Notes under the pieces: model-generated
The model's database searches: none
What the model saw: only the letters and a program-made list of their open reading frames with translations
Told to the model about the DNA's origin: nothing
Made by a program: the position numbers and the translations under genes
In this document: positions 1-64,000 of the stretch, piece by piece
Position numbering within the stretch: the first letter of the stretch is position 1
Layout: each line of letters begins with the position of its first letter
From: Bombella saccharophila
GTDB lineage: Bacteria; Pseudomonadota; Alphaproteobacteria; Acetobacterales; Acetobacteraceae
Assembly: GCF_026385475.1 (NCBI RefSeq)
Contig: NZ_JANIDW010000001.1
Coordinates: 558,001 to 622,000 of the forward strand
Direction of reading: 5' to 3'
Length of the DNA stretch: 64,000 nucleotides

Positions 1-723
1 AAACAAGCTGTGCATTATAGCTTGGCGGGTCAGGCTGGGGCTGTGGTGACTAACCCGATTGCTAAGCATGTATTAGCGGCTGCGGGGTTTCCTCATCCGG
101 GACATACGGAGTTTCTTGCCTCCTTATGTAAGGCTTCAGGGCAAGAGGTGATGATGCTCGCCTGCCCAGAACTGAAGGTCGCTTTGACGAGTATTCATGT
201 TTCTCTCCAGCAGGCCATTAAGTGTTTATCGGCGGAGCGTATTGTTGAGGTCAGTAAAATCACGGCCAAGGCTCTAAAGCGTGATTTTGGGCTTACGAAT
301 CCTAGATTGGCTATTGCAGGTCTTAATCCTCATGCTGGGGAGCATGGCATGATGGGGGATGAGGAGGTGCGGATTATCCGCCCTGCTATTGAGGTTCTTA
401 CTAAAGAGGGCATTAATGTTATTGGCCCGATGCCCCCTGATACGATGTTTAGTGCCGCTGTGCGTAGCCATTATGATGCGGCGATTTGTTTATATCATGA
501 CCAAGGGCTTATCCCTGTAAAGACTCTTGATATGGCAGGGGGGGTGAATATCACGCTGGGCCTTCCCATTATTCGGACCTCACCTGACCACGGTACAGCT
601 TTTGATATTGCCGTGGGGCGTGGAGGAAAAAGCCGTGCGGATTGTTCTAGTCTTTTATCAGCGATGAGAATGGCCCATGATATGGCGCATCAACGGGCAG
701 TGACTGAGTCTCACTGCAAGTGA
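1..723 (+). CDS. pdxA: 4-hydroxythreonine-4-phosphate dehydrogenase PdxA, C-terminal part (cut by window edge)
   Basis: PdxA makes the 3-amino-1-hydroxyacetone phosphate precursor of pyridoxal phosphate by NAD-dependent oxidation and decarboxylation of 4-phosphohydroxythreonine. The frame is open from base 1, so the true start lies left of the window; about 240 C-terminal residues of a family usually near 330 are visible. The three metal-ligand histidine motifs are present in order: [15 protein letters not shown] and [15 protein letters not shown] motif sits near the left edge. The next gene, 18 bases downstream, is pdxJ, whose product condenses the PdxA product with deoxyxylulose phosphate, so the two form a short B6 operon. 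Confidence 0.95.
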
Positions 724-741
724 GCAAGAAAGGATAAGCCG

Positions 742-1437
742 ATGATTCGTCTTGGTATTAATGTGGATCATGTTGCGACATTACGAAATGCGCGTGGTGA
801 GGCTTATCCAGACCCTGTGCGCGCGGCAGAGCTCGCTCTACAGCATGGTGCTGATGGGATTACCGCGCATTTGAGGGAAGATCGCCGTCATATCCGAGAT
901 GAAGACGTAAAACGGCTGCGTGCTTTGCCCGCTCCACTTAATTTTGAGATGGCTGTTACCGATGAGATGGTCGCTATTGCGTGCAACTTAAAGCCTCATG
1001 CCTGCTGCTTAGTGCCTGAGAGACGGGCGGAATTGACAACTGAAGGCGGCTTGGATGTGATCGGTCTGCGCGATCATCTCGCTCCGCATATCACGCGCCT
1101 GCTTCAAGCGGGTATCCGTGTTTCTTTATTCATCGACCCAGAGCCAGAGGCTATCCGCACTGCTGCGGCCTTGGGGGCCCCGGTGATTGAGCTGCATACG
1201 GGGGGCTATGCTGCAGGCAAAGCGGGCGAGTTGGAGCGGTTGCATCAGGCTGCCCGCATTGCTGGGGAGGTAGGGTTGGAGCTCCATGCGGGGCATGGGC
1301 TGACCTATGAAAATGTTACGCCGATTACAAAATTACCGCATCTCAAAGAGTTAAATATAGGGCATTTTCTAATCGGCGAGGCCATTTTTGTTGGGTTGGG
1401 GCCCTCGGTAAGGCGGATGAAGGATTTATTGTCGTAA
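742..1437 (+). CDS. pdxJ: Pyridoxine 5'-phosphate synthase PdxJ
   Basis: PdxJ closes the pyridine ring of vitamin B6, joining 3-amino-2-oxopropyl phosphate and 1-deoxyxylulose 5-phosphate to give pyridoxine 5'-phosphate in the cytoplasm. The 231 residues match the normal family length (about 240). The N-terminal [15 protein letters not shown] motif, the [10 protein letters not shown] segment carrying the catalytic histidine, NFEMA with the catalytic glutamate, and [12 protein letters not shown] near residue 190 are all present. An AGGA-type ribosome site precedes the ATG. It follows pdxA closely on the same strand and is probably co-transcribed. The gene looks intact. Confidence 0.96.
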
Positions 1438-1448
1438 TATCAGCCCTT

Positions 1449-2144
1449 TTATTCCTCAGGGTTATTAATAATAGGCAGGCCGTTATCGCCCTGTTGGATA
1501 TTAATTAGCCCATGGTTACGGGGAACATCTGGTATTGTTCCATCCTTAGGGGCAGGCTGGATGAGAGGTGTGCCGGGCTTATGCTTATAGAAAGGTACAT
1601 ATTTACCCGATTGGTCTGAATAGGTGGCTTTGGGGCTCTGCTCTGGCGTTGGTGTAGAATGGAACGCAGAGATTGGCCCCATAGGCCAGATGCCTGGTGC
1701 ATCCCGCATTGTCCCTTCTGGCTGACGCGCACAGCCGCGTGTAAGCATGGAGCAAATGCCATCTTGGCCGAGATACTCATCATCATCACCCGCATAATGG
1801 ACTTCTGAAACGCGGTCGTGATCTATACGGACGAGCATACGGCAGCTAGCCCCAGCCCCACCAAAAATAGATTGATACGCACTAATGGCCGCACTGGCAG
1901 GAATCAAACCAGAATCCGGAAGAGAGGGAATAGAACGATTAATGTCATATTCCCAAACAGCTGTTGTATCGTTTAACGTCTTTGTCGAATTAGGGCCGCC
2001 TGCACAGGCTTGTAGATCGTATGTTGTCATGCCGATCATTTCATATTGCGCACGATGTGCCTCCCGTGCATCCCAATAGCCGCAAGCCGTGAGAGTTACA
2101 GGTAAAAAACAAGCAAGGCAGCGTATGGCCTTTGGGAACGTCAT
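1449..2144 (-). CDS. Putative outer membrane lipoprotein with BamE-like motif
   Basis: The predicted product of about 231 residues begins with a lipoprotein signal peptide: a charged start, a hydrophobic stretch and the lipobox LTAC. I place the start at 2144, where ATG follows a GGGAG ribosome site by a short gap; an in-frame start four codons upstream is possible. Just after the lipidation site, GMTTYDLQACAGGP followed by a VWEYD segment resembles the 'GM..dl..C.G.P...W.Y' pattern of BamE/SmpA-like small lipoproteins. The C-terminal half is proline-rich with no motif I recognise. It converges on pdxJ and does not look co-transcribed with either neighbour. Function unknown. Confidence 0.75.
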   Translation of the reverse strand: MTFPKAIRCLACFLPVTLTACGYWDAREAHRAQYEMIGMTTYDLQACAGGPNSTKTLNDTTAVWEYDINRSIPSLPDSGLIPASAAISAYQSIFGGAGASCRMLVRIDHDRVSEVHYAGDDDEYLGQDGICSMLTRGCARQPEGTMRDAPGIWPMGPISAFHSTPTPEQSPKATYSDQSGKYVPFYKHKPGTPLIQPAPKDGTIPDVPRNHGLINIQQGDNGLPIINNPEE

Positions 2145-2283
2145 TGTCTCTCCCACTAATGAGTAGAATAAAAATATATGGGATGATCTATCATGTTTTC
2201 CTTTCCATCGGGAAGATGGGTTTTAGTATTCTCAGCAATGGGTTAGAGAGGGAAGGTATTTTCCCCTTTTTGGAGTTTGCTTT

Positions 2284-2508
2284 ATGGCTGATATGTCCCA
2301 CTCTGAAATCCTGCGCTTGCAGGCGGCGTTACAACGTCTCTTAGGGTCTCCCAAGCTGACGGTGAATGTCCCCCCTCGTAAGGGTATGAGTGTGGAGATC
2401 GCTGTGGCAGGCGAGGTTGTAGGGACGGTATATCGTGATGAGGATGAGGGCGAAGTCTCTTATGCCGTCAACCTCACCGTGTTGGAGGAGGACCTCCCCG
2501 CTGCCTAA
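2284..2508 (+). CDS. DUF3126 family protein
   Basis: A 74-residue protein with the shape of the small alphaproteobacterial DUF3126 family: an N-terminal EILRLQAALQRLLG helix, a basic linker, then a short beta-rich domain ending in GEVSYAVNLTVLEEDL. No signal peptide or membrane segment is present, so it is probably cytosolic. GGAG lies about a dozen bases before the ATG. It stands alone, convergent with the aminopeptidase gene. The family is widely conserved but has no established function. Confidence 0.85.
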   Translation: MADMSHSEILRLQAALQRLLGSPKLTVNVPPRKGMSVEIAVAGEVVGTVYRDEDEGEVSYAVNLTVLEEDLPAA

Positions 2509-2541
2509 GGGGGAGGCACCGTCCTTATTTTATGGGCTTAT

Positions 2542-4311
2542 TTAGGTGAGTGGGGCGCAGCTTTCTTTCACCCACTCATGAAGCTCCCTCTCTAGGAGGG
2601 GCAATAATCTTTCCTGCACTGTGGCGTGATAACGGTCCAACCATTGCCGCTCATCTGGTGTGAGATGCGCCGTGTCGATGAGACGTTTATCAATGGGTGT
2701 GTGAGTGAGGGTTTCAAACTCCAAGAAGGGGCCTGATGGGCCGTTAAGTGTGCTTTCCTTCACTAAAAGGAGATTCTCAATCCGAATCCCATACGCACCG
2801 ACCTCATAATAGCCGGGCTCGTTAGAGAGAATCATACCCGGTACTAACCCGGTTGGCCTTGGTGCTACGGAGATAGATTGCGGCCCTTCATGGACGGAGA
2901 GATAACTCCCAATGCCATGGCCTGTACCGTGGTCGAAATCCAGCCCCATATTCCATAAGGCAGAACGTGCCACACTATCGAGCCGATACCCCGGTAGGCC
3001 GTGCGGGAAGCGTTGGCGGCTTAGCGCGATATGCCCGCGCAACACAGCAGTAAAGGCCTTTTTAAGGGCGGCTGGTGGCTCATCAGGGCCAATCCATAGA
3101 GTGCGGGTGATGTCGGTGGTGCCGAAGGGATATTGCGCTCCACTATCGACAAGATAGACGCAATTTTCTGTGAGGATACTATCGTGCCCTACTTCCGCTC
3201 GGTAATGAGGATAAGCCCCATTCGGCCCCGCTGCGGAGATTGTTTCGAAACTAGGGCCTTTATAATCAGGTGATAAAGCCCGGAATGATTCTAACTTCGC
3301 AGCAAGTGCCGTTTCACGCTGGCCAACACCGTGTTTTTCTACCCAATGGAGGAAACGGGCAAGGGCAATACTATCAAGCTGATGCGCCCGGCGATTACCG
3401 TCTTGCTCTGTCTTGGTTTTTATCGCTTTGGGCAATGTGCAGAGGTCTGGCCCATCAGCAATTTCAGCCCCTGCTGCCTCTAGCGTCATACGGAACCAGA
3501 GTGGGGTTGTTGCTGGGTCTAGGCGGACAAGTTTGCCGGAAAGATGTTGTAAAGCCGTTGGTAAAGAAGATGGGGCTTTTGGTAAAATGCCGTCATCTTC
3601 TACAGCATCATGAAAGCGGCTTTGTTCAGCAAAAATCTCAACCTGCCCACTCGCATAAAGGATACCATAAGCATGGGCTATGGGGGTCATGGCAATATCA
3701 TGGCCCCGGATATTGAGTAACCAAGCGAGAGACGGGCAATCGGCTATAATCATGGCCTCTTGGCCTGCCTTGCGTAATTGTTGGGCAAGCTCTGCTCGTT
3801 TCTCGCGGCTTGTTTTGCCGGTAAACTCTAATGGATGATGGATGATAGGGGTTGTTGGGGGGACGGGTTGGTCAGTCCAAGCGGTATCAATGGGATTGCC
3901 CTCTAGGGCGATGAGCTGAATATGGGGAGAGGACCATGCTGCAAGCTCCCGCTGGCTGACTAATTTTGGGTCATAACCAATGCGTAAGCCCTGGGCATGT
4001 TCTTCTAACCATTGCCGGGGCGGGGTCTTGCTACTATGGCGCGTTTCCCAATGCTCGGGGAGGGTTTGGTCCTTCATCTGCACGGTATAGCGTCCATCCG
4101 AAAAGACACAGCCTTTATCGTTTAGTAAGATGGCCAGCCCTGCGCTACCGGTAAAACCCGTCAACCATGCGAGCCGCTCTGCATAGGGGGCAACATATTC
4201 CCCCAAATATTCATCCCCGCGCGTTACGATAAACCCTGCAATATCAAAATGCGGGAATTGTTGGCGCACGAGAGCGGGACGGTCTTTTAGTGGAAGAGAC
4301 GATAAAGACAT
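2542..4311 (-). CDS. Aminopeptidase P family metallopeptidase (Xaa-Pro aminopeptidase, M24B)
   Basis: Predicted cytosolic dimetal peptidase that removes an N-terminal residue preceding proline. At 589 residues it is the long, three-domain form: two creatinase-like N-terminal domains, then the pita-bread catalytic domain. All five metal-binding motifs of the M24 fold occur in order in the C-terminal third: YLVDSGAQ, TTDITRTL, HGTGHGIG, SNEPGYY and IRIENLL. It is the last gene of a minus-strand run with the helicase and prmA, 33 bases after prmA. Nothing suggests decay. The pepP symbol is usually applied to shorter enzymes, so I give none. Confidence 0.93.
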   Translation of the reverse strand: MSLSSLPLKDRPALVRQQFPHFDIAGFIVTRGDEYLGEYVAPYAERLAWLTGFTGSAGLAILLNDKGCVFSDGRYTVQMKDQTLPEHWETRHSSKTPPRQWLEEHAQGLRIGYDPKLVSQRELAAWSSPHIQLIALEGNPIDTAWTDQPVPPTTPIIHHPLEFTGKTSREKRAELAQQLRKAGQEAMIIADCPSLAWLLNIRGHDIAMTPIAHAYGILYASGQVEIFAEQSRFHDAVEDDGILPKAPSSLPTALQHLSGKLVRLDPATTPLWFRMTLEAAGAEIADGPDLCTLPKAIKTKTEQDGNRRAHQLDSIALARFLHWVEKHGVGQRETALAAKLESFRALSPDYKGPSFETISAAGPNGAYPHYRAEVGHDSILTENCVYLVDSGAQYPFGTTDITRTLWIGPDEPPAALKKAFTAVLRGHIALSRQRFPHGLPGYRLDSVARSALWNMGLDFDHGTGHGIGSYLSVHEGPQSISVAPRPTGLVPGMILSNEPGYYEVGAYGIRIENLLLVKESTLNGPSGPFLEFETLTHTPIDKRLIDTAHLTPDERQWLDRYHATVQERLLPLLERELHEWVKESCAPLT

Positions 4312-4344
4312 AGGGGCACCATGCAGATAGGAGAAAGGATTCGC

Positions 4345-5271
4345 TTAAAAAGGTTTGCGGAGGACGAGGGTGCTCCAAGCACCTTCTTTTAGATGATGTT
4401 CTAAAACCAGCCCTTGGCGTTGATGAGCGACAAGAACCATGCGCGCTTGCGTGGTGAGCAGCCCAGCAAGGATGGCCGTACCCCCTTTTTGTAAATAGTA
4501 GGCTAAATCCTTGGCCATACGGCATAGTGGGCGGGCGAGGATATTGGCAAAAACAAGGTCGTAAGGGGCTTTTTTGCGCACGCTCTCGGTTAGCCACCCA
4601 TTGCCGAAGCGGCACTCTAATAACGGCCCCAATTTATTTAACCGTGCATTAGAGGCCGCCACACGGACAGACCAAGGCTCAATATCCACCGCTAAAACGG
4701 GACGATGGAACAGCCGCGCAGCAGCCATTGCAAGAATCCCAGAGCCGCAGCCCATATCTAAAATATGTTGTGGTTTGCGGTACGCAATGCGTTCTAAAGC
4801 GCGCAGGCATCCACGCGTAGAGCCATGCTCGCCAGAGCCAAAAGCAATCCCGGCATCTAAGGTGATATTCAGCCGGTTGCGCGCCGCCTTATCTTTTAAA
4901 TGTGTTCCACGAATACAAAAACGCCGCCCGACATATTGAGGAGGAAAGGCCTCTTGTGTGCGGGCTAACCATCCTTCTGCCTCCGTTTCCCGCCGGAGGA
5001 GCGGGGCCTCAACACCTGTCATAGCACGGACAAGGGCGAGGCCATTTTCTAATTCATCTTCATTCTTGCCGCGTTCTTTAACGGCCTCTAACCGCCAATA
5101 GCGTTGCTCATCATCTTCCTCAAACATCCCGACTGTATCGCACACCCCGAGGAGAACTTGCTCAAAAAGTGGAACATGTGCTTCCTCCACCACAATGGAG
5201 AGGGTCTCCAACATACGCGCATGGCGTGTGCCAATATGGGATGGGGCGATGGGGCTTTGTTTTGCCTTCAT
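4345..5271 (-). CDS. prmA: Ribosomal protein L11 methyltransferase PrmA
   Basis: SAM-dependent methyltransferase that adds methyl groups to ribosomal protein L11. The 308-residue product has an N-terminal substrate-recognition part and a Rossmann-like catalytic domain. SAM-binding motif I is ILDMGCGSGILAMAA near residue 175, and the class-typical FANILARPL motif follows near residue 235. Its ATG overlaps the end of the upstream helicase gene by four bases (ATGA), which indicates translational coupling. Length and motifs are typical. Confidence 0.93.
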   Translation of the reverse strand: MKAKQSPIAPSHIGTRHARMLETLSIVVEEAHVPLFEQVLLGVCDTVGMFEEDDEQRYWRLEAVKERGKNEDELENGLALVRAMTGVEAPLLRRETEAEGWLARTQEAFPPQYVGRRFCIRGTHLKDKAARNRLNITLDAGIAFGSGEHGSTRGCLRALERIAYRKPQHILDMGCGSGILAMAAARLFHRPVLAVDIEPWSVRVAASNARLNKLGPLLECRFGNGWLTESVRKKAPYDLVFANILARPLCRMAKDLAYYLQKGGTAILAGLLTTQARMVLVAHQRQGLVLEHHLKEGAWSTLVLRKPF

Positions 5272-7523
5272 GATACGACCTTTACAAAACCGGCCATGAT
5301 GCGTTTTAGGCCGACATCTTCAAAATTAACGGAGAGTCGCTCCCCTTCAACACCAATGACCACGCCTTCACCATAGCGGCTATGCTGCACAGTCGCCCCA
5401 AGGGGAATGGTAGGACGGTTGGAGAGGGCCTCTGGTCTATAACGGCTAGAGGAGGGAGACCTGCTCATGTTGGCCTGAGCTTGGCGTGCAAAAAAGGAAC
5501 CGGGACGCGGATTATGGCGCGCAGGGTTATACCGTTTAATATGCTCATCGGGCAATTCTTCAATAAACCGGCTGGGGATGGAATCTTGCCAATTCGCATA
5601 AATACGCCGGCTTGCGGCATGGAGGATAATTGCCCGCTCCCGCGCACGGGTAAGCCCAACATAAGCAAGGCGGCGTTCTTCCTCCAAAGCGCGATTGCCC
5701 CCTTCATCCAATGAGCGTTGAGAAGGGAAAATCCCTTCCTCCCAACCGGGAAGGAACACGGTAGGAAACTCCAATCCCTTAGCGGCATGGAGTGTCATAA
5801 GGCTTACTTTGTCGCGTTCTTCTTGGAGGGTATCGCTCTCCATAACGAGAGCAATATGCTCTAAGAAGGCCTCCATCGTGGGGAACTCTCCAATGGCGCG
5901 GAGAAGCTCACCTATATTATCCAAGCGTCCAGCGGCTTCTACTGTTTTGGGGTCATCACGCCACATCGTGAGGTAGCCGCTCTCTTCTAAGATAGTCTCG
6001 GTTGCGACTACATGCCCCTCTTTGGCAACAATCTTCCGTGCTTTCTCCAAAGCCGCGAGTAGCTCGGCTAATGTAGCGGCAGATTTCCCTTTGATGAGCT
6101 TATGCTCAATTTGTTGTTGGAGGGTCTGTTGGAGAGAGCGTCCCGCTTCGCGCGCAGTAAGGCGCAGGCGGGAGAGTGCCACATTACCAAAGCCACGTTT
6201 GGGAAGATTAACGATGCGCTCAAAAGCGAGGTCGTCTAACGGGTAAAGAACGGCCCGCATATAGGCAATCGCATCGCGGATTTCAGCCCGCTCATAAAAG
6301 CGAAGGCCCCCGATGATTTGATACGGAATCCCCATGCGCATGAGGGCTTCCTCAAAAGGACGCGTCTGGAAGCCAGCGCGCATCAAAATAGCCATATCCC
6401 CATAAGCCTGTCCCCCTTGATGGAGGGTCTGAATACGCATCCCCACAATACGGGCTTCATCATCGGAATCAGGCGTGCTGATGACCTCTACTAACTCTCC
6501 CTCATCACTCTCTAAACCGGGGCGGAGGGTTTTGCCCAACCGGTCCTCATTATGGGCAATGATATGAGAGGCAGCACTAAGGATGCGCGGTGTAGAGCGG
6601 TAATTTTGCTCTAGCCGAATGATACGCGCACCGGGAAAATCGTTCTCAAACCGCAGAATATTAGCAATTTCTGCCCCGCGCCAAGAATAGATGGATTGGT
6701 CATCATCCCCCACGCAAGCGATGTTTGCAGGATCGCCGTCAGGATGTTTGGCTAATAAACGTAGCCATAGATATTGGATGGCGTTTGTATCTTGATACTC
6801 ATCCACCAAAATATAGCGGAAACGATGGTGATATTGAGCAAGAACATCGGGATGCTGACGGAAGATGGTCACCATATGGAGCATTAAATCGCCGAAATCG
6901 CAGGCATTAAGCTCTTTTAGTCGGGCTTGATACGCTGCATAAATTGCACGCGCTTGCCCATTAGCGAGGTCCGTATCATGCGCGGCGGTAATTTCCTCAG
7001 GGAGGAGGGCTTTATCCTTCCATAACTGGATTTGGTGCATCAGCTGGGCAAGGGGCCAGCGTTTGAGGTCCAGCTTCCAAGGTTCCATCACTTGCTTGAG
7101 CAAGCGTAGTTGGTCATCAGCATCAAGAATGGTAAAGCTGCGCTCTAGCCCAACACGGGGGGCGTGCTGGCGGAGCATACGCGCACAAAGGGAGTGGAAC
7201 GTCCCTAACCAAAGCCCTTCGACCGGTTTATCCAAAATCACGCTAATACGCTCGCGCATTTCTTTCGCGGCTTTATTGGTAAAGGTCACGGCCAGAATCT
7301 GCTCCGGCCAAGCGCGCTGTTGGAGCAGAATATGAGCAAAGCGCGTTGTTAACACACGGGTTTTGCCCGTTCCCGCACCGGCGAGAATCAGCAAGGGGCC
7401 TTCTGTTGTCTCTACAGCAAGGCGTTGCTCTGCGTTTAGCCCAACGAGATAATCAGGCTCGGAGGGCGAAAGACGGGGGGAAAAAAGATCATCAACCACA
7501 ATTATCTGATATAATGCGATCAT
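5268..7523 (-). CDS. uvrD: UvrD/PcrA-type ATP-dependent DNA helicase
   Basis: Superfamily 1A 3'-5' DNA helicase for repair and for clearing stalled forks. The 751 residues carry Walker A (AGAGTGKTRVL, near residue 50), motif II (VDEYQDTN), motif III (GDDDQSIYSWRGA), motif IV (QNYRS) and motif VI (VGLTRARERA). The C-terminal end has the Tudor-like segment typical of UvrD/PcrA (GATVQHSRYGEGVV). The first gene of the minus-strand operon with prmA and the aminopeptidase, it is divergent from the radC pair. The exact start is uncertain; the conserved part begins about 25 residues in. Confidence 0.93.
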   Translation of the reverse strand: MIALYQIIVVDDLFSPRLSPSEPDYLVGLNAEQRLAVETTEGPLLILAGAGTGKTRVLTTRFAHILLQQRAWPEQILAVTFTNKAAKEMRERISVILDKPVEGLWLGTFHSLCARMLRQHAPRVGLERSFTILDADDQLRLLKQVMEPWKLDLKRWPLAQLMHQIQLWKDKALLPEEITAAHDTDLANGQARAIYAAYQARLKELNACDFGDLMLHMVTIFRQHPDVLAQYHHRFRYILVDEYQDTNAIQYLWLRLLAKHPDGDPANIACVGDDDQSIYSWRGAEIANILRFENDFPGARIIRLEQNYRSTPRILSAASHIIAHNEDRLGKTLRPGLESDEGELVEVISTPDSDDEARIVGMRIQTLHQGGQAYGDMAILMRAGFQTRPFEEALMRMGIPYQIIGGLRFYERAEIRDAIAYMRAVLYPLDDLAFERIVNLPKRGFGNVALSRLRLTAREAGRSLQQTLQQQIEHKLIKGKSAATLAELLAALEKARKIVAKEGHVVATETILEESGYLTMWRDDPKTVEAAGRLDNIGELLRAIGEFPTMEAFLEHIALVMESDTLQEERDKVSLMTLHAAKGLEFPTVFLPGWEEGIFPSQRSLDEGGNRALEEERRLAYVGLTRARERAIILHAASRRIYANWQDSIPSRFIEELPDEHIKRYNPARHNPRPGSFFARQAQANMSRSPSSSRYRPEALSNRPTIPLGATVQHSRYGEGVVIGVEGERLSVNFEDVGLKRIMAGFVKVVS

Positions 7524-7553
7524 CCTCTAATAGCTAGGACATAACCGCAGATT

Positions 7554-8219
7554 GTGAGTAAAGTAGCATCATCCAAATTAGGGCATAGGGCCCGCATGCG
7601 AGAGCGCATTCTTGCACATGGAGCAGAAACTTTGGCAGATTACGAGTTGCTGGAGGTTTTGTTGTTCTATGCCATTCCGCGGCGCGATACTAAACCACAG
7701 GCTAAGGCACTTCTTGCACAGTTTGGAAATTTGGGAACATTATTACAAGCATCACCAACAACTTTAAAAGACGCTGGGCTGAATGATAGGCTCATAAAAC
7801 TTTTGCAATTACCCGTATTAGCCGCTCGGTCATTAGTGGAGCATGATGGAGACCTCCCTTTGCAATTGGGCAGTAGTGATGCGTTAATGCGGTATCTACA
7901 AGGGACATTACAAGGCATTTCCAAGCCGACTATTGGCCTTATTTGTTTAGATAGTAAGAATAGTCTTATTCAGGAAAAAAATCTTGATACAAAGGCTAGC
8001 TTGCGTACTTCATATCGTACAATAGCTTGTGCTCTTCTGGAGTGTCATGCTACAGCCCTCATTGTTGTTTATTATCATCCTCAAGCCCCTGCTACTGCAT
8101 TGGCCGCAGATGTGCGAGGGTTGAAACAGGCATTACGGGCTTTGTCTATTACGTTGCACGAAGGTATTTTAATCGCACCGGAATGGAGTGTAAGCATGAG
8201 TGAGGCTGGATTATTATAG
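7554..8219 (+). CDS. RadC-family (UPF0758/JAB domain) protein with degraded metal site
   Basis: 221 residues with GTG start. The N-terminal half is the canonical RadC/UPF0758 helical domain: HRARMRERILAHGAETLADY, then LLEVLLFYAIPRRDTKP. The C-terminal half is a JAB/MPN fold, but the metal-binding HxHP...D motif reads YYHPQAPATALAADV: the first histidine is tyrosine and the SG after HP is lost, although an aspartate remains. It is therefore unlikely to bind zinc as other members do. A second RadC-family gene with the opposite pattern starts three bases after its stop. The RadC family has no settled biochemical role. See findings. Confidence 0.85.
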   Translation: MSKVASSKLGHRARMRERILAHGAETLADYELLEVLLFYAIPRRDTKPQAKALLAQFGNLGTLLQASPTTLKDAGLNDRLIKLLQLPVLAARSLVEHDGDLPLQLGSSDALMRYLQGTLQGISKPTIGLICLDSKNSLIQEKNLDTKASLRTSYRTIACALLECHATALIVVYYHPQAPATALAADVRGLKQALRALSITLHEGILIAPEWSVSMSEAGLL

Positions 8220-8222
8220 AAC

Positions 8223-8888
8223 GTGTCCCAGCAAAATGTTCTAAAATTTTCACAAACATGTTTAAGCCAGCCAGCGCGTGAGGATCTTTTTAAAGATCTT
8301 GCTTCGTTCGTTTTTGCTGCATCTGAGTCTCAAAAAGAGTTAGCATGTTACTTGGAGGAGCATTACACCTCATTAGCCGAGTTATTATGTACATCCTCTA
8401 GTGATTGGCAGAAAATACCAAAAGAAACAATCGCACTTCCGGTTTTATGTGCGGTGTTAAAAGAGTTAGCACATCGATATAGTCGCGCTCTTTTACCAAA
8501 AGGGGACCTCTTGAAACATTCTGAATTACTTTATGATTATCTTATGGTGCATATGGCACGAGAGCGTATAGAGCAATTTCGGCTTTTATTTCTTGATAAA
8601 GATCACCGTCTTATTTTAGATGAAATCCAAAGCAGAGGGACAATCAACCATGCTCCTGTCTATCCGCGTGAAGTTGCAAAACGATGTATCGAGCTAAAAG
8701 CATACAGCATCATTATGGTGCATAATCATCCTTCGGGACAAATTACGCCTTCTCAAGGGGATGTCGTGATGACTCAAAATATTGAACAAGCTTTAGATGT
8801 GATAGATGTTAAATTGGTAGATCATCTTATTGTAACGCGCAAAAATCTAACGAGTTTTCGCCAACTTGGTTTATTGTCCGAGGGATGA
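8223..8888 (+). CDS. RadC-family (JAB domain) protein with intact JAMM motif
   Basis: 221 residues, GTG start, three bases after the preceding RadC-family gene, so certainly co-transcribed. The C-terminal MPN/JAB domain is well conserved: RGTINHAPVYPREV, then the complete JAMM signature HNHPSGQITPSQGDVVMT, then VDHLIVTR and SFRQLGLL. The N-terminal half, in contrast, lacks the HRxRxRERF...DYELLE helix-hairpin-type domain of canonical RadC and shows only a diverged helical sequence. Together the two genes carry one good copy of each half. Predicted cytosolic; function unknown. Confidence 0.87.
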   Translation: MSQQNVLKFSQTCLSQPAREDLFKDLASFVFAASESQKELACYLEEHYTSLAELLCTSSSDWQKIPKETIALPVLCAVLKELAHRYSRALLPKGDLLKHSELLYDYLMVHMARERIEQFRLLFLDKDHRLILDEIQSRGTINHAPVYPREVAKRCIELKAYSIIMVHNHPSGQITPSQGDVVMTQNIEQALDVIDVKLVDHLIVTRKNLTSFRQLGLLSEG

Positions 8889-8915
8889 TCTACCAGATAA
8901 TAGACATTGTGAATC

Positions 8916-10052
8916 TTATTGTTTCAGGCACGGTTTATAATTTTGTAAAACCATAGCACCAGGTAATCCCCCGCGTGGGAAGATGCGGTTTACATGGCCC
9001 ATCTTACGGCCCGGGCGGGCATCTTCTTTACCATAAAGATGGAGAGAGGCATTTTCCTCCGCTACAATCTCTGGCAGGAGGGCCATATCTTCAGGGCCAA
9101 TGAGATTATGCATATACACATCAGAATGACGCCGAGGCGGAGGGAGCGGTAACCCTGCAACCGCGCGTATATGCATCTCAAATTGATCCACCAGACAGGC
9201 ATTCATCGTCCAATGGCCAGAATTATGAGGGCGAGGGGCAATCTCATTAACAAGGAGCTTGCCATTTTTATCTTCAAAAAGTTCTACCCCCATAATGCCG
9301 ATTAAACCTAGTTTTTCAGCAAGCTGTGCAGCGAGTTTTTGCGCCTCCTCAGCTAAGGCAGGCATGATAGGGGCAGGGACGATGGAGACGCGTAAAATCC
9401 CTTCACGATGGTGATTTTCCGCTACATCAAAACACCGGACAGTCCCATCATGACCGCGCACGACCATGACGCTTATCTCTCGTGCGAAATCAATATGCTG
9501 CTCGGCAACGAGGGGGTAAGGGAGGGTATCAGCTTGGCGTAATAGAGCCTGAAACGCCTCCTCATCTGGAAGGCGGAATTGCCCTTTGCCGTCATATCCG
9601 AAGCGGGTTGTCTTTAAAATACATGGGAAGCCGAAGGAGGCTAGTGCTGCGAGGTTTTCAGCCCCTTTGATTTCACGCCACGGGGCGACAGGTAAACCAT
9701 AAGAACCCAACATTGTTTTTTCAGCAATGCGGTCCTGACTGGTCTCCAAAATATGCCCTGAAGGATGAACAGTGCAAAAACGTGCTAAATGTTTTAAGCC
9801 GCTGGCACTGATATTCTCAAACTCAAAACTAATGACATCACAGCTCTGGGCGAAGTTCTCTAAGCATGAAGGGTCATCATAAGAGCCGATCGTTACTTTG
9901 GCAGATGTTTCCGCCGCTGGGCTGGGGGCTGTGTTGGAGAGGATATGGACCTTATAGCCAAGCCGCGCCGCAGCCATAGCGGACATGCGGCCGAGCTGCC
10001 CGCCCCCTACGATGCCAATCCACGCGCCGGGTTGTAAGGGCTGCTGTGCCAT
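8916..10052 (-). CDS. purK: 5-(carboxyamino)imidazole ribonucleotide synthase PurK
   Basis: ATP-grasp enzyme of de novo purine synthesis that carboxylates AIR with bicarbonate to N5-CAIR. The 378-residue product starts with the nucleotide-binding GIVGGGQLGRMSAMAAARLG motif, followed by ATP-grasp segments including CILKTTRFGYDGKGQ and the metal-binding NEIAPRPHNSGHWT. It overlaps the last base of purE, the next enzyme in the pathway, and the two lie downstream of trcR on the minus strand. Intact and of usual length. Confidence 0.96.
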   Translation of the reverse strand: MAQQPLQPGAWIGIVGGGQLGRMSAMAAARLGYKVHILSNTAPSPAAETSAKVTIGSYDDPSCLENFAQSCDVISFEFENISASGLKHLARFCTVHPSGHILETSQDRIAEKTMLGSYGLPVAPWREIKGAENLAALASFGFPCILKTTRFGYDGKGQFRLPDEEAFQALLRQADTLPYPLVAEQHIDFAREISVMVVRGHDGTVRCFDVAENHHREGILRVSIVPAPIMPALAEEAQKLAAQLAEKLGLIGIMGVELFEDKNGKLLVNEIAPRPHNSGHWTMNACLVDQFEMHIRAVAGLPLPPPRRHSDVYMHNLIGPEDMALLPEIVAEENASLHLYGKEDARPGRKMGHVNRIFPRGGLPGAMVLQNYKPCLKQ

Positions 10053-10543
10053 TAAACGGGGACCTCCGCGACTGAAGCTGTTTGAGTCTCTCTATAAGCA
10101 ATAAGGCGTTTGGCCAACTCTGCATCAGAGAGGGCCAGAACAGACGCCGCTAGCAAAGCCGCATTAACAGCCCCTGCACGACCAATCGCTAAAGTTCCAA
10201 CAGGGACACCGGCAGGCATCTGGACGATGGAGAGCAAGCTATCTTGCCCTTTTAAACTTCGACTTTCGACCGGTACACCAAAGACAGGTAGGCTTGTCCA
10301 AGCGGCACACATACCCGGGAGATGAGCCGCACCACCTGCTCCGGCGATAATCACCTTCAGCCCCCTATCATGGGCCGATTTCGCGTATGAAGCGAGGCGG
10401 TCCGGGGTTCGATGGGCGGAGACGATACGTGCCTCGTAAGGGATGGCGAGCTTCTCTAGCAGCTCGCACCCATGGTGCATTGTCTCCCAATCAGATTGGC
10501 TACCCATAATCACACCCACTAAGGGGGCTGAGTTGTGCTTCAT
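10052..10543 (-). CDS. purE: N5-carboxyaminoimidazole ribonucleotide mutase PurE
   Basis: Converts N5-CAIR to CAIR in purine synthesis, directly after PurK. The 163 residues contain the family hallmarks [23 protein letters not shown] and [13 protein letters not shown], which form the nucleotide-binding and catalytic pocket of the octameric enzyme. Its ATG lies three bases after the trcR stop and its end overlaps purK by one base, so trcR-purE-purK reads as an operon. Confidence 0.96.
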
Positions 10544-10546
10544 CTT

Positions 10547-11155
10547 TTAAAAACCGTCGGTTGTTTCATCATGAGAGGAAAAAAGACGGTTTGGATCATT
10601 CTCATGCATATCCTGCAAAGGTGTTCCTTCACGTACAAGACGGTCATTTGCTGCTTGGACAGCGGCGTTAAGGTCTGTTTGTGTGCATAAGCCTAGGATA
10701 ACAGGATCGCGCGGTTTAATATTTGGGCTGTTCCAGTGCTCACGATTACGGATTTTGGCAATAGTATCTTTTGTTGTCCCTAATAAACGGACGATTTGCG
10801 TATCATTAAGTTGGGGGAATTGGCGCAGAATAAAGGCGATAGCATCTGGCCGATCATGCCGTTTTGCGACTGGGGTATAACGTGCGCCCTTAGCGCGTCG
10901 TGCAACAGGATTGGGAGCCGCTTTTAGCGTGAGGCGAGCGGTAGGATTGGCCTCACAGCGTTTAATTTCTGCCTCGGTGAGTTGATTATTTTTGATGGGG
11001 TCATAACCATTAATTCCCCCGCCAACTTCACCATCCGCAATAGCTTGAATTTCTAAGGGATGCATGCCGCAAAAGACGGCAATTTGGTCAAATGTGAGGG
11101 CAGTTTTTTCAATAAGCCAAACGGCGGTCGCTTTGGGCATTAACGGTAGAGTCAT
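10547..11155 (-). CDS. trcR: TrcR-type (DUF1013) cell-cycle transcriptional regulator
   Basis: 202-residue cytosolic protein of the alphaproteobacterial DUF1013 family, named TrcR in annotation of cell-cycle regulators. The N-terminus MPKATAVWLIEKTALTFDQIA with CGMHPLEIQAIADGEV looks like a helix-turn-helix, and a second one follows near residues 110-135 (FILRQFPQLNDTQIVRLLGT, then TIAKIRNR). The central GYDPIKNNQLTEAEI segment is also family-typical. An AAAGGA ribosome site precedes the ATG, with a sigma-70-like promoter about 125 bases upstream. Three bases separate it from purE, an arrangement that couples the regulator with purine genes. The target is not deducible. Confidence 0.85.
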   Translation of the reverse strand: MTLPLMPKATAVWLIEKTALTFDQIAVFCGMHPLEIQAIADGEVGGGINGYDPIKNNQLTEAEIKRCEANPTARLTLKAAPNPVARRAKGARYTPVAKRHDRPDAIAFILRQFPQLNDTQIVRLLGTTKDTIAKIRNREHWNSPNIKPRDPVILGLCTQTDLNAAVQAANDRLVREGTPLQDMHENDPNRLFSSHDETTDGF

Positions 11156-11279
11156 GTCAAGGCGGTCCTTTTATAGAGCGGTATATGGTCCGGCATTTGG
11201 CAAGCCCGGGCCACTCTGAAAAAGAATCACCCGCCACCTAGAAAGAGGCGGTGCCTGCATAATGCACGACAGTCCCGCT

Positions 11280-11308
11280 ACAATGCTTGAGGATGGAGGT
11301 AACGTCAA
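11280..11308 (-). promoter_or_regulatory. Sigma-70-like promoter and about 120-nt leader ahead of trcR-purEK
   Basis: On the minus strand TTGACG (11303-11308) is followed after 17 bases by CATTGT (11280-11285), a good match to alphaproteobacterial housekeeping promoters. Transcription would start near 11273, leaving about 118 bases before the trcR ATG. That leader can fold several short hairpins: TGCAT/ATGCA, CCGCC/GGCGG and CCGGGC/GCCGG. I see no separate terminator, so a leader is more likely than an independent small RNA, but either is possible. Confidence 0.5.
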
Positions 11309-11351
11309 GCGTAGAATAATATGATATAGTTAGATAAATCCTCCAGCTTAT

Positions 11352-11386
11352 AAAAAACCCTCTACTTTCAGAAGAAAGAGAGGGTT
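11352..11386 (-). terminator. Rho-independent terminator of rpmE
   Basis: On the minus strand AACCCTCT and AGAGGGTT pair around a 15-base loop and are followed by a run of six T. It lies about 30 bases after the rpmE stop codon. Confidence 0.85.
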
Positions 11387-11417
11387 CCATAACAGAGGTC
11401 TGTGTAAAAAGAAGATA

Positions 11418-11645
11418 TTACTTCTTAATATTACCAATACCGGAGAAACGTTTGTTGAACTTTGCAACCTGTCCCCCTGTATCCAAGATACGCTGAACAC
11501 CTGTCCACGCTGGATGGGTTTTGGGGTCGATATCAAGGCGTAGCGTAGCACCAGGCTCGCCATAGCAGGAGCGGGTTTTATATTCGCTGCCATCAGCCAT
11601 CACGACTGTGATTTCATGATAGTCGGGGTGGATGCCGGATTTCAT
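11418..11645 (-). CDS. rpmE: 50S ribosomal protein L31
   Basis: Component of the large ribosomal subunit at the central protuberance. The 75-residue sequence starts [19 protein letters not shown] and contains [15 protein letters not shown] and FNKRFSG, the normal L31 layout. The zinc-binding cysteine set of the C+ form is absent (only one cysteine, in RSCYGEPG), so this is the zinc-free type. It stands alone with its own terminator; a CTCCG/CGGAG hairpin in the upstream leader might take part in autoregulation but this is untested. Confidence 0.95.
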
Positions 11646-11878
11646 AGTATTTCCTGAATCTATAAAAAAAGAAACTCCGATGCCGACCGGAGCAGACGCA
11701 GCTCTCTTACAGGATTTTTTCTATAAAATAAAGCGCGTTTCCTCTCTTTTTATGGGGTTCTTATGAGGAGGGCCGCTTGTGGTTTTGGCGAACATATACA
11801 ATATGTCTCTCTATTGTCTTACGCCTCTATAGGCATGGGCTTGTTAGGGCGTTTCACTTTAAGAGTTAGGTCGAGTTT

Positions 11879-12331
11879 ATGAGTCGTATTAAATCTCCTG
11901 GTTGGGTTGCCGACTTCCAGAAGTTTATTATGCGCGGCAACGTGATGGACCTCGCTATCGGTGTGGTTGTCGGTGCTGCTTTTACTGCCATTGTAAATAG
12001 TGCGGTTAAGGACATTCTGACACCAGTCTTAGGCTGCCTGACTGGCGGTGTAGATTTCTCCAACGTATTTATTACGTTAAAAGGGCCTGTAAAGGATACG
12101 TTGGCAGAGGCGCAAAAAGCTGGATCTGTGACAATTAATGTTGGTTTGTTCCTTAATGCGGTAATCCAATTTTTAATCATTGCCTTTTTTGTCTTTTGGG
12201 TTATGCGTTTAATTAGCAAATTACATCGCAAAGAAGAAGAAAAGCCAACTCCACCTCCAGCGCCTACAAAAGAAGAAATTCTTTTGACAGAAATTCGCGA
12301 CATTCTTGCTGGACGTACTTCCGAACAATGA
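11879..12331 (+). CDS. mscL: Large-conductance mechanosensitive channel MscL
   Basis: Inner membrane pentameric channel that opens under membrane tension to release solutes during osmotic downshock. The 150-residue product has the N-terminal amphipathic helix (WVADFQKFIMRGN), TM1 with the gate motif DLAIGVVVGAAFT, a periplasmic loop, TM2 (FLIIAFFVFWVMRLI) and a basic then proline-rich cytoplasmic end with a charged C-terminal helix. Length and topology are standard. Its stop overlaps the ATG of the next gene by four bases, so the two are coupled. Confidence 0.95.
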   Translation: MSRIKSPGWVADFQKFIMRGNVMDLAIGVVVGAAFTAIVNSAVKDILTPVLGCLTGGVDFSNVFITLKGPVKDTLAEAQKAGSVTINVGLFLNAVIQFLIIAFFVFWVMRLISKLHRKEEEKPTPPPAPTKEEILLTEIRDILAGRTSEQ

Positions 12332-12666
12332 AGAGATTTTCTGTTCATAAGATAATGAAATATTGGGCAATGCTAAGCGTTGCCCTTTATTCTTTGGTTT
12401 TCATTGATGTCAGCAAGGCAGGTGATGCTGCTTTTGGTATACCTATTTCTCCCAATGCTCATCTCTATACGTATTTTGTCATAAATGGGATGGCTCGAGG
12501 GGAGTTTATGCTAGGTAGACTACGTCAAAAAGATATGCCGGTGCTTATTCATATGGATGAGGTAACGCGGAAGATCATTCTCCATAACCTGAGCGCTCAG
12601 ACGATCCGTTCTGATTTTCAAGCAGATCAAGTATTGAAGAATTATTTAGATCTTTTCCCGCATTGA
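12328..12666 (+). CDS. Small secreted protein of unknown function, coupled to mscL
   Basis: 112 residues with a signal peptide: basic start (MKRFSVHK), a hydrophobic segment and a probable cleavage after SKAG or nearby. The mature part of about 80 residues has no cysteine and no motif I recognise. Translation is coupled to mscL through an ATGA overlap, which argues that it is a real gene made with the channel. It is followed by a strong bidirectional terminator. It might act in the periplasm together with MscL, but that is only suggested by the arrangement. Confidence 0.65.
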   Translation: MKRFSVHKIMKYWAMLSVALYSLVFIDVSKAGDAAFGIPISPNAHLYTYFVINGMARGEFMLGRLRQKDMPVLIHMDEVTRKIILHNLSAQTIRSDFQADQVLKNYLDLFPH

Positions 12667-12698
12667 CCCACCTTGAAAAGAGGACAGATCAATACGTA

Positions 12699-12725
12699 AA
12701 AGGGAGCAAATGCTCCCTTTTTTTA
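12699..12725. terminator. Bidirectional rho-independent terminator between mscL operon and secDF
   Basis: AGGGAGCA and TGCTCCCT form a perfect 8-base stem, flanked by A-rich sequence on one side and a T run on the other, so it can serve the plus-strand mscL unit and the minus-strand secF end. Confidence 0.88.
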
Positions 12726-12738
12726 AGGCTGGTAAATT

Positions 12739-13671
12739 TTATTGCTCGGCTGGTCTTAATCGTTTGCGTCCCATTAAGAGAAGGAGCGGGGCCGCAATAA
12801 AAATGGAGGATGATGTTCCAACGACGATGCCAAAGAGCATCACGGTTGCAAAACCTGTTAACGTACTCCCGCCAAAAAGGGCGAGGGGCAGTGCGGCGAG
12901 GAAGACCGTCATTGAAGTCCCTAAAGTTCTATTAAGGGTCTCATTGATAGAAAGGTCTAACAAATCCCGCAAAGGCATGGTGCGGTATTTACGCAGATTT
13001 TCCCGTACGCGGTCATACACAACCACCTTATCATTCGTAGAATAGCCGAGGATGGTCAAAAGCGCTGCGACCATCACAAGGTCAAACTCAAAACGTGTGA
13101 TGACGAGAAAGCCAATCGTTTTGGTAAGGTCCAAAATCAAGGTGATGACTGCGCTAAGGGCGAACTCACGTTCAAAACGGAACCAGATATAGACGAGAAT
13201 CATGCCCAAGCTAAAGAGCAGGGCCAGAATACCATCACGAAATAATTCAGAGGAGACAGAGCCACCAACAGCATCAGCACGTTGAATCTGCACACCGGGG
13301 ATGGCTTGAGTGATTACTGAACGAACATGATCGACGAGTTTTTGGGTCACATGCTCATCCTCTCCGCCGCGGGGGAGATTGATGGCAATACGAATATCTT
13401 GTGGCGAGCCAAATGTTTGAACTGAGGCTGCATTAACCTGTCCAGCTTTGAGGATGGCCCGCATATGGGCGGGGTCCTCTGCGGAAGGGGAGTGTGTCTC
13501 CACAATTACCCCACCGCGGAAGTCCAAGCCGAGATTTAAACCTGGCTTAAAGAACAATAGGAGAGACGCGATAGAGAGTAGCGCAGAGATGATCAGACCT
13601 GCATGACGTCCACGCATAAAGTGGATCTGACGGTCATCACGTACAAAACGAAGAAGGGGATGAGAAAACAT
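12739..13671 (-). CDS. secF: Protein translocase subunit SecF
   Basis: Inner membrane partner of SecD that uses the proton motive force to help pull proteins through SecYEG. The 310 residues show the expected six transmembrane helices and a large first periplasmic domain. The N-terminal motif LNLGLDFRGGVIVETH and the downstream segments TILGYSTNDKVVVYDRVREN and SINETLNRTLGTSMTVF are diagnostic. It starts five bases after secD and ends at the shared terminator. Intact. Confidence 0.96.
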   Translation of the reverse strand: MFSHPLLRFVRDDRQIHFMRGRHAGLIISALLSIASLLLFFKPGLNLGLDFRGGVIVETHSPSAEDPAHMRAILKAGQVNAASVQTFGSPQDIRIAINLPRGGEDEHVTQKLVDHVRSVITQAIPGVQIQRADAVGGSVSSELFRDGILALLFSLGMILVYIWFRFEREFALSAVITLILDLTKTIGFLVITRFEFDLVMVAALLTILGYSTNDKVVVYDRVRENLRKYRTMPLRDLLDLSINETLNRTLGTSMTVFLAALPLALFGGSTLTGFATVMLFGIVVGTSSSIFIAAPLLLLMGRKRLRPAEQ

Positions 13672-13676
13672 GATGA

Positions 13677-15215
13677 TTAGACCGGCAATTCTTGTGGGCG
13701 TTTATGTGCATACCAACGAATGATAAGCATGCGCGAGACAATGAGGGTTGTGAACAACGTCGTGGCGATACCAATGGTAATGGTGAGCGCGAAGTTACGC
13801 ACTGCCCCTGTACCAAAGACAAAGAGCATCACATGGGCAAGAAACGCAGTGGCATTACTATCAATAATGGTCCCTGTCGCGCGTTGGAAGCCAACCTGCA
13901 ACGCTTGGAGTGGCTTGCGCCCAAGGCGTACTTCCTCTCGGATACGCTCGTTAATGAGGATGTTCGCATCCACAGCCATACCGAGTGTGAGGAGAATACC
14001 GGCCATACCCGGTAGGGTCAGTGTTGCTTCAAAGAGTGACAGCACAGCCAAGATAAGCACTAAGTTGGCAAACAGAGCTATATCAGCATAGAAGCCAAAC
14101 CGAGCGTAAAAGAGGAGCATAAATAGCACAACGAGAACAAATCCAACCGCCAGGCTGATAATCCCCGCATGGATAGAGGCCGCCCCAAGGCTTGGGCCGA
14201 TGCTGCGTTGCTCCACCACAGTGAGTGGCGCAGGGAGAGCCCCGGCGCGGAGCAACAACGCCAAGTCTGAAGCAGAACGTGCGGAGAAGCTCCCTGTAAT
14301 GATGCCTTGCCCTGCTGTGATGGGGCCATTAATGACGGGGCTGGTTAGGATACGGCCATCAAGCACAATGGCGAATGGCTTGCCAACATTTGCTGTGGTG
14401 ATGCGCGCGAAATCTTCTGCCCCTTTATTGTCGAACTTTAGGGACACAACCCATTGATTATCGCTCATTGTCGCAGCGGCATCGGCAAGGTTGGCACCAT
14501 CAACGTCAATTTTATCTTCTACAGCAAGTTGCCCATGTCCATCGGCAAGTGGAAGTAAGGTGGTACCGGGCCCTGCATGGGTTAGGTCAGGGGAGAGAAG
14601 ATGGAAGGTCATCCGTGCTGTTGTGCCGAGCAGAGCTTTAATACGCTGTGGATCGCTAATGCCCGGTAGCTCCAGGACGATGCGGTCTTCCCCTTCACGG
14701 GCGATACTGGGGTCGATGGCCCCGGTGCTATCAATACGGCGGCGGACAATCTCGATAGAGCGTGTTACGGCCTCCCGTGCACGGTTACGAATGGACTCTT
14801 TCGTCAGGCGAAGGATGAAACTACCAGCTTGTTCCTCAAGAGTAACTTCCCCCGGTGTTGCAGAGATTAAGGCTTCTAATGCGTTACGGTCTGCATCATG
14901 CTCCATAGCTGCACGTGGTGTAACGATTAGCGAGGCTTGAGCGTCATCACGTCGTATGTCGCGATAGCCTACATGGGAGTCTAATAGGCTCTGGCGGACT
15001 TGGCCTTCTAAAGATTGTAGGCGGTCATGCTGAAGGGTTTGTGTATCAAGCTGCAATAGCAAGTAAGAACCGCCCCGTAAGTCGAGGCCCAGATGCACTT
15101 GATGCCAAGGCAATGAAGGCAAGGGGGACTTCATAAAGTTAGGTAGGCAAAGCAGGGCAGCAATAAGGCAGACACCCGCCACGCCCAACATCCTGAGGCG
15201 GCTATAATACAACAT
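13677..15215 (-). CDS. secD: Protein translocase subunit SecD
   Basis: Larger subunit of the SecDF translocation motor. The ORF opens at 15287, but I prefer the ATG at 15215, because the product then begins MLYYSRLRMLGV, matching the usual SecD start with its first helix, and is 512 residues long. It contains HLGLDLRGGSYLLLQLD, a long periplasmic region with DRIVLELPGISDP, and the C-terminal six-helix domain with GMAVDANILINERIREE. It is followed by secF after five bases. The yajC gene often found just upstream is absent; a divergent oxidoreductase gene sits there instead. Confidence 0.94.
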   Translation of the reverse strand: MLYYSRLRMLGVAGVCLIAALLCLPNFMKSPLPSLPWHQVHLGLDLRGGSYLLLQLDTQTLQHDRLQSLEGQVRQSLLDSHVGYRDIRRDDAQASLIVTPRAAMEHDADRNALEALISATPGEVTLEEQAGSFILRLTKESIRNRAREAVTRSIEIVRRRIDSTGAIDPSIAREGEDRIVLELPGISDPQRIKALLGTTARMTFHLLSPDLTHAGPGTTLLPLADGHGQLAVEDKIDVDGANLADAAATMSDNQWVVSLKFDNKGAEDFARITTANVGKPFAIVLDGRILTSPVINGPITAGQGIITGSFSARSASDLALLLRAGALPAPLTVVEQRSIGPSLGAASIHAGIISLAVGFVLVVLFMLLFYARFGFYADIALFANLVLILAVLSLFEATLTLPGMAGILLTLGMAVDANILINERIREEVRLGRKPLQALQVGFQRATGTIIDSNATAFLAHVMLFVFGTGAVRNFALTITIGIATTLFTTLIVSRMLIIRWYAHKRPQELPV

Positions 15216-15372
15216 AGGGGGTTCAAGAACCTCAAAAACGTTAATAATGAAGAGGCCAAAGGCCATCCCATAGATGGTGCAGACCATGCCCTTTTAGCGA
15301 TTTTAATGCAACCATTATACACAGATATGGAATGTAGGGCGTTAGTGGCTTGCGCGACATCACCTTGTTGAT

Positions 15373-16368
15373 ATGCTCCAAAGCATGATGAAGAAACAAA
15401 GCCTTAATGTCGCAGTGGTAGGGACTGGGTATTTTGGCCGGTTTCATGCCTTGCAAGCCAGCCGTCATTCACGGGAAGTTTTATCAGGTGTGTACGATTC
15501 CGATCATGTGCGCGCTCAAAAAATAGCGCATGAGGTTGGTACCATTGCGTTTAAAGATTACGCTTCGCTGTTATCGCATTGCGATGCGGTTATTATTGCC
15601 GCACCAGCGGAGGCGCATTACAGCCTAGCTTGTCAGGCTCTTGAAGCAGGATGTCATGTTCTTGTTGAGAAGCCTCTCGCCTCTACGCGGCAGGATGGAG
15701 AGGCTCTTGTCCGTTGTGCGGACGATAAAGGGTTAATCCTGCAAGTAGGGCACCTTTTACGCTATTCAGCTGAGTATGAGGCCATTAGCGCGCGCATTAA
15801 AAACCCTCTTTACATAGAGGCAACACGCATTGCCCCATATAAATTGCGCGGGACGGATGTTTCCGTTGTGCTGGATCTCATGATTCACGATCTTGATCTC
15901 ATCCTAGCCCTTGTAGATAGTCCCATTCATCACATTAATGCGATGGGCGCTGCCGTCTCCAGTGCGCATGAGGATATTGCCAATGCGCGGGTACAATTTG
16001 CCAATGGTTGTGTAGCGTCTATCACAGCAAGCCGCGTCTCGTTTAAAACAGAGCGGAAGATGCGTTTATTTGGCCAAGAAGGCTACCTCTCAGCCGATTT
16101 TACAAGCCGCACATTATCCTTTATTAACCGAAAAGAAGGTCTGATAATGCCGGGGAGCGGTGGCTTCCGGCGTCAGAGCGTGCAGTGGCGTGATCATGAT
16201 AATTTGGCGGCCGAGCATGATGCGTTTGTTGCGTCTTGCTTAGATGGTAAACCCGTTATTGTGGATGGAGACGCTGGCTTGCGTGCTTTGGATGCTGCTT
16301 TACGCGTTGGGGAAGACATGCAACGCGCACGGCAGCTATTACAGAGTTCAGGCCTTTTATCTCATTAA
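15373..16368 (+). CDS. Gfo/Idh/MocA family oxidoreductase
   Basis: 331-residue NAD(P)-dependent dehydrogenase of the glucose-fructose oxidoreductase/inositol dehydrogenase family. A Rossmann domain starts with VAVVGTGYFGRFHA; VLVEKPLA around residue 97 carries the conserved lysine of the EKP motif. The C-terminal domain has DLMIHDLDLILALV, the position of the usual catalytic histidine. No signal peptide is present, so it is cytosolic. Substrate cannot be told from sequence. Two ATG codons lie close after the given start, so the start may shift by 5-6 residues. Divergent from secD. Confidence 0.9.
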   Translation: MLQSMMKKQSLNVAVVGTGYFGRFHALQASRHSREVLSGVYDSDHVRAQKIAHEVGTIAFKDYASLLSHCDAVIIAAPAEAHYSLACQALEAGCHVLVEKPLASTRQDGEALVRCADDKGLILQVGHLLRYSAEYEAISARIKNPLYIEATRIAPYKLRGTDVSVVLDLMIHDLDLILALVDSPIHHINAMGAAVSSAHEDIANARVQFANGCVASITASRVSFKTERKMRLFGQEGYLSADFTSRTLSFINRKEGLIMPGSGGFRRQSVQWRDHDNLAAEHDAFVASCLDGKPVIVDGDAGLRALDAALRVGEDMQRARQLLQSSGLLSH

Positions 16369-16400
16369 ATCTCTCCCTTGGAGAGGAAGGATTCTCTAGA

Positions 16401-16823
16401 ATGAATGCGGTTGATTACTCTTACGCACATGTTGGTGGGTTAAATCCGTTTGTTAGCCTGCTCATTTTTGCCGTATTAATGCTCGCTTTGTTCGGGTTGT
16501 ATTTTCTGCCGAGCGTGATTGCCCTCATCAGACGGCACCCGCAGAAATGGATACTCGTCGGACTAAACGTCTTCTCAGGCTGGACGGGGCTGGGATGGAT
16601 TGCCCTCTTGCTGTGGTCTTTGTGGCCGCGTGAGGAGCTTTTGGCCGTGAATCGGCGTTTAGCGTCATCCGGGCAGGATTGGGGCCCGTATCAAAATCGG
16701 GAACAATCTTTCGGCGGGCAGAGCGCAGCTGATGAGTTGGCCAAACTTGCTCAGCTCAAAGAACGTGGTGTTTTGAGCGAGGCTGAGTTCGAGCAAGCTA
16801 AAGAGCGGTTCCTGCATAAATAA
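16401..16823 (+). CDS. Superinfection immunity-like membrane protein with SHOCT tail
   Basis: 140 residues. Two hydrophobic helices (about 17-38 and 52-70) enclose the pattern YFLPSVIALIRRH ... LNVFSGWTGLGWIALLLWSLW, typical of the family named after the phage T4 superinfection immunity protein. In chromosomal bacterial copies this is a widespread small membrane domain and need not act against phage. The C-terminal 30 residues (ELAKLAQLKERGVLSEAEFE) form a SHOCT motif, a short helical hairpin often placed at protein ends. An AGAGGAAGG ribosome site precedes it. It follows the oxidoreductase by 32 bases and may be in the same transcript. Confidence 0.8.
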   Translation: MNAVDYSYAHVGGLNPFVSLLIFAVLMLALFGLYFLPSVIALIRRHPQKWILVGLNVFSGWTGLGWIALLLWSLWPREELLAVNRRLASSGQDWGPYQNREQSFGGQSAADELAKLAQLKERGVLSEAEFEQAKERFLHK

Positions 16824-16842
16824 AACTGTAAGGGTTGGGTTG

Positions 16843-18660
16843 TTAGGATTCCAAACTCTCACGTTTGGCTTCTAACGCCAGCCATTGCTCCTCCGCTTCG
16901 CTGAGTTTTTTCTCAGTTTCAGCTAATATAGCCGTGATCTTCTCAAATCGTGCGGGGTCACGGCTATAAAGCTCTGGGTCAGCGAGGGCTTTGCGGCAGA
17001 GCATAGCGTCTTTCTCTAACGCCTCGATTGTGAGAGGGAGTTGGTCTAGCTCACGCTGCTCTTTATAGCTAAGTTTGTGCGTTGTCTTGTTGCTACGCGT
17101 AGGGGGAGCCTCTGCCTTCTCTTGCGATGAGGAAGTGGGAGCCGTTTTTTCCTGCCGCTCTTGTGGTGGGGTACCCTTGCGTTGGGCGAGCATATCGGAA
17201 TAGCCACCAGCATATTCTATCCAACGGCCATCACCTTCCGCCACTAAGGTGGATGTCGCGAGACGGTCCAAAAAGTCACGGTCATGGCTTACGAGCAAGA
17301 CAGTGCCCGTATAATCCCCGAGCATATCTTGGAGAAGGTCCAACGTTTCTAAGTCAAGGTCATTTGTTGGTTCATCAAGAACAAGCAAGTTAGACGGGCG
17401 TGCAAGGGCCGCAGCAAGGGCAAGGCGGCCTCGCTCTCCCCCGGATAAATGGCTGACAGGTGTGCGTGCTTGCTCTGGGCGAAAGAGAAAGTCCTTCATA
17501 TAACCGATGACGTGACGCTTCTCCGTGCCAACCTGCACCATGTCGCCATGCCCATCGGTGAGGAAATGAGCCACCGTTTGGTCGCCTTCTAAAGCACTAC
17601 GTTGTTGGTCCAGTGTGACCATCTGGATGGAGGGGCTACGGCGTATCTCGCCCTTTTGGGGCTCTAATGTGCCAATAAGAAGTTTAAGAAGGGTTGTTTT
17701 ACCCGCACCATTGGCCCCGCAAACCCCTAGCCGGTCTCCTTTGCTTACTGTTAAAGTTAGGGAGTCTATGAGGGTTCGTTCCGGGTAGGACCAGCCAATA
17801 TCTTCCGCAGCGATGACGATTTTACTCGTATTTTCTGCCTCACTGACTGCTAATTTGAGCGTCCCACGCTGACGGGAGGCGATATCGCGCCGCTCAGCTC
17901 GTAAGTCCGCAAGCTCTGCAACGCGCCGAACATTGCGTTTACGCCGCGCGGTGACGCCATAGCGCATCCAATCTTCTTCCCGTGCGATTTGACGGTCCAA
18001 TTTATGAGCGGCGCGCTCGGCAAGTTCGATTTGCTCATCTCGCCATGATTCAAAATGAGAGAAATTAGCCTCTAAGCGTTGGGTTTTGCCTTGCTCCAAC
18101 CATAAGACGGCACGGCATAATGTTTCTAAAAAGCGGCGGTCATGGCTGATGATAACCATTCCCGCTTGAGAGGCGAGGAGTTCTCGTTCTAACCAAGCAA
18201 TGCAAGGGAGGTCTAAATGGTTAGTTGGCTCATCAAGGAGGAGAAGGTCAGGCTCGGAGGCCAAGGCGCGAGCAAGGGCACTACGCCGCGCTTCCCCGCC
18301 AGAGAGGGCGGAGCAACGCTCGCTACCATCCATCCCTAGTTCGCTGAGCATAGCGCGCGCTTTGTAATGAGCGGTTTCGTCTAAGCCAGAAGTGACGTAG
18401 TCAAAAACAGTCTGCCAAGCGGAGAGGTCAGGCTCTTGGGGGAGGTAATACACCTTTAACCCCGGTTGGAGAAAATGTTCCCCGCTATCTTGCTCCAGCT
18501 CCCCTGCGGCAATGCGGAGTAAGGTAGATTTACCAGAGCCATTACGCCCGACAAGGCATAGCCGCTCCCCCGGTTGGACGGAAAGCTCCGCACCATCCAG
18601 TAAAGGACGACCGCCGAGCGTGTAGCTGATATTTTGGAGATTCAAGATTGGTGCAGACAT
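16843..18660 (-). CDS. uup: ABC-F family ATPase (Uup-like)
   Basis: 605-residue soluble protein with two ABC ATPase domains and no membrane segment, the layout of ABC-F translation factors. The first domain has Walker A GRNGSGKSTLL and signature LSGGEARRSALARAL; the second has GANGAGKTTLL and LSGGERGRLALAAAL. Between them lies the charged helical linker (about residues 190-265). The C-terminal region, about residues 500-600, is a charged helical/coiled-coil extension as in Uup, a DNA-interacting and ribosome-associated member. Convergent with the preceding gene, divergent from cydD. Confidence 0.9.
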   Translation of the reverse strand: MSAPILNLQNISYTLGGRPLLDGAELSVQPGERLCLVGRNGSGKSTLLRIAAGELEQDSGEHFLQPGLKVYYLPQEPDLSAWQTVFDYVTSGLDETAHYKARAMLSELGMDGSERCSALSGGEARRSALARALASEPDLLLLDEPTNHLDLPCIAWLERELLASQAGMVIISHDRRFLETLCRAVLWLEQGKTQRLEANFSHFESWRDEQIELAERAAHKLDRQIAREEDWMRYGVTARRKRNVRRVAELADLRAERRDIASRQRGTLKLAVSEAENTSKIVIAAEDIGWSYPERTLIDSLTLTVSKGDRLGVCGANGAGKTTLLKLLIGTLEPQKGEIRRSPSIQMVTLDQQRSALEGDQTVAHFLTDGHGDMVQVGTEKRHVIGYMKDFLFRPEQARTPVSHLSGGERGRLALAAALARPSNLLVLDEPTNDLDLETLDLLQDMLGDYTGTVLLVSHDRDFLDRLATSTLVAEGDGRWIEYAGGYSDMLAQRKGTPPQERQEKTAPTSSSQEKAEAPPTRSNKTTHKLSYKEQRELDQLPLTIEALEKDAMLCRKALADPELYSRDPARFEKITAILAETEKKLSEAEEQWLALEAKRESLES

Positions 18661-18793
18661 AGCTTTGATGTGCGCAAAAGAATGAAGATTTGCAACCTAA
18701 AACCGCCAAAAGGCAGAGAGAAAGATTTTCCCGATACAAAACTTATGCTTTGTTTGTTGTTCTTTTAAAGCCTTCCCTTGTATATATCGCAGC

Positions 18794-20491
18794 ATGAAGG
18801 CAGATAAGAAGATGCTAAAAGGCTGGGTACGGCAGCAAAATCGCGCTAATCGCTCGGCCACAATGAGTCTTGCCCTAATAGGGATGCTCAATGTTGTGAC
18901 CGGTATGGTCTTAATGTGGAGCCTAGCGTCCATGCTCGCTACATGGCTTGCGGGCGGCCAACATGCCACACCGTATCCTATGGTGGTGCTTTTTATCATT
19001 GCCTCTCTCGTGCGTGTCTTTTTGGGATATCTGCAAGAGACGCTTGCCCTTCATGTGGGGGAGGAGGCCCGTAAACGTTTGCGGCGCAGCATAGTAGAGC
19101 GTTTTTTTGCACAAGGTCCATCTTTATTACGCCATCAGCATAGTGCAGCTCTTGCCGCGATGGTGACGGACCGCGTGGAAGCGTTGGAGGGTTATTTCGC
19201 CCGTTGGTTGCCAGCGTCCGCTTTGTGGGTTGTAGCGCAATGGTCTGTTGTTGTGGTGGTGTTTTGGCAGAACCATCATGCTGGCTATATCTTAGGCGCA
19301 TGTTGCTTATTCTTACCCGTTTTCCAAGCTGTTTTTGGGATAGCCACGGCTATAGCTTCACGGCGGCAGATTTTAGCCCTTAATCGCTTACAAGTCCGCT
19401 TTTTAGACCGTATCCGTGGGATTGCCACCATCGTTCTCTCTGGCAATGTGGTAAAGGATTCAGAAGAACTTGGCCACGCAGCAGATGAGCTACGCCAAAG
19501 AACTATGAAAGTGCTGCGTGTTGCCTTCCTAACGTCTGCCTCAACGGACCTTGCCATGATTGTGGCTTTGATAGGGATTGTGATTGACCAACATCATAGG
19601 CTGCAACAGGGGTCTTTTTCATCAATAGAGAGCATTATTTTTGCCGTTTTGATGGTACCGGAAGCTTTCGCACCATTCCGTGCTTTATCCGCAGCTTATC
19701 AAGACCGGGCACAAATTACCCATAGCGGGGAGGCTTTGCAAAAACTTCCCGCTTTACAAGCATCAATCACGCCGGAGAGAACAAACTCTGCCGCGCCAGA
19801 GCGTACAAAGGCGGGAATCGCGTTGGATGTGCGGGACGTGTCTTATCGATGGGTGGAAGACCGCCCACTTGCGTTGGACCATGTGAGTTTTCACTTAGAG
19901 CCGGGTCAGATTGCGCTTTTAACGGGGCCTTCTGGAGCGGGGAAGTCAACCCTCATAGAGGCGTTGCTTGGCTTTATTCGTCCGCTAGAAGGGCAGATTA
20001 GCCTTGGCGGTGTTGATATTCAGACCCTCCATCCTGCTGATGTAACACGTCAGATAAGTTGGATAGGGCAGAAACCCGTTCTTTTTGCAGGCTCATTGAA
20101 AGAGAATATCATGTTTGCCGCCCCTCATGCCTCGGAGGCGCAATTCCAAGCTGCGTTAGAGGCATCGGCGATTACGCATTACCTCCCCCTCTTGCCGGAA
20201 GGGGTGGAGACGCGCTTAGGGGAAGGGGGCTTCGGCCTCTCTGGTGGGCAGGCGCAGCGCATTGCGATTGCGCGCGCTTTTCTGAAAGATGCGCCGCTCC
20301 TGATCATGGATGAGCCTACAGCGCATCTCGACCCCGAGACCGAGGGTGATATTCTTACGGCTTTAAAGCCGCTATTGCAGGGTCGTACGGCAGTTATCTC
20401 CACCCATTCCCAGCAATTTCAAGGGATTGGTGAGAGGTACCATCTTCTTATGGAGCAGGGCCGGCTTACAGTGCAGGAGGGCCAGTCATGA
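18794..20491 (+). CDS. cydD: Thiol reductant ABC exporter subunit CydD
   Basis: Half of the heterodimeric CydDC exporter that moves cysteine and glutathione into the periplasm, needed for cytochrome bd and periplasmic redox balance. The 565 residues have a six-helix transmembrane domain (to about 310) and a nucleotide-binding domain with Walker A GPSGAGKSTL near residue 376, signature LSGGQAQRIAIARAF and Walker B LLIMDEPTAHLD. The ATG of cydC overlaps its end by four bases. The cydAB oxidase genes are not in the window. Confidence 0.92.
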   Translation: MKADKKMLKGWVRQQNRANRSATMSLALIGMLNVVTGMVLMWSLASMLATWLAGGQHATPYPMVVLFIIASLVRVFLGYLQETLALHVGEEARKRLRRSIVERFFAQGPSLLRHQHSAALAAMVTDRVEALEGYFARWLPASALWVVAQWSVVVVVFWQNHHAGYILGACCLFLPVFQAVFGIATAIASRRQILALNRLQVRFLDRIRGIATIVLSGNVVKDSEELGHAADELRQRTMKVLRVAFLTSASTDLAMIVALIGIVIDQHHRLQQGSFSSIESIIFAVLMVPEAFAPFRALSAAYQDRAQITHSGEALQKLPALQASITPERTNSAAPERTKAGIALDVRDVSYRWVEDRPLALDHVSFHLEPGQIALLTGPSGAGKSTLIEALLGFIRPLEGQISLGGVDIQTLHPADVTRQISWIGQKPVLFAGSLKENIMFAAPHASEAQFQAALEASAITHYLPLLPEGVETRLGEGGFGLSGGQAQRIAIARAFLKDAPLLIMDEPTAHLDPETEGDILTALKPLLQGRTAVISTHSQQFQGIGERYHLLMEQGRLTVQEGQS

Positions 20492-22128
20492 AGCGGTTTT
20501 CCCCTTTAATCAAAGTTTGGCAGGCCCGTTGGCTGCGCTTATTCATTGGGCTGATTTTGGCTGAACTCTCCATCTGCGCTGCATTTTTATTAATGGGGCA
20601 GACAGGGTCTCGCTTGGGGTTAATCGCTACAGCGGGGGCGTTCGTCACATTTGGGCTGTTGCGCTGGGCAGGTTCGGCACGTCTCATCCTACGTTATGGA
20701 GAGCGGCTAGCGACGCATGATGCCACATTCCGCGTCTTGGCGGATATTCGTCTTTGGTTTTATCGGCGTCTAGCGCGGGGTGCGGCGGCAGGGTTGGGGT
20801 TTCGCCGTACTGGGGATTTACTCACCCGTCTCGTCTCCGATGTGCAAAGCCTCGATAGTCTTTACCTGCGGATTATTATCCCCTTAGCAACGGCGTTATT
20901 AAGCCTGCCGATTGTTATCTTTATCTGCCTGAAAGGCAGTATGCTGCTAGCGTTCAGCATTGCTATCATTTTTTGCCTGACAGCCTTTATCTTACCAGCC
21001 TTTATGGCGCGTATGTCATATCGTTGGGGGCCTGTCTTGCAGCAGGCTCAATCAGAGATGAATAATCAAGCTCTTGAGCTGGTAAGCGGTATGAAGGAGC
21101 TTCGTATTTTTGGGCAAGAGGATGCCGCGAAGGCACGTCTTTTTGCCGCAGAGGAGGCCTTTTACCAAGCCCAACGCCAACAAAGCCGTGCTATGGCGCG
21201 GACTCATACGTTGGCTTTGTTCCTGACACGTTTAGGAGTGATTTGCGCTCTAGGAGGCTGTGCAGGGTTGTTCTTCTCTAAAGAGCAAGCAGTGATAGGC
21301 ATCACCGTACTCTTTGTTGTGATGACAGCTCTTGATAATATTGTGGACCTTCCGCGCGCTGGTCTTATTGCTGGGCAAGTATGCCATGCGGCAGAGCGCA
21401 TTATAGAGGCGACAAAAATGCCCGTGTCTCAGCCGCCAGAAGGGAGTCGTCCTGCTCCCAAAGGGTATGACATTACAGCGCAGGCTCTTTCCTTCGGGTG
21501 GTCGGAAGGCCGTAGCACGCTCAAGAACATTAACTTCACCCTTCGCGAAGGGGAGCGAGTAGCTCTTATTGGTCCTTCCGGGGCCGGGAAGTCCAGCCTT
21601 GCTGCTTTGCTCTTAAAGGTTGTTTCGCCTCAAGAGGGGTGTCTTACCCTTGGTGGAGCTGACATTGCAGACATTAAAACCGAGATTGTGCGAGAGCGCA
21701 TCGCATGGCTATCACAAGCGAGCCATTTATTTGATGATACAATCCGGGCTAATCTTCTCCTAGGGCGCGAAGCTCCATCAGATGAAGTGATATGGGCGGC
21801 GTTAGAGCAAGCGCAGATAGCTGATTTTGTACGCTCTTTACCTGATGGATTGGAGAGTTGGGTTGGTGAAAATGGCTCTCAATTATCAGGTGGGCAGGGG
21901 CGGCGTATTGCTTTGGCACGGGTGCTGCTCTCTAACGCTCCCATCTTAATTCTTGATGAACCCTGCACGGGGCTGGATATCGATACAGAGCGGGCCTTCC
22001 TTAAGACGTTGAACCAACTAGACCGCTCCCGCACTATTCTGCTAATCACACACCGTTTGACAGGTATAGAGCAGCTTGATCGCTTATGGACCCTTCAGGA
22101 TGGTTTATTGACATCCCATATCCCATAA
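20488..22128 (+). CDS. cydC: Thiol reductant ABC exporter subunit CydC
   Basis: Second half of CydDC. 546 residues: transmembrane domain to about 310, then the ATPase domain with Walker A GPSGAGKSSLAALLL near residue 361, signature LSGGQGRRIALARVL and Walker B LILDEPCTGLD. Both half-transporters keep complete motifs, so both sites look competent. Overlaps cydD by four bases; the next gene (an OmpA-like lipoprotein) follows after about 60 bases. Confidence 0.92.
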   Translation: MKRFSPLIKVWQARWLRLFIGLILAELSICAAFLLMGQTGSRLGLIATAGAFVTFGLLRWAGSARLILRYGERLATHDATFRVLADIRLWFYRRLARGAAAGLGFRRTGDLLTRLVSDVQSLDSLYLRIIIPLATALLSLPIVIFICLKGSMLLAFSIAIIFCLTAFILPAFMARMSYRWGPVLQQAQSEMNNQALELVSGMKELRIFGQEDAAKARLFAAEEAFYQAQRQQSRAMARTHTLALFLTRLGVICALGGCAGLFFSKEQAVIGITVLFVVMTALDNIVDLPRAGLIAGQVCHAAERIIEATKMPVSQPPEGSRPAPKGYDITAQALSFGWSEGRSTLKNINFTLREGERVALIGPSGAGKSSLAALLLKVVSPQEGCLTLGGADIADIKTEIVRERIAWLSQASHLFDDTIRANLLLGREAPSDEVIWAALEQAQIADFVRSLPDGLESWVGENGSQLSGGQGRRIALARVLLSNAPILILDEPCTGLDIDTERAFLKTLNQLDRSRTILLITHRLTGIEQLDRLWTLQDGLLTSHIP

Positions 22129-22189
22129 GGAACAGACTGTTAGCCTGTAATTGGGGAGGAAACTCCCATTGAATGAGAAGGACGTTCCC

Positions 22190-22606
22190 ATGAGGAAGAT
22201 TTCTGCTTTTATACGTCAGTTGGCTCCTATGGGGACGGCCTTGCTCTTGGCCGTTACTGTGCTAGCTGGCTGCGTGTCTCATCCCCCGCGGAATGACTAT
22301 GTCGTCTTTTTTGACACAGAATCCGTCAAGCCGAGTGCAACGGGTGTGGCTATTATTGCTAATGCCGTAGAAGATGCTCGCAAACGGCATATTTCCCAGT
22401 TTACCGTTTCTGGTTCAGCTGGGAAAAGCGGAGATGAGGATGTGTTGAAGAAGCTCGCTGATGCACGCGCCGATAAGGTTATTGCCCTATTGGAGCAAAA
22501 TGGCGTTAAACCGGCCGATATCCATAAAGGGTCTTTCGTTCCATCGCGTGTTGAAGATTCGCACGTAGCTTTCCGGCGTGTAACAATTCACTTAGGTACA
22601 CGTTGA
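22190..22606 (+). CDS. OmpA-family outer membrane lipoprotein
   Basis: I place the start at ATG 22190, after AGAAGGA; the frame is open 13 codons further upstream. The 138-residue product has a lipoprotein signal (hydrophobic segment ending LAGC at residues 23-26) and then an OmpA/MotB-type peptidoglycan-binding domain: [20 protein letters not shown], a central helix, [18 protein letters not shown], and a final RRVTIHL strand. The short domain lacks the classic NXXL..R consensus in full, so binding to peptidoglycan is an inference. Its stop overlaps the TTG start of recQ. Confidence 0.82.
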
Positions 22607-24483
22607 TCTCTGACTATGATCACCACACGGGGGAAGTTTACACGGGTGTTGGTAACCCAATAGATAATTTCCCTCGTTATGTTGGCGAAGCGGCAGAAGA
22701 TGTGTTGCATCAAGTGTTTGGCTTTGCAACATTTCGTGGTTTACAAGAAGAAGCCGTCCGCGCTGTTATGAATCATGAGGACGTTTTGGTCCTCATGCCC
22801 ACAGGTGGGGGGAAAAGCCTGTGTTATCAGGTGCCGGCTTTATGCCGGGATGGTGTGGGGTTAATCATTTCCCCCTTAATCGCCTTGATGGAAGATCAAG
22901 TCGCGGGGTTACGACAGCTTGGCGTTAGAGCAGCGGCTCTCCACTCTGAAATGGAGTATCAGGATCAGCTGACAGTCCAAGAGGATCTAACCTGTGATCA
23001 GTTGGATCTTCTCTATATCTCCCCAGAGCGGCTTTTAACGTCCTATACTCTTAATTTGCTTAAACGCTGTCATTTATCACTTATAGCGATTGACGAAGCG
23101 CATTGTGTCTCGGCGTGGGGGCATGATTTTCGTCCCGAATATCGTGAACTAGCACATCTTAAGCAATTTTTTCCTAATGTGCCTCGCATTGCTTTAACAG
23201 CAACGGCGGATCCACGAACGCGTCGTGATATTTTGACTGCTCTAGATATGCCCCATGCTCATATTTTTATGGGGAGTTTTCATAGAGAGAATCTTTTTCT
23301 TCAAGCTCAACCCAAAATTGCTGAGATGCAGCAGGTATTAACCGCCTTAAGCCGGCATATGGGGCAGGGGGCGGCTATTATTTATTGCGGTAGTCGTAAA
23401 AAGACAGAGATCATAGCGCGACAACTTCGAGAGAAAGGTTACACGGCCTTTGCTTTTCATGCAGGAATGTCTCCTGCGGATAAAAAAGAAGTGTTATTTC
23501 GCTTTCGCTCTGGCGAGCCGATGGTGATTGCGGCGACTATCGCTTTTGGTATGGGCATTGACCGTCCTGATGTTCGTACCGTTATCCATCTGGAAATGCC
23601 CACATCGCCAGAGGGTTATTATCAACAAATTGGTCGCGCTGGTCGTGATGGAGAACTATCACACACCTTATTGCTTTATAGTGGAGAAGGGGTGGCACGG
23701 GCGCGTTATTGGTTGGAAGAATCTCAGGCACCAGAAAGTGAAAAACGTGCCATGCAAGGACGATTAGAAAGTATGATATCCCTAACTGAAACAACGGGAT
23801 GTCGTACACAGGCTGTCTTAGCGTGTTTTGGCGAAAGTTTGCATGAACCTTGCGGGCATTGTGATAACTGCCTTACGCCGCCCTCTACCTTTGATGCGAC
23901 AGAAGCTGCTCAAAAAGTTTTATCTACTGTCTATCGGACAGGAGAACGCTTTGGTGTTGTCCAACTTATTGCTGTTTTAAAAGGGAAAATGACTGAAGCT
24001 GTAGAACGACACGCTTTGCAGCATTTATCTGTTTTTGGCATCGGGAAGGACAAAAACGATATATGGTGGCGCATGGTCATACGCCAACTAATCGCTCGTG
24101 GTGCATTAGGTATGGTCGGAGAGCATGGCGGATTGAGTTTAAGACGTGATACTGCGCGTCCTATTTTGCGCGGTGATATCCCTGTTACATTAAGAGAAGA
24201 TAGTTCTCTTAATGCGATAACAACTACGACTAAGAAAATAGACCCAACGGCAGATTTATCAGAGGAAGAACAACGCTATTTCTTAGCTCTCAAAATGTGG
24301 AGAAGGGAGGAATCTTACCAGCAAGCCATTCCTCCTTACCATATTTTCCGAGACATAACGCTAAGAGAGATTATTCGGGCACGACCAGCGAGTAAGCAAG
24401 CTTTAGGTGAGGTGCGGGGAGTTGGTCAAAGTAAGATTGATCGTTATGGGGATGCTGTTCTGGCCATTTTGAATGATCAATAG
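22603..24483 (+). CDS. recQ: ATP-dependent DNA helicase RecQ
   Basis: 3'-5' helicase acting in recombination and replication-fork repair. 626 residues; TTG start overlapping the previous stop. Walker A is [10 protein letters not shown] near residue 66 and the DEAH motif ([18 protein letters not shown]) near 162; [12 protein letters not shown] and [10 protein letters not shown] belong to helicase domain 2. The RQC zinc cysteines occur around residues 400-420 ([16 protein letters not shown]). The final 70 residues form an HRDC domain ending in [18 protein letters not shown]. All domains present. Confidence 0.95.
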
Positions 24484-24503
24484 CGGTAAAGAAGAATGGC
24501 CTT

Positions 24504-24989
24504 TTAGGGGCCAACATTTTTCTCTTCCACAATTGGTTGCATTTTAAAAGCTGCCGTCACGTTTCCAACATTCTGAAAATGGAAGGTGAAGTCCAAGGAC
24601 TGCCCAGGTTGATAGGGGACTTTTAATCCATGGCAGATGAGATGATATTCACTTGTGGGGAAAACAAGCGTACTTTCATGCGGGATAGCCATGTGCTGGA
24701 ACATATCATCCATATCGTTAGGTGATTGAATGGCCACTTGGCTGTTGCGGTTTGAGGTCACTGTCTCACAGCCGGGAGAAGAAATGCCACGCAAAAGCAG
24801 ATCTATTTTACTATGATTGGTCAGGGTGAATGTCCCAAAAGCAAAAGGGGCTTCCTTATAACGCGTATGTAAGGCAGTATCAGTCACTGTAATATCTTTA
24901 GCAGAGGGGAGAGTGATATTGGCTGCTACAGCTAATCTCGACCCAAAGATCATAAATAAGGCAGTTACAACAAAAGATATTTTCTTCAT
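24504..24989 (-). CDS. PCu(A)C-like periplasmic protein with altered copper ligands
   Basis: 161 residues with a clear signal peptide (MKKISFVVTALFMIFG...AVA). The mature part has the cupredoxin-like PCu(A)C pattern: YKEAPFAFGTFTLTNHS, FPTSEYHLICHGLKVPYQPG and FTFHFQNVG. PCu(A)C proteins deliver Cu(I) to cytochrome oxidase. Here the usual first HxM-type ligand region reads SQVAIQSPNDMDDMFQHM and the usual HLM reads HLI, so some of the expected His/Met ligands are missing. Convergent with recQ, divergent from nrdR. Confidence 0.75.
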   Translation of the reverse strand: MKKISFVVTALFMIFGSRLAVAANITLPSAKDITVTDTALHTRYKEAPFAFGTFTLTNHSKIDLLLRGISSPGCETVTSNRNSQVAIQSPNDMDDMFQHMAIPHESTLVFPTSEYHLICHGLKVPYQPGQSLDFTFHFQNVGNVTAAFKMQPIVEEKNVGP

Positions 24990-25153
24990 ACTTCTCGCCT
25001 TCTAATGCCTACAGCATGAGTGAAAAAGAGTCCGAGGATTAAAAGAAAAAAGACCCTTTTATATTCCTCAATGCCATTGTTTTCGATAAACTGCGCAGGA
25101 TGTTCGGTCAAGCAATCAAGCGTGGCCCTGCTGTTTTGTTCGTGGAATATGTT

Positions 25154-25630
25154 ATGCACTGCCCTTTTTGTGGACATCAGGAAACACAAGTGAAGGATAG
25201 TCGCTCCACAGAGGATGGTGCGGCTATTCGCCGTCGCCGTGTCTGTTGTGCATGTATCCAACGCTTTACAACAATTGAGCGTGTCCAACTGCGTGAACTG
25301 ACTGTTATTAAAACTGATGGGCGTCGTATTCCTTTTGATCGAGATAAACTTGCTCGCTCTATACGTATTGCTTTGCGCAAGCGTCCTATCGATGACGTGC
25401 AGCAAGAGCATTTGCTCAACAAATTAGTACGTCAGCTAGAGGCTTCTGGAGATCAAGAAATACCATCACAGCGCATTGGTGAATTTGCTATGGAAGCCCT
25501 TCGTCATCTTGATGGTGTGGCTTATGTTCGTTTTGCCAGTGTATATAAGGACTTTCGAGAAATTGAGGCGTTTTCGAAAATTCTTGCCGATATGAATATG
25601 CCCTCCAATCCGTCTGAGGAAAACTCATGA
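25154..25630 (+). CDS. nrdR: Transcriptional repressor NrdR
   Basis: Represses ribonucleotide reductase genes in response to ATP/dATP. I start it at ATG 25154 because the product then opens directly with the zinc ribbon ([17 protein letters not shown]), as in the family; an 18-codon upstream extension is probably untranslated. The second zinc pair is VCCACIQRF, followed by the ATP-cone domain ([16 protein letters not shown]... RFASVYKDF). 158 residues, normal size. Its stop overlaps nusB by four bases; the riboflavin genes often found between these two are absent. Confidence 0.95.
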
Positions 25631-26109
25631 CCAACGAATCCGGCACTTCCTCTCGCAAACGTAGCCGTACCATAGCCCGTATGGCCGCGACGCAGGCCCT
25701 GTATCAATGTGAACAAACTGGCAATAATGCGGAGAGCGTTCTTGCAGAGTTTCTGCGCTATCGGCAGGGGGCCCCACAGAGCAGTTTTGAGGATGGGCAC
25801 ATTCCTGATGCTGATCTCCCTTTATTGGAGGAAATTGTCCTTCAGGCTGTAGCAAAGCAAGATTCTATTGATGCTGCTCTGGTGAGGTTATTACCTGAGA
25901 GCTGGCCTTTAGCGCGGCTGGACCCCGTCCTCCGTGCCTTGTTACGGGCCGCCCTTGGTGAGTTGATGGCTGATTTGCCCGTGCAAATTGCTATTAATGA
26001 ATATCTTGATGTTGCTCATGGCTTCTTTAACGGAGATGAGCCGAAGATGGTCAATGGCATTTTAGATAAATTCGCGCGTCAAAAAGTTGAAGGTAACAGC
26101 GCGACATAG
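25627..26109 (+). CDS. nusB: Transcription antitermination factor NusB
   Basis: Part of the antitermination complex (with NusE/S10, NusA, NusG) on rRNA operons. 160 residues, all helical, with [40 protein letters not shown] and [26 protein letters not shown], which are diagnostic. Overlaps nrdR by four bases and is followed after 11 bases by thiL, the frequent nusB-thiL pair of alphaproteobacteria. Confidence 0.95.
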
Positions 26110-26120
26110 AGGCAAAATCT

Positions 26121-27065
26121 ATGGGTGAGTTCGATTTCATAGCACGGCATTTTCGCCCCTTAGCGGGAGCTGGTGCCATGGAGCTGCGTAATGATGGCGC
26201 TGTGATGAACCTCCCCGCGGGGGAGGAACTTGTCCTCTCTAGCGATACGATGGTCGAAGGGCTGCATTTTCTCCCCGATGACCCCGCCAAGACTATCGCG
26301 CAGAAGCTTTTGCGCTGCAATCTCTCTGATCTTGCGGCTATGGGAAGTCGCCCACGTGGTTATATGTTGAATGTTAGTGTTCCTCCTAACCGTCACTATG
26401 ATGAATCATGGTTTACAGATTTTGCCGCAGGGCTCGCCGAGGATCAAAAGAAGTTCGAATTTCATCTCTTAGGGGGCGATACAACGGGCAGTCCCTCACC
26501 TTTAGTTTTAGGGGTTACGATTTTGGGGAGTGTACGCCAGGGTGAAGCTCTTCGACGAGATGGTAGTCATGAAGGGGATGGCGTTTGGGTTACAGGAAGT
26601 CTCGGTCGGGCGGCTCTTGGATTACAAGCACGCTTAGGGCAATTAAAAGATGAAGATGGCTCATTAACCCTAGCCTATCGTGTTCCGACACCACGAATTG
26701 GCCTTTCCCTTTATGGGATTGTTAGTGCTGCTATGGATATATCAGATGGGTTAATCCAAGATTGTGGACATCTTGCTGAAGAATCAGGCGTTGCCATTAC
26801 ATTATATGAAGATAAAGTGCCGCTATCTCCGGCGGTGCGACAGCATTTAAGCCATCATAAAGAACGCATCTTACTTGGTGGTGATGATTATGAGTTGCTT
26901 GTTACCTGCCCCCCAGAAAAGGAAGCCGCCCTTCAAGCACATTGTGCTACTCATGCTGTCCCTATTACAAGGATAGGTGAAGTATCAAAAGGAGCAGGGG
27001 TTAGAATGTTAAATCATGCAGGAAAGCCCCTGCATTTCTCACGCATAGGCTGGCAACATTTTTAG
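26121..27065 (+). CDS. thiL: Thiamine-monophosphate kinase ThiL
   Basis: Phosphorylates thiamine monophosphate to the active diphosphate. 314 residues with the PurM-like fold: LVLSSDTMVEGLHF (metal-binding), LGGDTTGSPSPLVLGVTILG, AMDISDGLIQDCGHL and GGDDYELLVTCPP are all in place. Last gene of the nrdR-nusB-thiL unit; convergent with the GNAT-like gene. Confidence 0.95.
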   Translation: MGEFDFIARHFRPLAGAGAMELRNDGAVMNLPAGEELVLSSDTMVEGLHFLPDDPAKTIAQKLLRCNLSDLAAMGSRPRGYMLNVSVPPNRHYDESWFTDFAAGLAEDQKKFEFHLLGGDTTGSPSPLVLGVTILGSVRQGEALRRDGSHEGDGVWVTGSLGRAALGLQARLGQLKDEDGSLTLAYRVPTPRIGLSLYGIVSAAMDISDGLIQDCGHLAEESGVAITLYEDKVPLSPAVRQHLSHHKERILLGGDDYELLVTCPPEKEAALQAHCATHAVPITRIGEVSKGAGVRMLNHAGKPLHFSRIGWQHF

Positions 27066-27080
27066 AAATAGCCTTAGTAT

Positions 27081-28259
27081 TTAAGTTAAAATTTCTCTCT
27101 CGTAGAGACGATGCCTCTTATGTGGATGAGGAACGAGCGATTCGGCAAGATTCCTCATGCCGACGTCGCTTTCTAAAACCCATCCTAATTCAACCCATTT
27201 ATAGGGTAGATTATGCCCTCGTCGCATAAGTTCTACAATTGCGAGAGAAGGAAGTAGGGACCCTAACATCGTGCCCCGCAGTTTACTCGTCACGCCAAGC
27301 AAAATGACACGCGCAGACCGAAATTTATGTGTGGCTAGGCGATAACCTAAGCGCATCCATCCCAAAGGACTTGGCGCGCCTCCTAGATCACCAGCAATAT
27401 CGTAAAGATTGGGAAGTACCATGGCCATGGCAACAGGTTCGCCCTTTTGGTCGATTTGCACATAATGCTCGGGACGAAGCAGCGGTTTGATCTGCTCAAT
27501 CATGGCCGTCATTTCGTAATCTTGCATCGGCACAAAATTATATTTATGCGACCACGCATCGTTATAGAGTTTCCGTAGAACTTCACCCTGGGTGGTGATT
27601 TCTTTTTTGGAAAGATCACGGGTTGTGATGCTGCTTAAACGGCCTTCGCCAAGCTTCAAATTGCCGGGAACTTTAAACCGCTCTTCTGTATCGTCAGTAA
27701 GCTCGAGTCGGTAACTGAGAAGGTCTTGTGCCTTTTTATATCCAGCTTGACGAATGAGCTCATCTAAACCTTCAGGGTGCCAGGGAATCGCAATCATAGG
27801 GGCAGAACATTGCCCATCTACCATGGTGCCGGTCTCCGCATTTCCACTAAGGGTTACAGGGCCGCGTACCTTGGAAATCTGCCGTTTTCTCAACCATTCT
27901 TCAGCTTTCTGTAGAAGGGCTGAAACGATGGAAAACTCAGGCAATGCGTCTAAAGCACCAAATTGACCAATAACTTCCTGCCAATGTTCGATGGCTTTGA
28001 GATCAACAATTGCGGCGATTCGTCCAACTGGCTTGCCATCACGCCATGCAAGGAAGTATTGAATCTCAGCATGCCGAAAAACAGGAGATTCCTTTGGGCT
28101 AAGCAAATGCCTCTGTTCCATATCTAATGGGGGGACAAAGCCAGCCATCCCTTTATAGATATGGCGCGGAAGTGTGATAAAACGACGTAAATCTCCCCGT
28201 GTTATAACGGGACGAACATCGATCTCAGCAGATTGAGGATTTGACGCTTCACATTGCAT
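27081..28259 (-). CDS. GNAT-like protein of unknown function
   Basis: 392 residues, no signal peptide. The N-terminal half (about 30-150) has a GNAT-like strand pattern, for example YFLAWRDGKPVGRIAAIVD, where the RIAA segment resembles an acetyl-CoA binding strand. A second acyltransferase-like region follows, with LRPEHYVQIDQKGEPVAMAMVLPN. The C-terminus KWVELGWVLESDVGMRN recurs in alphaproteobacterial homologues that databases variously name N-acetyltransferase or, I think wrongly, dATP pyrophosphohydrolase. Substrate unknown. Stands alone between thiL (convergent) and a short-chain dehydrogenase (divergent). Confidence 0.7.
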   Translation of the reverse strand: MQCEASNPQSAEIDVRPVITRGDLRRFITLPRHIYKGMAGFVPPLDMEQRHLLSPKESPVFRHAEIQYFLAWRDGKPVGRIAAIVDLKAIEHWQEVIGQFGALDALPEFSIVSALLQKAEEWLRKRQISKVRGPVTLSGNAETGTMVDGQCSAPMIAIPWHPEGLDELIRQAGYKKAQDLLSYRLELTDDTEERFKVPGNLKLGEGRLSSITTRDLSKKEITTQGEVLRKLYNDAWSHKYNFVPMQDYEMTAMIEQIKPLLRPEHYVQIDQKGEPVAMAMVLPNLYDIAGDLGGAPSPLGWMRLGYRLATHKFRSARVILLGVTSKLRGTMLGSLLPSLAIVELMRRGHNLPYKWVELGWVLESDVGMRNLAESLVPHPHKRHRLYEREILT

Positions 28260-28320
28260 AGCAATGGCTATACGCGTACATGACCTTTCCCGCTAGAGGG
28301 TAAAAAATGAAAGGGCCACC

Positions 28321-29124
28321 ATGTCCAGACCAGAAAACAAGACACTGACAGTACGACATCATATCCTTATTACGGGAGCATCCAGCGGTATTGGGGCAGC
28401 TCTCGCCGCTTATTATGCCCGTTCTGGCGTATGTCTGACATTATGGGGACGCAATGAGGAGCGTCTCGAAAATACGGCGTCCATCGCACGTGCTAAGGGG
28501 GCGAATGTCGAAACGCTTTGCATCGATCTTACTGAGGCCGATGCGGCACTTGCAGCTTTAATCGCAGCTGATGATAAGCGTCCGATTGATATTTTAATTC
28601 TCTCTGCAGGAATGGCCGATATTCGTCCGCATAATGCTCTTGCCGAATCTGCTGAGACCGCACTTAAAATGTCTATGGTTAATTTTGCTACACCTGTTGC
28701 TATGGCGACAGAGATGGCAAATCGCATGGCACAACGGCGGCATGGTCGTATTGCCCTTATGGGGTCAGTTGCATCTTTTCATGATCTTCCTTTGGCAACG
28801 GTTTATAGCGGTTCTAAAGCGGGAATCGGACGTTTCAGCACGGCATTACGTGCGGCAATGGATCCTTATAATGTGCGTATTTGCCTTATCGCACCGGGTT
28901 TTATTGATACACCTATGAGCCAGCGGCTTGATGGGGAGCAGGCTTTCCTTGTCCCTGTTGATAAAGCTGCACGTAAAATTGCACGGAGCATCAATGCTGG
29001 TAAGGCTGTCTTGGTATTCCCATGGGTATTTCAGCTTACGCGCCTTCTGGAAATGCTCCTTCCGCGGCCTATTGCACATAGAATTTTAAGGCGCCTTGAT
29101 GTGATGCAACATCCCGAAGGTTAA
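28321..29124 (+). CDS. Short-chain dehydrogenase/reductase (SDR family)
   Basis: 267-residue NAD(P)-dependent oxidoreductase. The cofactor motif is ILITGASSGIGAALA, followed by ILSAGMADI (the NAG-like motif) and the catalytic serine in MGSVASFHDLP with YSGSKAG giving the YxxxK pair. After the active site, LIAPGFIDTPMS is also typical. The C-terminal 30 residues contain a hydrophobic stretch (VFPWVFQLTRLLEMLLPRPI), as in membrane-associated SDRs acting on lipids, so a lipid-type substrate is possible. Divergent from the GNAT-like gene; glucokinase follows after about 110 bases. Confidence 0.88.
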   Translation: MSRPENKTLTVRHHILITGASSGIGAALAAYYARSGVCLTLWGRNEERLENTASIARAKGANVETLCIDLTEADAALAALIAADDKRPIDILILSAGMADIRPHNALAESAETALKMSMVNFATPVAMATEMANRMAQRRHGRIALMGSVASFHDLPLATVYSGSKAGIGRFSTALRAAMDPYNVRICLIAPGFIDTPMSQRLDGEQAFLVPVDKAARKIARSINAGKAVLVFPWVFQLTRLLEMLLPRPIAHRILRRLDVMQHPEG

Positions 29125-29234
29125 GGGCCTCACAGCGTAGTTATAGGGTGGATGGATCACATACGCTTGCAGCTCTGAAAATAGCGTGGGAAAAGGGGAG
29201 GAATATGCCTCGTTGCGGAGTAAAGGACAAATCC

Positions 29235-30218
29235 ATGAAAGAAATCGTTGCTGTTGATATTGGCGGAACTCACGCCCGTTTTGCTATCGCGCAGATCAAA
29301 GGGGGAAAAGTTGTTTCTCTTGGCGAGGCGACGACTTTGAAATGTGCAGAACATGCTTCATTAGCTTTAGCATGGGAGGCGTTTGAGCGATCCTTGGGTC
29401 GTCCGGCACCGCGTGAGGCAGGCATTGCTGTAGCGTGTCCTATCACAGGTGATATCCTAAAAATGACGAATAACCCTTGGATTATTCGTCCCGCTCAATT
29501 AGGTGCCCGCCTTAAGTTAGATGATTTCATTTTGGTAAATGATTTCGGTGCCATCGGTCATGCTGTAGCGCAGGTAGGGCCGGAATTTATGAATCATCTT
29601 TGTGGACCTAATACAGACCTACCTCATACCGGTACGATTACAATCTTAGGCCCTGGTACTGGGTTAGGTGTGGCGATTCTTCTTCGCAAGGAAGACAAAT
29701 ATCACGTCATTGAGACAGAGGGGGGACATATGGATTTCTCTCCTCTAGATGCTATTGATGACCATATTTTGTGCGCTTTAAGGGCGCGCTTCCGCCGTGT
29801 GTCTGTTGAGAGGATCGTATCTGGTCCAGGACTGACAAATCTTTATGAAGTTATCGCTGAGTTACAGGACCGGCCGATTACAATTAAGGATAACCGTGCG
29901 TTATGGACAACAGCCATGGAGGGAAGCGATAATTTGGCTGCTGCAGCGTTAGAGCGGTTTTTCCTTAGCTTAGGGGCTGTTGCTGGCGATCTAGCTTTAT
30001 CTCATGGCGCACACGCCGTTGTGGTTGCTGGGGGGCTTGGGCAAAGATTAGCGAATATTATGCCTCATTCTGGTTTTGCAGAACGTTTCCTCGCGAAAGG
30101 ACGTTTTGAAACCATGATGAGTGAAATGCCAGTTAAGATTATCACACATCCTCAACCTGGTCTTTATGGGGCTGCTGCTGCTTATGCGAGCAAACTTGCC
30201 TTTGCTGCACATCCTTAA
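29235..30218 (+). CDS. glk: Glucokinase
   Basis: ATP-dependent phosphorylation of glucose. I start at ATG 29235, preceded by AAAGGA, because the product then opens with the phosphate-binding motif IVAVDIGGTHARFAI; the open frame upstream (from 29148) is not conserved-looking. 327 residues. ILVNDFGAIGHAVA contains the catalytic aspartate region, followed by ILGPGTGLGVAIL, the VIETEGGHMDFSP sugar-binding segment and AVVVAGGLGQRL. Followed by a strong terminator. Confidence 0.93.
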   Translation: MKEIVAVDIGGTHARFAIAQIKGGKVVSLGEATTLKCAEHASLALAWEAFERSLGRPAPREAGIAVACPITGDILKMTNNPWIIRPAQLGARLKLDDFILVNDFGAIGHAVAQVGPEFMNHLCGPNTDLPHTGTITILGPGTGLGVAILLRKEDKYHVIETEGGHMDFSPLDAIDDHILCALRARFRRVSVERIVSGPGLTNLYEVIAELQDRPITIKDNRALWTTAMEGSDNLAAAALERFFLSLGAVAGDLALSHGAHAVVVAGGLGQRLANIMPHSGFAERFLAKGRFETMMSEMPVKIITHPQPGLYGAAAAYASKLAFAAHP

Positions 30219-30234
30219 TTAAGGGCGTTGCTAT

Positions 30235-30272
30235 GGGGGGGGCTCCGTGATGAGGAGACTCCCCCTTATTAT
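30235..30272 (+). terminator. Rho-independent terminator after glk
   Basis: A run of eight G plus CTCC pairs with GGAG and CCCCC around a GTGATGA loop, followed by TTATTATT. It lies 17 bases after the glk stop and 18 bases before the acid phosphatase start. Confidence 0.75.
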
Positions 30273-30289
30273 TGAAGGGCGTATTGTAA

Positions 30290-30925
30290 GTGCGATTATC
30301 TCCCTTACTCATGATGCTATTTGCTGCAATGGCTGGCTATGCTGGTTTTATAACAGGGCACCATCACTTACCCCATAAATCGTCTCTTCTTCCACCACCG
30401 CCTGCTTTTGGCTCACCTGAAGCCGAAACTGATAAACAAATTTACATAACAACCCAGCGCTTGGTTGGTTCCCCTCGATGGCAACAAGCTGTCGAAGATG
30501 CAAAACTAAATGATGAGGAAACTGTTCAGGCTTTTGTGAATGTTGAACAACTTCATCTCTCCCCGGTGGAAAAAGAAGCCCTCATACAGCGATTGAGAGC
30601 TGTGCAGGCTATGGCACGTCACGCTATGGGGGGAGAGAAATATATATGGCAACGCCGCCGCCCCTTTATAGATTATGGCGGACAAAGTTGCGTTATTGAT
30701 ATTCAACGCTTTCTTACAAGTTGGTCCTATCCCTCGGGCCATACGGTACGTGCCTACGCGCTAGCTTTGACTTTATCGAAATTATACCCCGAACATCGAT
30801 CTGCCTTCCTAGCAAAAGCCCATCAATTTGCAGAAAGTCGCGTGATTTGTGGGATGCACTGGGCGTCCGATATTAAGGCAGGTGAAGCATTTGCAACTCG
30901 ATTGATGGAGACTGTTGCCCCGTAG
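30290..30925 (+). CDS. Class A non-specific acid phosphatase (PAP2 superfamily), secreted
   Basis: 211 residues, GTG start. N-terminal signal peptide (MRLSPLLMMLFAAMAGYAG). The three PAP2 catalytic motifs are complete: KYIWQRRRP (KX6RP), SYPSGHTV (PSGH) and SRVICGMHWASD (SRX5HX3D). Together with the helical N-terminal domain this is the PhoN-like class A acid phosphatase, which removes phosphate from many organic monophosphates in the periplasm. Just downstream the accessory region starts. Confidence 0.9.
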   Translation: MRLSPLLMMLFAAMAGYAGFITGHHHLPHKSSLLPPPPAFGSPEAETDKQIYITTQRLVGSPRWQQAVEDAKLNDEETVQAFVNVEQLHLSPVEKEALIQRLRAVQAMARHAMGGEKYIWQRRRPFIDYGGQSCVIDIQRFLTSWSYPSGHTVRAYALALTLSKLYPEHRSAFLAKAHQFAESRVICGMHWASDIKAGEAFATRLMETVAP

Positions 30926-31144
30926 CTAGGCGTATGCGTGCACTGGGCATAAAAGCTAGATTTTATTCAGTTTAGAGGCTCCTTTGCAGTGTCATCCTTG
31001 TTATGAGGGACTGCGAATAAAGTTACCCAATGTTGCTATACAATTCGGGGTTTGGTGAGAGGATTGCTTCTTAATAATCCCTTCTCTATTTCAGTGATTC
31101 AGTATAATTATAATGTCAATAATGGATTCATATGGAGCTTAATA

Positions 31145-32677
31145 TTGAGAAAGAGCGTAATTGGTTTATTTATTCTCTCAAGTTTCTTACCCCTAAAAGC
31201 ATATGGATCTCCTAAAGTTAAAAAAGATAATGTGCAGTATAATTCGGGGAGGTCCTATGAAAGCGACCGAGGAATACCGCAGGATTATAAGAAAGTATTT
31301 GAACGGGAGCAAAAAGCAGCGGAGCAAGGAGATGCTAAGGCTCAGTATAATTTGGGAGTTTCTTACGAAAACGGTGAAGGGGTTCCGCAGGATTATAAGA
31401 AAGCCATTGAATGGTACCAGAAAGCAGCGGAGCAAGGAGATGTTAAGGCTCAGTATAATATGGGAATTTCTTACAAAAACGGCGAAGGAGTTCCGCAGGA
31501 TTATAAGAAAGCTGTTGAGTGTTTCCAAAAGGCAGCGGAACAAGGGTTGGCTGAAGCTCAGTATAATTTGGGAATTTCTTACAAAAACGGCGAAGGAGTT
31601 CCGCAGGATTATAAGAAAGCCATTGAATGGTACCAGAAAGCAGCAGAGCAAGGGTTGGCTGACGCTCAGTATAATTTAGGAATTTCTTATGATAACGGCG
31701 AAGGAGTTCCGCAGGATTATAAGAAAGCCATTGAATGGTACCAGAAAGCAGCAGAGCAAGGGTTGGCTGACGCTCAGTATAATTTAGGAATTTCTTACGA
31801 AAACGGCGAAGGAGTTCCGCAAGATTATAAGAAAGCATTTGAATGGTTGCAAAAAGCAGCGAAGCAAGGGTTGGCTGAAGCTCAGTATAATTTGGGGATT
31901 TTTTATAATCACGGCCGAGGCGTGCCACAGAATTATGAGAAAGCTGCTGAGTGGTACCAGAAAGCAGCGGAGCAAGGGTTTGCTCTTGCTCAGTTTAATC
32001 TAGGAGTTGTCTACGATATTGGTCGAGGGGTTCCGCAGGATTATAAGAAAGCCATTGAATGGTACCAGAAAGCAGCGGAGCAAGGAGATGTTAACGCTCA
32101 GTATAATATGGGAATTTCTTACAAAAACGGCGAAGGAGTTCCGCAGAATTATAAGAAAGCTGTTGAGTGGCTCCAAAAGGCAGCGGAACAAGGGTTGGCT
32201 GACGCTCAGTATAATTTAGGGATCCTTTATTATGATGGCCGAGGAGTTCCGCAGGATTATAAGAAAGCTGTTGAGTGTTTCCAAAAGGCAGCAGAGCAAG
32301 GGTTGGCTGACGCTCAGTATAATTTAGGAATTTCTTACGAAAACGGCGAAGGAGTTCCGCAGGATTATAAGAAAGCCATTGAATGGTACCAGAAAGCAGC
32401 AGAGCAAGGGTTGGCTGACGCTCAGTATAATTTAGGAATTTCTTACGAAAACGGCGAAGGAGTTCCGCAGGATTATAAGAAAGCAGCGGAGTGGTATCAA
32501 AAAGCTGCTGACCAAGGGTCTGCCTCAGCTCAGTATAGGTTAGGACTTTTCTATGCTATTGGCCGAGGAGTTCCAAGGGATTATACGAAAGCTATTGGAT
32601 GGTTCCAAAAAGCAGCGGAGCAAGGGTTTGCTCAAGCAAAATCTATACTAAAAGAATTCTCAAAAAGTCAGCCTTAA
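31145..32677 (+). CDS. Secreted Sel1-repeat protein (13 repeats)
   Basis: The long open frame starts at 31052, but I prefer TTG 31145, preceded by GGAG at seven bases, because it gives a signal peptide (LRKSVIGLFILSSFLPLKAYG). The mature part is 13 consecutive 36-residue Sel1-like repeats with consensus AQYNLGISYENGEGVPQDYK then KAIEWYQKAAEQGLAD; the last repeat ends in a short basic tail. Sel1 solenoids bind other proteins. Several units are nearly identical at the DNA level. Secreted Sel1 proteins occur in host-interaction and envelope-stress settings, but no partner is evident here. Confidence 0.85.
   Translation: MRKSVIGLFILSSFLPLKAYGSPKVKKDNVQYNSGRSYESDRGIPQDYKKVFEREQKAAEQGDAKAQYNLGVSYENGEGVPQDYKKAIEWYQKAAEQGDVKAQYNMGISYKNGEGVPQDYKKAVECFQKAAEQGLAEAQYNLGISYKNGEGVPQDYKKAIEWYQKAAEQGLADAQYNLGISYDNGEGVPQDYKKAIEWYQKAAEQGLADAQYNLGISYENGEGVPQDYKKAFEWLQKAAKQGLAEAQYNLGIFYNHGRGVPQNYEKAAEWYQKAAEQGFALAQFNLGVVYDIGRGVPQDYKKAIEWYQKAAEQGDVNAQYNMGISYKNGEGVPQNYKKAVEWLQKAAEQGLADAQYNLGILYYDGRGVPQDYKKAVECFQKAAEQGLADAQYNLGISYENGEGVPQDYKKAIEWYQKAAEQGLADAQYNLGISYENGEGVPQDYKKAAEWYQKAADQGSASAQYRLGLFYAIGRGVPRDYTKAIGWFQKAAEQGFAQAKSILKEFSKSQP
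31290..32650 (+). repeat. Tandem 108-bp repeats encoding Sel1 units
   Basis: Thirteen units of 108 bp inside the Sel1 gene. The block GGCGAAGGAGTTCCGCAGGA followed by TTATAAGAAAGCCATTGAAT recurs almost unchanged in units 3-5, 8 and 10-12. The high DNA identity suggests recent expansion or homogenisation, so unit number may vary between isolates. Confidence 0.85.
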
Positions 32678-32800
32678 ATACATTATATAGGTGCTGCCCC
32701 GTAAGGTGTGGAATTAGCGCATCGGTCATGTCGAGTGTGGGCCCGTTTCTTCATGCCTTTTTGATGTTGTAGCATAATTTCGTTGTAGGGGGGTGAAGAC

Positions 32801-33853
32801 ATGTTACGGTTGGGGGTTGTGATGCGGGGATTTGTTGCGGGTATTTTGGGTTTTGCGGCGTTTGTTTTTGTGCCTGGTTTGGGTGTTTGTGCTGATGGGA
32901 TACCGCCTATAGAGGAGGGGTTGAAGATGGTTGCGGCGCAGCAGCAATATGCGTTGCAACGGATGGGTTTAAGTGCGGCGTTAGCGCGGCAGGCTTTGTG
33001 GGGGGCGAAGTATAAGCCTGAGTCTATGTGCGCGCAGCATGTGAGTTTGCTGTTGAGCGGGTATGATGCGTTGCATCCTGAGTTCCCTGATGATGTGCCT
33101 CCGGATAAGGATAGGCAGGAGCGTATTCGCTTAGCGAATTCTGGGTCATGGCGATTTGTTTACGATATTGAGCAGGTGCATATTTGCAGCAAGGCCTTTT
33201 TGGATAAGACGCCTGCGAAGCCTGTTTATAACCCGGAGGATGATCCTGCGCAGATATTATTAAAGTGGTTTAAGCAGGACCGTCAGGGTGTGATTGATGA
33301 AATGTTACGCATGGGGGTTGAACGAGAGGTTGCGGAGGGTGCGGCTATAGTCGTGACCTCTCAGAAAGGGGGATATAAGAGATGCGTTGATAATATTTAT
33401 AGCTTATGGGCGCATCGTACACCGGGTATAGATGTGGATTCTCAGTTGGTGCGGGAGGTCAATGCGCGTAATCCGGGAACAGCGGAGAATGATTGTGATG
33501 TTGGGGTAATGTATGAGGACCCGAATGCGGAAGACCCTTATGCGCCATCGATTGAGCGGTTGCAGAAGGCTTTTCGGGAGGATCGGAAAGGGACGATTAA
33601 GAAGCTTGTGAAGGTTGGCGTTTTGAGGGGATGGGCGCGCGAGGCGGCAGATTTAGTTCTTTCCCGGATGGGGCGTTATTGGCGTTGTGCGGTTATTGTA
33701 GGGGGGTTGTTGGATAATATGGGGTATGAGTGGGGAGATATTACCCATCATGTAGATGCGATAAATGATGATTCTTATAATATAGGTAGTGGCATGGGGG
33801 ATAGGATTTGCGATGTGGATAATATGAATCATGACCCGCGGGAAGGATGGTAG
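32801..33853 (+). CDS. Unrecognised secreted three-module cysteine-pair protein, copy 1
   Basis: 350 residues, no family recognised. ATG 32801 follows an AGGGGGGTGA ribosome site; a signal peptide ends near GVCADG. The mature protein appears to contain three related modules of about 100 residues. Each starts with a helical stretch of the form xxxDRxGxIxxMxxxGVxxxxAxxAA, followed by a tyrosine and cysteine (PESMCAQH, GYKRC, RYWRC) and ending in a second cysteine (VHICS, NDCDV, RICDV). That predicts one disulfide per module in the periplasm. The coding strand is rich in G and T. Copies 2 and 3 follow in tandem. Confidence 0.8.
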   Translation: MLRLGVVMRGFVAGILGFAAFVFVPGLGVCADGIPPIEEGLKMVAAQQQYALQRMGLSAALARQALWGAKYKPESMCAQHVSLLLSGYDALHPEFPDDVPPDKDRQERIRLANSGSWRFVYDIEQVHICSKAFLDKTPAKPVYNPEDDPAQILLKWFKQDRQGVIDEMLRMGVEREVAEGAAIVVTSQKGGYKRCVDNIYSLWAHRTPGIDVDSQLVREVNARNPGTAENDCDVGVMYEDPNAEDPYAPSIERLQKAFREDRKGTIKKLVKVGVLRGWAREAADLVLSRMGRYWRCAVIVGGLLDNMGYEWGDITHHVDAINDDSYNIGSGMGDRICDVDNMNHDPREGW

Positions 33854-33862
33854 AGCAAGGGG

Positions 33863-34049
33863 TTAGGTTGCTCCGTTGTGAGGTGGTTTTTGGCCGAGGT
33901 TGCTGCGGATGCAATCTATGGTTGTGTGCCATTTGCCTTCCGCTATTTCTGTTGAGACTTCATGTTGGATGGCGATGGGTAGCCATAGGCCATCCCAAGG
34001 GGCTTTGCTGATAAGCTGATGGCTTTGGTTGGTGAGACTGTCCGGTTGA
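33863..34049 (-). pseudogene. Minus-strand coding remnant in first intergenic repeat
   Basis: On the minus strand an open frame reads SLTNQSHQLISKAPWDGLW, LPIAIQHEVSTEIAEGKW and HTTIDCIRSNLGQKPP before a stop. It looks like the C-terminal end of a real protein and is kept in all three intergenic copies. No start and no upstream part exist here. Family not recognised. Confidence 0.4.
33885..34049. repeat. 165-bp intergenic repeat, copy 1
   Basis: Begins GGTTTTTGGCCGAGGTTG and ends CTGTCCGGTTG(A). The same 165 bp follow each of the three tandem genes (copies at 35146 and 36437). Between this copy and the next gene lies a 15-base insert, TTAGAGGTGAGGTTA, that supplies the ribosome site of copy 2. 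Confidence 0.88.
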
Positions 34050-34064
34050 TTAGAGGTGAGGTTA

Positions 34065-35096
34065 ATGCGGGGATTTGTTGCGGGGATTTTGAGTTTTGTG
34101 GCGTTTGTTTTGATGCCGGGTTTGGGTGTTTGTGCTGATGGGATACCGCCTATAGAGGAGGGGTTGAAGATGGTTGCGGCGCAGCAGCAATATGCGTTGC
34201 AGCGGATGGGCTTGAGTGCATCGTTAGCGCGGCAGGCTTTGTGGGGGGCGAAGTATAAGCCTGAGTCTATGTGCGCGCAGCATGTGAGTTTGCTGTTGAG
34301 CGGGTATGATGCGTTGCATCCTGAGTTCCCTGATGATGGGCCGCCGGATAAGGATAGGCGGGAGCGTATTCGCCTAGCGAATTCTGGGTCATGGCGATTT
34401 GTTTACGATATTGAACAGGTGCATATTTGTAGCAAGGCTTTTTTGGATAAAACGCCTGCGAGGCCTGCTTATAACCCGGGGAATGATCCTGTTCAGATTA
34501 TGGCGCGGCGTTTTCAACAAGACCGGCAGGGGACGATTGATGAGATGGTGCAGGCTGGTGTGGAGAAGAATGTTGCGGAGAGTGCGGCTGTGCTTGTCAC
34601 TTCTCAGCGAGGGATGTATGCGGGGTGCGCGGTTGTCGCAGTTGATATGTATCGTCGGATACCCGGTATGCCAATAAGCCGAGAGGATGCTAGGGCAATG
34701 AATATGCGGAATCCTGATACGGCGGAAACGGCTTGTGATATTAACTGGATGTATAGGGACCCGAATGCGGTTGACCCTTATGCGCCATCGATTGAGCGGT
34801 TGCAGAAGGCTTTTCGGGAGGACCGGAAAGGGACGATTAAGAAGCTTGTGAAGGTTGGCGTTAGGCGTGTATGGGCAGAGAATGCAGCGGATTTGGTGTT
34901 GGCGCAGAAGGGACGTTATCGCCGTTGTGCGGTTATTGTAGGAGGGTTGTTGGATAATATGGGGTATGAATGGGGAGATATTACCCATCATGTAGATGCG
35001 ATAAATGAAGGTTATTATAGTATAGGGAGTATCGTTGGTGATGGGGTTTGTGATGTGGATAATGTGAATCATGACCCGCGGGAGGGGCTATGGTAA
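34065..35096 (+). CDS. Unrecognised secreted three-module cysteine-pair protein, copy 2
   Basis: 343 residues from ATG 34065, preceded by AGAGG; a GTG three codons earlier is possible. Signal peptide MRGFVAGILSFVAFVLMPGLG then VCADG. The first module is almost the same as in copies 1 and 3, the second (after NPGNDPVQ) is clearly diverged, and the third is again similar (DNMGYEWGDITHHVDAIN). The six module cysteines are conserved, with an extra MYRRIPGMPI segment shared with copy 3 but not copy 1. Function unknown. Confidence 0.8.
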   Translation: MRGFVAGILSFVAFVLMPGLGVCADGIPPIEEGLKMVAAQQQYALQRMGLSASLARQALWGAKYKPESMCAQHVSLLLSGYDALHPEFPDDGPPDKDRRERIRLANSGSWRFVYDIEQVHICSKAFLDKTPARPAYNPGNDPVQIMARRFQQDRQGTIDEMVQAGVEKNVAESAAVLVTSQRGMYAGCAVVAVDMYRRIPGMPISREDARAMNMRNPDTAETACDINWMYRDPNAVDPYAPSIERLQKAFREDRKGTIKKLVKVGVRRVWAENAADLVLAQKGRYRRCAVIVGGLLDNMGYEWGDITHHVDAINEGYYSIGSIVGDGVCDVDNVNHDPREGLW

Positions 35097-35119
35097 GTCG
35101 GTCAGTTCTATCTATCGGT

Positions 35120-35310
35120 GGGTTAGATTGCTCTAATTCTAGGATGGTTTTTGGCCGAGATTGGTGCGGATGCACTCTATGGTTGTGTGCCATTTGCCTT
35201 CCGCTATTTCTGTTGAGACTTCATGTTGGATGGCGATGGGTAGCCATAGGCCATCCCAAGGGGCTTTGCTGATAAGCTGATGGCTTTGGTTGGTGAGACT
35301 GTCCGGTTGA
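35120..35310 (-). pseudogene. Minus-strand coding remnant in second intergenic repeat
   Basis: Same minus-strand frame as at 33863-34049, ending HTTIECIRTNLGQKPS and a stop. The differences from copy 1 are partly conservative replacements (D to E, S to T) and the frame stays open, while the last residues differ. Family not recognised. Confidence 0.38.
35146..35310. repeat. 165-bp intergenic repeat, copy 2
   Basis: Aligned base for base in length with the copy at 33885-34049 and again followed by TTAGAGGTGAGGTTA and the ATG of the next gene. The distance from one gene start to the next is 1261 bp for copies 2 and 3. Confidence 0.88.
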
Positions 35311-35325
35311 TTAGAGGTGAGGTTA

Positions 35326-36384
35326 ATGCGGGGATTTGTTGCGGGTATTTTGTGTTTTGTGGCGTTTGTTTTGATGCCTGGTTTGGGTGTTTGTGCTGAT
35401 GGGATACCGCCTATAGAGGAGGGGTTGAAGATGGTTGCGGCGCAGCAGCAATATGCGTTGCAACGGATGGGCTTGAGTGCGGCGTTAGCGCGGCAGGCTT
35501 TGTGGGGGGCGAAGTATAAGCCTGAGTCTATGTGCGCGCAGCATGTGAGTTTGCTGTTGAGCGGGTATGATGCGTTGCATCCTGAGTTCCCTGATGATGG
35601 GCCGCCGGATAAGGATAGGCAGGAGCGTATTCGCCTAGCGAATTCTGGGTCATGGCGATTTGTTTACGATATTGAGCAGGTGCATATTTGTAGTAAGGCC
35701 TTTTTGGATAAGACGCCTGCGAAGCCTGTTTATAACCCGGAGGATGATCCTGTTCAGAGAATGGTACGGCATTTTCAGCAAGACCGACAGGGTGTAATTA
35801 ATGAGATGGTAGAAGGGGGAATTGATAGGTCGGTTGCGGAGAATGCGGCTATTCTCGTGAGCTCACAGAAAGGGAGATATAAAGAGTGCGCTCAAGAGTT
35901 AGAGAATATTATCTATCGTAGGATGCCCGGTATGCCAATAGGCCGAGAGGATGCGCGCGAGATGAATACTCCTGATCCTAATACAGCGGAAAGAGATTGT
36001 GACATTGGGCGGATGTACCAAGACCCGAATGCGGAAGACCCTTATGCGCCATCGATTGAGCGGTTATTGAAGGCTTTTCGGGAGGACCGGAAAGGGACGA
36101 TTAAGAGGTTGAAGAAAGTGGGTGTCCGATGGGATCATGCTGAGGATGCGGCAGATTTGGTGTTGGCACAGAAGGGGCGTTATTGGCGTTGCGCGGTTAT
36201 TGTAGGGGGGTTGTTGGATAATATGGGGTATGAATGGGGAGATATTACCCATCATGTAGATGCGATAAATAAGGGGTATTATACCATTGGGGGCTATCCT
36301 AATGGTGGTGGTGGTAGTGGTGTTGGTGATGGGGTTTGTGATGTGGATAATATGAACCAAAATCCCCAAGAGGGGTTATGGTGA
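35326..36384 (+). CDS. Unrecognised secreted three-module cysteine-pair protein, copy 3
   Basis: 352 residues from ATG 35326. From the mature N-terminus (ADGIPPIEE) through NPEDDP, 119 residues, it differs from copy 1 at a single position, yet the following ninety-odd residues are strongly diverged. The third module is again close to copy 1. A glycine-rich insert (GGYPNGGGGSGVGDG) lies before the last cysteine. Signal peptide and cysteine pairs as in the other copies. A secreted or periplasmic location is predicted; no enzyme motif is seen. Confidence 0.8.
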   Translation: MRGFVAGILCFVAFVLMPGLGVCADGIPPIEEGLKMVAAQQQYALQRMGLSAALARQALWGAKYKPESMCAQHVSLLLSGYDALHPEFPDDGPPDKDRQERIRLANSGSWRFVYDIEQVHICSKAFLDKTPAKPVYNPEDDPVQRMVRHFQQDRQGVINEMVEGGIDRSVAENAAILVSSQKGRYKECAQELENIIYRRMPGMPIGREDAREMNTPDPNTAERDCDIGRMYQDPNAEDPYAPSIERLLKAFREDRKGTIKRLKKVGVRWDHAEDAADLVLAQKGRYWRCAVIVGGLLDNMGYEWGDITHHVDAINKGYYTIGGYPNGGGGSGVGDGVCDVDNMNQNPQEGLW

Positions 36385-36423
36385 GGGAGGCGTGTTTAAG
36401 CTTATGAAGCATTAGGGTATTTC

Positions 36424-36699
36424 CTATCGAAGGGACGGTTTTTGGCCGAGGTTGGTGCGGATGCAATCTATGGTTGTGTGCCATTTGCCTTCTTGCATTT
36501 CTGTTGAAACTTCATGTTGGATGGCGATGGGTAGCCATAGGCCATCCCAAGGGGCTTTGCTAATAAGTTGGTGACTTTGGTTGGTGAGGCTGTTCGGTTG
36601 GCTTTGTGAAGGGAGCCAGTTTGCAGGAGCGTATTTGCTATCTAGGGTGAATGGCTGCCAGAGCGATGTCTGGGCGGAGGAGTGATCCTTCTGATGTGG
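36424..36699 (-). pseudogene. Longest minus-strand remnant of the unidentified convergent gene
   Basis: Third copy of the frame found between the tandem genes, here extending further: SSAQTSLWQPFTLDSKYAPA, then NWLPSQSQPNSLTNQSHQL, then GLWLPIAIQHEVSTEMQEGK and HTTIDCIRTNLGQKPSLR before TAG. The frame is blocked upstream by TGA at 36700-36702. The extended part is missing from copies 1 and 2, which marks where the tandem duplication joined. It may have been the 3' end of a gene convergent to the secreted-protein gene. Confidence 0.42.
36437..36600. repeat. 165-bp intergenic repeat, copy 3 (array end)
   Basis: Third copy, with several substitutions. Similarity to copies 1 and 2 stops sharply after TTCGGTTG at 36600, where the others run into the 15-base TTAGAGGTGAGGTTA joint. 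This is the right end of the tandem array. Confidence 0.82.
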
Positions 36700-36915
36700 T
36701 CACGATAGACCTAGCCTTAGTCTGATCTTGTAGGCGTCTGGATACGTTCCGAACGAGAGGGTTTCCTCTTTCTCGCCTAATTTGTATTTTACTTGCCATA
36801 ATTTAAACCTGTTGGGTTGAGTCAACATACATATATAGGCCTTGAGAGTTGGCAATTTTGTGCTGCCGATTGTGTGGCTTTGCCCGCGTTTATTGCGCGT
36901 CTGTCAGCGTGTTAT
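36690..36915 (-). pseudogene. Decayed tyrosine-type integrase, N-terminal DUF4102-like fragment
   Basis: On the minus strand one frame reads LTDAQ, a TAA stop, TRAKPHNRQHKIANSQGLYM and YVDSTQQV; after a frameshift at the GGTTTAAATT stretch the next frame continues KLWQVKYKLGEKEETLSFGT and YPDA. This matches the arm-type DNA-binding domain at the start of P4-like integrases ('LTD..IR.AKP...GLYL.V...G.KLWR.KYR..GKE..LSFG.YP'). The recombinase domain is missing. The fragment begins about 120 bases after the tRNA-Cys 3' end and points away from it, the usual layout of an integrated island. Confidence 0.75.
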
Positions 36916-37009
36916 CCCCAAAATCGTAGGATATACCGGCTCTCATGGGAACCAGCCGGGATAGTTATCATCCTCTGAATGGATGCTTTTCAAGGGGTTT
37001 GGCGTAATA

Positions 37010-37027
37010 GAACCATGGGAATGGTTC
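37010..37027 (-). terminator. Hairpin just after tRNA-Cys, possible terminator
   Basis: GAACCAT and ATGGTTC form a perfect 7-base stem around a 4-base loop, two bases after the encoded CCA of the tRNA. The following sequence is only moderately T-rich (TATTA), so termination is uncertain. Confidence 0.4.
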
Positions 37028-37029
37028 AT

Positions 37030-37103
37030 TGGAGGTCTGGGCGGGAATCGAACCCACATACGCGGATTTGCAGTCCGATGCATAGCCATTCTGCCACCAG
37101 ACC
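37030..37103 (-). tRNA. tRNA-Cys (anticodon GCA)
   Basis: Minus-strand cloverleaf: acceptor GGTCTGG pairs with CCAGACC; the anticodon stem-loop is CGGACTGCAAATCCG with anticodon GCA; the T-arm is GTGGGTTCGATTCCCGC, and CCA is encoded. 74 bases. It is the only tRNA seen in the window. It lies beside the integrase remnant, with the integrase downstream of its 3' end, so it is the likely attachment site of the former island. Confidence 0.95.
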
Positions 37104-37254
37104 TCAGCTGCGCCCCCTTCTATTAAAGATTATGCTTCGAGGGTCAATAGGGAAAAAACATTCAAGAAATTTTTTACTTATTCTTTGCCTTATTCTGCCT
37201 TATACTCTCCCGGATGCTTTTTTATGATTGATGGGCTTTTGATAGATCGCTGCT

Positions 37255-38742
37255 ATGAAGTTTTCCCTTTCCCCACTCCTGATAATAAAACGCTCTGTTC
37301 ATTTTGGGCTGGGGCTTGTTGTGGTTGCGGGACTAGAGGGAGGCCATGTTTCAGCCCAAACGATTACAGGTGCAGGAAACTCAGAGTTCATCCCTCGTAC
37401 GCTCAAAGAAGCGCTTTCTATGGCGTATCTTACAAATCCGCAGTTACGCGAGGCAAGAGCTCAATTGCGTGCTGTGGATGAACAGATGTCAACGGCTATG
37501 GCAGGGTGGCGCCCAACCATCACTGGCAGTGCAGGGCTAACCTATTATAAAGGAAGTAGTCGTTATAGCCAGTCAACGCAGTTGCTGGGGCGCGATGTAA
37601 AAATTCCCAATATACAGCGCTATAGCAATGGTGGGTATAATGCCAATGTCTCCATTACCCAGCCGATTTATCAAGGCGGAAAAACGGTGGCTGGCATTCA
37701 TATGGCAAAAAACCAAATTTTTGCCCAGCGTGCTCGTCTCATCGCGACAGAGCAGCAAGTTTTATATGATGCCATGGAGGCCTTTGTAAGACTTGTTGGC
37801 AATAAACAACTTTTACAAGTGAGCATTAATAACGAGCGCTCCCTACAACAACAGCTTGATGCAACAAATAGGCGATTCCGTCTCGGTGAATTAAGCCGTA
37901 CTGATGTAGCTCAAGCCCAGGGGGCATTGGCGACGGCTACGGCGGAGCGTCAACAAGCTGAAGGTACATTCCAAGCTGCACAAGCGAGTTATCTACAGAC
38001 AATTGGCGTGCCTGCTCCTCCGGATCTTGTGCCTCCACAACCTTTAGTTTTGCCCGTGCGAACGGAGAAAGAAGCCGTAGAAGAGGCCGTGCGTAATAAC
38101 CCTAATGTCATCGCTGCATTATTTAATGAGGCTCAGCAGAAGGATAATATTTCCGTCCAAATGGCTGCTATTCTTCCAAAGATAACAGCGGGACTGGGGT
38201 ATCAACGCTCGCGAGATCAAGGGGCGGATGATTCTCTGCAAGATAATAAATTCGCTTCATTAAATTTGCAGGTACCCATTTATCAGGGGGGAAGTGAATA
38301 TTCGGCGGTACGTCAGGCACGGCAAACAGCTATTGCGGCGCGGCATGAGGTGGATGTACAGCGACGTCTAGCTTTGCAGCAAACATCATCTAGTTGGCAA
38401 TATTACGTAGCAACACAAGAAACATTGCAAAGTAATAAGATTGCGGTTTCATCCAATTTGGCGGCTCTTGCTGGGGTGGAGCGTCAGGCTTTGGTAGGAA
38501 CAGCAACGACTTTATCCGTCCTGCAACAACAACAATCCTTGTTGCAAGCGCAACGTGCATTAATTCAAAACGCAGCCGCCTTAGTAACATCTTCATACGA
38601 TATTGCCCGCTCTATGGGGCGTCTTACCGCTATTGATCTGAAATTAGATGTCCCACTTTATGATGAGAAAGCTTATTACAATGCTGTAAAAACCCGCCTA
38701 TGGGGCATTGGCGATTATAAAACGAATATTCCAGGACGATAA
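37255..38742 (+). CDS. TolC family outer membrane efflux protein
   Basis: 495 residues with an N-terminal signal peptide (cleavage near HVSAQ). The rest is the TolC fold: two structurally repeated halves, each with long alpha-helical and beta segments, seen as TLKEALSMAYLTNPQLREAR and, later, VPIYQGGSEYSAVRQARQTA, with VSITQPIYQGGKTVAGIHMA in the first half. It would form the outer membrane channel for type I secretion or efflux. No inner membrane partner is next to it; valS follows. The symbol tolC is plausible but not certain. Confidence 0.88.
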   Translation: MKFSLSPLLIIKRSVHFGLGLVVVAGLEGGHVSAQTITGAGNSEFIPRTLKEALSMAYLTNPQLREARAQLRAVDEQMSTAMAGWRPTITGSAGLTYYKGSSRYSQSTQLLGRDVKIPNIQRYSNGGYNANVSITQPIYQGGKTVAGIHMAKNQIFAQRARLIATEQQVLYDAMEAFVRLVGNKQLLQVSINNERSLQQQLDATNRRFRLGELSRTDVAQAQGALATATAERQQAEGTFQAAQASYLQTIGVPAPPDLVPPQPLVLPVRTEKEAVEEAVRNNPNVIAALFNEAQQKDNISVQMAAILPKITAGLGYQRSRDQGADDSLQDNKFASLNLQVPIYQGGSEYSAVRQARQTAIAARHEVDVQRRLALQQTSSSWQYYVATQETLQSNKIAVSSNLAALAGVERQALVGTATTLSVLQQQQSLLQAQRALIQNAAALVTSSYDIARSMGRLTAIDLKLDVPLYDEKAYYNAVKTRLWGIGDYKTNIPGR

Positions 38743-38835
38743 AAGGGGTTTTTCTCAGGGCGGCCTATCGGCAAGCCTCACGGTCGATGATATGAAGGTC
38801 TTATCAATGAAGACCATGTATTAAGATGTGAGCGC

Positions 38836-41541
38836 ATGCCTAAACAGACCTCCCACACACCCTTAGCCGCCTCTGAGTTAGAGAAGGCCTTCACCCCGGC
38901 TGATTACGAAAATACGCTTTATAAGCAATGGGAAGAGTCTGGTATTTTTGAGGCTCATCCTGAGGATAAGGGCACAGCCTATTCTATCATGTTCCCACCG
39001 CCGAATGTGACGGGGACACTCCATCTCGGTCATGCCCTGACCTTTACCTTGCAGGATATTCTTATTCGTTGGCAGCGAGGGAAAGGGGCGAATGTTTTAT
39101 GGCAACCCGGCACAGACCATGCCGGCATCGCCACCCAAATGGTGGTTGAGCGTGCGTTGGATAAAGAGGGCATAAACCGTAAAGAGCTGGGCCGCCCGCG
39201 CTTCATTGAGCGCGTCTGGGAGTGGAAGAATGAATATGGCGGCACGATTATCAAGCAATTACGCAGGTTAGGGGCCTCTGCTGATTGGACGCGTGAACGC
39301 TTTACGATGGATGAAGGCCTCTCACGCGCGGTGCGTAAGGTCTTTGTCCAGCTTCATAAAGAGGGGCTTATTTATCGGGACCGCCGTTTGGTGAATTGGG
39401 ACCCGGTATTTCGTTCTGCGATTTCTGATTTAGAGGTGGATAATAAAGAAACTAAAGGCTCTATGTGGTATATCCGCTACCCGTTAGAGAGCGGAGCGCA
39501 TATCACCATCGCCACGACCCGGCCAGAAACTATGCTGGGTGATGTTGCCGTAGCGGTGAATCCAGAAGATGAGCGTTACCAAGCCTTTATCGGGCAGAAG
39601 GTTATATTGCCTCTAACGGGGCGTTCTATCCCCATTGTAGCGGATGAACATTCCGACCCAGAAAAGGGAACAGGGGCTGTTAAGATTACTCCTGCTCATG
39701 ATTTTAATGATTTTGAGGTCGGTAAGCGGCATAATCTCCCTGCTCCAACTATCCTTGATGAAGGGGCTTGCATTTGGTTGGATGAGGTGCGTGGAGAGTT
39801 CACTCAGCATGACGGCATTAGCGATTTAGAGTTTGTTCATTCCCTAGAAGGGCTACACCGTGATGAAGCGCGTAAAAAGATTATCGCGCGGCTTGAGGCG
39901 ATGGAATGGCTGGAGAAAATCGAGCCGCATACTCTACAGGTCCCGACTGCGGAGCGTGGGGGGGCTGTTGTAGAGCCACGTCTGACACTGCAATGGTATT
40001 GCGATGCGCCCAAACTCGCTCAACCTGCCGTTGATGCGGTTAAAAACGGGGCTATGAGCTTTGAGCCACGCCAGTGGGAGAACACCTTCTTTGCGTGGAT
40101 GAGAGAGCTTCAACCATGGTGTATTAGCCGTCAATTATGGTGGGGGCACCAAATCCCCGCATGGTATGGCTCCGATGGTAAAACTTATGTGGCAGAGAGC
40201 GCGGAAGAAGCCCAACAACAAGCGGGCCCTTCTGTAACTTTAACACAGGATGAGGATGTACTCGATACATGGTTCAGCTCAGCCTTATGGCCGTTTACGA
40301 CCTTGGGATGGCCGGATAAGACAGAGGCATTAGAGTTTTATTATCCGACCAGCACATTGGTCACAGGGTTTGACATTATCTTCTTCTGGGTATCGCGGAT
40401 GATGATGATGGGCCTTCACTTTATGGGGAAGGTGCCCTTCCAGAAGATTCTTATTCATGGGCTGGTGCGGGATGAAAAGGGGCAAAAAATGTCCAAGTCC
40501 CGCGGCAATGGGATCGATCCGCTGGATTTGATTGCTGAATATGGGGCCGATGCGACACGTCTGGCTATTGCGGCTGGGGCCGGGTTGGGGCGTGATATTA
40601 AGCTTGGGCGTGGCAAAGTGGAGGAGCATCGTGCTTTCATCACCAAGTTGTGGAATGCCTCACGCTTTTTGCAGATGAATGGTGTGAAGCCCCACTCAGA
40701 GTTTAATCCAGCTAAGGTGGAATCAACATTAGCGCGTTGGATTGTGGAGGAAGCGCGCAAGGCTGTTGTGCAAGCTGATGCCGCGCTGGAAGCATCACGC
40801 TTTGATGATTATACGCGCTGCTGTTATCAGTTCGTCTGGAACATCTTTTGTGATTGGTTTGTCGAGTTTTCCAAACCTGTTTTCCGTAGCGGTGGGGCAG
40901 AGGCGGAGGAGTTAAAAGCGGCTGCTGCTTATGTTCTGGGTGTCATCTTACAGATGATGCACCCCGTTATTCCTTTTGTCACAGCAACCTTATGGCAGAA
41001 ATTGGGGTATCATGGGGCCTCCATTGTGGGGCACTGGCCGACTATTCCAGAGAGGAAAGAGGCTCACGCTGCCGCGGATGAAGTGAATTGGGTGGTTCGT
41101 CTCATTAGTGAGGTGCGAACCGTGCGGGCAGAGATGAACGTGCCGCCTTCACAAAAGGCACCACTTCTTTTGCGTGATGCTTCGGCTCAGACAATCGAGC
41201 GTGCCCAGAGCTGGAAAGCGGCGATTGATCAAATGGCGCGTGCGTCTGAAGTGACAGTTCTTACCAATGAGCCGCCGAAAATGGCCGCGCAAATCATCTT
41301 AGATGAGGCAACCATTTTCATGCCGCTTGAAGGTGTGATCGACCTCGAAGCTGAAAAGACGCGCTTGAATAAGGAAATTGCCCGTCTTGAAAGCGAGATT
41401 GGGAAGGTTGAAAAGAAGCTCTCTAACGAGAACTTTGTCGCGCGTGCTAAAGCGGAAGTTGTGCAAGAGAACCGGGAGCGGTTGGAAACCTTCCTGCATG
41501 AGTTGAAGAAACAAAAAACCGCTTTAAGCCGGATTAGCTAG
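38836..41541 (+). CDS. valS: Valine-tRNA ligase
   Basis: Class I aminoacyl-tRNA synthetase charging tRNA-Val. 901 residues. The HIGH-type motif is PPNVTGTLHLGHAL near residue 55 and the KMSKS motif GQKMSKSRGNG near 550. Between them is the editing (CP1) domain with TTRPETMLGDVAVAV. The C-terminal arm ends in a coiled coil (EKTRLNKEIARLESEIGKVE) usual for ValS. Followed by a strong terminator. Confidence 0.97.
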   Translation: MPKQTSHTPLAASELEKAFTPADYENTLYKQWEESGIFEAHPEDKGTAYSIMFPPPNVTGTLHLGHALTFTLQDILIRWQRGKGANVLWQPGTDHAGIATQMVVERALDKEGINRKELGRPRFIERVWEWKNEYGGTIIKQLRRLGASADWTRERFTMDEGLSRAVRKVFVQLHKEGLIYRDRRLVNWDPVFRSAISDLEVDNKETKGSMWYIRYPLESGAHITIATTRPETMLGDVAVAVNPEDERYQAFIGQKVILPLTGRSIPIVADEHSDPEKGTGAVKITPAHDFNDFEVGKRHNLPAPTILDEGACIWLDEVRGEFTQHDGISDLEFVHSLEGLHRDEARKKIIARLEAMEWLEKIEPHTLQVPTAERGGAVVEPRLTLQWYCDAPKLAQPAVDAVKNGAMSFEPRQWENTFFAWMRELQPWCISRQLWWGHQIPAWYGSDGKTYVAESAEEAQQQAGPSVTLTQDEDVLDTWFSSALWPFTTLGWPDKTEALEFYYPTSTLVTGFDIIFFWVSRMMMMGLHFMGKVPFQKILIHGLVRDEKGQKMSKSRGNGIDPLDLIAEYGADATRLAIAAGAGLGRDIKLGRGKVEEHRAFITKLWNASRFLQMNGVKPHSEFNPAKVESTLARWIVEEARKAVVQADAALEASRFDDYTRCCYQFVWNIFCDWFVEFSKPVFRSGGAEAEELKAAAAYVLGVILQMMHPVIPFVTATLWQKLGYHGASIVGHWPTIPERKEAHAAADEVNWVVRLISEVRTVRAEMNVPPSQKAPLLLRDASAQTIERAQSWKAAIDQMARASEVTVLTNEPPKMAAQIILDEATIFMPLEGVIDLEAEKTRLNKEIARLESEIGKVEKKLSNENFVARAKAEVVQENRERLETFLHELKKQKTALSRIS

Positions 41542-41561
41542 GCGTTGCATCATGCTGAATC

Positions 41562-41594
41562 AAAAAGCCTGCCCTTTTGGAGGCAGGCTTTTTT
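41562..41594 (+). terminator. Rho-independent terminator after valS
   Basis: AAAAAGCCTGCC pairs with GGCAGGCTTTTT across an 8-base loop. The A and T runs on both sides mean it may also serve the convergent ilvD on the minus strand. Confidence 0.9.
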
Positions 41595-41611
41595 ATGGGG
41601 AATCTTAACGC

Positions 41612-43471
41612 TTAGACGGAGCGTTTTTTGATAATAATCTGAGATAGGTCGCGCACAGCCCCATGTGCTGCGCTGGTCGTCATGGCGGCATAAGCTTTTA
41701 GAGCAGTGGACACAATACGCTCACGCTGCGGTTGCCAGCCTGCGGCCCCTTTGGCGTCCATAGCTGCACGCCGCGCTTCAATCTCCGTTGCGGCAACGTC
41801 CAAATGTAAGACGCGTTTGGGAATATCAATGACGATGGCATCGTCTTCCTCAACAAGGCCGATTAAGCCACCCTCTGCGGCTTCTGGTGACATATGTCCA
41901 ACAGAGAGGCCAGAGCTCCCCCCAGAGAAGCGGCCATCAGTAATGAGGGCACAGGCTTCTCCCAACCCCATAGATTTCAAGTAGCTGGTTGGATAAAGCA
42001 TTTCCTGCATGCCCGGTCCACCTTTGGGGCCTTCATAACGGATGACAACAACATCGCCGGGGATAATCTGCTTACCCAAAATGGCTGTGACGGCGGCATC
42101 TTGGCTATCAAACACTCGAGCGCGCCCTTTGAATGTCAGGATATTCTCAGCAACGCCCGCTGTTTTTACGATAGCTCCATCCGTTGCTAAATTACCATAA
42201 AGGACAGCTAACCCACCATCTTGGGAGAAAGCATGATCCTTATCCCGCAATACACCAGCCTGACGGTCTGTATCCAATGTTTTATATTGGCTTTTTTGGG
42301 AGAAGGCCTCAACAGTTCTCACACCACCCGGTGCGGCTTTAAAGAAGACTGTTGATTTCTCCTTACCATGGGCAATATCCCATTCTGCAAGGGCTTCTTT
42401 CAAGCTGGGCGTATGAACAGTAGCCGCACTCGTATCAATCAAACCAGCACGGTCTAACTCCCCAAGGATGGCTGGAATCCCCCCAGCGCGGTGGACATCT
42501 TCCATATGAACATTCGGTACAGAAGGCGAAACTTTGCAGAGATGTGGCACTTTGCGGGAGAGAGCATCAATATCGCTCATCTTAAAATCAACGCCTGCCT
42601 CGTGTGCGGCGGCGAGGAGATGCAGCACGGTGTTGGTGGAGCCTCCCATGGCGATATCTAACGTCATAGCATTGGTAAAGGCTGCTTTTGTCGCAATCCC
42701 ACGGGGGAGCGCGCGCTCATCTTCTTGCTCATACCAACGGCGGGCAAGCTCAACGCTCAAACGGCCAGCTTCAAGAAAGAGGTTTTTCCGCTCACTATGC
42801 GTTGCCAGAAGGGACCCATTGCCCGGCAGAGACAGCCCTAAAGCCTCCGTCAAGCAGTTCATAGAATTAGCGGTGAACATCCCAGAGCAAGACCCACATG
42901 TTGGGCAGGCCGACCGCTCCACTTGGGCGGAAACATCATCACTAACGCGCTCATCTGCTGCGGCTACCATTGAGGTTACAAGGTCCACTGCGCGCTCAAT
43001 GCCGTTCATATCCGCTTTGCCAGCTTCCATAGGGCCACCAGAGACAAAAACGGTCGGGATATTCAGCCGAAGTGAGGCCATTAACATGCCCGGCGTAATT
43101 TTATCACAATTACTGATGCAGACTAACGCATCGGCACAATGGGCATTGACCATATATTCCACAGAATCAGCAATCAATTCCCGAGAGGGGAGGGAATAGA
43201 GCATCCCGCCATGACCCATTGCAATGCCATCATCCACGGCGATTGTATTAAACTCTTTAGCAACCCCGCCGGCTTCTTCCACCGCAGATGCGACTAATGA
43301 CCCCATATTTTTGAGGTGAACATGACCGGGAACAAATTGGGTAAAGGAATTAGCAATGGCGATAATGGGTTTATTAAAATCATCATCCTTCATACCGGTT
43401 GCACGCCATAGAGCGCGAGCTCCCGCCATATTGCGGCCGTGAGTACTAGTATGAGAACGATAGGCGGGCAT
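41612..43471 (-). CDS. ilvD: Dihydroxy-acid dehydratase IlvD
   Basis: Iron-sulfur enzyme that dehydrates dihydroxy acids in valine, leucine and isoleucine synthesis. 619 residues, the E. coli-like length. Cluster and active-site signatures are present: [48 protein letters not shown] near the middle, and [19 protein letters not shown] near the C-terminus. It stands alone between valS (convergent) and msrA (divergent). Confidence 0.97.
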
Positions 43472-43587
43472 GAGGAACCTCGTTTAAAAAGAAACGCTCA
43501 AAGGCATGTTGTGGTAAGAATAGGTAACATAAAATAAGAAAAATGAAAGATGTGAAAAGCATCTCTCTCATTTCCCTTTGCTCCCCT

Positions 43588-43605
43588 AGCTAAATGCATT
43601 TAGCT
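43588..43605. promoter_or_regulatory. 18-bp perfect palindrome upstream of msrA
   Basis: AGCTAAATGCATTTAGCT is its own reverse complement with no mismatch. It lies between the divergent ilvD and msrA genes, 25 bases before the upper msrA ATG, where an operator would be placed. No T run follows, so it is not a terminator. Confidence 0.4.
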
Positions 43606-43629
43606 CCCCATATGATAGGGGAATGATTT

Positions 43630-44190
43630 ATGAGACAAAGAGGCGTTATGGCAGAGGCATCATCAATTATCCTCGGAGGCGGTTGCTTCTGGTGTGTTGA
43701 GGCGATTTTTAAGGGATTGCGTGGTGTTATAACCGCTAAACCCGGTTATGCAGGCGGGCATACGGAGCATCCACAGTACAAAGAGGTATGCACAGGCCAT
43801 ACAGGCCATACGGAAGTTGTAGAGCTTCGTTTTGATCCGCGCGAGATTAGCCTTGAAGATATTCTGCGTGTTTTCTTCACCACGCATGACCCAACACAAC
43901 TTAATCGACAAGGCGATGATGTGGGGACGCAATATCGGTCCGTTATTTTTGGAGATGAGGCCCAGCAAGCCATAGCGCGGACAATTCGTGATGAGGTTGC
44001 CGCGCAAGGGATTTGGAATGACCCCATCGTAACAGCGATTGAAGGTCCGGCTCATTTTTGGGAGGCCGAAGCAGACCACCATGATTACTTTGCGCGCAAC
44101 CCCGAAACCGCTTATTGCGCCGCCGTAGTGGCCCCTAAGGTTGCTAAGGCACGCAAGCTTTATCGCGATCGTCTAAAGCCAGCAGACTAG
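43630..44190 (+). CDS. msrA: Peptide methionine sulfoxide reductase MsrA
   Basis: Repairs the S-epimer of methionine sulfoxide in oxidised proteins. 186 residues with the catalytic GGGCFWCVEAIF motif near the N-terminus, VITAKPGYAGGHTEHPQYKE, TQLNRQGDDVGTQYRSVIF and HDYFARNPETAYC. A second ATG six codons in, preceded by AGAGG, is an equally good start (43648). Monocistronic, with a palindrome in its upstream region. No signal peptide, so it is cytosolic. Confidence 0.96.
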   Translation: MRQRGVMAEASSIILGGGCFWCVEAIFKGLRGVITAKPGYAGGHTEHPQYKEVCTGHTGHTEVVELRFDPREISLEDILRVFFTTHDPTQLNRQGDDVGTQYRSVIFGDEAQQAIARTIRDEVAAQGIWNDPIVTAIEGPAHFWEAEADHHDYFARNPETAYCAAVVAPKVAKARKLYRDRLKPAD

Positions 44191-44221
44191 GATAGTCTTT
44201 CCCCCAAAAGGTGGCGGGCTG

Positions 44222-45535
44222 TTATTCTTCACTTTCTAGTAAGATGCGGTCCGTCTCTTCATCATAATCGAATAGGTTAGCATAACGTGCCCACGAGATG
44301 GCCGTGTTTAATGTCTGCCGAGCAAAGCTTATCGACATAGACTCTTCCAATCGCCGCCGAAAGACGTCTGCATCAATAGCGTGGCTATTGCGTTCATCCA
44401 ATGTACCGCGAATCAATTTTAACAGTGGAACAGCATGAAGCAGAGCGGCACGCATAATATCGCGCCGTGCATCGGCATCGGCTTCCACAAAGGTACGTCC
44501 GGTTTGGGTTAAGATAATATCGCCATCTTCAAGGTCAGCGAAATCCAATAATTGCAATGTTTCTCCTAATGGGAAAAGATCATCCAAGGTCATTTGGAGA
44601 TGTTGGGCCAATTCTGGGAGGTCAGCACGGCCAGAATGAGGCGCATGTTCCAACGCCTCCATAAGCCCGACCAACATCTCGATAGATAAATCAGGCAAGA
44701 CAAGGAATAGCTCGCTTTCATCCTGTATCTCTGCCGATGGCATGGCTTCCGCCTCCGAGACACTAGGGGCGCGCAAGGTCATCAATGTATAAATCTGGTC
44801 CACAAAATGACGGAACTGCTCATCATGCCGGTTACGCGGGTGCGGGAAGGGGACACGGATTTCATGCGTGATGCGCCCCGGCCCCGATGAAAAGAGCAAT
44901 ATCCGGTCACACATTAAAACGGCTTCTTCAATCGCATGGGTTGCGAGAACCATAGCTTTAAGCGGGCCTAGGCGATGTTCCTGCCATAATTCAATCAAAT
45001 CGGTTCGCAGATTTTCGGCACTCAGATGGTCAATATTTAAAAAAGGCTCATCTAGTAACAAAATCTCAGGTTGGCGAGCTAGGGCACGTGTCAGAGAGGT
45101 ACGCTCTGCTAACGCATCGGATAATTCTCTCGGATAAGCCCCCTCATAGCCATCCATATCCAACACCTCGATAATCGCACTGGCTATTTTTTCCCGCTCT
45201 GCTTTGGGTTGGCGTTTAGCTTCTAGGGCAAGGAGAATATTCTCCCGTACGGTCAACCACGGGAAAAGAACATCATCTTGCAAAATGATGGATACCCCCT
45301 CCAAAGCTAGGGGAGTGGCTTTATCATCCTTCCAAAAAATAGTGCCCGTTTTAGGCTGCTCAAGCCCGGCCATGATTTTTAATAAGCTTGATTTACCAGA
45401 GCCAGAACGCCCCACAAGGCCTAGAATCTCACCCTCTTGCACCTCCATATTAATCTGCTCAACAATAGGAAGGTCTTGGTTACGGGCCTTTTGAGCAACT
45501 TGTGTACAGTCAACCAGGCGTAGAAGTGTATTCAT
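44222..45535 (-). CDS. ABC transporter ATPase (nitrate/sulfonate type) with C-terminal AAA-associated domain and altered signature motif
   Basis: 437 residues. The N-terminal ABC domain has Walker A GRSGSGKSSLLK, Q-loop ILQDDVLFPW, Walker B ILLLDEPF and the H-loop LATHAIEEAV, as in NitT/TauT importers. The ABC signature, normally LSGGMRQR, reads LSDALAERTS, and the D-loop SALD reads LNID. About residues 280-430 form the 'AAA-associated' C-terminal domain seen in a subset of these ATPases (LEHAPHSGRADLPELAQHLQ, TQTGRTFVEADADARRDI). It follows the two-domain permease by three bases. No substrate-binding protein lies nearby. Confidence 0.82.
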   Translation of the reverse strand: MNTLLRLVDCTQVAQKARNQDLPIVEQINMEVQEGEILGLVGRSGSGKSSLLKIMAGLEQPKTGTIFWKDDKATPLALEGVSIILQDDVLFPWLTVRENILLALEAKRQPKAEREKIASAIIEVLDMDGYEGAYPRELSDALAERTSLTRALARQPEILLLDEPFLNIDHLSAENLRTDLIELWQEHRLGPLKAMVLATHAIEEAVLMCDRILLFSSGPGRITHEIRVPFPHPRNRHDEQFRHFVDQIYTLMTLRAPSVSEAEAMPSAEIQDESELFLVLPDLSIEMLVGLMEALEHAPHSGRADLPELAQHLQMTLDDLFPLGETLQLLDFADLEDGDIILTQTGRTFVEADADARRDIMRAALLHAVPLLKLIRGTLDERNSHAIDADVFRRRLEESMSISFARQTLNTAISWARYANLFDYDEETDRILLESEE

Positions 45536-45538
45536 GAG

Positions 45539-47059
45539 TTAAATCCCATAACGGCGCGTTACGCGCTCTTGTAACGGCATACACACTCCCCAGCGTACAG
45601 ATAGGGCAAGTGCGGTCATTAAGGCGAGGAAGAGCATCTCTTGACCATAATGCTGACCATGTAACATCGCATAAAGCGTAGATGTTGGAGACGATAGTGC
45701 TCCATCATGGCCCAGAAAGCTCACTAGATACACATTATCCCAGAAGAAAGGGAGGGCGAGTGCAATGGACTCAAAAAGGATGGGATATAGTAAGGGCAAT
45801 CTAACCTTCTGCCATAGAGGCAAACTGGGTAAATGTAATTGCTCACCCATAAGGAATAGTCGTTTTATATCCTCTTTCTTCGATTTATAGGCGATATTCC
45901 ATCCTACAATACCTAATGATGCTAGTGCTGGCAAAGATATAGCAGGAATGATGTTCTCTAAATAAGGGAACATCACATATATAGGAAAGAGGCTCACAAC
46001 AAAGCCAACATAGCTTATTAGCTTTTGGGAGGGTTCAGGTAAGCCTAAAATTAGGCCTCCTATATAGCTCCAGAAAAGCCCAATAATGCAGACAGCCGCT
46101 AAAACATAACTTAGAGGCCCTAAAAAACGGAGACTATCAACCGGCCATGGCCACATCAGATAGGTTAAAAAACCAGCTGATAAAATGAGGATAACCATTT
46201 GTGAGACAACGTTATAATCACGCCATTTCATCATCAAGCGTGATTCAGGGGGCGCTTTCTTGAAGTTGTCTAGGCTGCACACAGCATAGCGTTTACCATG
46301 CCCGAGCAAGGGGGCTATTAAGCCATGCTGAACAAGGGCCATCAAACCAAGGCTCATAATAATTACAAGCCATATTGCCGCTACATGATGTTGCACTAAA
46401 GCCGTATAGGCATGGCCTCCCAAACCCGGATGCCATTCTGGATGGCAGAAGGCGAGCAGATATTCCCCCCCAAAGAGGCAAAGCCAGAAATCTGGGAGAT
46501 TTAACAAGACAGACTGCACAAGCTCCGGGAAGGCAAAAGGTACATGTAATCGCCAGAACATCTGCCCATAACCCAGCCGTAATGCGCGTGCTGTCTTCAA
46601 AAACTCTGTTGGGATGTCGTGCCCTGTCTTTAAAGTTGCATATAAGCTGCGTGCAATGAGGCTAAAAGCGGCCATACATGCGATGCTCCAAAAGGAGGGG
46701 AGCACGGCAGAGAATAAGCCAAGCAAACAAAGGGAGGGAATCTCTGCCAAAATTACTGTTACTGCAGAGAGGCCCCGCCTGATAAAAGCTGAATAAGCTG
46801 CAAGGGATAATAGGGCGAACTGACCGATAGCTGCGCCTAACAAAGCGGCGGCGACTTCGCCTAGCGTCCAAAAGGCAGCGTTCCATAATGGGGGAAGAAA
46901 GGCAAACGCCTTCAAGCCAAAGCCGAGGGAAAGCCCATATAAGGCCCCAAGCATTAACGCACAGCAGGATAAGCCACTGCCGCCATGTGCGACCAACCAA
47001 CGCAGACAGCTGCCCTCAATGCGCGAGATAAGAGCAAAGGAGAGGAGATGCTTCCTCAT
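45539..47059 (-). CDS. ABC transporter permease, two fused transmembrane domains
   Basis: 506 residues with about a dozen hydrophobic segments, in two halves of a binding-protein-dependent permease. Both halves show a cytoplasmic loop of the EAA type: EFLKTARALRLGYGQMFWRL, followed by VPFAFPEL, in the first half and LHLPSLPLWQKVRLPLLYPI in the second. Such fused permeases occur with the ATPase type downstream. The EAA-loop glycine is clear only in the first half. Spacing: 17 bases after dut, three before the ATPase, so it shares the ubiE-coaBC-dut transcript. Substrate unknown. Confidence 0.8.
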   Translation of the reverse strand: MRKHLLSFALISRIEGSCLRWLVAHGGSGLSCCALMLGALYGLSLGFGLKAFAFLPPLWNAAFWTLGEVAAALLGAAIGQFALLSLAAYSAFIRRGLSAVTVILAEIPSLCLLGLFSAVLPSFWSIACMAAFSLIARSLYATLKTGHDIPTEFLKTARALRLGYGQMFWRLHVPFAFPELVQSVLLNLPDFWLCLFGGEYLLAFCHPEWHPGLGGHAYTALVQHHVAAIWLVIIMSLGLMALVQHGLIAPLLGHGKRYAVCSLDNFKKAPPESRLMMKWRDYNVVSQMVILILSAGFLTYLMWPWPVDSLRFLGPLSYVLAAVCIIGLFWSYIGGLILGLPEPSQKLISYVGFVVSLFPIYVMFPYLENIIPAISLPALASLGIVGWNIAYKSKKEDIKRLFLMGEQLHLPSLPLWQKVRLPLLYPILFESIALALPFFWDNVYLVSFLGHDGALSSPTSTLYAMLHGQHYGQEMLFLALMTALALSVRWGVCMPLQERVTRRYGI

Positions 47060-47076
47060 GGGCAGAAAAACTCCCG

Positions 47077-47529
47077 TTAATGGCCCGTACTGCCAAAGCC
47101 GTTATGGCCACGCTCTGTTGTATCAAGGCTTTCACATTCCTGCCACGCTATTTTGACAACAGGCGCAAGGACGGCCTGCGCAATCCTCATCCCACGATGT
47201 ATCACAAAATCCTCAGCCCCAGCATTAATGAGAATAATGCGTATCTCCCCGCGATAATCTTCATCAATCGTGCCGGGACTATTGGGGACCATAATTCCGT
47301 ACTTTAGCGCAAGGCCAGAGCGTGGGCGGATTTGTAATTCGTACCCTGCTGGTAAGGCGATAGACAAGCCGGTGGGAATTAAAGCACGTTCCCCAGCTTT
47401 GATGGTGAGGGGGGCCTCCACAGCGGCTTGCATATCCACCCCCGCTGCCCCGGCTGTCCCATAAGCGGGGAGGTCTAAATCGTGGCCATGAGGCAGCCGT
47501 ACAATACGAACCGTTACAGACGCTGACAT
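47077..47529 (-). CDS. dut: Deoxyuridine 5'-triphosphate nucleotidohydrolase (dUTPase)
   Basis: Hydrolyses dUTP to dUMP, keeping uracil out of DNA and feeding dTMP synthesis. The 150 residues carry the five trimeric dUTPase motifs in order: [41 protein letters not shown] and the C-terminal [11 protein letters not shown]. Three bases after coaBC, a pairing common in alphaproteobacteria. Confidence 0.96.
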
Positions 47530-47532
47530 AAT

Positions 47533-48729
47533 TTAAGGAGCCTCTTGATGAAAAAATGAAGCAATTTTATCCGCTAGGTGCTGAGCAAGGTCCTGCTTGG
47601 ACATTTCAGGCCATGGTTCCACCCCAGAGCCTGTCAGGAATAGAACCTGGTTCTCTGCCCCGCCAAATTGATGCTTGCTGACATCATTCGCTAACAGCCA
47701 ATCACATCCTTTCTTTTGCCGCTTTTGCTGCGCATAGTCTTGTAGGTGAGTCGTCTCAGCAGCGAACCCCACGACCAAAGCAGGCCGTTGCTCTGCATGT
47801 GAGAGGGTAGCGAGAATATCGGGGTTTTCCACTAAGGAGAGGGTAGGGGCGGCTTCATCCCCCTTTTTCTTGATTTTATGGGCTTGTATCGTATCAGCGC
47901 GCCAATCACTGACAGCGGCTACGCAAATGGCAGCATCAACGGGTAAGTGAGCCAAACAAGCTTCATACATCTCTTGTGCTGTTTGGACATTAATCCGCGT
48001 AACATGAGGGGGTGTTGGTAAGGATACAGGACCACTTATAAGATGCACCTCCGCCCCACGGGCAGCGAGGGCCTCTGCAATGGCATAGCCCTGCAAACCT
48101 GATGAGCGGTTTGATATAAACCGCACCGGGTCAATCGGTTCAACTGTAGGGCCGGCTGTGACCAAAATACGCCGCCCTTTTAAATCAGCCTGCTTATGAG
48201 AGATAATGTCTCGGATGGCAGTAAGAATGACCTCAGGCTCGGCTAGACGACCACGTCCCGTTTCCCCACAGGCAACATCACCATGCGCAGGGCCGATTAT
48301 CTTTACGCCTCGTTGTTGCAATAGAGCTACATTGGCTTGTGTGGCAGGATTCTCCCACATATGCGGATTCATCGCAGGGGCGAGTAAGATGGGGGCATCC
48401 GTGGCGAGTAAAAGAGTTGTTGCGAGGTCATCAGCCATACCATGCGCCATGCGTGCCATGAGATTTGCTGTTGCAGGGCATACTACAATAGCATCAGCCG
48501 AGCGCGCTAAAGAAATATGCCCGATATCACTCTCACCTCCCGGTTGAAAAAGCTCTGTATGAACAGCCTGACCGCACAGCACTTCTACCGATAAAGGGGT
48601 AATGAAATGATGAGCGGCGTGCGTCATGACGGGGACAACCTCTACCCCATCACGCTTGAGCTGCCGTGCAACATCCAACGCTTTATAAGCGGCAATACCA
48701 CCGCTTATGATGAGTAGAATACGGGCCAT
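47533..48729 (-). CDS. coaBC: Bifunctional phosphopantothenoylcysteine decarboxylase/phosphopantothenate-cysteine ligase
   Basis: Two consecutive steps of coenzyme A synthesis in one protein. The 398 residues divide into an FMN-binding CoaC half with GGIAAYKALDVARQLKRDG, the catalytic H in THAAHHF and the PAMNPHMWENP motif, a CGETGRGRLAEPE flap cysteine, and a CoaB half (from about residue 190) with ILVTAGPTVEPIDPVRFISN and VAAVSDWR. Three bases from ubiE and from dut, so part of one operon. Confidence 0.96.
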   Translation of the reverse strand: MARILLIISGGIAAYKALDVARQLKRDGVEVVPVMTHAAHHFITPLSVEVLCGQAVHTELFQPGGESDIGHISLARSADAIVVCPATANLMARMAHGMADDLATTLLLATDAPILLAPAMNPHMWENPATQANVALLQQRGVKIIGPAHGDVACGETGRGRLAEPEVILTAIRDIISHKQADLKGRRILVTAGPTVEPIDPVRFISNRSSGLQGYAIAEALAARGAEVHLISGPVSLPTPPHVTRINVQTAQEMYEACLAHLPVDAAICVAAVSDWRADTIQAHKIKKKGDEAAPTLSLVENPDILATLSHAEQRPALVVGFAAETTHLQDYAQQKRQKKGCDWLLANDVSKHQFGGAENQVLFLTGSGVEPWPEMSKQDLAQHLADKIASFFHQEAP

Positions 48730-48732
48730 CTC

Positions 48733-49521
48733 TTAAAGCCGCCAACCAGAATGAATAGCGACAATCCCACCTGAGAGATTTTGGTAAGAGACACACTCCA
48801 TCCCTGCTTGGCGCATCATTCCCGCTAATGTCTCTTGGTCTGGGAACATACGAATACTCTCGGCGAGATATTGGTAGCTTTCTGCATCCCCAGCAATCAT
48901 CTGGCCCATGCGTGGGAGCACCTGAAAGGACCAGAGGTCATAAAGCGCGGAGAGGGCTACAATATCTACTTTAGAGAACTCAAGGCATAAAAAACGACCA
49001 CCGGGCTTTAGGACGCGCCGTACTTCGCGCAATACAGCCTCTTTATCCGTACAATTCCGTAATCCAAATGCCATGGAGACCCTATCCATTGAGGCATCAG
49101 GGAAGGGGAGTGATTCGGCATCAATGACGCACACATCCATCTTCCCGATCAAACCGGCATTGATAGCGCGTTGCCGCCCTACCTCTAACATGGCCTCGTT
49201 AATATCTGAGAGGACAGCGCGCCCTCCACCACGGCGTAGCCAACCAAAGGTAATGTCCCCCGTCCCACCGGCTAAATCCAACAGGTGATGGTTGGGTTGA
49301 GGCGAGAGCATAGTGACGAAAATGCGCTTCCAAACGCGATGAATCCCTAGGGACATCGCATCATTCATCACGTCATATTTTCCTGCAACACTTTCAAAAA
49401 CCTGCCTGACAAGGGGTTTCTTCTCGTGGCGAGGAACATCACGATAGCCGAAATCAGCGCGCTCATTATCAAAATCGGCTGACGGCGAGGAGGGAATATG
49501 GGAAGAATGGGTCTCAGTCAT
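48733..49521 (-). CDS. ubiE: Ubiquinone biosynthesis C-methyltransferase UbiE
   Basis: SAM-dependent methylation of the quinone ring precursor in ubiquinone synthesis. 262 residues with VFESVAGKYDVMNDAMSLGI and HRVWKR near the N-terminus, SAM motif LLDLAGGTGDITFG, MAFGLRNCTDKEAVLREV and the C-terminal YLAESIRMFPDQETLAGMM. First gene of the operon and divergent from mutM. ubiB, often the next gene in alphaproteobacteria, is absent here: coaBC follows after three bases. Confidence 0.96.
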   Translation of the reverse strand: MTETHSSHIPSSPSADFDNERADFGYRDVPRHEKKPLVRQVFESVAGKYDVMNDAMSLGIHRVWKRIFVTMLSPQPNHHLLDLAGGTGDITFGWLRRGGGRAVLSDINEAMLEVGRQRAINAGLIGKMDVCVIDAESLPFPDASMDRVSMAFGLRNCTDKEAVLREVRRVLKPGGRFLCLEFSKVDIVALSALYDLWSFQVLPRMGQMIAGDAESYQYLAESIRMFPDQETLAGMMRQAGMECVSYQNLSGGIVAIHSGWRL

Positions 49522-49551
49522 AAAACCATCGTTATCTCATTATGAGGATTT

Positions 49552-50409
49552 ATGCCAGAACTCCCAGAAGTAGAAACTAGCCTTCAAAATATGAAGCCTC
49601 GCCTTATGGGGCGGAGTTTTGGGAAGATTGACGTAAATCGCCCTAATTTACGCACCCCTTTTCCCGCTGGGCTGGCAACGATTCCACTTCATCACCCCAT
49701 TATAGCGTTACGGCGGCGGGCTAAATACATCTTGATCGATTTTCAACATGGGTGGAGCCTACTGATTCATCTCGGTATGTCTGGCCGTCTTTTTATCGAT
49801 CCGACTATATCCGCACCCGCTTCGCGCAAACATGAGCATCTCGTATTTTGGACGAATGATGACCAGCGCATTGCTTTTGTTGATGCGCGCCGTTTCGGCA
49901 TGGTGGTTTTGTTCCGCACAGATGAGGAGAGGCAGCAGCCCCAGCTTGCTCATCTTGGGATAGAACCTCTATCGTCCCATTTTACAGCAGATTACCTTTA
50001 CGGGCTGTACCGTACAATACGGATGCCGTTAAAGACGGCCTTGCTAGACCAAAGGAAAATCGTAGGGCTTGGCAATATCTATGTTTGTGAGGCCCTGTTC
50101 CGTGCGGGATTGCATCCCCAAAGGGAGGCAAAAAGCTTAACCCAGCAAGACGCTGTTAGGCTGCATCACGCTATTATTGAGATTTTAGATGCTGCTATCA
50201 AAGCGGGAGGGTCAACCTTACGGGATTATGTACATACAGACGGTACACCGGGAGCATTTCAGAAACTTCACCTTGTTTATGGGAGAGAGGGCGAATCTTG
50301 CTCTATTTGCACTGAGGTGGGACGCGACGTTTTTATTGAACGCATAAAGCAAAATGGGCGTTCAACCTTCTTCTGCCCTCATTGTCAGAAAAATGAAGAG
50401 AATGCTTGA
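49552..50409 (+). CDS. mutM: Formamidopyrimidine-DNA glycosylase MutM (Fpg)
   Basis: Bifunctional glycosylase/AP lyase removing oxidised purines such as 8-oxoguanine. 285 residues. The catalytic N-terminus is intact: PELPEVET, where the proline is the nucleophile. LIHLGMSG and VGLGNIYVCEALF follow, and the C-terminal zinc finger has its four cysteines (SCSICTEVGRDVFIE, then FFCPHC). Divergent from ubiE, 70 bases upstream of rpsT. Confidence 0.96.
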   Translation: MPELPEVETSLQNMKPRLMGRSFGKIDVNRPNLRTPFPAGLATIPLHHPIIALRRRAKYILIDFQHGWSLLIHLGMSGRLFIDPTISAPASRKHEHLVFWTNDDQRIAFVDARRFGMVVLFRTDEERQQPQLAHLGIEPLSSHFTADYLYGLYRTIRMPLKTALLDQRKIVGLGNIYVCEALFRAGLHPQREAKSLTQQDAVRLHHAIIEILDAAIKAGGSTLRDYVHTDGTPGAFQKLHLVYGREGESCSICTEVGRDVFIERIKQNGRSTFFCPHCQKNEENA

Positions 50410-50479
50410 CGAGACTTAAACAGAAGGGTAGATGGCAAGCATCATTTTTAGCGAACTATCCGCAGGAAACTTGAAGCTC

Positions 50480-50749
50480 ATGGCAAATAACGCATCCGCC
50501 CGTAAACGCATCCGTCAGAATGAACGCCGCCGTCTGCGTAATGCGTCTCGCCTCTCTCGTATGCGGACCTTCATTAAAGCTGTTGAAAAGGCAATTCTTT
50601 CTGGCGATAAGGCAGCTGCTTCAGAGGCTCTCCGCGCGGCACAGCCGGAAATGCAGCGTGCTGCAGGGAAAGGTGTGATCGCACGTAATACGGTTAGCCG
50701 TAAGTTGTCTCGCCTTTCAGCACGTATTAAGTCTCTTTCTGCGGCTTAA
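50480..50749 (+). CDS. rpsT: 30S ribosomal protein S20
   Basis: 16S rRNA-binding protein of the small subunit. The frame opens at 50432, but S20 begins [20 protein letters not shown], so the ATG at 50480 is the start; the product has 89 residues, mostly basic helices ([32 protein letters not shown]). Followed by a terminator. Confidence 0.96.
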
Positions 50750-50805
50750 TTTATCTTTGTGGATCTATGGTCCGCCTATCGTCTGGCGTTAGCTAGAACG
50801 GTTGG

Positions 50806-50833
50806 GAGCGCGCCTGATGGCGCGTTCTTTTTT
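50806..50833 (+). terminator. Rho-independent terminator after rpsT
   Basis: GAGCGCGCC and GGCGCGTTC (one G-T pair) form a 9-base stem around TGAT, followed by six T. The rest of the 50750-50994 gap shows no gene and no clear DnaA-box cluster. Confidence 0.88.
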
Positions 50834-50994
50834 CCTGGTTAGAGAGTTAGCCATAGATTAATTATTACATAAACCCTGCCGGTCGAGATAGGAAAACGCA
50901 AAGTTGTTTCTCACGGCGGTAAAAAGACTTGATTAGCCTTCCCAGCGGGCATTACCCTTGCTGGACTCAGATACGATTATAATGGAGATCAGAA

Positions 50995-52464
50995 GTGGAA
51001 AAAGCTCAGGATGCTGCTGCTATGGCCTCTTCTGATATTGCCGCTCTTAAGGCTGCTTGGCTTCGCATTTGCGAACGCTTGAAAGATGAAGTTGGTGACG
51101 TTGAATATCGTATGTGGATTCAACGTATTACCTTAGGGGCGTTGGACGAAGATGAGATCACATTATATTTGCCAGAGCGTTTTTTAAGGGATTGGGTCCG
51201 TGCTCAATATGGGCAAAGGCTCCAATCACTTTGGCGAGAAGAAAGCTCATCCGTCCAGCATGTAGAATTAAAAATTGACAAAAAGATACAGCGTATAAAT
51301 GAGCAGACTCATCGCGCTGTAGAACGACAAGTTGAAGTTGCATCTACAGCCACTATAGGTGAGATGGCTCATGATGATGCAGTGGCGTTAGAGCATGATG
51401 AACTTCCCGCCTTTGCATCAAATATTGAAATGCGTAATGATCTTTCTGTCCCGCTAGACCGTCGCTTTACCTTCGATAACTTCGTTGTTGGTAAACCAAA
51501 TGAGTTTGCTTATGCTTGCGCTGGGCGTGTAGCAGATCACCCCGCCAGTCCCGGATTCAATCCCTTATTTCTTTATGGAGGGGTCGGCCTGGGCAAAACC
51601 CACCTTATGCATGCTATTGGTCTAAAACTGATGAGCCGGGGTAATATTTCTGTCGCCTATATGTCGGCCGAAAAATTTATGTATCGTTTTATTGCTTCGA
51701 TGCAGTCTAAATCTCAAATGGAGTTTAAAGAACAATTAAGGTCTGTCGATGTTTTGATGATTGATGATCTGCAATTTCTCATTGGTAAAAATAGTACACA
51801 AGAAGAGTTCTTCCATACATTTAATGCGCTTGTTGATGCAGGGCGGCAAATCATTGTTAGTGCAGATAAAAGCCCCTCCGATCTATCAGGGTTGGAGGAC
51901 CGGCTGCGGACTCGCCTAGGCTGCGGGATGGTTGCGGATATTCATGCCACAACCTTTGAATTGCGTATTTCCATCCTTGAGGCAAAAGCGAAAGCATCGG
52001 GTACGCCTGTCCCGCCAAAAGTTCTGGAATATTTAGCGCATAAAATCACTACTAATGTGCGTGAGCTGGAAGGCGCGTTAAATCGCCTCATCGCCCATGC
52101 AGATTTGGTTGGCCGTCCTGTTACGCTGGAATCAACGCAGGATGTCCTTAAGGACATGCTCAAAGCGCATGAGCGGCGCGTTACGATTGATGAAATTCAG
52201 CGGAAAGTTGTGGAGCATTTTAATATTCGTCTAACAGATATGTCTTCCGCTCGTAGGGCGCGCGCTGTTGCGCGGCCACGGCAGATTGCTATGTATCTTG
52301 CTAAGCAACTCACAAGCCGGAGCCTGCCAGAAATTGGCCGAAAATTTGGTAATCGAGACCATACAACTGTCATGCATGCCGTTAACCGCGTCGCAGAGCT
52401 TATGGAACAGGACCCTGGCTTGGCAGAAAGTGTAGAGCTATTAAAGCACATGCTAGAAAGCTAA
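50995..52464 (+). CDS. dnaA: Chromosomal replication initiator DnaA
   Basis: Initiates replication by oligomerising on oriC. 489 residues, GTG start after GGAGATCAGAA. Domain I is the first 90 residues (WLRICERLKDEVGDVEYRMW); an acidic linker precedes the AAA+ domain III with Walker A FLYGGVGLGKTHLMHAIG near residue 196 and LMIDDLQFLIGK. The DNA-binding domain IV ends with AMYLAKQLTSRSLPEIGRKF and DHTTVMHAVNRV. Head of the dnaA-dnaN-recF-gyrB block. Confidence 0.98.
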   Translation: MEKAQDAAAMASSDIAALKAAWLRICERLKDEVGDVEYRMWIQRITLGALDEDEITLYLPERFLRDWVRAQYGQRLQSLWREESSSVQHVELKIDKKIQRINEQTHRAVERQVEVASTATIGEMAHDDAVALEHDELPAFASNIEMRNDLSVPLDRRFTFDNFVVGKPNEFAYACAGRVADHPASPGFNPLFLYGGVGLGKTHLMHAIGLKLMSRGNISVAYMSAEKFMYRFIASMQSKSQMEFKEQLRSVDVLMIDDLQFLIGKNSTQEEFFHTFNALVDAGRQIIVSADKSPSDLSGLEDRLRTRLGCGMVADIHATTFELRISILEAKAKASGTPVPPKVLEYLAHKITTNVRELEGALNRLIAHADLVGRPVTLESTQDVLKDMLKAHERRVTIDEIQRKVVEHFNIRLTDMSSARRARAVARPRQIAMYLAKQLTSRSLPEIGRKFGNRDHTTVMHAVNRVAELMEQDPGLAESVELLKHMLES

Positions 52465-52536
52465 AATCGCTTTCAAAATATTCTTTTCCTTGTTAGAAGG
52501 CCGTACCACACGCTTTCGGTAAGATTTGGGGTTATC

Positions 52537-53661
52537 ATGAAATTTAAGGTTGATCGCGCGCCGCTCCTGCGTGCTTTGTCCCATGTTAATGGTGTTGCCG
52601 AAAAGCGAAATACCATCCCCATTCTTGCCAATGTTTTGCTAGAGCATGACGGCGAGACCCTGCGTTTAACTGCTACGGATATGGAGATTGCTGTTGTGGA
52701 GGAGATTCCCTCCACAGCGACACGCGCGGGTGCAGTGACCATCCCTGCTGCTGTTCTTTTTGAGATTGTCCGCAAATTGCCCGATGGTGCAGAGATTGAG
52801 TTTAATCAGGAGAGCGCAGAAGAGCCACTTCACCTGCGGGCCGGGCGGTACGCTACGAGCTTGAATGTTCTGCCGGTGGATGATTTCCCTGCTATGGTTG
52901 CAGGGGACCTTCTTCATCATTTCACCATTCAAGCGGGAGAGTTGCGGACTCTCATTGACCGTACGCGCTTTGCTATGTCTAATGAGGAAACGCGTTATTA
53001 CCTAAACGGTATTTACCTCCATGTCGTGTTGGAGGAGAAGAAAAATTATCTCCGTGCAGTTGCGACAGATGGGCACCGTCTAGCCAAGGTGGATACGGAA
53101 GCCCCTCTCGGTATTAAATCCATGCCCGGCATTATTGTTCCGCGCAAAACAGTTACAGAAGTGCGAAAGCTGCTGGATAATGATAGTGCGGATGTCGAGG
53201 TAGCTCTTTCTGAGACGCGCATCCAATTTCGTATTGGTTCCATCTTGCTGACCTCTAAGCTTGTGGATGGGACATTCCCGGAATATTCACGCGTTATCCC
53301 GCAGAATAACAGTCGCATCTTGCGCGTTAGTAAGCAGGATCTTGCAGCAGCCGTTGGACGTGTGGCAGCGATTAGCCAAGAACGCTCTCGCCCTATCAAG
53401 CTGACGGTAACAAAGAATCATCTCACTCTCTCAGCGATCAGTCCCGACCAAGGGATTGCCCAAGAAGAGTTGGATGAAAATAGCGTCACTTACGATAGTG
53501 ATGAGGTAGAGATCGGCTTCCAAGCGCGCTATTTGACGGATATTACCGACCAAATTGATGCAGAAGCTGAATTTGCACTAGCTGATAGCTCCTCACCGAC
53601 ATTGATTCGCGATACGGAGCAGCCTGCTGTTCTTTACGTTCTTATGCCTATCCGGGTTTAA
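52537..53661 (+). CDS. dnaN: DNA polymerase III beta sliding clamp
   Basis: Ring-shaped processivity clamp. 374 residues of three similar domains; MKFKVDRAPLLRALSHVNGV, NTIPILANVLLEHDG and the C-terminal AVLYVLMPIRV are typical. 72 bases after dnaA and eight before recF, the standard order. Intact. Confidence 0.97.
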   Translation: MKFKVDRAPLLRALSHVNGVAEKRNTIPILANVLLEHDGETLRLTATDMEIAVVEEIPSTATRAGAVTIPAAVLFEIVRKLPDGAEIEFNQESAEEPLHLRAGRYATSLNVLPVDDFPAMVAGDLLHHFTIQAGELRTLIDRTRFAMSNEETRYYLNGIYLHVVLEEKKNYLRAVATDGHRLAKVDTEAPLGIKSMPGIIVPRKTVTEVRKLLDNDSADVEVALSETRIQFRIGSILLTSKLVDGTFPEYSRVIPQNNSRILRVSKQDLAAAVGRVAAISQERSRPIKLTVTKNHLTLSAISPDQGIAQEELDENSVTYDSDEVEIGFQARYLTDITDQIDAEAEFALADSSSPTLIRDTEQPAVLYVLMPIRV

Positions 53662-53669
53662 GTGCCGCC

Positions 53670-54773
53670 TTGCGGTTACACCGTCTTACCTTAACGGATT
53701 TCCGTAATTATCGCCGTTGTGTTTGGGAGCCCGCTGCCAGTATCTCTGTCCTCACCGGGGAGAATGGCAGCGGAAAGACCAATCTTTTAGAGGCCCTTTC
53801 TCTCCTTGCGCCGGGGCAGGGTTTGTTAAGTTCCCCGGCGTCTCTTTTACCGCGTCATGGAACGACAGATTGGGGTATAACCGCACATTTGGAGAGAGGT
53901 GAGCATGCTTTTCAGCTCGCCACTGGGGTTGCAGCGGGGAAGGGCCGCCGTGTTTTCCTATTAGATGGGGAGAAACCACGCACTCACGCAGAGATTGCTC
54001 AGCTTTATTCTTGTGTGTGGCTTACCCCACAAATGGATCGCTTATTTTTAGATGGAGCCTCTGGGCGCAGGCGTTTTCTAGACCGTCTTACTGTGGCTCT
54101 TATCCCAGACCATACTCAGCAACTTATCGCACATGAACGCTCCGTGACGAGCCGTAACCGTGTCTTACAAGAGCATCCTCAAGAAACAGCTTGGCTTGAT
54201 TCGCTCGAAACATCCATAAGTCGTCACGCTGTCGCAGCAACAGTTGGGCGAATGAATCTCATAGAGATGCTCACCACAACCCCTTTTGGGAATAAGGCCT
54301 TTCCTCATACGGTAATGGAGCTGCATTGCCCCATTGCAGAGGCTCTTAGGGCAAAACCAGCTATAGAGGTTGAGGACTGGTTGCGCCAGGCCCTCAAGCA
54401 AGCACGTCAGCAGGACCAAGCCCGCAAAAGTACGTCCCTCGGTGCACATCGGGCTGATATGAGCTTAAAAGATCAAGCAACAGGGCGGGACGCTATACAA
54501 TCCAGCAGTGGGCAGAAAAAAATCATGCTGCTAAGTATTATCCTTTCTCATGCAGAAGCTATAACGCATCTTTTAGGATATGCTCCGCTCATTTTGCTTG
54601 ATGAACCACTAGTTCATCTTGATGAAAACCGGCGTATTAATTTGATGGAAAGTTTGCGTGCTTTAAAAACAACCATCCTCTTAACCGGTACAGAAGCCGC
54701 GTTATTTTCTCCCCTTCGAGGTCATGCAGATTTTATAACCATTCGTAACGGTACATTGCATGCCTCTGCCTAA
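53670..54773 (+). CDS. recF: DNA replication and repair protein RecF
   Basis: SMC-like ATPase that loads RecA at single-stranded gaps. 367 residues; the start is TTG at 53670, eight bases after dnaN, giving LRLHRLTLTDFRNYRR. Walker A is LTGENGSGKTNLLEALSLL near residue 29; the signature-like SSSGQKKIMLLSIILS and Walker B LILLDEPLVHLDE (near 307) follow. Normal length and context. Confidence 0.95.
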   Translation: MRLHRLTLTDFRNYRRCVWEPAASISVLTGENGSGKTNLLEALSLLAPGQGLLSSPASLLPRHGTTDWGITAHLERGEHAFQLATGVAAGKGRRVFLLDGEKPRTHAEIAQLYSCVWLTPQMDRLFLDGASGRRRFLDRLTVALIPDHTQQLIAHERSVTSRNRVLQEHPQETAWLDSLETSISRHAVAATVGRMNLIEMLTTTPFGNKAFPHTVMELHCPIAEALRAKPAIEVEDWLRQALKQARQQDQARKSTSLGAHRADMSLKDQATGRDAIQSSSGQKKIMLLSIILSHAEAITHLLGYAPLILLDEPLVHLDENRRINLMESLRALKTTILLTGTEAALFSPLRGHADFITIRNGTLHASA

Positions 54774-54855
54774 GCAAATACGGGGAATAGTACTGGTCAG
54801 AAGAAGCTTCTCACAGTATATTCATATCAAATTTCTCTTGCCCCAACTGGAGTAA

Positions 54856-57312
<2,457 letters not shown>

Positions 57313-57319
57313 GTGCTTT

Positions 57320-58195
57320 ATGGATCGTCTTTATCGCATCGCATGGCTCTCTGCTCTTTTAATAGGGGGGAGCTGCTTTGGGGGGGCAAGGGTTGGGATG
57401 GCCCAACCATCTCCCTCACACGCCGCTGTGATGCCGAGAGAGACCTCCACAGGGCAGAATGTTCATCTTCATTACAACATGTATGTACGTGGTTATCATT
57501 TTGTAAATGTTGATGCTGATTATGTGCTGCAACCTTGGGGTTATGGCATACAGACGCATCTTTATAGTGTTGGTTTAGCAAGTTGGTTTTTTACGGTTAA
57601 TTTGCTCAGCACCGCGCAAGGTCATTTCAATGAAGTAGACACGCGGCCTCTATCTTATGATAATCGTGGCTTCTCCCGAGGAGAAGAGCTGCATACACAT
57701 ATTGAGTTCGACCATACAGGCCCTCATGTCACGGTGCTTCAACCGCCAGAAACAGGGCGAGAAGCTATGCCAGAAGTGGAGTTTCGGCAGTCTGTGGATA
57801 TGCTCAGCTATCTCGTTGGACTAGTCCATCACATGGATGTTCGTCAGAACTGCACTACGGGACAATCTGTTTTTGATGGGATTCGTCTTTCTTACATGGA
57901 TATGCACGGCCCCTTTAAGACAACACTTCCAACAGACCATCATCCTTTCTATACCGGGGATGCGATGCGATGCGATTTTACGGGGAAGCAGATTGGCGGT
58001 TTCTCTATAGGTTCCCCCTTTAAGGATGCAAAAGCAACACCTCATCCCGGGTCTGTATGGTTTGTTCGGGACCCAAAAGCGGGGCTAATCCCAGTACGGT
58101 TACAATTCTCGCATCCCAAAATAGGGATGCTCTTGGTCGTCTTACAAACGCCCCCTTATTTATCGGCTGTTCCTGCTCAAGCAGCTCCAAAATAA
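57320..58195 (+). CDS. DUF3108 domain-containing exported protein
   Basis: The open frame begins with TTG at 57302 inside the gyrB end; I choose ATG 57320, which gives a compact signal peptide (MDRLYRIAWLSALLIGGSCF, cleavage near MAQ). The ATG at 57305 is the alternative. The mature part, about 265 residues, fits the DUF3108 family: LHYNMYVRGYHFVNVDADYV, a repeated strand pattern, then SVDMLSYLVGLVHHM and LIPVRLQFSHPKIGMLLVVL. Members are periplasmic with no known biochemical role. Followed after 16 bases by glmU. Confidence 0.8.
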   Translation: MDRLYRIAWLSALLIGGSCFGGARVGMAQPSPSHAAVMPRETSTGQNVHLHYNMYVRGYHFVNVDADYVLQPWGYGIQTHLYSVGLASWFFTVNLLSTAQGHFNEVDTRPLSYDNRGFSRGEELHTHIEFDHTGPHVTVLQPPETGREAMPEVEFRQSVDMLSYLVGLVHHMDVRQNCTTGQSVFDGIRLSYMDMHGPFKTTLPTDHHPFYTGDAMRCDFTGKQIGGFSIGSPFKDAKATPHPGSVWFVRDPKAGLIPVRLQFSHPKIGMLLVVLQTPPYLSAVPAQAAPK

Positions 58196-58211
58196 TGTTA
58201 CGAGGTCATTT

Positions 58212-59540
58212 ATGAGTTCCACAACCACTGCCATTATTTTGGCCGCCGGGATGGGGACGCGTATGAAGTCCCGCTACCCTAAAGCAATGCAACGCCTAGG
58301 GAACCGCCCTATGATTGGCCATTTGCTAGAGACAGCCCAACATAGTGTTGACCAAATTATCGTTGTGGTCGGCCCGGGGATGGAGGAGCTTACCCATTAT
58401 GTTCAGCCGCATCAAACTGTTATTCAGACCGAGCGGTTAGGGACGGGACATGCAGCGAAAATAGGCGTCTCTTCGCTGACAGAGGGGAAAGCTGTTATCC
58501 TCTATGCGGATAATCCCCTTCTCACAGAAGATACAATGCAACGTCTGTTAGAGGCTCATACGCACGATAACAAACTATCCCTTTTGGGTATGCGTCCGCA
58601 CAATCCGGGGCATTATGGACGTATTATTGTGGACCAAAAGGGAATGGTCGAACGTATTGTTGAGTATAAAGATGCCACCGAGGCAGAAAAACAGACGACC
58701 CTTTGTAATGCTGGGATGATGTGTGCTGATGTAAACGACCTTAAGCGGTGGTTAGCGGAAATTACCCCTAATAATGCGCAAAATGAATATTATCTGACAG
58801 ATATTGTCGCCTTTGCTGCACGTGAAGGCCATGTAACATGCGTTGAGGGTGGGGAGGAAGAACTTGCGGGCATTAATTCCCGCGCGGAATTAGCGCAAGC
58901 TGAAGCACGGCTCCAAGATAGATTGCGTATTCACGCTATGGAGCAGGGGGTTACGTTAATTGACCCTGCCAGTACTTTCCTCAGTACGGATACAAAGCTC
59001 GCCACTGATGTCACCATTGAGCCACATGTTTTCATTGGCCCCGGCGTTACGCTGGAGGAAGGCTGTCTTATTCGTGCTTTTTCACATTTGGAGGGATGTC
59101 ACGTTAAAACAAATGCAGTGATAGGGCCTTATGCCCGCCTACGACCGGGGACGCTTTGCCATGAAGAAACGCATGTTGGTAATTTTGTAGAGCTTAAAAA
59201 TACGACTCTTGGAGCAGGTAGTAAGGTTAACCATCTCAGCTATTTGGGTGATAGTGAGGTTGGCACTCGCAGCAATATTGGGGCCGGAAGCATTAGCTGT
59301 AATTATGATGGCGTCTTTAAACATAAAACGATGATTGGTGATGATTGTTTTATAGGCTCCAACAGCGTTATGGTGGCTCCTGTAAAGATAGAAAATGAGG
59401 CGATGACAGCTGCAGGCAGTATCATCACTCATGATGTCCCAGCGGGGGCTCTTGCCTTTGGGCGTGCACGTCAGGCAAATAAGCTGGAGCAAGGGCGTGC
59501 CCTTCAAGCAGCGTTGAAGAAAAAGAAGGAGCGGGGCTAA
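58212..59540 (+). CDS. glmU: Bifunctional UDP-N-acetylglucosamine pyrophosphorylase/glucosamine-1-phosphate N-acetyltransferase
   Basis: Makes UDP-GlcNAc for peptidoglycan and lipopolysaccharide. 442 residues. The N-terminal uridylyltransferase domain has IILAAGMGTRMKSRYPKAM and ILYADNPLLTEDTM; the C-terminal left-handed beta-helix of hexapeptide repeats (from about 245) has GPYARLRPGT, HVGNFVELKNTTLG and SNIGAGSISCNYDG. The stop TAA overlaps the glmS ATG by one base. Confidence 0.96.
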   Translation: MSSTTTAIILAAGMGTRMKSRYPKAMQRLGNRPMIGHLLETAQHSVDQIIVVVGPGMEELTHYVQPHQTVIQTERLGTGHAAKIGVSSLTEGKAVILYADNPLLTEDTMQRLLEAHTHDNKLSLLGMRPHNPGHYGRIIVDQKGMVERIVEYKDATEAEKQTTLCNAGMMCADVNDLKRWLAEITPNNAQNEYYLTDIVAFAAREGHVTCVEGGEEELAGINSRAELAQAEARLQDRLRIHAMEQGVTLIDPASTFLSTDTKLATDVTIEPHVFIGPGVTLEEGCLIRAFSHLEGCHVKTNAVIGPYARLRPGTLCHEETHVGNFVELKNTTLGAGSKVNHLSYLGDSEVGTRSNIGAGSISCNYDGVFKHKTMIGDDCFIGSNSVMVAPVKIENEAMTAAGSIITHDVPAGALAFGRARQANKLEQGRALQAALKKKKERG

Positions 59541-61363
59541 TGTGTGGTATTTGTGGTGTTGTTGGACATCGTCCCGCTACTCCTATCGTTTTTGAAGGAT
59601 TACGGCGGCTAGAATATCGTGGTTATGATTCTGCCGGTATTGCTACAGTTAAAGATGGGAAGATTGCGCGGTGCCGTGCAGCAGGGAAGCTGGATAATTT
59701 AAAGCATGCGTTGGAGAAAACACCGCTCTCTGGCACAACGGGGATTGGCCATACCCGTTGGGCAACGCATGGTGCCCCTACAACACAAAATGCTCACCCT
59801 CATCATGCTGGACATGTTGCAATTGTCCATAATGGCATTATTGAAAATTTTGCTGATCTCAAACGCAGCTTAGAAGCTAAAGGCCGCACCTTTGAGACAG
59901 AGACGGACTCAGAGGCCGTAGCGCATCTCTTAGATGATTATATTCAACAAGGACTATCCCCTAAAGATGCCGCTTTTGCAACAATCAAGCAGTTGCAGGG
60001 GGCTTACGCTATTGCCATGATTTTTGAGGGGCATGATAATTTGCTCATCGGTGCGCGGCATGGTGCTCCTCTAGCCGTTGGGTATGGGGAAGGGGAGATG
60101 TTTCTCGGTTCTGACAGTTTGGCGTTAGCACCACTTTCTAATCAAATTACCTACTTAGAGGATGGCGACTGGTGCATCCTGACACGGGATCATATTGAGA
60201 TTTTGGATGGGCAGGGCAAAGCTGTTCATCGTCCTATTCAGACGGCTTCCCTTACTACAGGGCAGATTGGTAAAGATGGCTATCGCCATTTTATGGAGAA
60301 AGAGCTGCATGAGCATCCTGTAGCGATTGGACAAACTCTCCAACGAATTACAGACCCCGTTACACGGCGTATTGCTTTACCGCCTATGCCTTTTGACGTT
60401 GCCACTTTGCCACGGGTAACTATCACTGCTTGTGGATCTGCTTTTTATGCAGGAATGGTAGGCCGTTATTGGCTAGAGGAATTGGCACGCCTTCCCATTG
60501 ATATTGATGTTGCTTCAGAGCTTCGCTATCGCAATCCGCCACAACCCGATCGTGGTCTCGCGCTACTTATCTCCCAATCAGGCGAAACAGCTGATACACT
60601 CGGTGTTTTACGAGAGCTTAAAGCCGCGGGGCAGCATGTTGTTTCAGTCTTAAATGTAGAACATTCTACCATGGGCCGTGAAAGTGACCTTGTTCTTGGC
60701 ATGGTTGCTGGACCAGAAATTTCAGTCGCATCCACGAAGGCCTTCACCGCACAACTCTCTGTTCTGGCAGCCTTAACGCTTGATTTTGCTCGTCAACGTT
60801 CTCTTCTTGATGAAGCTAAAGAACGTGAATTAACCGATAGTCTTTTGGATCTTCCTTCTCACGCGATGGAAGTTTTAGGGTTATTCGACGCAATTCGTAG
60901 TATGGCTCGCATCATCGCTCAAGCACGTGATGTTTTATATTTAGGCCGAGGCATCTGTATGCCCATTGCTCAGGAGGGAGCGCTAAAACTCAAAGAGATT
61001 AGTTATATTCACGCTGAGGCTTATGCAGCAGGTGAACTCAAACATGGGCCTATCAGTCTTATTGACCCCAGCGTGCCGGTTGTAGCCATTGCACCATCCA
61101 CTATTTTGTTTGAGAAAACACTCTCCAATTTACAAGAGGCACGTGCACGTGGCGGCCGCATCCTTGTCTTTACGGATGCCAAGGGAGCAGAGCAATTAAA
61201 GGATATTGCAGAACATATTATTATCCTACCGGATGTTAATGCCTTTGTAGCTCCCATCCTTTATACAATCCCCGTGCAGATTTTGGCATATGAGGTTGCT
61301 TTGCTGAAAGGGACGGATGTGGACCAACCGCGCAATTTGGCAAAATCTGTCACAGTTGAATGA
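59540..61363 (+). CDS. glmS: Glutamine-fructose-6-phosphate aminotransferase (isomerizing)
   Basis: First enzyme of amino-sugar synthesis, using glutamine to aminate fructose 6-phosphate. 607 residues. The glutaminase domain starts MCGICGVVG with the nucleophilic Cys2, and has GYDSAGIAT and GHTRWATHGAPTTQNAHPHH; the two SIS domains carry ITACGSAFYAGMVGRYWLEE, LISQSGETADTLGVLRELK and YAAGELKHGPISLID, ending KSVTVE. Directly follows glmU. Confidence 0.97.
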   Translation: MCGICGVVGHRPATPIVFEGLRRLEYRGYDSAGIATVKDGKIARCRAAGKLDNLKHALEKTPLSGTTGIGHTRWATHGAPTTQNAHPHHAGHVAIVHNGIIENFADLKRSLEAKGRTFETETDSEAVAHLLDDYIQQGLSPKDAAFATIKQLQGAYAIAMIFEGHDNLLIGARHGAPLAVGYGEGEMFLGSDSLALAPLSNQITYLEDGDWCILTRDHIEILDGQGKAVHRPIQTASLTTGQIGKDGYRHFMEKELHEHPVAIGQTLQRITDPVTRRIALPPMPFDVATLPRVTITACGSAFYAGMVGRYWLEELARLPIDIDVASELRYRNPPQPDRGLALLISQSGETADTLGVLRELKAAGQHVVSVLNVEHSTMGRESDLVLGMVAGPEISVASTKAFTAQLSVLAALTLDFARQRSLLDEAKERELTDSLLDLPSHAMEVLGLFDAIRSMARIIAQARDVLYLGRGICMPIAQEGALKLKEISYIHAEAYAAGELKHGPISLIDPSVPVVAIAPSTILFEKTLSNLQEARARGGRILVFTDAKGAEQLKDIAEHIIILPDVNAFVAPILYTIPVQILAYEVALLKGTDVDQPRNLAKSVTVE

Positions 61364-61479
61364 ACTAATATTTTTCTAATTCAGTGCATCCAAGAGGGGG
61401 TGAGGGCCTGGGTTGCGCAATAATGGTTTTGTGCGTAATCTCACAATAAGGCTAGCAAAATGGATAGGGGAGATGTCTG

Positions 61480-64000
61480 ATGGAAGTGGGGCTTGCTGAG
61501 GTTCTACTAACACTTGCCTTTCTGCTCGCTCTAATCAGTTTTATTCCCCCTCTGGCGAAGAAAATCAATCTACCAGAAACGGTCATTATCGCTCTCTTAG
61601 GGATCGCCTTAGGAGGGATATCCTCCCTTATTAATAGCTCTATGGGGCTGGATCTATTGGAGGGTCCAGCAAGTGCTTTATTATCATTCCCTATCGATAG
61701 TGAAGGTTTTCTACTCATCTTTCTCCCTTTGTTAGTTTTTAAAGGGGCGATGGGGATAAATGTCCGTAGCCTCACACATGAAATTGCAACAGTACTGCTA
61801 TTAGCTATTGTAGCGGTGATCGTATCTACAGCTACAATCGGCTTTGCTTTATACCCCTTTGCTCAACAAACCTTGGTAGCTTGTCTCTTACTTGGTGCTA
61901 TTGTTGCTACGACAGACCCTTCGGCAGTGGCAAGCATCTTTCGTGAGATTGGGGCTGCCGCGCGGTTAAGCCGCTTAGTAGAAGGGGAGGCCCTTCTTAA
62001 TGATGCTGCCGCTATTGCCATCTTCACTATCCTTGTCGCTGCTATTACAGCACATCATGAAATCAGTTTTAGTGAGGCCTGTACCGATTTTTTAGCTAAT
62101 TTTGGTGGGGCCATCATCATTGGTGTGGCCGTTGCACGGCTAGCCTTACTTATGATCACTTCAATTAGTGGTTATCCTGCCGCAGAAATTACTCTTTCAC
62201 TCGTACTCCCATACGGTGTTTATATTTTATGTGATGATATTTTAGGGTTTTCCGGTGTTGTTGCCACTGCCTCTGCCGGTCTCACTATCTCAGCATATGG
62301 TCCTTCAACGTTCCGTCCACAAACATGGCATTTTCTTAAAGAATTGTGGGAGCAATTAGAATTCTGGGCGAGCACCCTTGTGTTTATGCTTGCAGCATTA
62401 CTCGTCCCCAGGATGATGATCGGCATTACTCGCTGGGATCTAGTCCTTATTGTCATCGCCAGTTTAGCTGGTTTATTCGCACGAGCTGTTGTGATCTTCG
62501 GCATGCTCCCAATTCTGACATTTACGCGTTTATCTCCACCCGTCCCAACGCGTTTTAAAGTTACTATGGCATGGGGTGGCTTGCGCGGAGCGATTACTCT
62601 AGCCCTAGCTTTAGCAGTTAATGAAAACCCACATATTAATGATTCCATCACGCATTTTGTAGGGATTGTCGCGACGGGTTTTGTGCTCGTTACCTTACTT
62701 ATAAACGGGACGACGCTACGCTCATTAGTTTTATTTTTGAAATTAGACCGCTTATCGCCCATTGATGAAGCTTTGCGTAATCAGATTATCGGTATTGGTC
62801 TTAGCCATGTTGCGCAGCGAGTCGCGCATGTTTCAGATGAACTTAGTTTTAGTCTTCGCACGCGCAGCGGTGTTATTGGGCGTTTGGAACAACGAGCCGA
62901 AAAAGAGAAAGCTAGTAATAATTTTGAGACCGCTCTTAGTGACCGAGATAGGGTGAATCTTGCCCTACTGACTATTGCCAACCAAGAACGTTCTCTTTTA
63001 CTAGACCTCTTTTGTGTCCAGGGGATGTCAAGCCGTCGTGTCATCGAGACATTATTACGCGCAATAGAAGCTATTGTTGATGCCACACAATTAGAAGGTC
63101 GGTACGGCTATGTTAAAACTCGTCGTAAAAGTCTTCAGCCTTCCTGGCGCCTTCGTTTTGCTCAAATGCTCCATCGACGCTTCCACATTGATCGTCCATT
63201 AACACTATGCATGATGGAACGTTTCGAGACACTTATCATTTCTCACCTTGTTTCGACCTCTTTGATTCGCTTTGTTCGCGAAAGGATGGAGCCAACATTA
63301 GGACGCCGCATTACAGAAATCGTTTCTGAAGTATTAGGCCGCCAGCGTAAACTCTTAGAAGATGCCTTAGCGACGTTGCGGCTACATTACTCTGGATATT
63401 CTGAAGCTTTGGAAAGTCGTCTATTGCGACAAATAGCCCTTCGATTAGAAGATGAAGAATATACAACCCTCGCAAAAGATAACCTTATTTCACAAGAGTT
63501 GCACCGCGAACTGCATCGTTCTATCGAACGACAAAGAACACGACTAGATACACCTCTGCGCTTCAATTTGCGGAGTGGGATTGAGCAACGCCTCCGGATG
63601 TTTCAAGCTTTTAATGGTGTCCCTGATGGCGCGTTGCATGAGCTGGCTGGGCGCGTCTTTATCTGTTTTCTCTCCCCAGGTGAGGTGTTAATCCACAAAG
63701 GAGAGCGTATCCATACAATCTATGCCCAAGTGGCAGGACTGGTAGAAAGCGCTACAAGTACGGACACTCAAGATGTCATGTTAGGGGCAGGGGATCTAAT
63801 TGGGGCGAATAGCCATATACTCAAACAGCGCGCACAGAATACCGTCCGCTCTTTACAATTTTCTCATTTACTTGCTATCCCCCAAGCTGATTTTGATAAA
63901 TTGTTAAAAACGTTCCCTATTGTAAAACGTCAAATTACTAGACGGCATGACATGCGCCTTGAGGGTACTTTAGGAGCCAATGTTGTTATTACAAAAGAAG
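61480..64000 (+). CDS. CPA1-type Na+/H+ antiporter with large cytoplasmic C-terminus (runs off right edge)
   Basis: Open from ATG 61480 to the window end, at least 840 residues, no stop seen. About the first 410 residues are a dozen membrane helices with NhaP/CPA1 features: FLPLLVFKGAMGINV, ATTDPSAVASIFREIG near residue 144 and VEGEALLNDAAAIAIFTILV near 167, the latter with the conserved ND/ion-binding site; MAWGGLRGAITLALALAV follows. A long charged helical part leads to a cyclic-nucleotide-binding-like domain (from about 712): ALHELAGRVFICFLSPGEVL and HTIYAQVAGLVESA. The design resembles SOS1-like antiporters. Confidence 0.88.
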   Translation, partial: MEVGLAEVLLTLAFLLALISFIPPLAKKINLPETVIIALLGIALGGISSLINSSMGLDLLEGPASALLSFPIDSEGFLLIFLPLLVFKGAMGINVRSLTHEIATVLLLAIVAVIVSTATIGFALYPFAQQTLVACLLLGAIVATTDPSAVASIFREIGAAARLSRLVEGEALLNDAAAIAIFTILVAAITAHHEISFSEACTDFLANFGGAIIIGVAVARLALLMITSISGYPAAEITLSLVLPYGVYILCDDILGFSGVVATASAGLTISAYGPSTFRPQTWHFLKELWEQLEFWASTLVFMLAALLVPRMMIGITRWDLVLIVIASLAGLFARAVVIFGMLPILTFTRLSPPVPTRFKVTMAWGGLRGAITLALALAVNENPHINDSITHFVGIVATGFVLVTLLINGTTLRSLVLFLKLDRLSPIDEALRNQIIGIGLSHVAQRVAHVSDELSFSLRTRSGVIGRLEQRAEKEKASNNFETALSDRDRVNLALLTIANQERSLLLDLFCVQGMSSRRVIETLLRAIEAIVDATQLEGRYGYVKTRRKSLQPSWRLRFAQMLHRRFHIDRPLTLCMMERFETLIISHLVSTSLIRFVRERMEPTLGRRITEIVSEVLGRQRKLLEDALATLRLHYSGYSEALESRLLRQIALRLEDEEYTTLAKDNLISQELHRELHRSIERQRTRLDTPLRFNLRSGIEQRLRMFQAFNGVPDGALHELAGRVFICFLSPGEVLIHKGERIHTIYAQVAGLVESATSTDTQDVMLGAGDLIGANSHILKQRAQNTVRSLQFSHLLAIPQADFDKLLKTFPIVKRQITRRHDMRLEGTLGANVVITKE

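Follow-up and report, generated by a model that had tools for sequence, protein, structure and literature searches.

The locus raises the question of where three secreted-protein genes, lying head to tail in the window (the whole 64,000-nucleotide stretch of Bombella saccharophila DNA analysed), come from and what they do. An earlier, sequence-only reading had reported that each gene encodes a signal peptide, the mature start ADGIPPIEE and a common C-terminal stretch, and these observations held for all three: the genes are + strand ORFs of 350, 346 and 355 aa with signal-peptide-like starts (own heuristic), the sequence ADGIPPIEE opening the mature protein and DNMGYEWGDITHHVDAIN close to the C-terminus. 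The array and its neighbours are as follows.

32801..33853, + strand: copy 1, 350 aa; signal peptide followed by modules m1, m2 and m3
33863..34051, - strand: baseplate-hub C-terminal remnant 1 (tblastn; 61 aa aligned, 93% identical)
34056..35096, + strand: copy 2, 346 aa; likely start ATG 34065
35139..35315, - strand: baseplate-hub C-terminal remnant 2 (tblastn; 56 aa aligned, 98% identical)
35317..36384, + strand: copy 3, 355 aa; likely start ATG 35326; Gly-rich insertion in m3
36424..36666, - strand: baseplate-hub C-terminal remnant 3 (tblastn; 77 aa aligned, 86% identical)
36703..36801, - strand: integrase-like scrap, 33 aa and then a stop (Arm-DNA-bind_3 E 0.016, below the curated cut-off)
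37030..37103, - strand: tRNA-Cys, a possible former integration site

The starts of the three copies were judged by eye: those of copies 2 and 3 are probably the internal ATGs listed, and that of copy 1 is possibly the internal ATG at 32822. Hub remnant 1 is convergent with copy 1, their stops lying 9 bp apart, and the stops of copies 2 and 3 are separated from those of hub remnants 2 and 3 by 42 and 39 bp, respectively. The pairwise DNA identity between the copies is 0.815, 0.825 and 0.859; because they differ by 14-19% in DNA, they are not one gene repeated by an assembly error, and the assembly artefact that the sequence-only reading had named as a possible source of the array was ruled out. 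The contig carries two more three-module copies outside the array, one of which is cut by the contig end, and copy 2 with its hub remnant matches a unit located elsewhere in Bombella sp. ESL0385 (L073) at 98.4% identity over 1248 bases. A comparison among relatives showed that the gene number at the array locus varies, from one in Parasaccharibacter apium AS1 to two in Bombella sp. ESL0385 and three in the window genome. The window genome is a Bombella and belongs to the same species as P. apium AS1. A single sigma-70-like site was found in 32600-36900, on the other strand, compared to 5.7 in shuffles, and none was located upstream of the copies.

Relatives built of one, two or three modules are located within the tail and baseplate clusters of contractile phage elements. 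Tail-gene homologues were found within 5 kb of 47 of the 54 family genes, on the opposite strand in all 47, and the other seven had none within this distance. The neighbours include the hub (phrog_196), the sheath (phrog_205) and the baseplate wedge (phrog_6 and phrog_120), and a family gene is usually placed immediately past the hub gene's 3' end or between spike and baseplate W (the spike-W gap), its coding strand being opposite to that of the tail genes. At the window itself, the phage traces are limited to the hub remnants and the integrase-like scrap; the integrase remnant claimed earlier is present as a scrap, but its domain match falls short of the curated cut-off. Since a hub remnant lies behind each copy, the array represents duplicated and displaced phage-tail DNA, and it is almost certainly displaced cargo of a contractile phage element. 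A unit made of the cargo gene and the 3' end of the hub gene was copied and relocated to several sites on the chromosome, in this case next to tRNA-Cys; the sequence shows truncated hub pieces alongside cargo genes that have remained open.

A duplicated tRNA-Cys end was searched for as an att site in 28001-37029 and was not found, no tRNA-Cys stretch of at least 12 bases being repeated there. What the sequence-only reading had overlooked is that the genes belong to a phage tail cluster as its cargo and that a baseplate-hub remnant accompanies each copy. Most family genes lie inside a phage structural operon in reverse orientation, as phage morons do. Of the undescribed system proposed earlier, the protein family is indeed undescribed, but cargo set on the reverse strand of phage structural genes is of a known kind. 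Three orphan genes have become a testable class: exported, modular, reverse-strand cargo of a contractile-phage tail operon found repeatedly in Acetobacteraceae.

The description of the proteins as exported and unassignable to a named family was right, and our family searches gave no match to a characterised family. No named family was found in Pfam, NCBIfam, PHROGs or PADLOC, and PADLOC recognised no defence system. PHROGs searched with family members gave nothing better than E 0.007, PDB sequences gave nothing useful (best E 0.18) and no fold match was obtained. HdeA-like acid chaperones and Tai/Rap1a immunity proteins were also considered as identities, and no analysis result supports either. 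The three-module protein had no match in PLSDB plasmids or INPHARED phages, a single-module protein had none in the phage collection and the L086 protein had none in the plasmid collection. Three IMG/VR contigs carried three-module copies, three carried single-module members and two a larger fusion; no IMG/VR contig was found with the G133 two-module query. Among 385 class-level genomes, a strong match was present in the window's own genome only, and two other matches (E 4e-4 and 8e-4) were set aside. Among 397 Acetobacteraceae genomes, the sheath and the family were both present in 13, the sheath only in 35 and the family only in 5 (Fisher 1.3e-9 for co-occurrence, uncorrected for relatedness). 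These 18 family-positive genomes include G252, whose match is doubtful and corresponds to profile positions 2-52, mostly the signal-peptide part. The family is present in 11 of 11 Bombella genomes and in a few other, mostly small, genomes. Among the literature matches listed, nothing concerned the protein family or a Bombella gene transfer agent.

Signal-peptide-like starts were found in 48 of the 54 family ORFs (own heuristic). Inspection by eye showed that Val precedes Cys in LGVCADG, which is a better fit to signal peptidase I than to a lipobox, and that single-module members read ..AWA/D or ..ARA/D; there is no proper lipobox. The window modules are predicted to be helical with two cysteines each; copy 1 carries six Cys beyond its signal peptide, a pair in each module. 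By hhalign, m2 and m3 are homologues of each other (99%), and the homologues of m1 include proteins that consist of a single stand-alone module (E 8e-12); m2 and m3 had no significant match to the single-module profile (E 0.12 and 0.022, respectively). The diversification suspected by the sequence-only reading was found in the middle module, whose mean aa identity is 0.57 versus 0.98 for the first module. In 12 paralogues, dS was 1.05 for the middle module versus 0.09 for m1, which argues for exchange by recombination, and dN/dS of the modules was 0.09-0.34. Eight Bombella genomes retain a single-module orthologue, whose dN/dS is 0.12 (14 of 28 pairs usable).

The source element of Bombella occupies one chromosomal site in 10 of the 10 genomes examined, out of 11 (G007 left out), with parE, aldo/keto reductase, dinB and S24-repressor genes beside terS-terL-portal-capsid in all ten; the other flank (TRIC/YnfA) was within the retrieved stretch in three genomes (G002, G003 and G009). 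Gene distances were correlated with those of host dinB at 0.84-0.98 for seven structural genes and at 0.59 for J. The dN/dS of nine structural genes was 0.036-0.19, and the hub was the fastest-diverging structural protein, with a mean aa distance of 0.42. In the G009 element, the only one of the ten read ORF by ORF, the ORF lists (by eye) and Pfam on selected proteins revealed no integrase and no replication gene. The element is apparently a domesticated phage under purifying selection. It resembles gene transfer agents (GTAs) and PBSX-type defective phages in its single site across the genus, its vertical inheritance, the purifying selection, the lack of integrase and replication genes in the element read and its S24-type repressor; in contrast to those systems, its particles, host-DNA packaging or killing are hypothetical. 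Since the element is fixed and under selection in these bee-associated acetic acid bacteria, one may ask whether they make gene-transfer or killing particles in the hive. Bombella prophages are already in print as PHASTER calls, in the available parts of PMC9147383 and PMC12282179.

In other genera, the reverse-strand gaps of the same tail operon contain exported proteins, including an Ltp lipoprotein, Mrr nucleases, OprB porins and catalases. The L119 protein, whose gene stands in reverse orientation within a related tail operon, carries PF07553 (Lipoprotein_Ltp, E 5.8e-30) and is 47-51% identical to phage proteins annotated as superinfection exclusion; its gene occupies the gap that precedes the tape-measure gene, whereas the family sits in the hub-spike-W gaps. 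Two proteins have Mrr nuclease domains behind signal-peptide-like starts, one encoded in the spike-W gap (L135) and the other further down the operon (L133). Because a bona fide exclusion lipoprotein and exported-looking nucleases are found there, tail-operon gaps are a good place in which to seek new entry-blocking defences. A catalase is present in the spike-W gap of L137. Phage phiAO1 (LC644971), the closest phage record, carries catalase, SOD, peroxiredoxin, sulfurtransferase and sorbosone dehydrogenase genes on the opposite strand, the catalase in the exact spike-W gap used by the family in Bombella; the tail-gene order is alike, and the cargo proteins are unrelated to the window family. 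According to the available text of PMC8566455, phiAO1 lacks an integrase and is predicted to be incomplete, yet forms particles with 43-nm heads on mitomycin C, and these hold phage DNA, since sequencing of DNase-treated particles yielded the 34-kb phage genome.

The family resembles Ltp (PF07553) of Streptococcus thermophilus phage TP-J34 in being exported, phage-encoded and built of repeated small helical modules, and the true Ltp gene of L119 shares its reverse-strand setting. Comparison of m2+m3 with 18 Ltp repeats (hhalign, best of nine comparisons) gave E 7.8e-4 with a probability of 25% over 27 columns, a short motif similarity whose score was reached by 0 of 100 column shuffles. This alignment was not seen with m1, single-module proteins or G133 modules. 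PF07553 was not listed by Pfam for the window proteins, other members or 20 A2 members (E up to 10), and was absent from 60 relatives searched, so Ltp is uncommon in these relatives. The family further differs from Ltp in having no lipobox, two cysteines per module, a different operon gap and one to three modules of roughly 100 aa, where Ltp has two repeats of roughly 45. The charge of m2 is acidic (-2 to -8), as in the Ltp proteins compared, and negative charges of Ltp are reported to contact the tape-measure protein in the accessible part of PMC3952083; the C-terminus of the G009 tape-measure protein (last 60 aa) is only +2. By analogy, the family may work like Ltp superinfection-exclusion lipoproteins, and we do not claim that it is Ltp.

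We tentatively propose, with a little less than an even chance, that the family provides prophage-encoded entry exclusion at the envelope through an exchangeable middle module. When a related phage or particle arrives, the modules in the periplasm would contact its tail tip, hub or tape-measure protein, this contact would stop DNA delivery, and a swap of the middle module by recombination would alter which particles are recognised. Between host contact and immunity against a periplasm-acting toxin, both suggested by the sequence-only reading, we infer periplasmic protection, directed against phage entry rather than a free toxin. The signal-peptide-like starts, the Ltp and exported-looking Mrr proteins in reverse-strand gaps of the same operon, the orthologue dN/dS, the middle-module recombination, the m2+m3/Ltp alignment and the acidic m2 were counted in favour of exclusion; the shortness and low probability of that alignment, the unlisted PF07553, the missing lipobox, the location of the Ltp and L133 Mrr genes outside the hub-spike-W gaps, the PADLOC null result and the +2 tape-measure C-terminus were counted against it. 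The catalase and OprB porins in the gaps, with the catalase, SOD and peroxiredoxin of phiAO1, point instead to general fitness cargo giving tolerance of envelope stress (acid, oxidants, high sugar) with no effect on phages. The spike-W catalases of phiAO1 and L137 and the other opposite-strand phiAO1 enzymes, including the sulfurtransferase, speak for it, but no enzyme family was found for the proteins and a hypervariable, recombining middle module is unexpected in a stress protein. This is the main rival to exclusion, and it is unlikely while keeping real weight.

A different kind of protection is conceivable, in which contractile particles produced by the fixed Bombella element kill relatives or inject into them, and sibling cells are protected against their own particle by the exported proteins. 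The fixation of the element, with an S24-type repressor and no integrase seen, the position of the cargo among hub, spike and baseplate genes and the rapid divergence of the hub agree with this idea; however, Bombella particles or killing are a supposition from genes, and we know of no immunity protein against contractile particles. The particles formed by phiAO1, also integrase-free and predicted to be incomplete, would add to it, but in the available text of PMC8566455 they contain phage DNA, and we consider sibling protection improbable. A similarly small chance is given to a fixed domesticated contractile particle of which the family would be the recognition layer, the middle module deciding which particles deliver DNA. 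That the proteins are released and act on the insect host, fungi or other microbes is quite improbable: the family occurs throughout Bombella and in a few mostly small genomes, whose insect association is a guess from genome size, but no release signal beyond the signal peptide was seen and phage-bearing relatives devoid of the family have unrelated proteins in the same operon. Exclusion at the envelope is retained as our preferred reading over non-functional debris, that is, duplicated phage DNA with its decay still to come, which is very improbable. The truncated hub remnants and the integrase scrap would fit debris, but all three window ORFs are open, and dN/dS is 0.09-0.34 in the modules of the 12 paralogues and 0.12 in the conserved single-module orthologue.

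The three secreted-protein genes claimed by the sequence-only reading were present in the window as described, at 32801-33853, 34056-35096 and 35317-36384 (350, 346 and 355 aa), with a DNA identity of 81-86% between copies, starts and C-terminal stretches common to all three, and a variable middle. The genome that carries them (1.91 Mb, 17 contigs) belongs to the same species as Parasaccharibacter apium AS1. Each protein consists of a signal peptide and three modules of about 100-115 aa, with two cysteines per module. Comparison of 12 paralogues from the window genome, Bombella sp. ESL0385 and AS1 showed a mean amino acid identity of 0.98, 0.57 and 0.82, a dS of 0.09, 1.05 and 0.60, and a dN/dS of 0.09, 0.34 and 0.22 for modules 1, 2 and 3, respectively. 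Because dS jumps relative to the flanking modules, module 2 was swapped by recombination between conserved flanks, beyond mutation in place alone, and the dN/dS values indicate that all three modules are constrained.

Stand-alone single-module proteins are homologues of module 1, and modules 2 and 3 are homologous to each other; a common pattern, in a link below significance, suggests that the latter are related to module 1. Elsewhere in the family, proteins are built from two modules or carry, behind a module, a C-terminal domain resembling TonB_C by eye; the two proteins of the latter kind that were scanned gave no Pfam match. The modules are predicted to be all-helical, and module 2 is acidic.

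Relatives of the array genes are located within phage tail clusters, where PHROGs identified their neighbours as tail sheath, baseplate wedge and baseplate hub. The 33 fetched stretches and the window contained 54 family ORFs, and tail-gene homologues were found at most 5 kb from 47 of them, every such homologue being on the opposite strand (47/47); for 40 of these ORFs, at least one homologue was no more than 600 bp away. Seven ORFs, one of which sits at a contig end, had no tail homologue nearby (stretches L078, L117, L081, L086, L108, L115 and L116). Stop codons overlapped or were at most 12 bases apart in 11 of 12 hand-picked convergent pairs.

A hub remnant was found behind each window copy (61, 56 and 77 aa, with 93, 98 and 86% identity, respectively), and genome G133 has four family copies alternating with partial hub genes, so the duplication unit is the cargo gene plus the hub 3' end. 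Window copy 2 and its remnant were 98.4% identical to a unit at a different ESL0385 locus, indicating that such units move between loci. The array locus holds three copies in the window genome, two in ESL0385 and one in AS1, a count made uncertain by the draft state of the AS1 assembly. A Sel1-repeat protein gene (window 31052-32677, tandem repeat of 108/324 bases) is directly upstream of the array, and none was seen at the matching place in AS1. In L117 and L081 (genomes G093 and G167), two-module family genes lie beside galE-, TolC- and valS-like genes, as at the window array, and in L117 also near terminase-like genes (names by eye).

The closest phage record was Acetobacter phage phiAO1 (sheath 43% identical), which is collinear through the tail and carries an opposite-strand catalase in its spike-baseplate W gap. 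A further set comprised 20 tail clusters, taken from 19 genomes in which the family had no match. By our own signal-peptide heuristic, a signal-peptide-like start was present in 23 of 44 reverse-strand ORFs of at least 100 aa, some of which may be chance ORFs, versus 4 of 192 tail genes, and 14 of the 20 clusters had at least one such reverse-strand ORF. Seven of 20 chosen reverse-strand proteins had a named Pfam domain (an Ltp lipoprotein, two Mrr, two OprB, a catalase and a peptidoglycan-binding domain). The spike-W gap holds the catalase in L137 and one Mrr gene in L135.

Cargo genes in related tail operons
L119:2083-2568, reverse strand: Ltp lipoprotein gene, PF07553, in an Acetobacteraceae tail operon, ahead of the tape-measure gene
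L133:4330-6000, plus strand of the stretch but opposite to the tail genes: C-terminal Mrr nuclease domain and signal-peptide-like start, further down the tail operon
L135:11434-13080, reverse strand: C-terminal Mrr nuclease domain and signal-peptide-like start, spike-W gap
L124:2634-4529 and L126:3733-5607, reverse strand: OprB porins and further secreted-looking proteins inside tail operons

The L119 protein showed 47-51% identity to phage proteins annotated as superinfection exclusion. The two Mrr proteins could be exported nucleases attacking entering DNA, for which SNIPE serves as a comparison (PMC13190303). The L125 and L136 tail operons carry, on the reverse strand, tandem secreted proteins that look alike and belong to other unnamed families.

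Our comparisons, all made at the sequence level, showed for the family a phage-tail origin, a putative export signal, recombination and purifying selection, and we infer that the proteins are periplasmic with disulfides. Phage entry exclusion is a tentative reading of their function that is nearly an even call. Arguments for it are that the same operon holds Ltp and nuclease genes, that the protein consists of repeated, predicted helical modules with module 2 acidic, that the middle module diversifies, and that modules 2/3 match Ltp weakly. Against it stand the catalases and porins in the operon gaps, a failed Pfam Ltp membership, and the Ltp gene occupying a different gap from that of the family. 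General fitness cargo is a somewhat unlikely explanation, and self-protection of the producer cells is improbable. A host-facing role is quite doubtful, and it is very hard to credit that the array is debris.

The array had been proposed as undescribed; none of the libraries searched has a name for the protein family, but reverse-strand phage cargo, to which it belongs, is a known kind of gene. Of 397 Acetobacteraceae genomes, 18 had the family, spread over 5 of 102 genera: all 11 Bombella genomes in the set and seven others, one of which (G252) is doubtful. A class-wide sample of 385 genomes gave a strong match in the window's own genome only. A tail sheath was present in 48 of the 397 genomes, 13 of which also had the family.

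The fixed Bombella element is a more surprising lead than the protein family. This contractile-phage structural cluster adjoins parE, an aldo/keto reductase gene, dinB and a repressor gene (with an S24 domain in ESL0385) in 10 of 10 Bombella genomes examined, G007 being left out; its other flank was reached in three.

Bombella source element and neighbouring gene
G009 (ESL0385), contig C1, about 410.7-438.8 kb (L138, L072, L139): source element, with a counterpart at the corresponding site of nine further Bombella genomes
L076:10009-10599 and L072:7723-8313: 196-aa secreted-looking protein beside the single-module gene, in two elements

The distances of seven structural genes correlated with those of host dinB (0.84-0.98) and parE (0.73-0.92), and those of J less so (0.59 and 0.61, respectively). 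The dN/dS of nine structural genes was 0.036-0.19, so the element is under purifying selection, and neither an integrase nor a replication gene was seen in its ESL0385 copy. The element looks like a domesticated phage, and could be GTA- or PBSX-like. A single-module orthologue was kept in eight Bombella genomes with a dN/dS of 0.12, from the 14 usable pairs out of 28. In L072, L075 and L076, where its position was read, it lies between the spike and baseplate W genes; the 196-aa protein beside it had no Pfam match. A second prophage in the window genome has early genes, including a DUF3799 PDDEXK-like gene, and a single-module family member beside an Arc-like gene. A SocA/Panacea antitoxin-like gene was observed among the tail genes of L075 (9080-9631).
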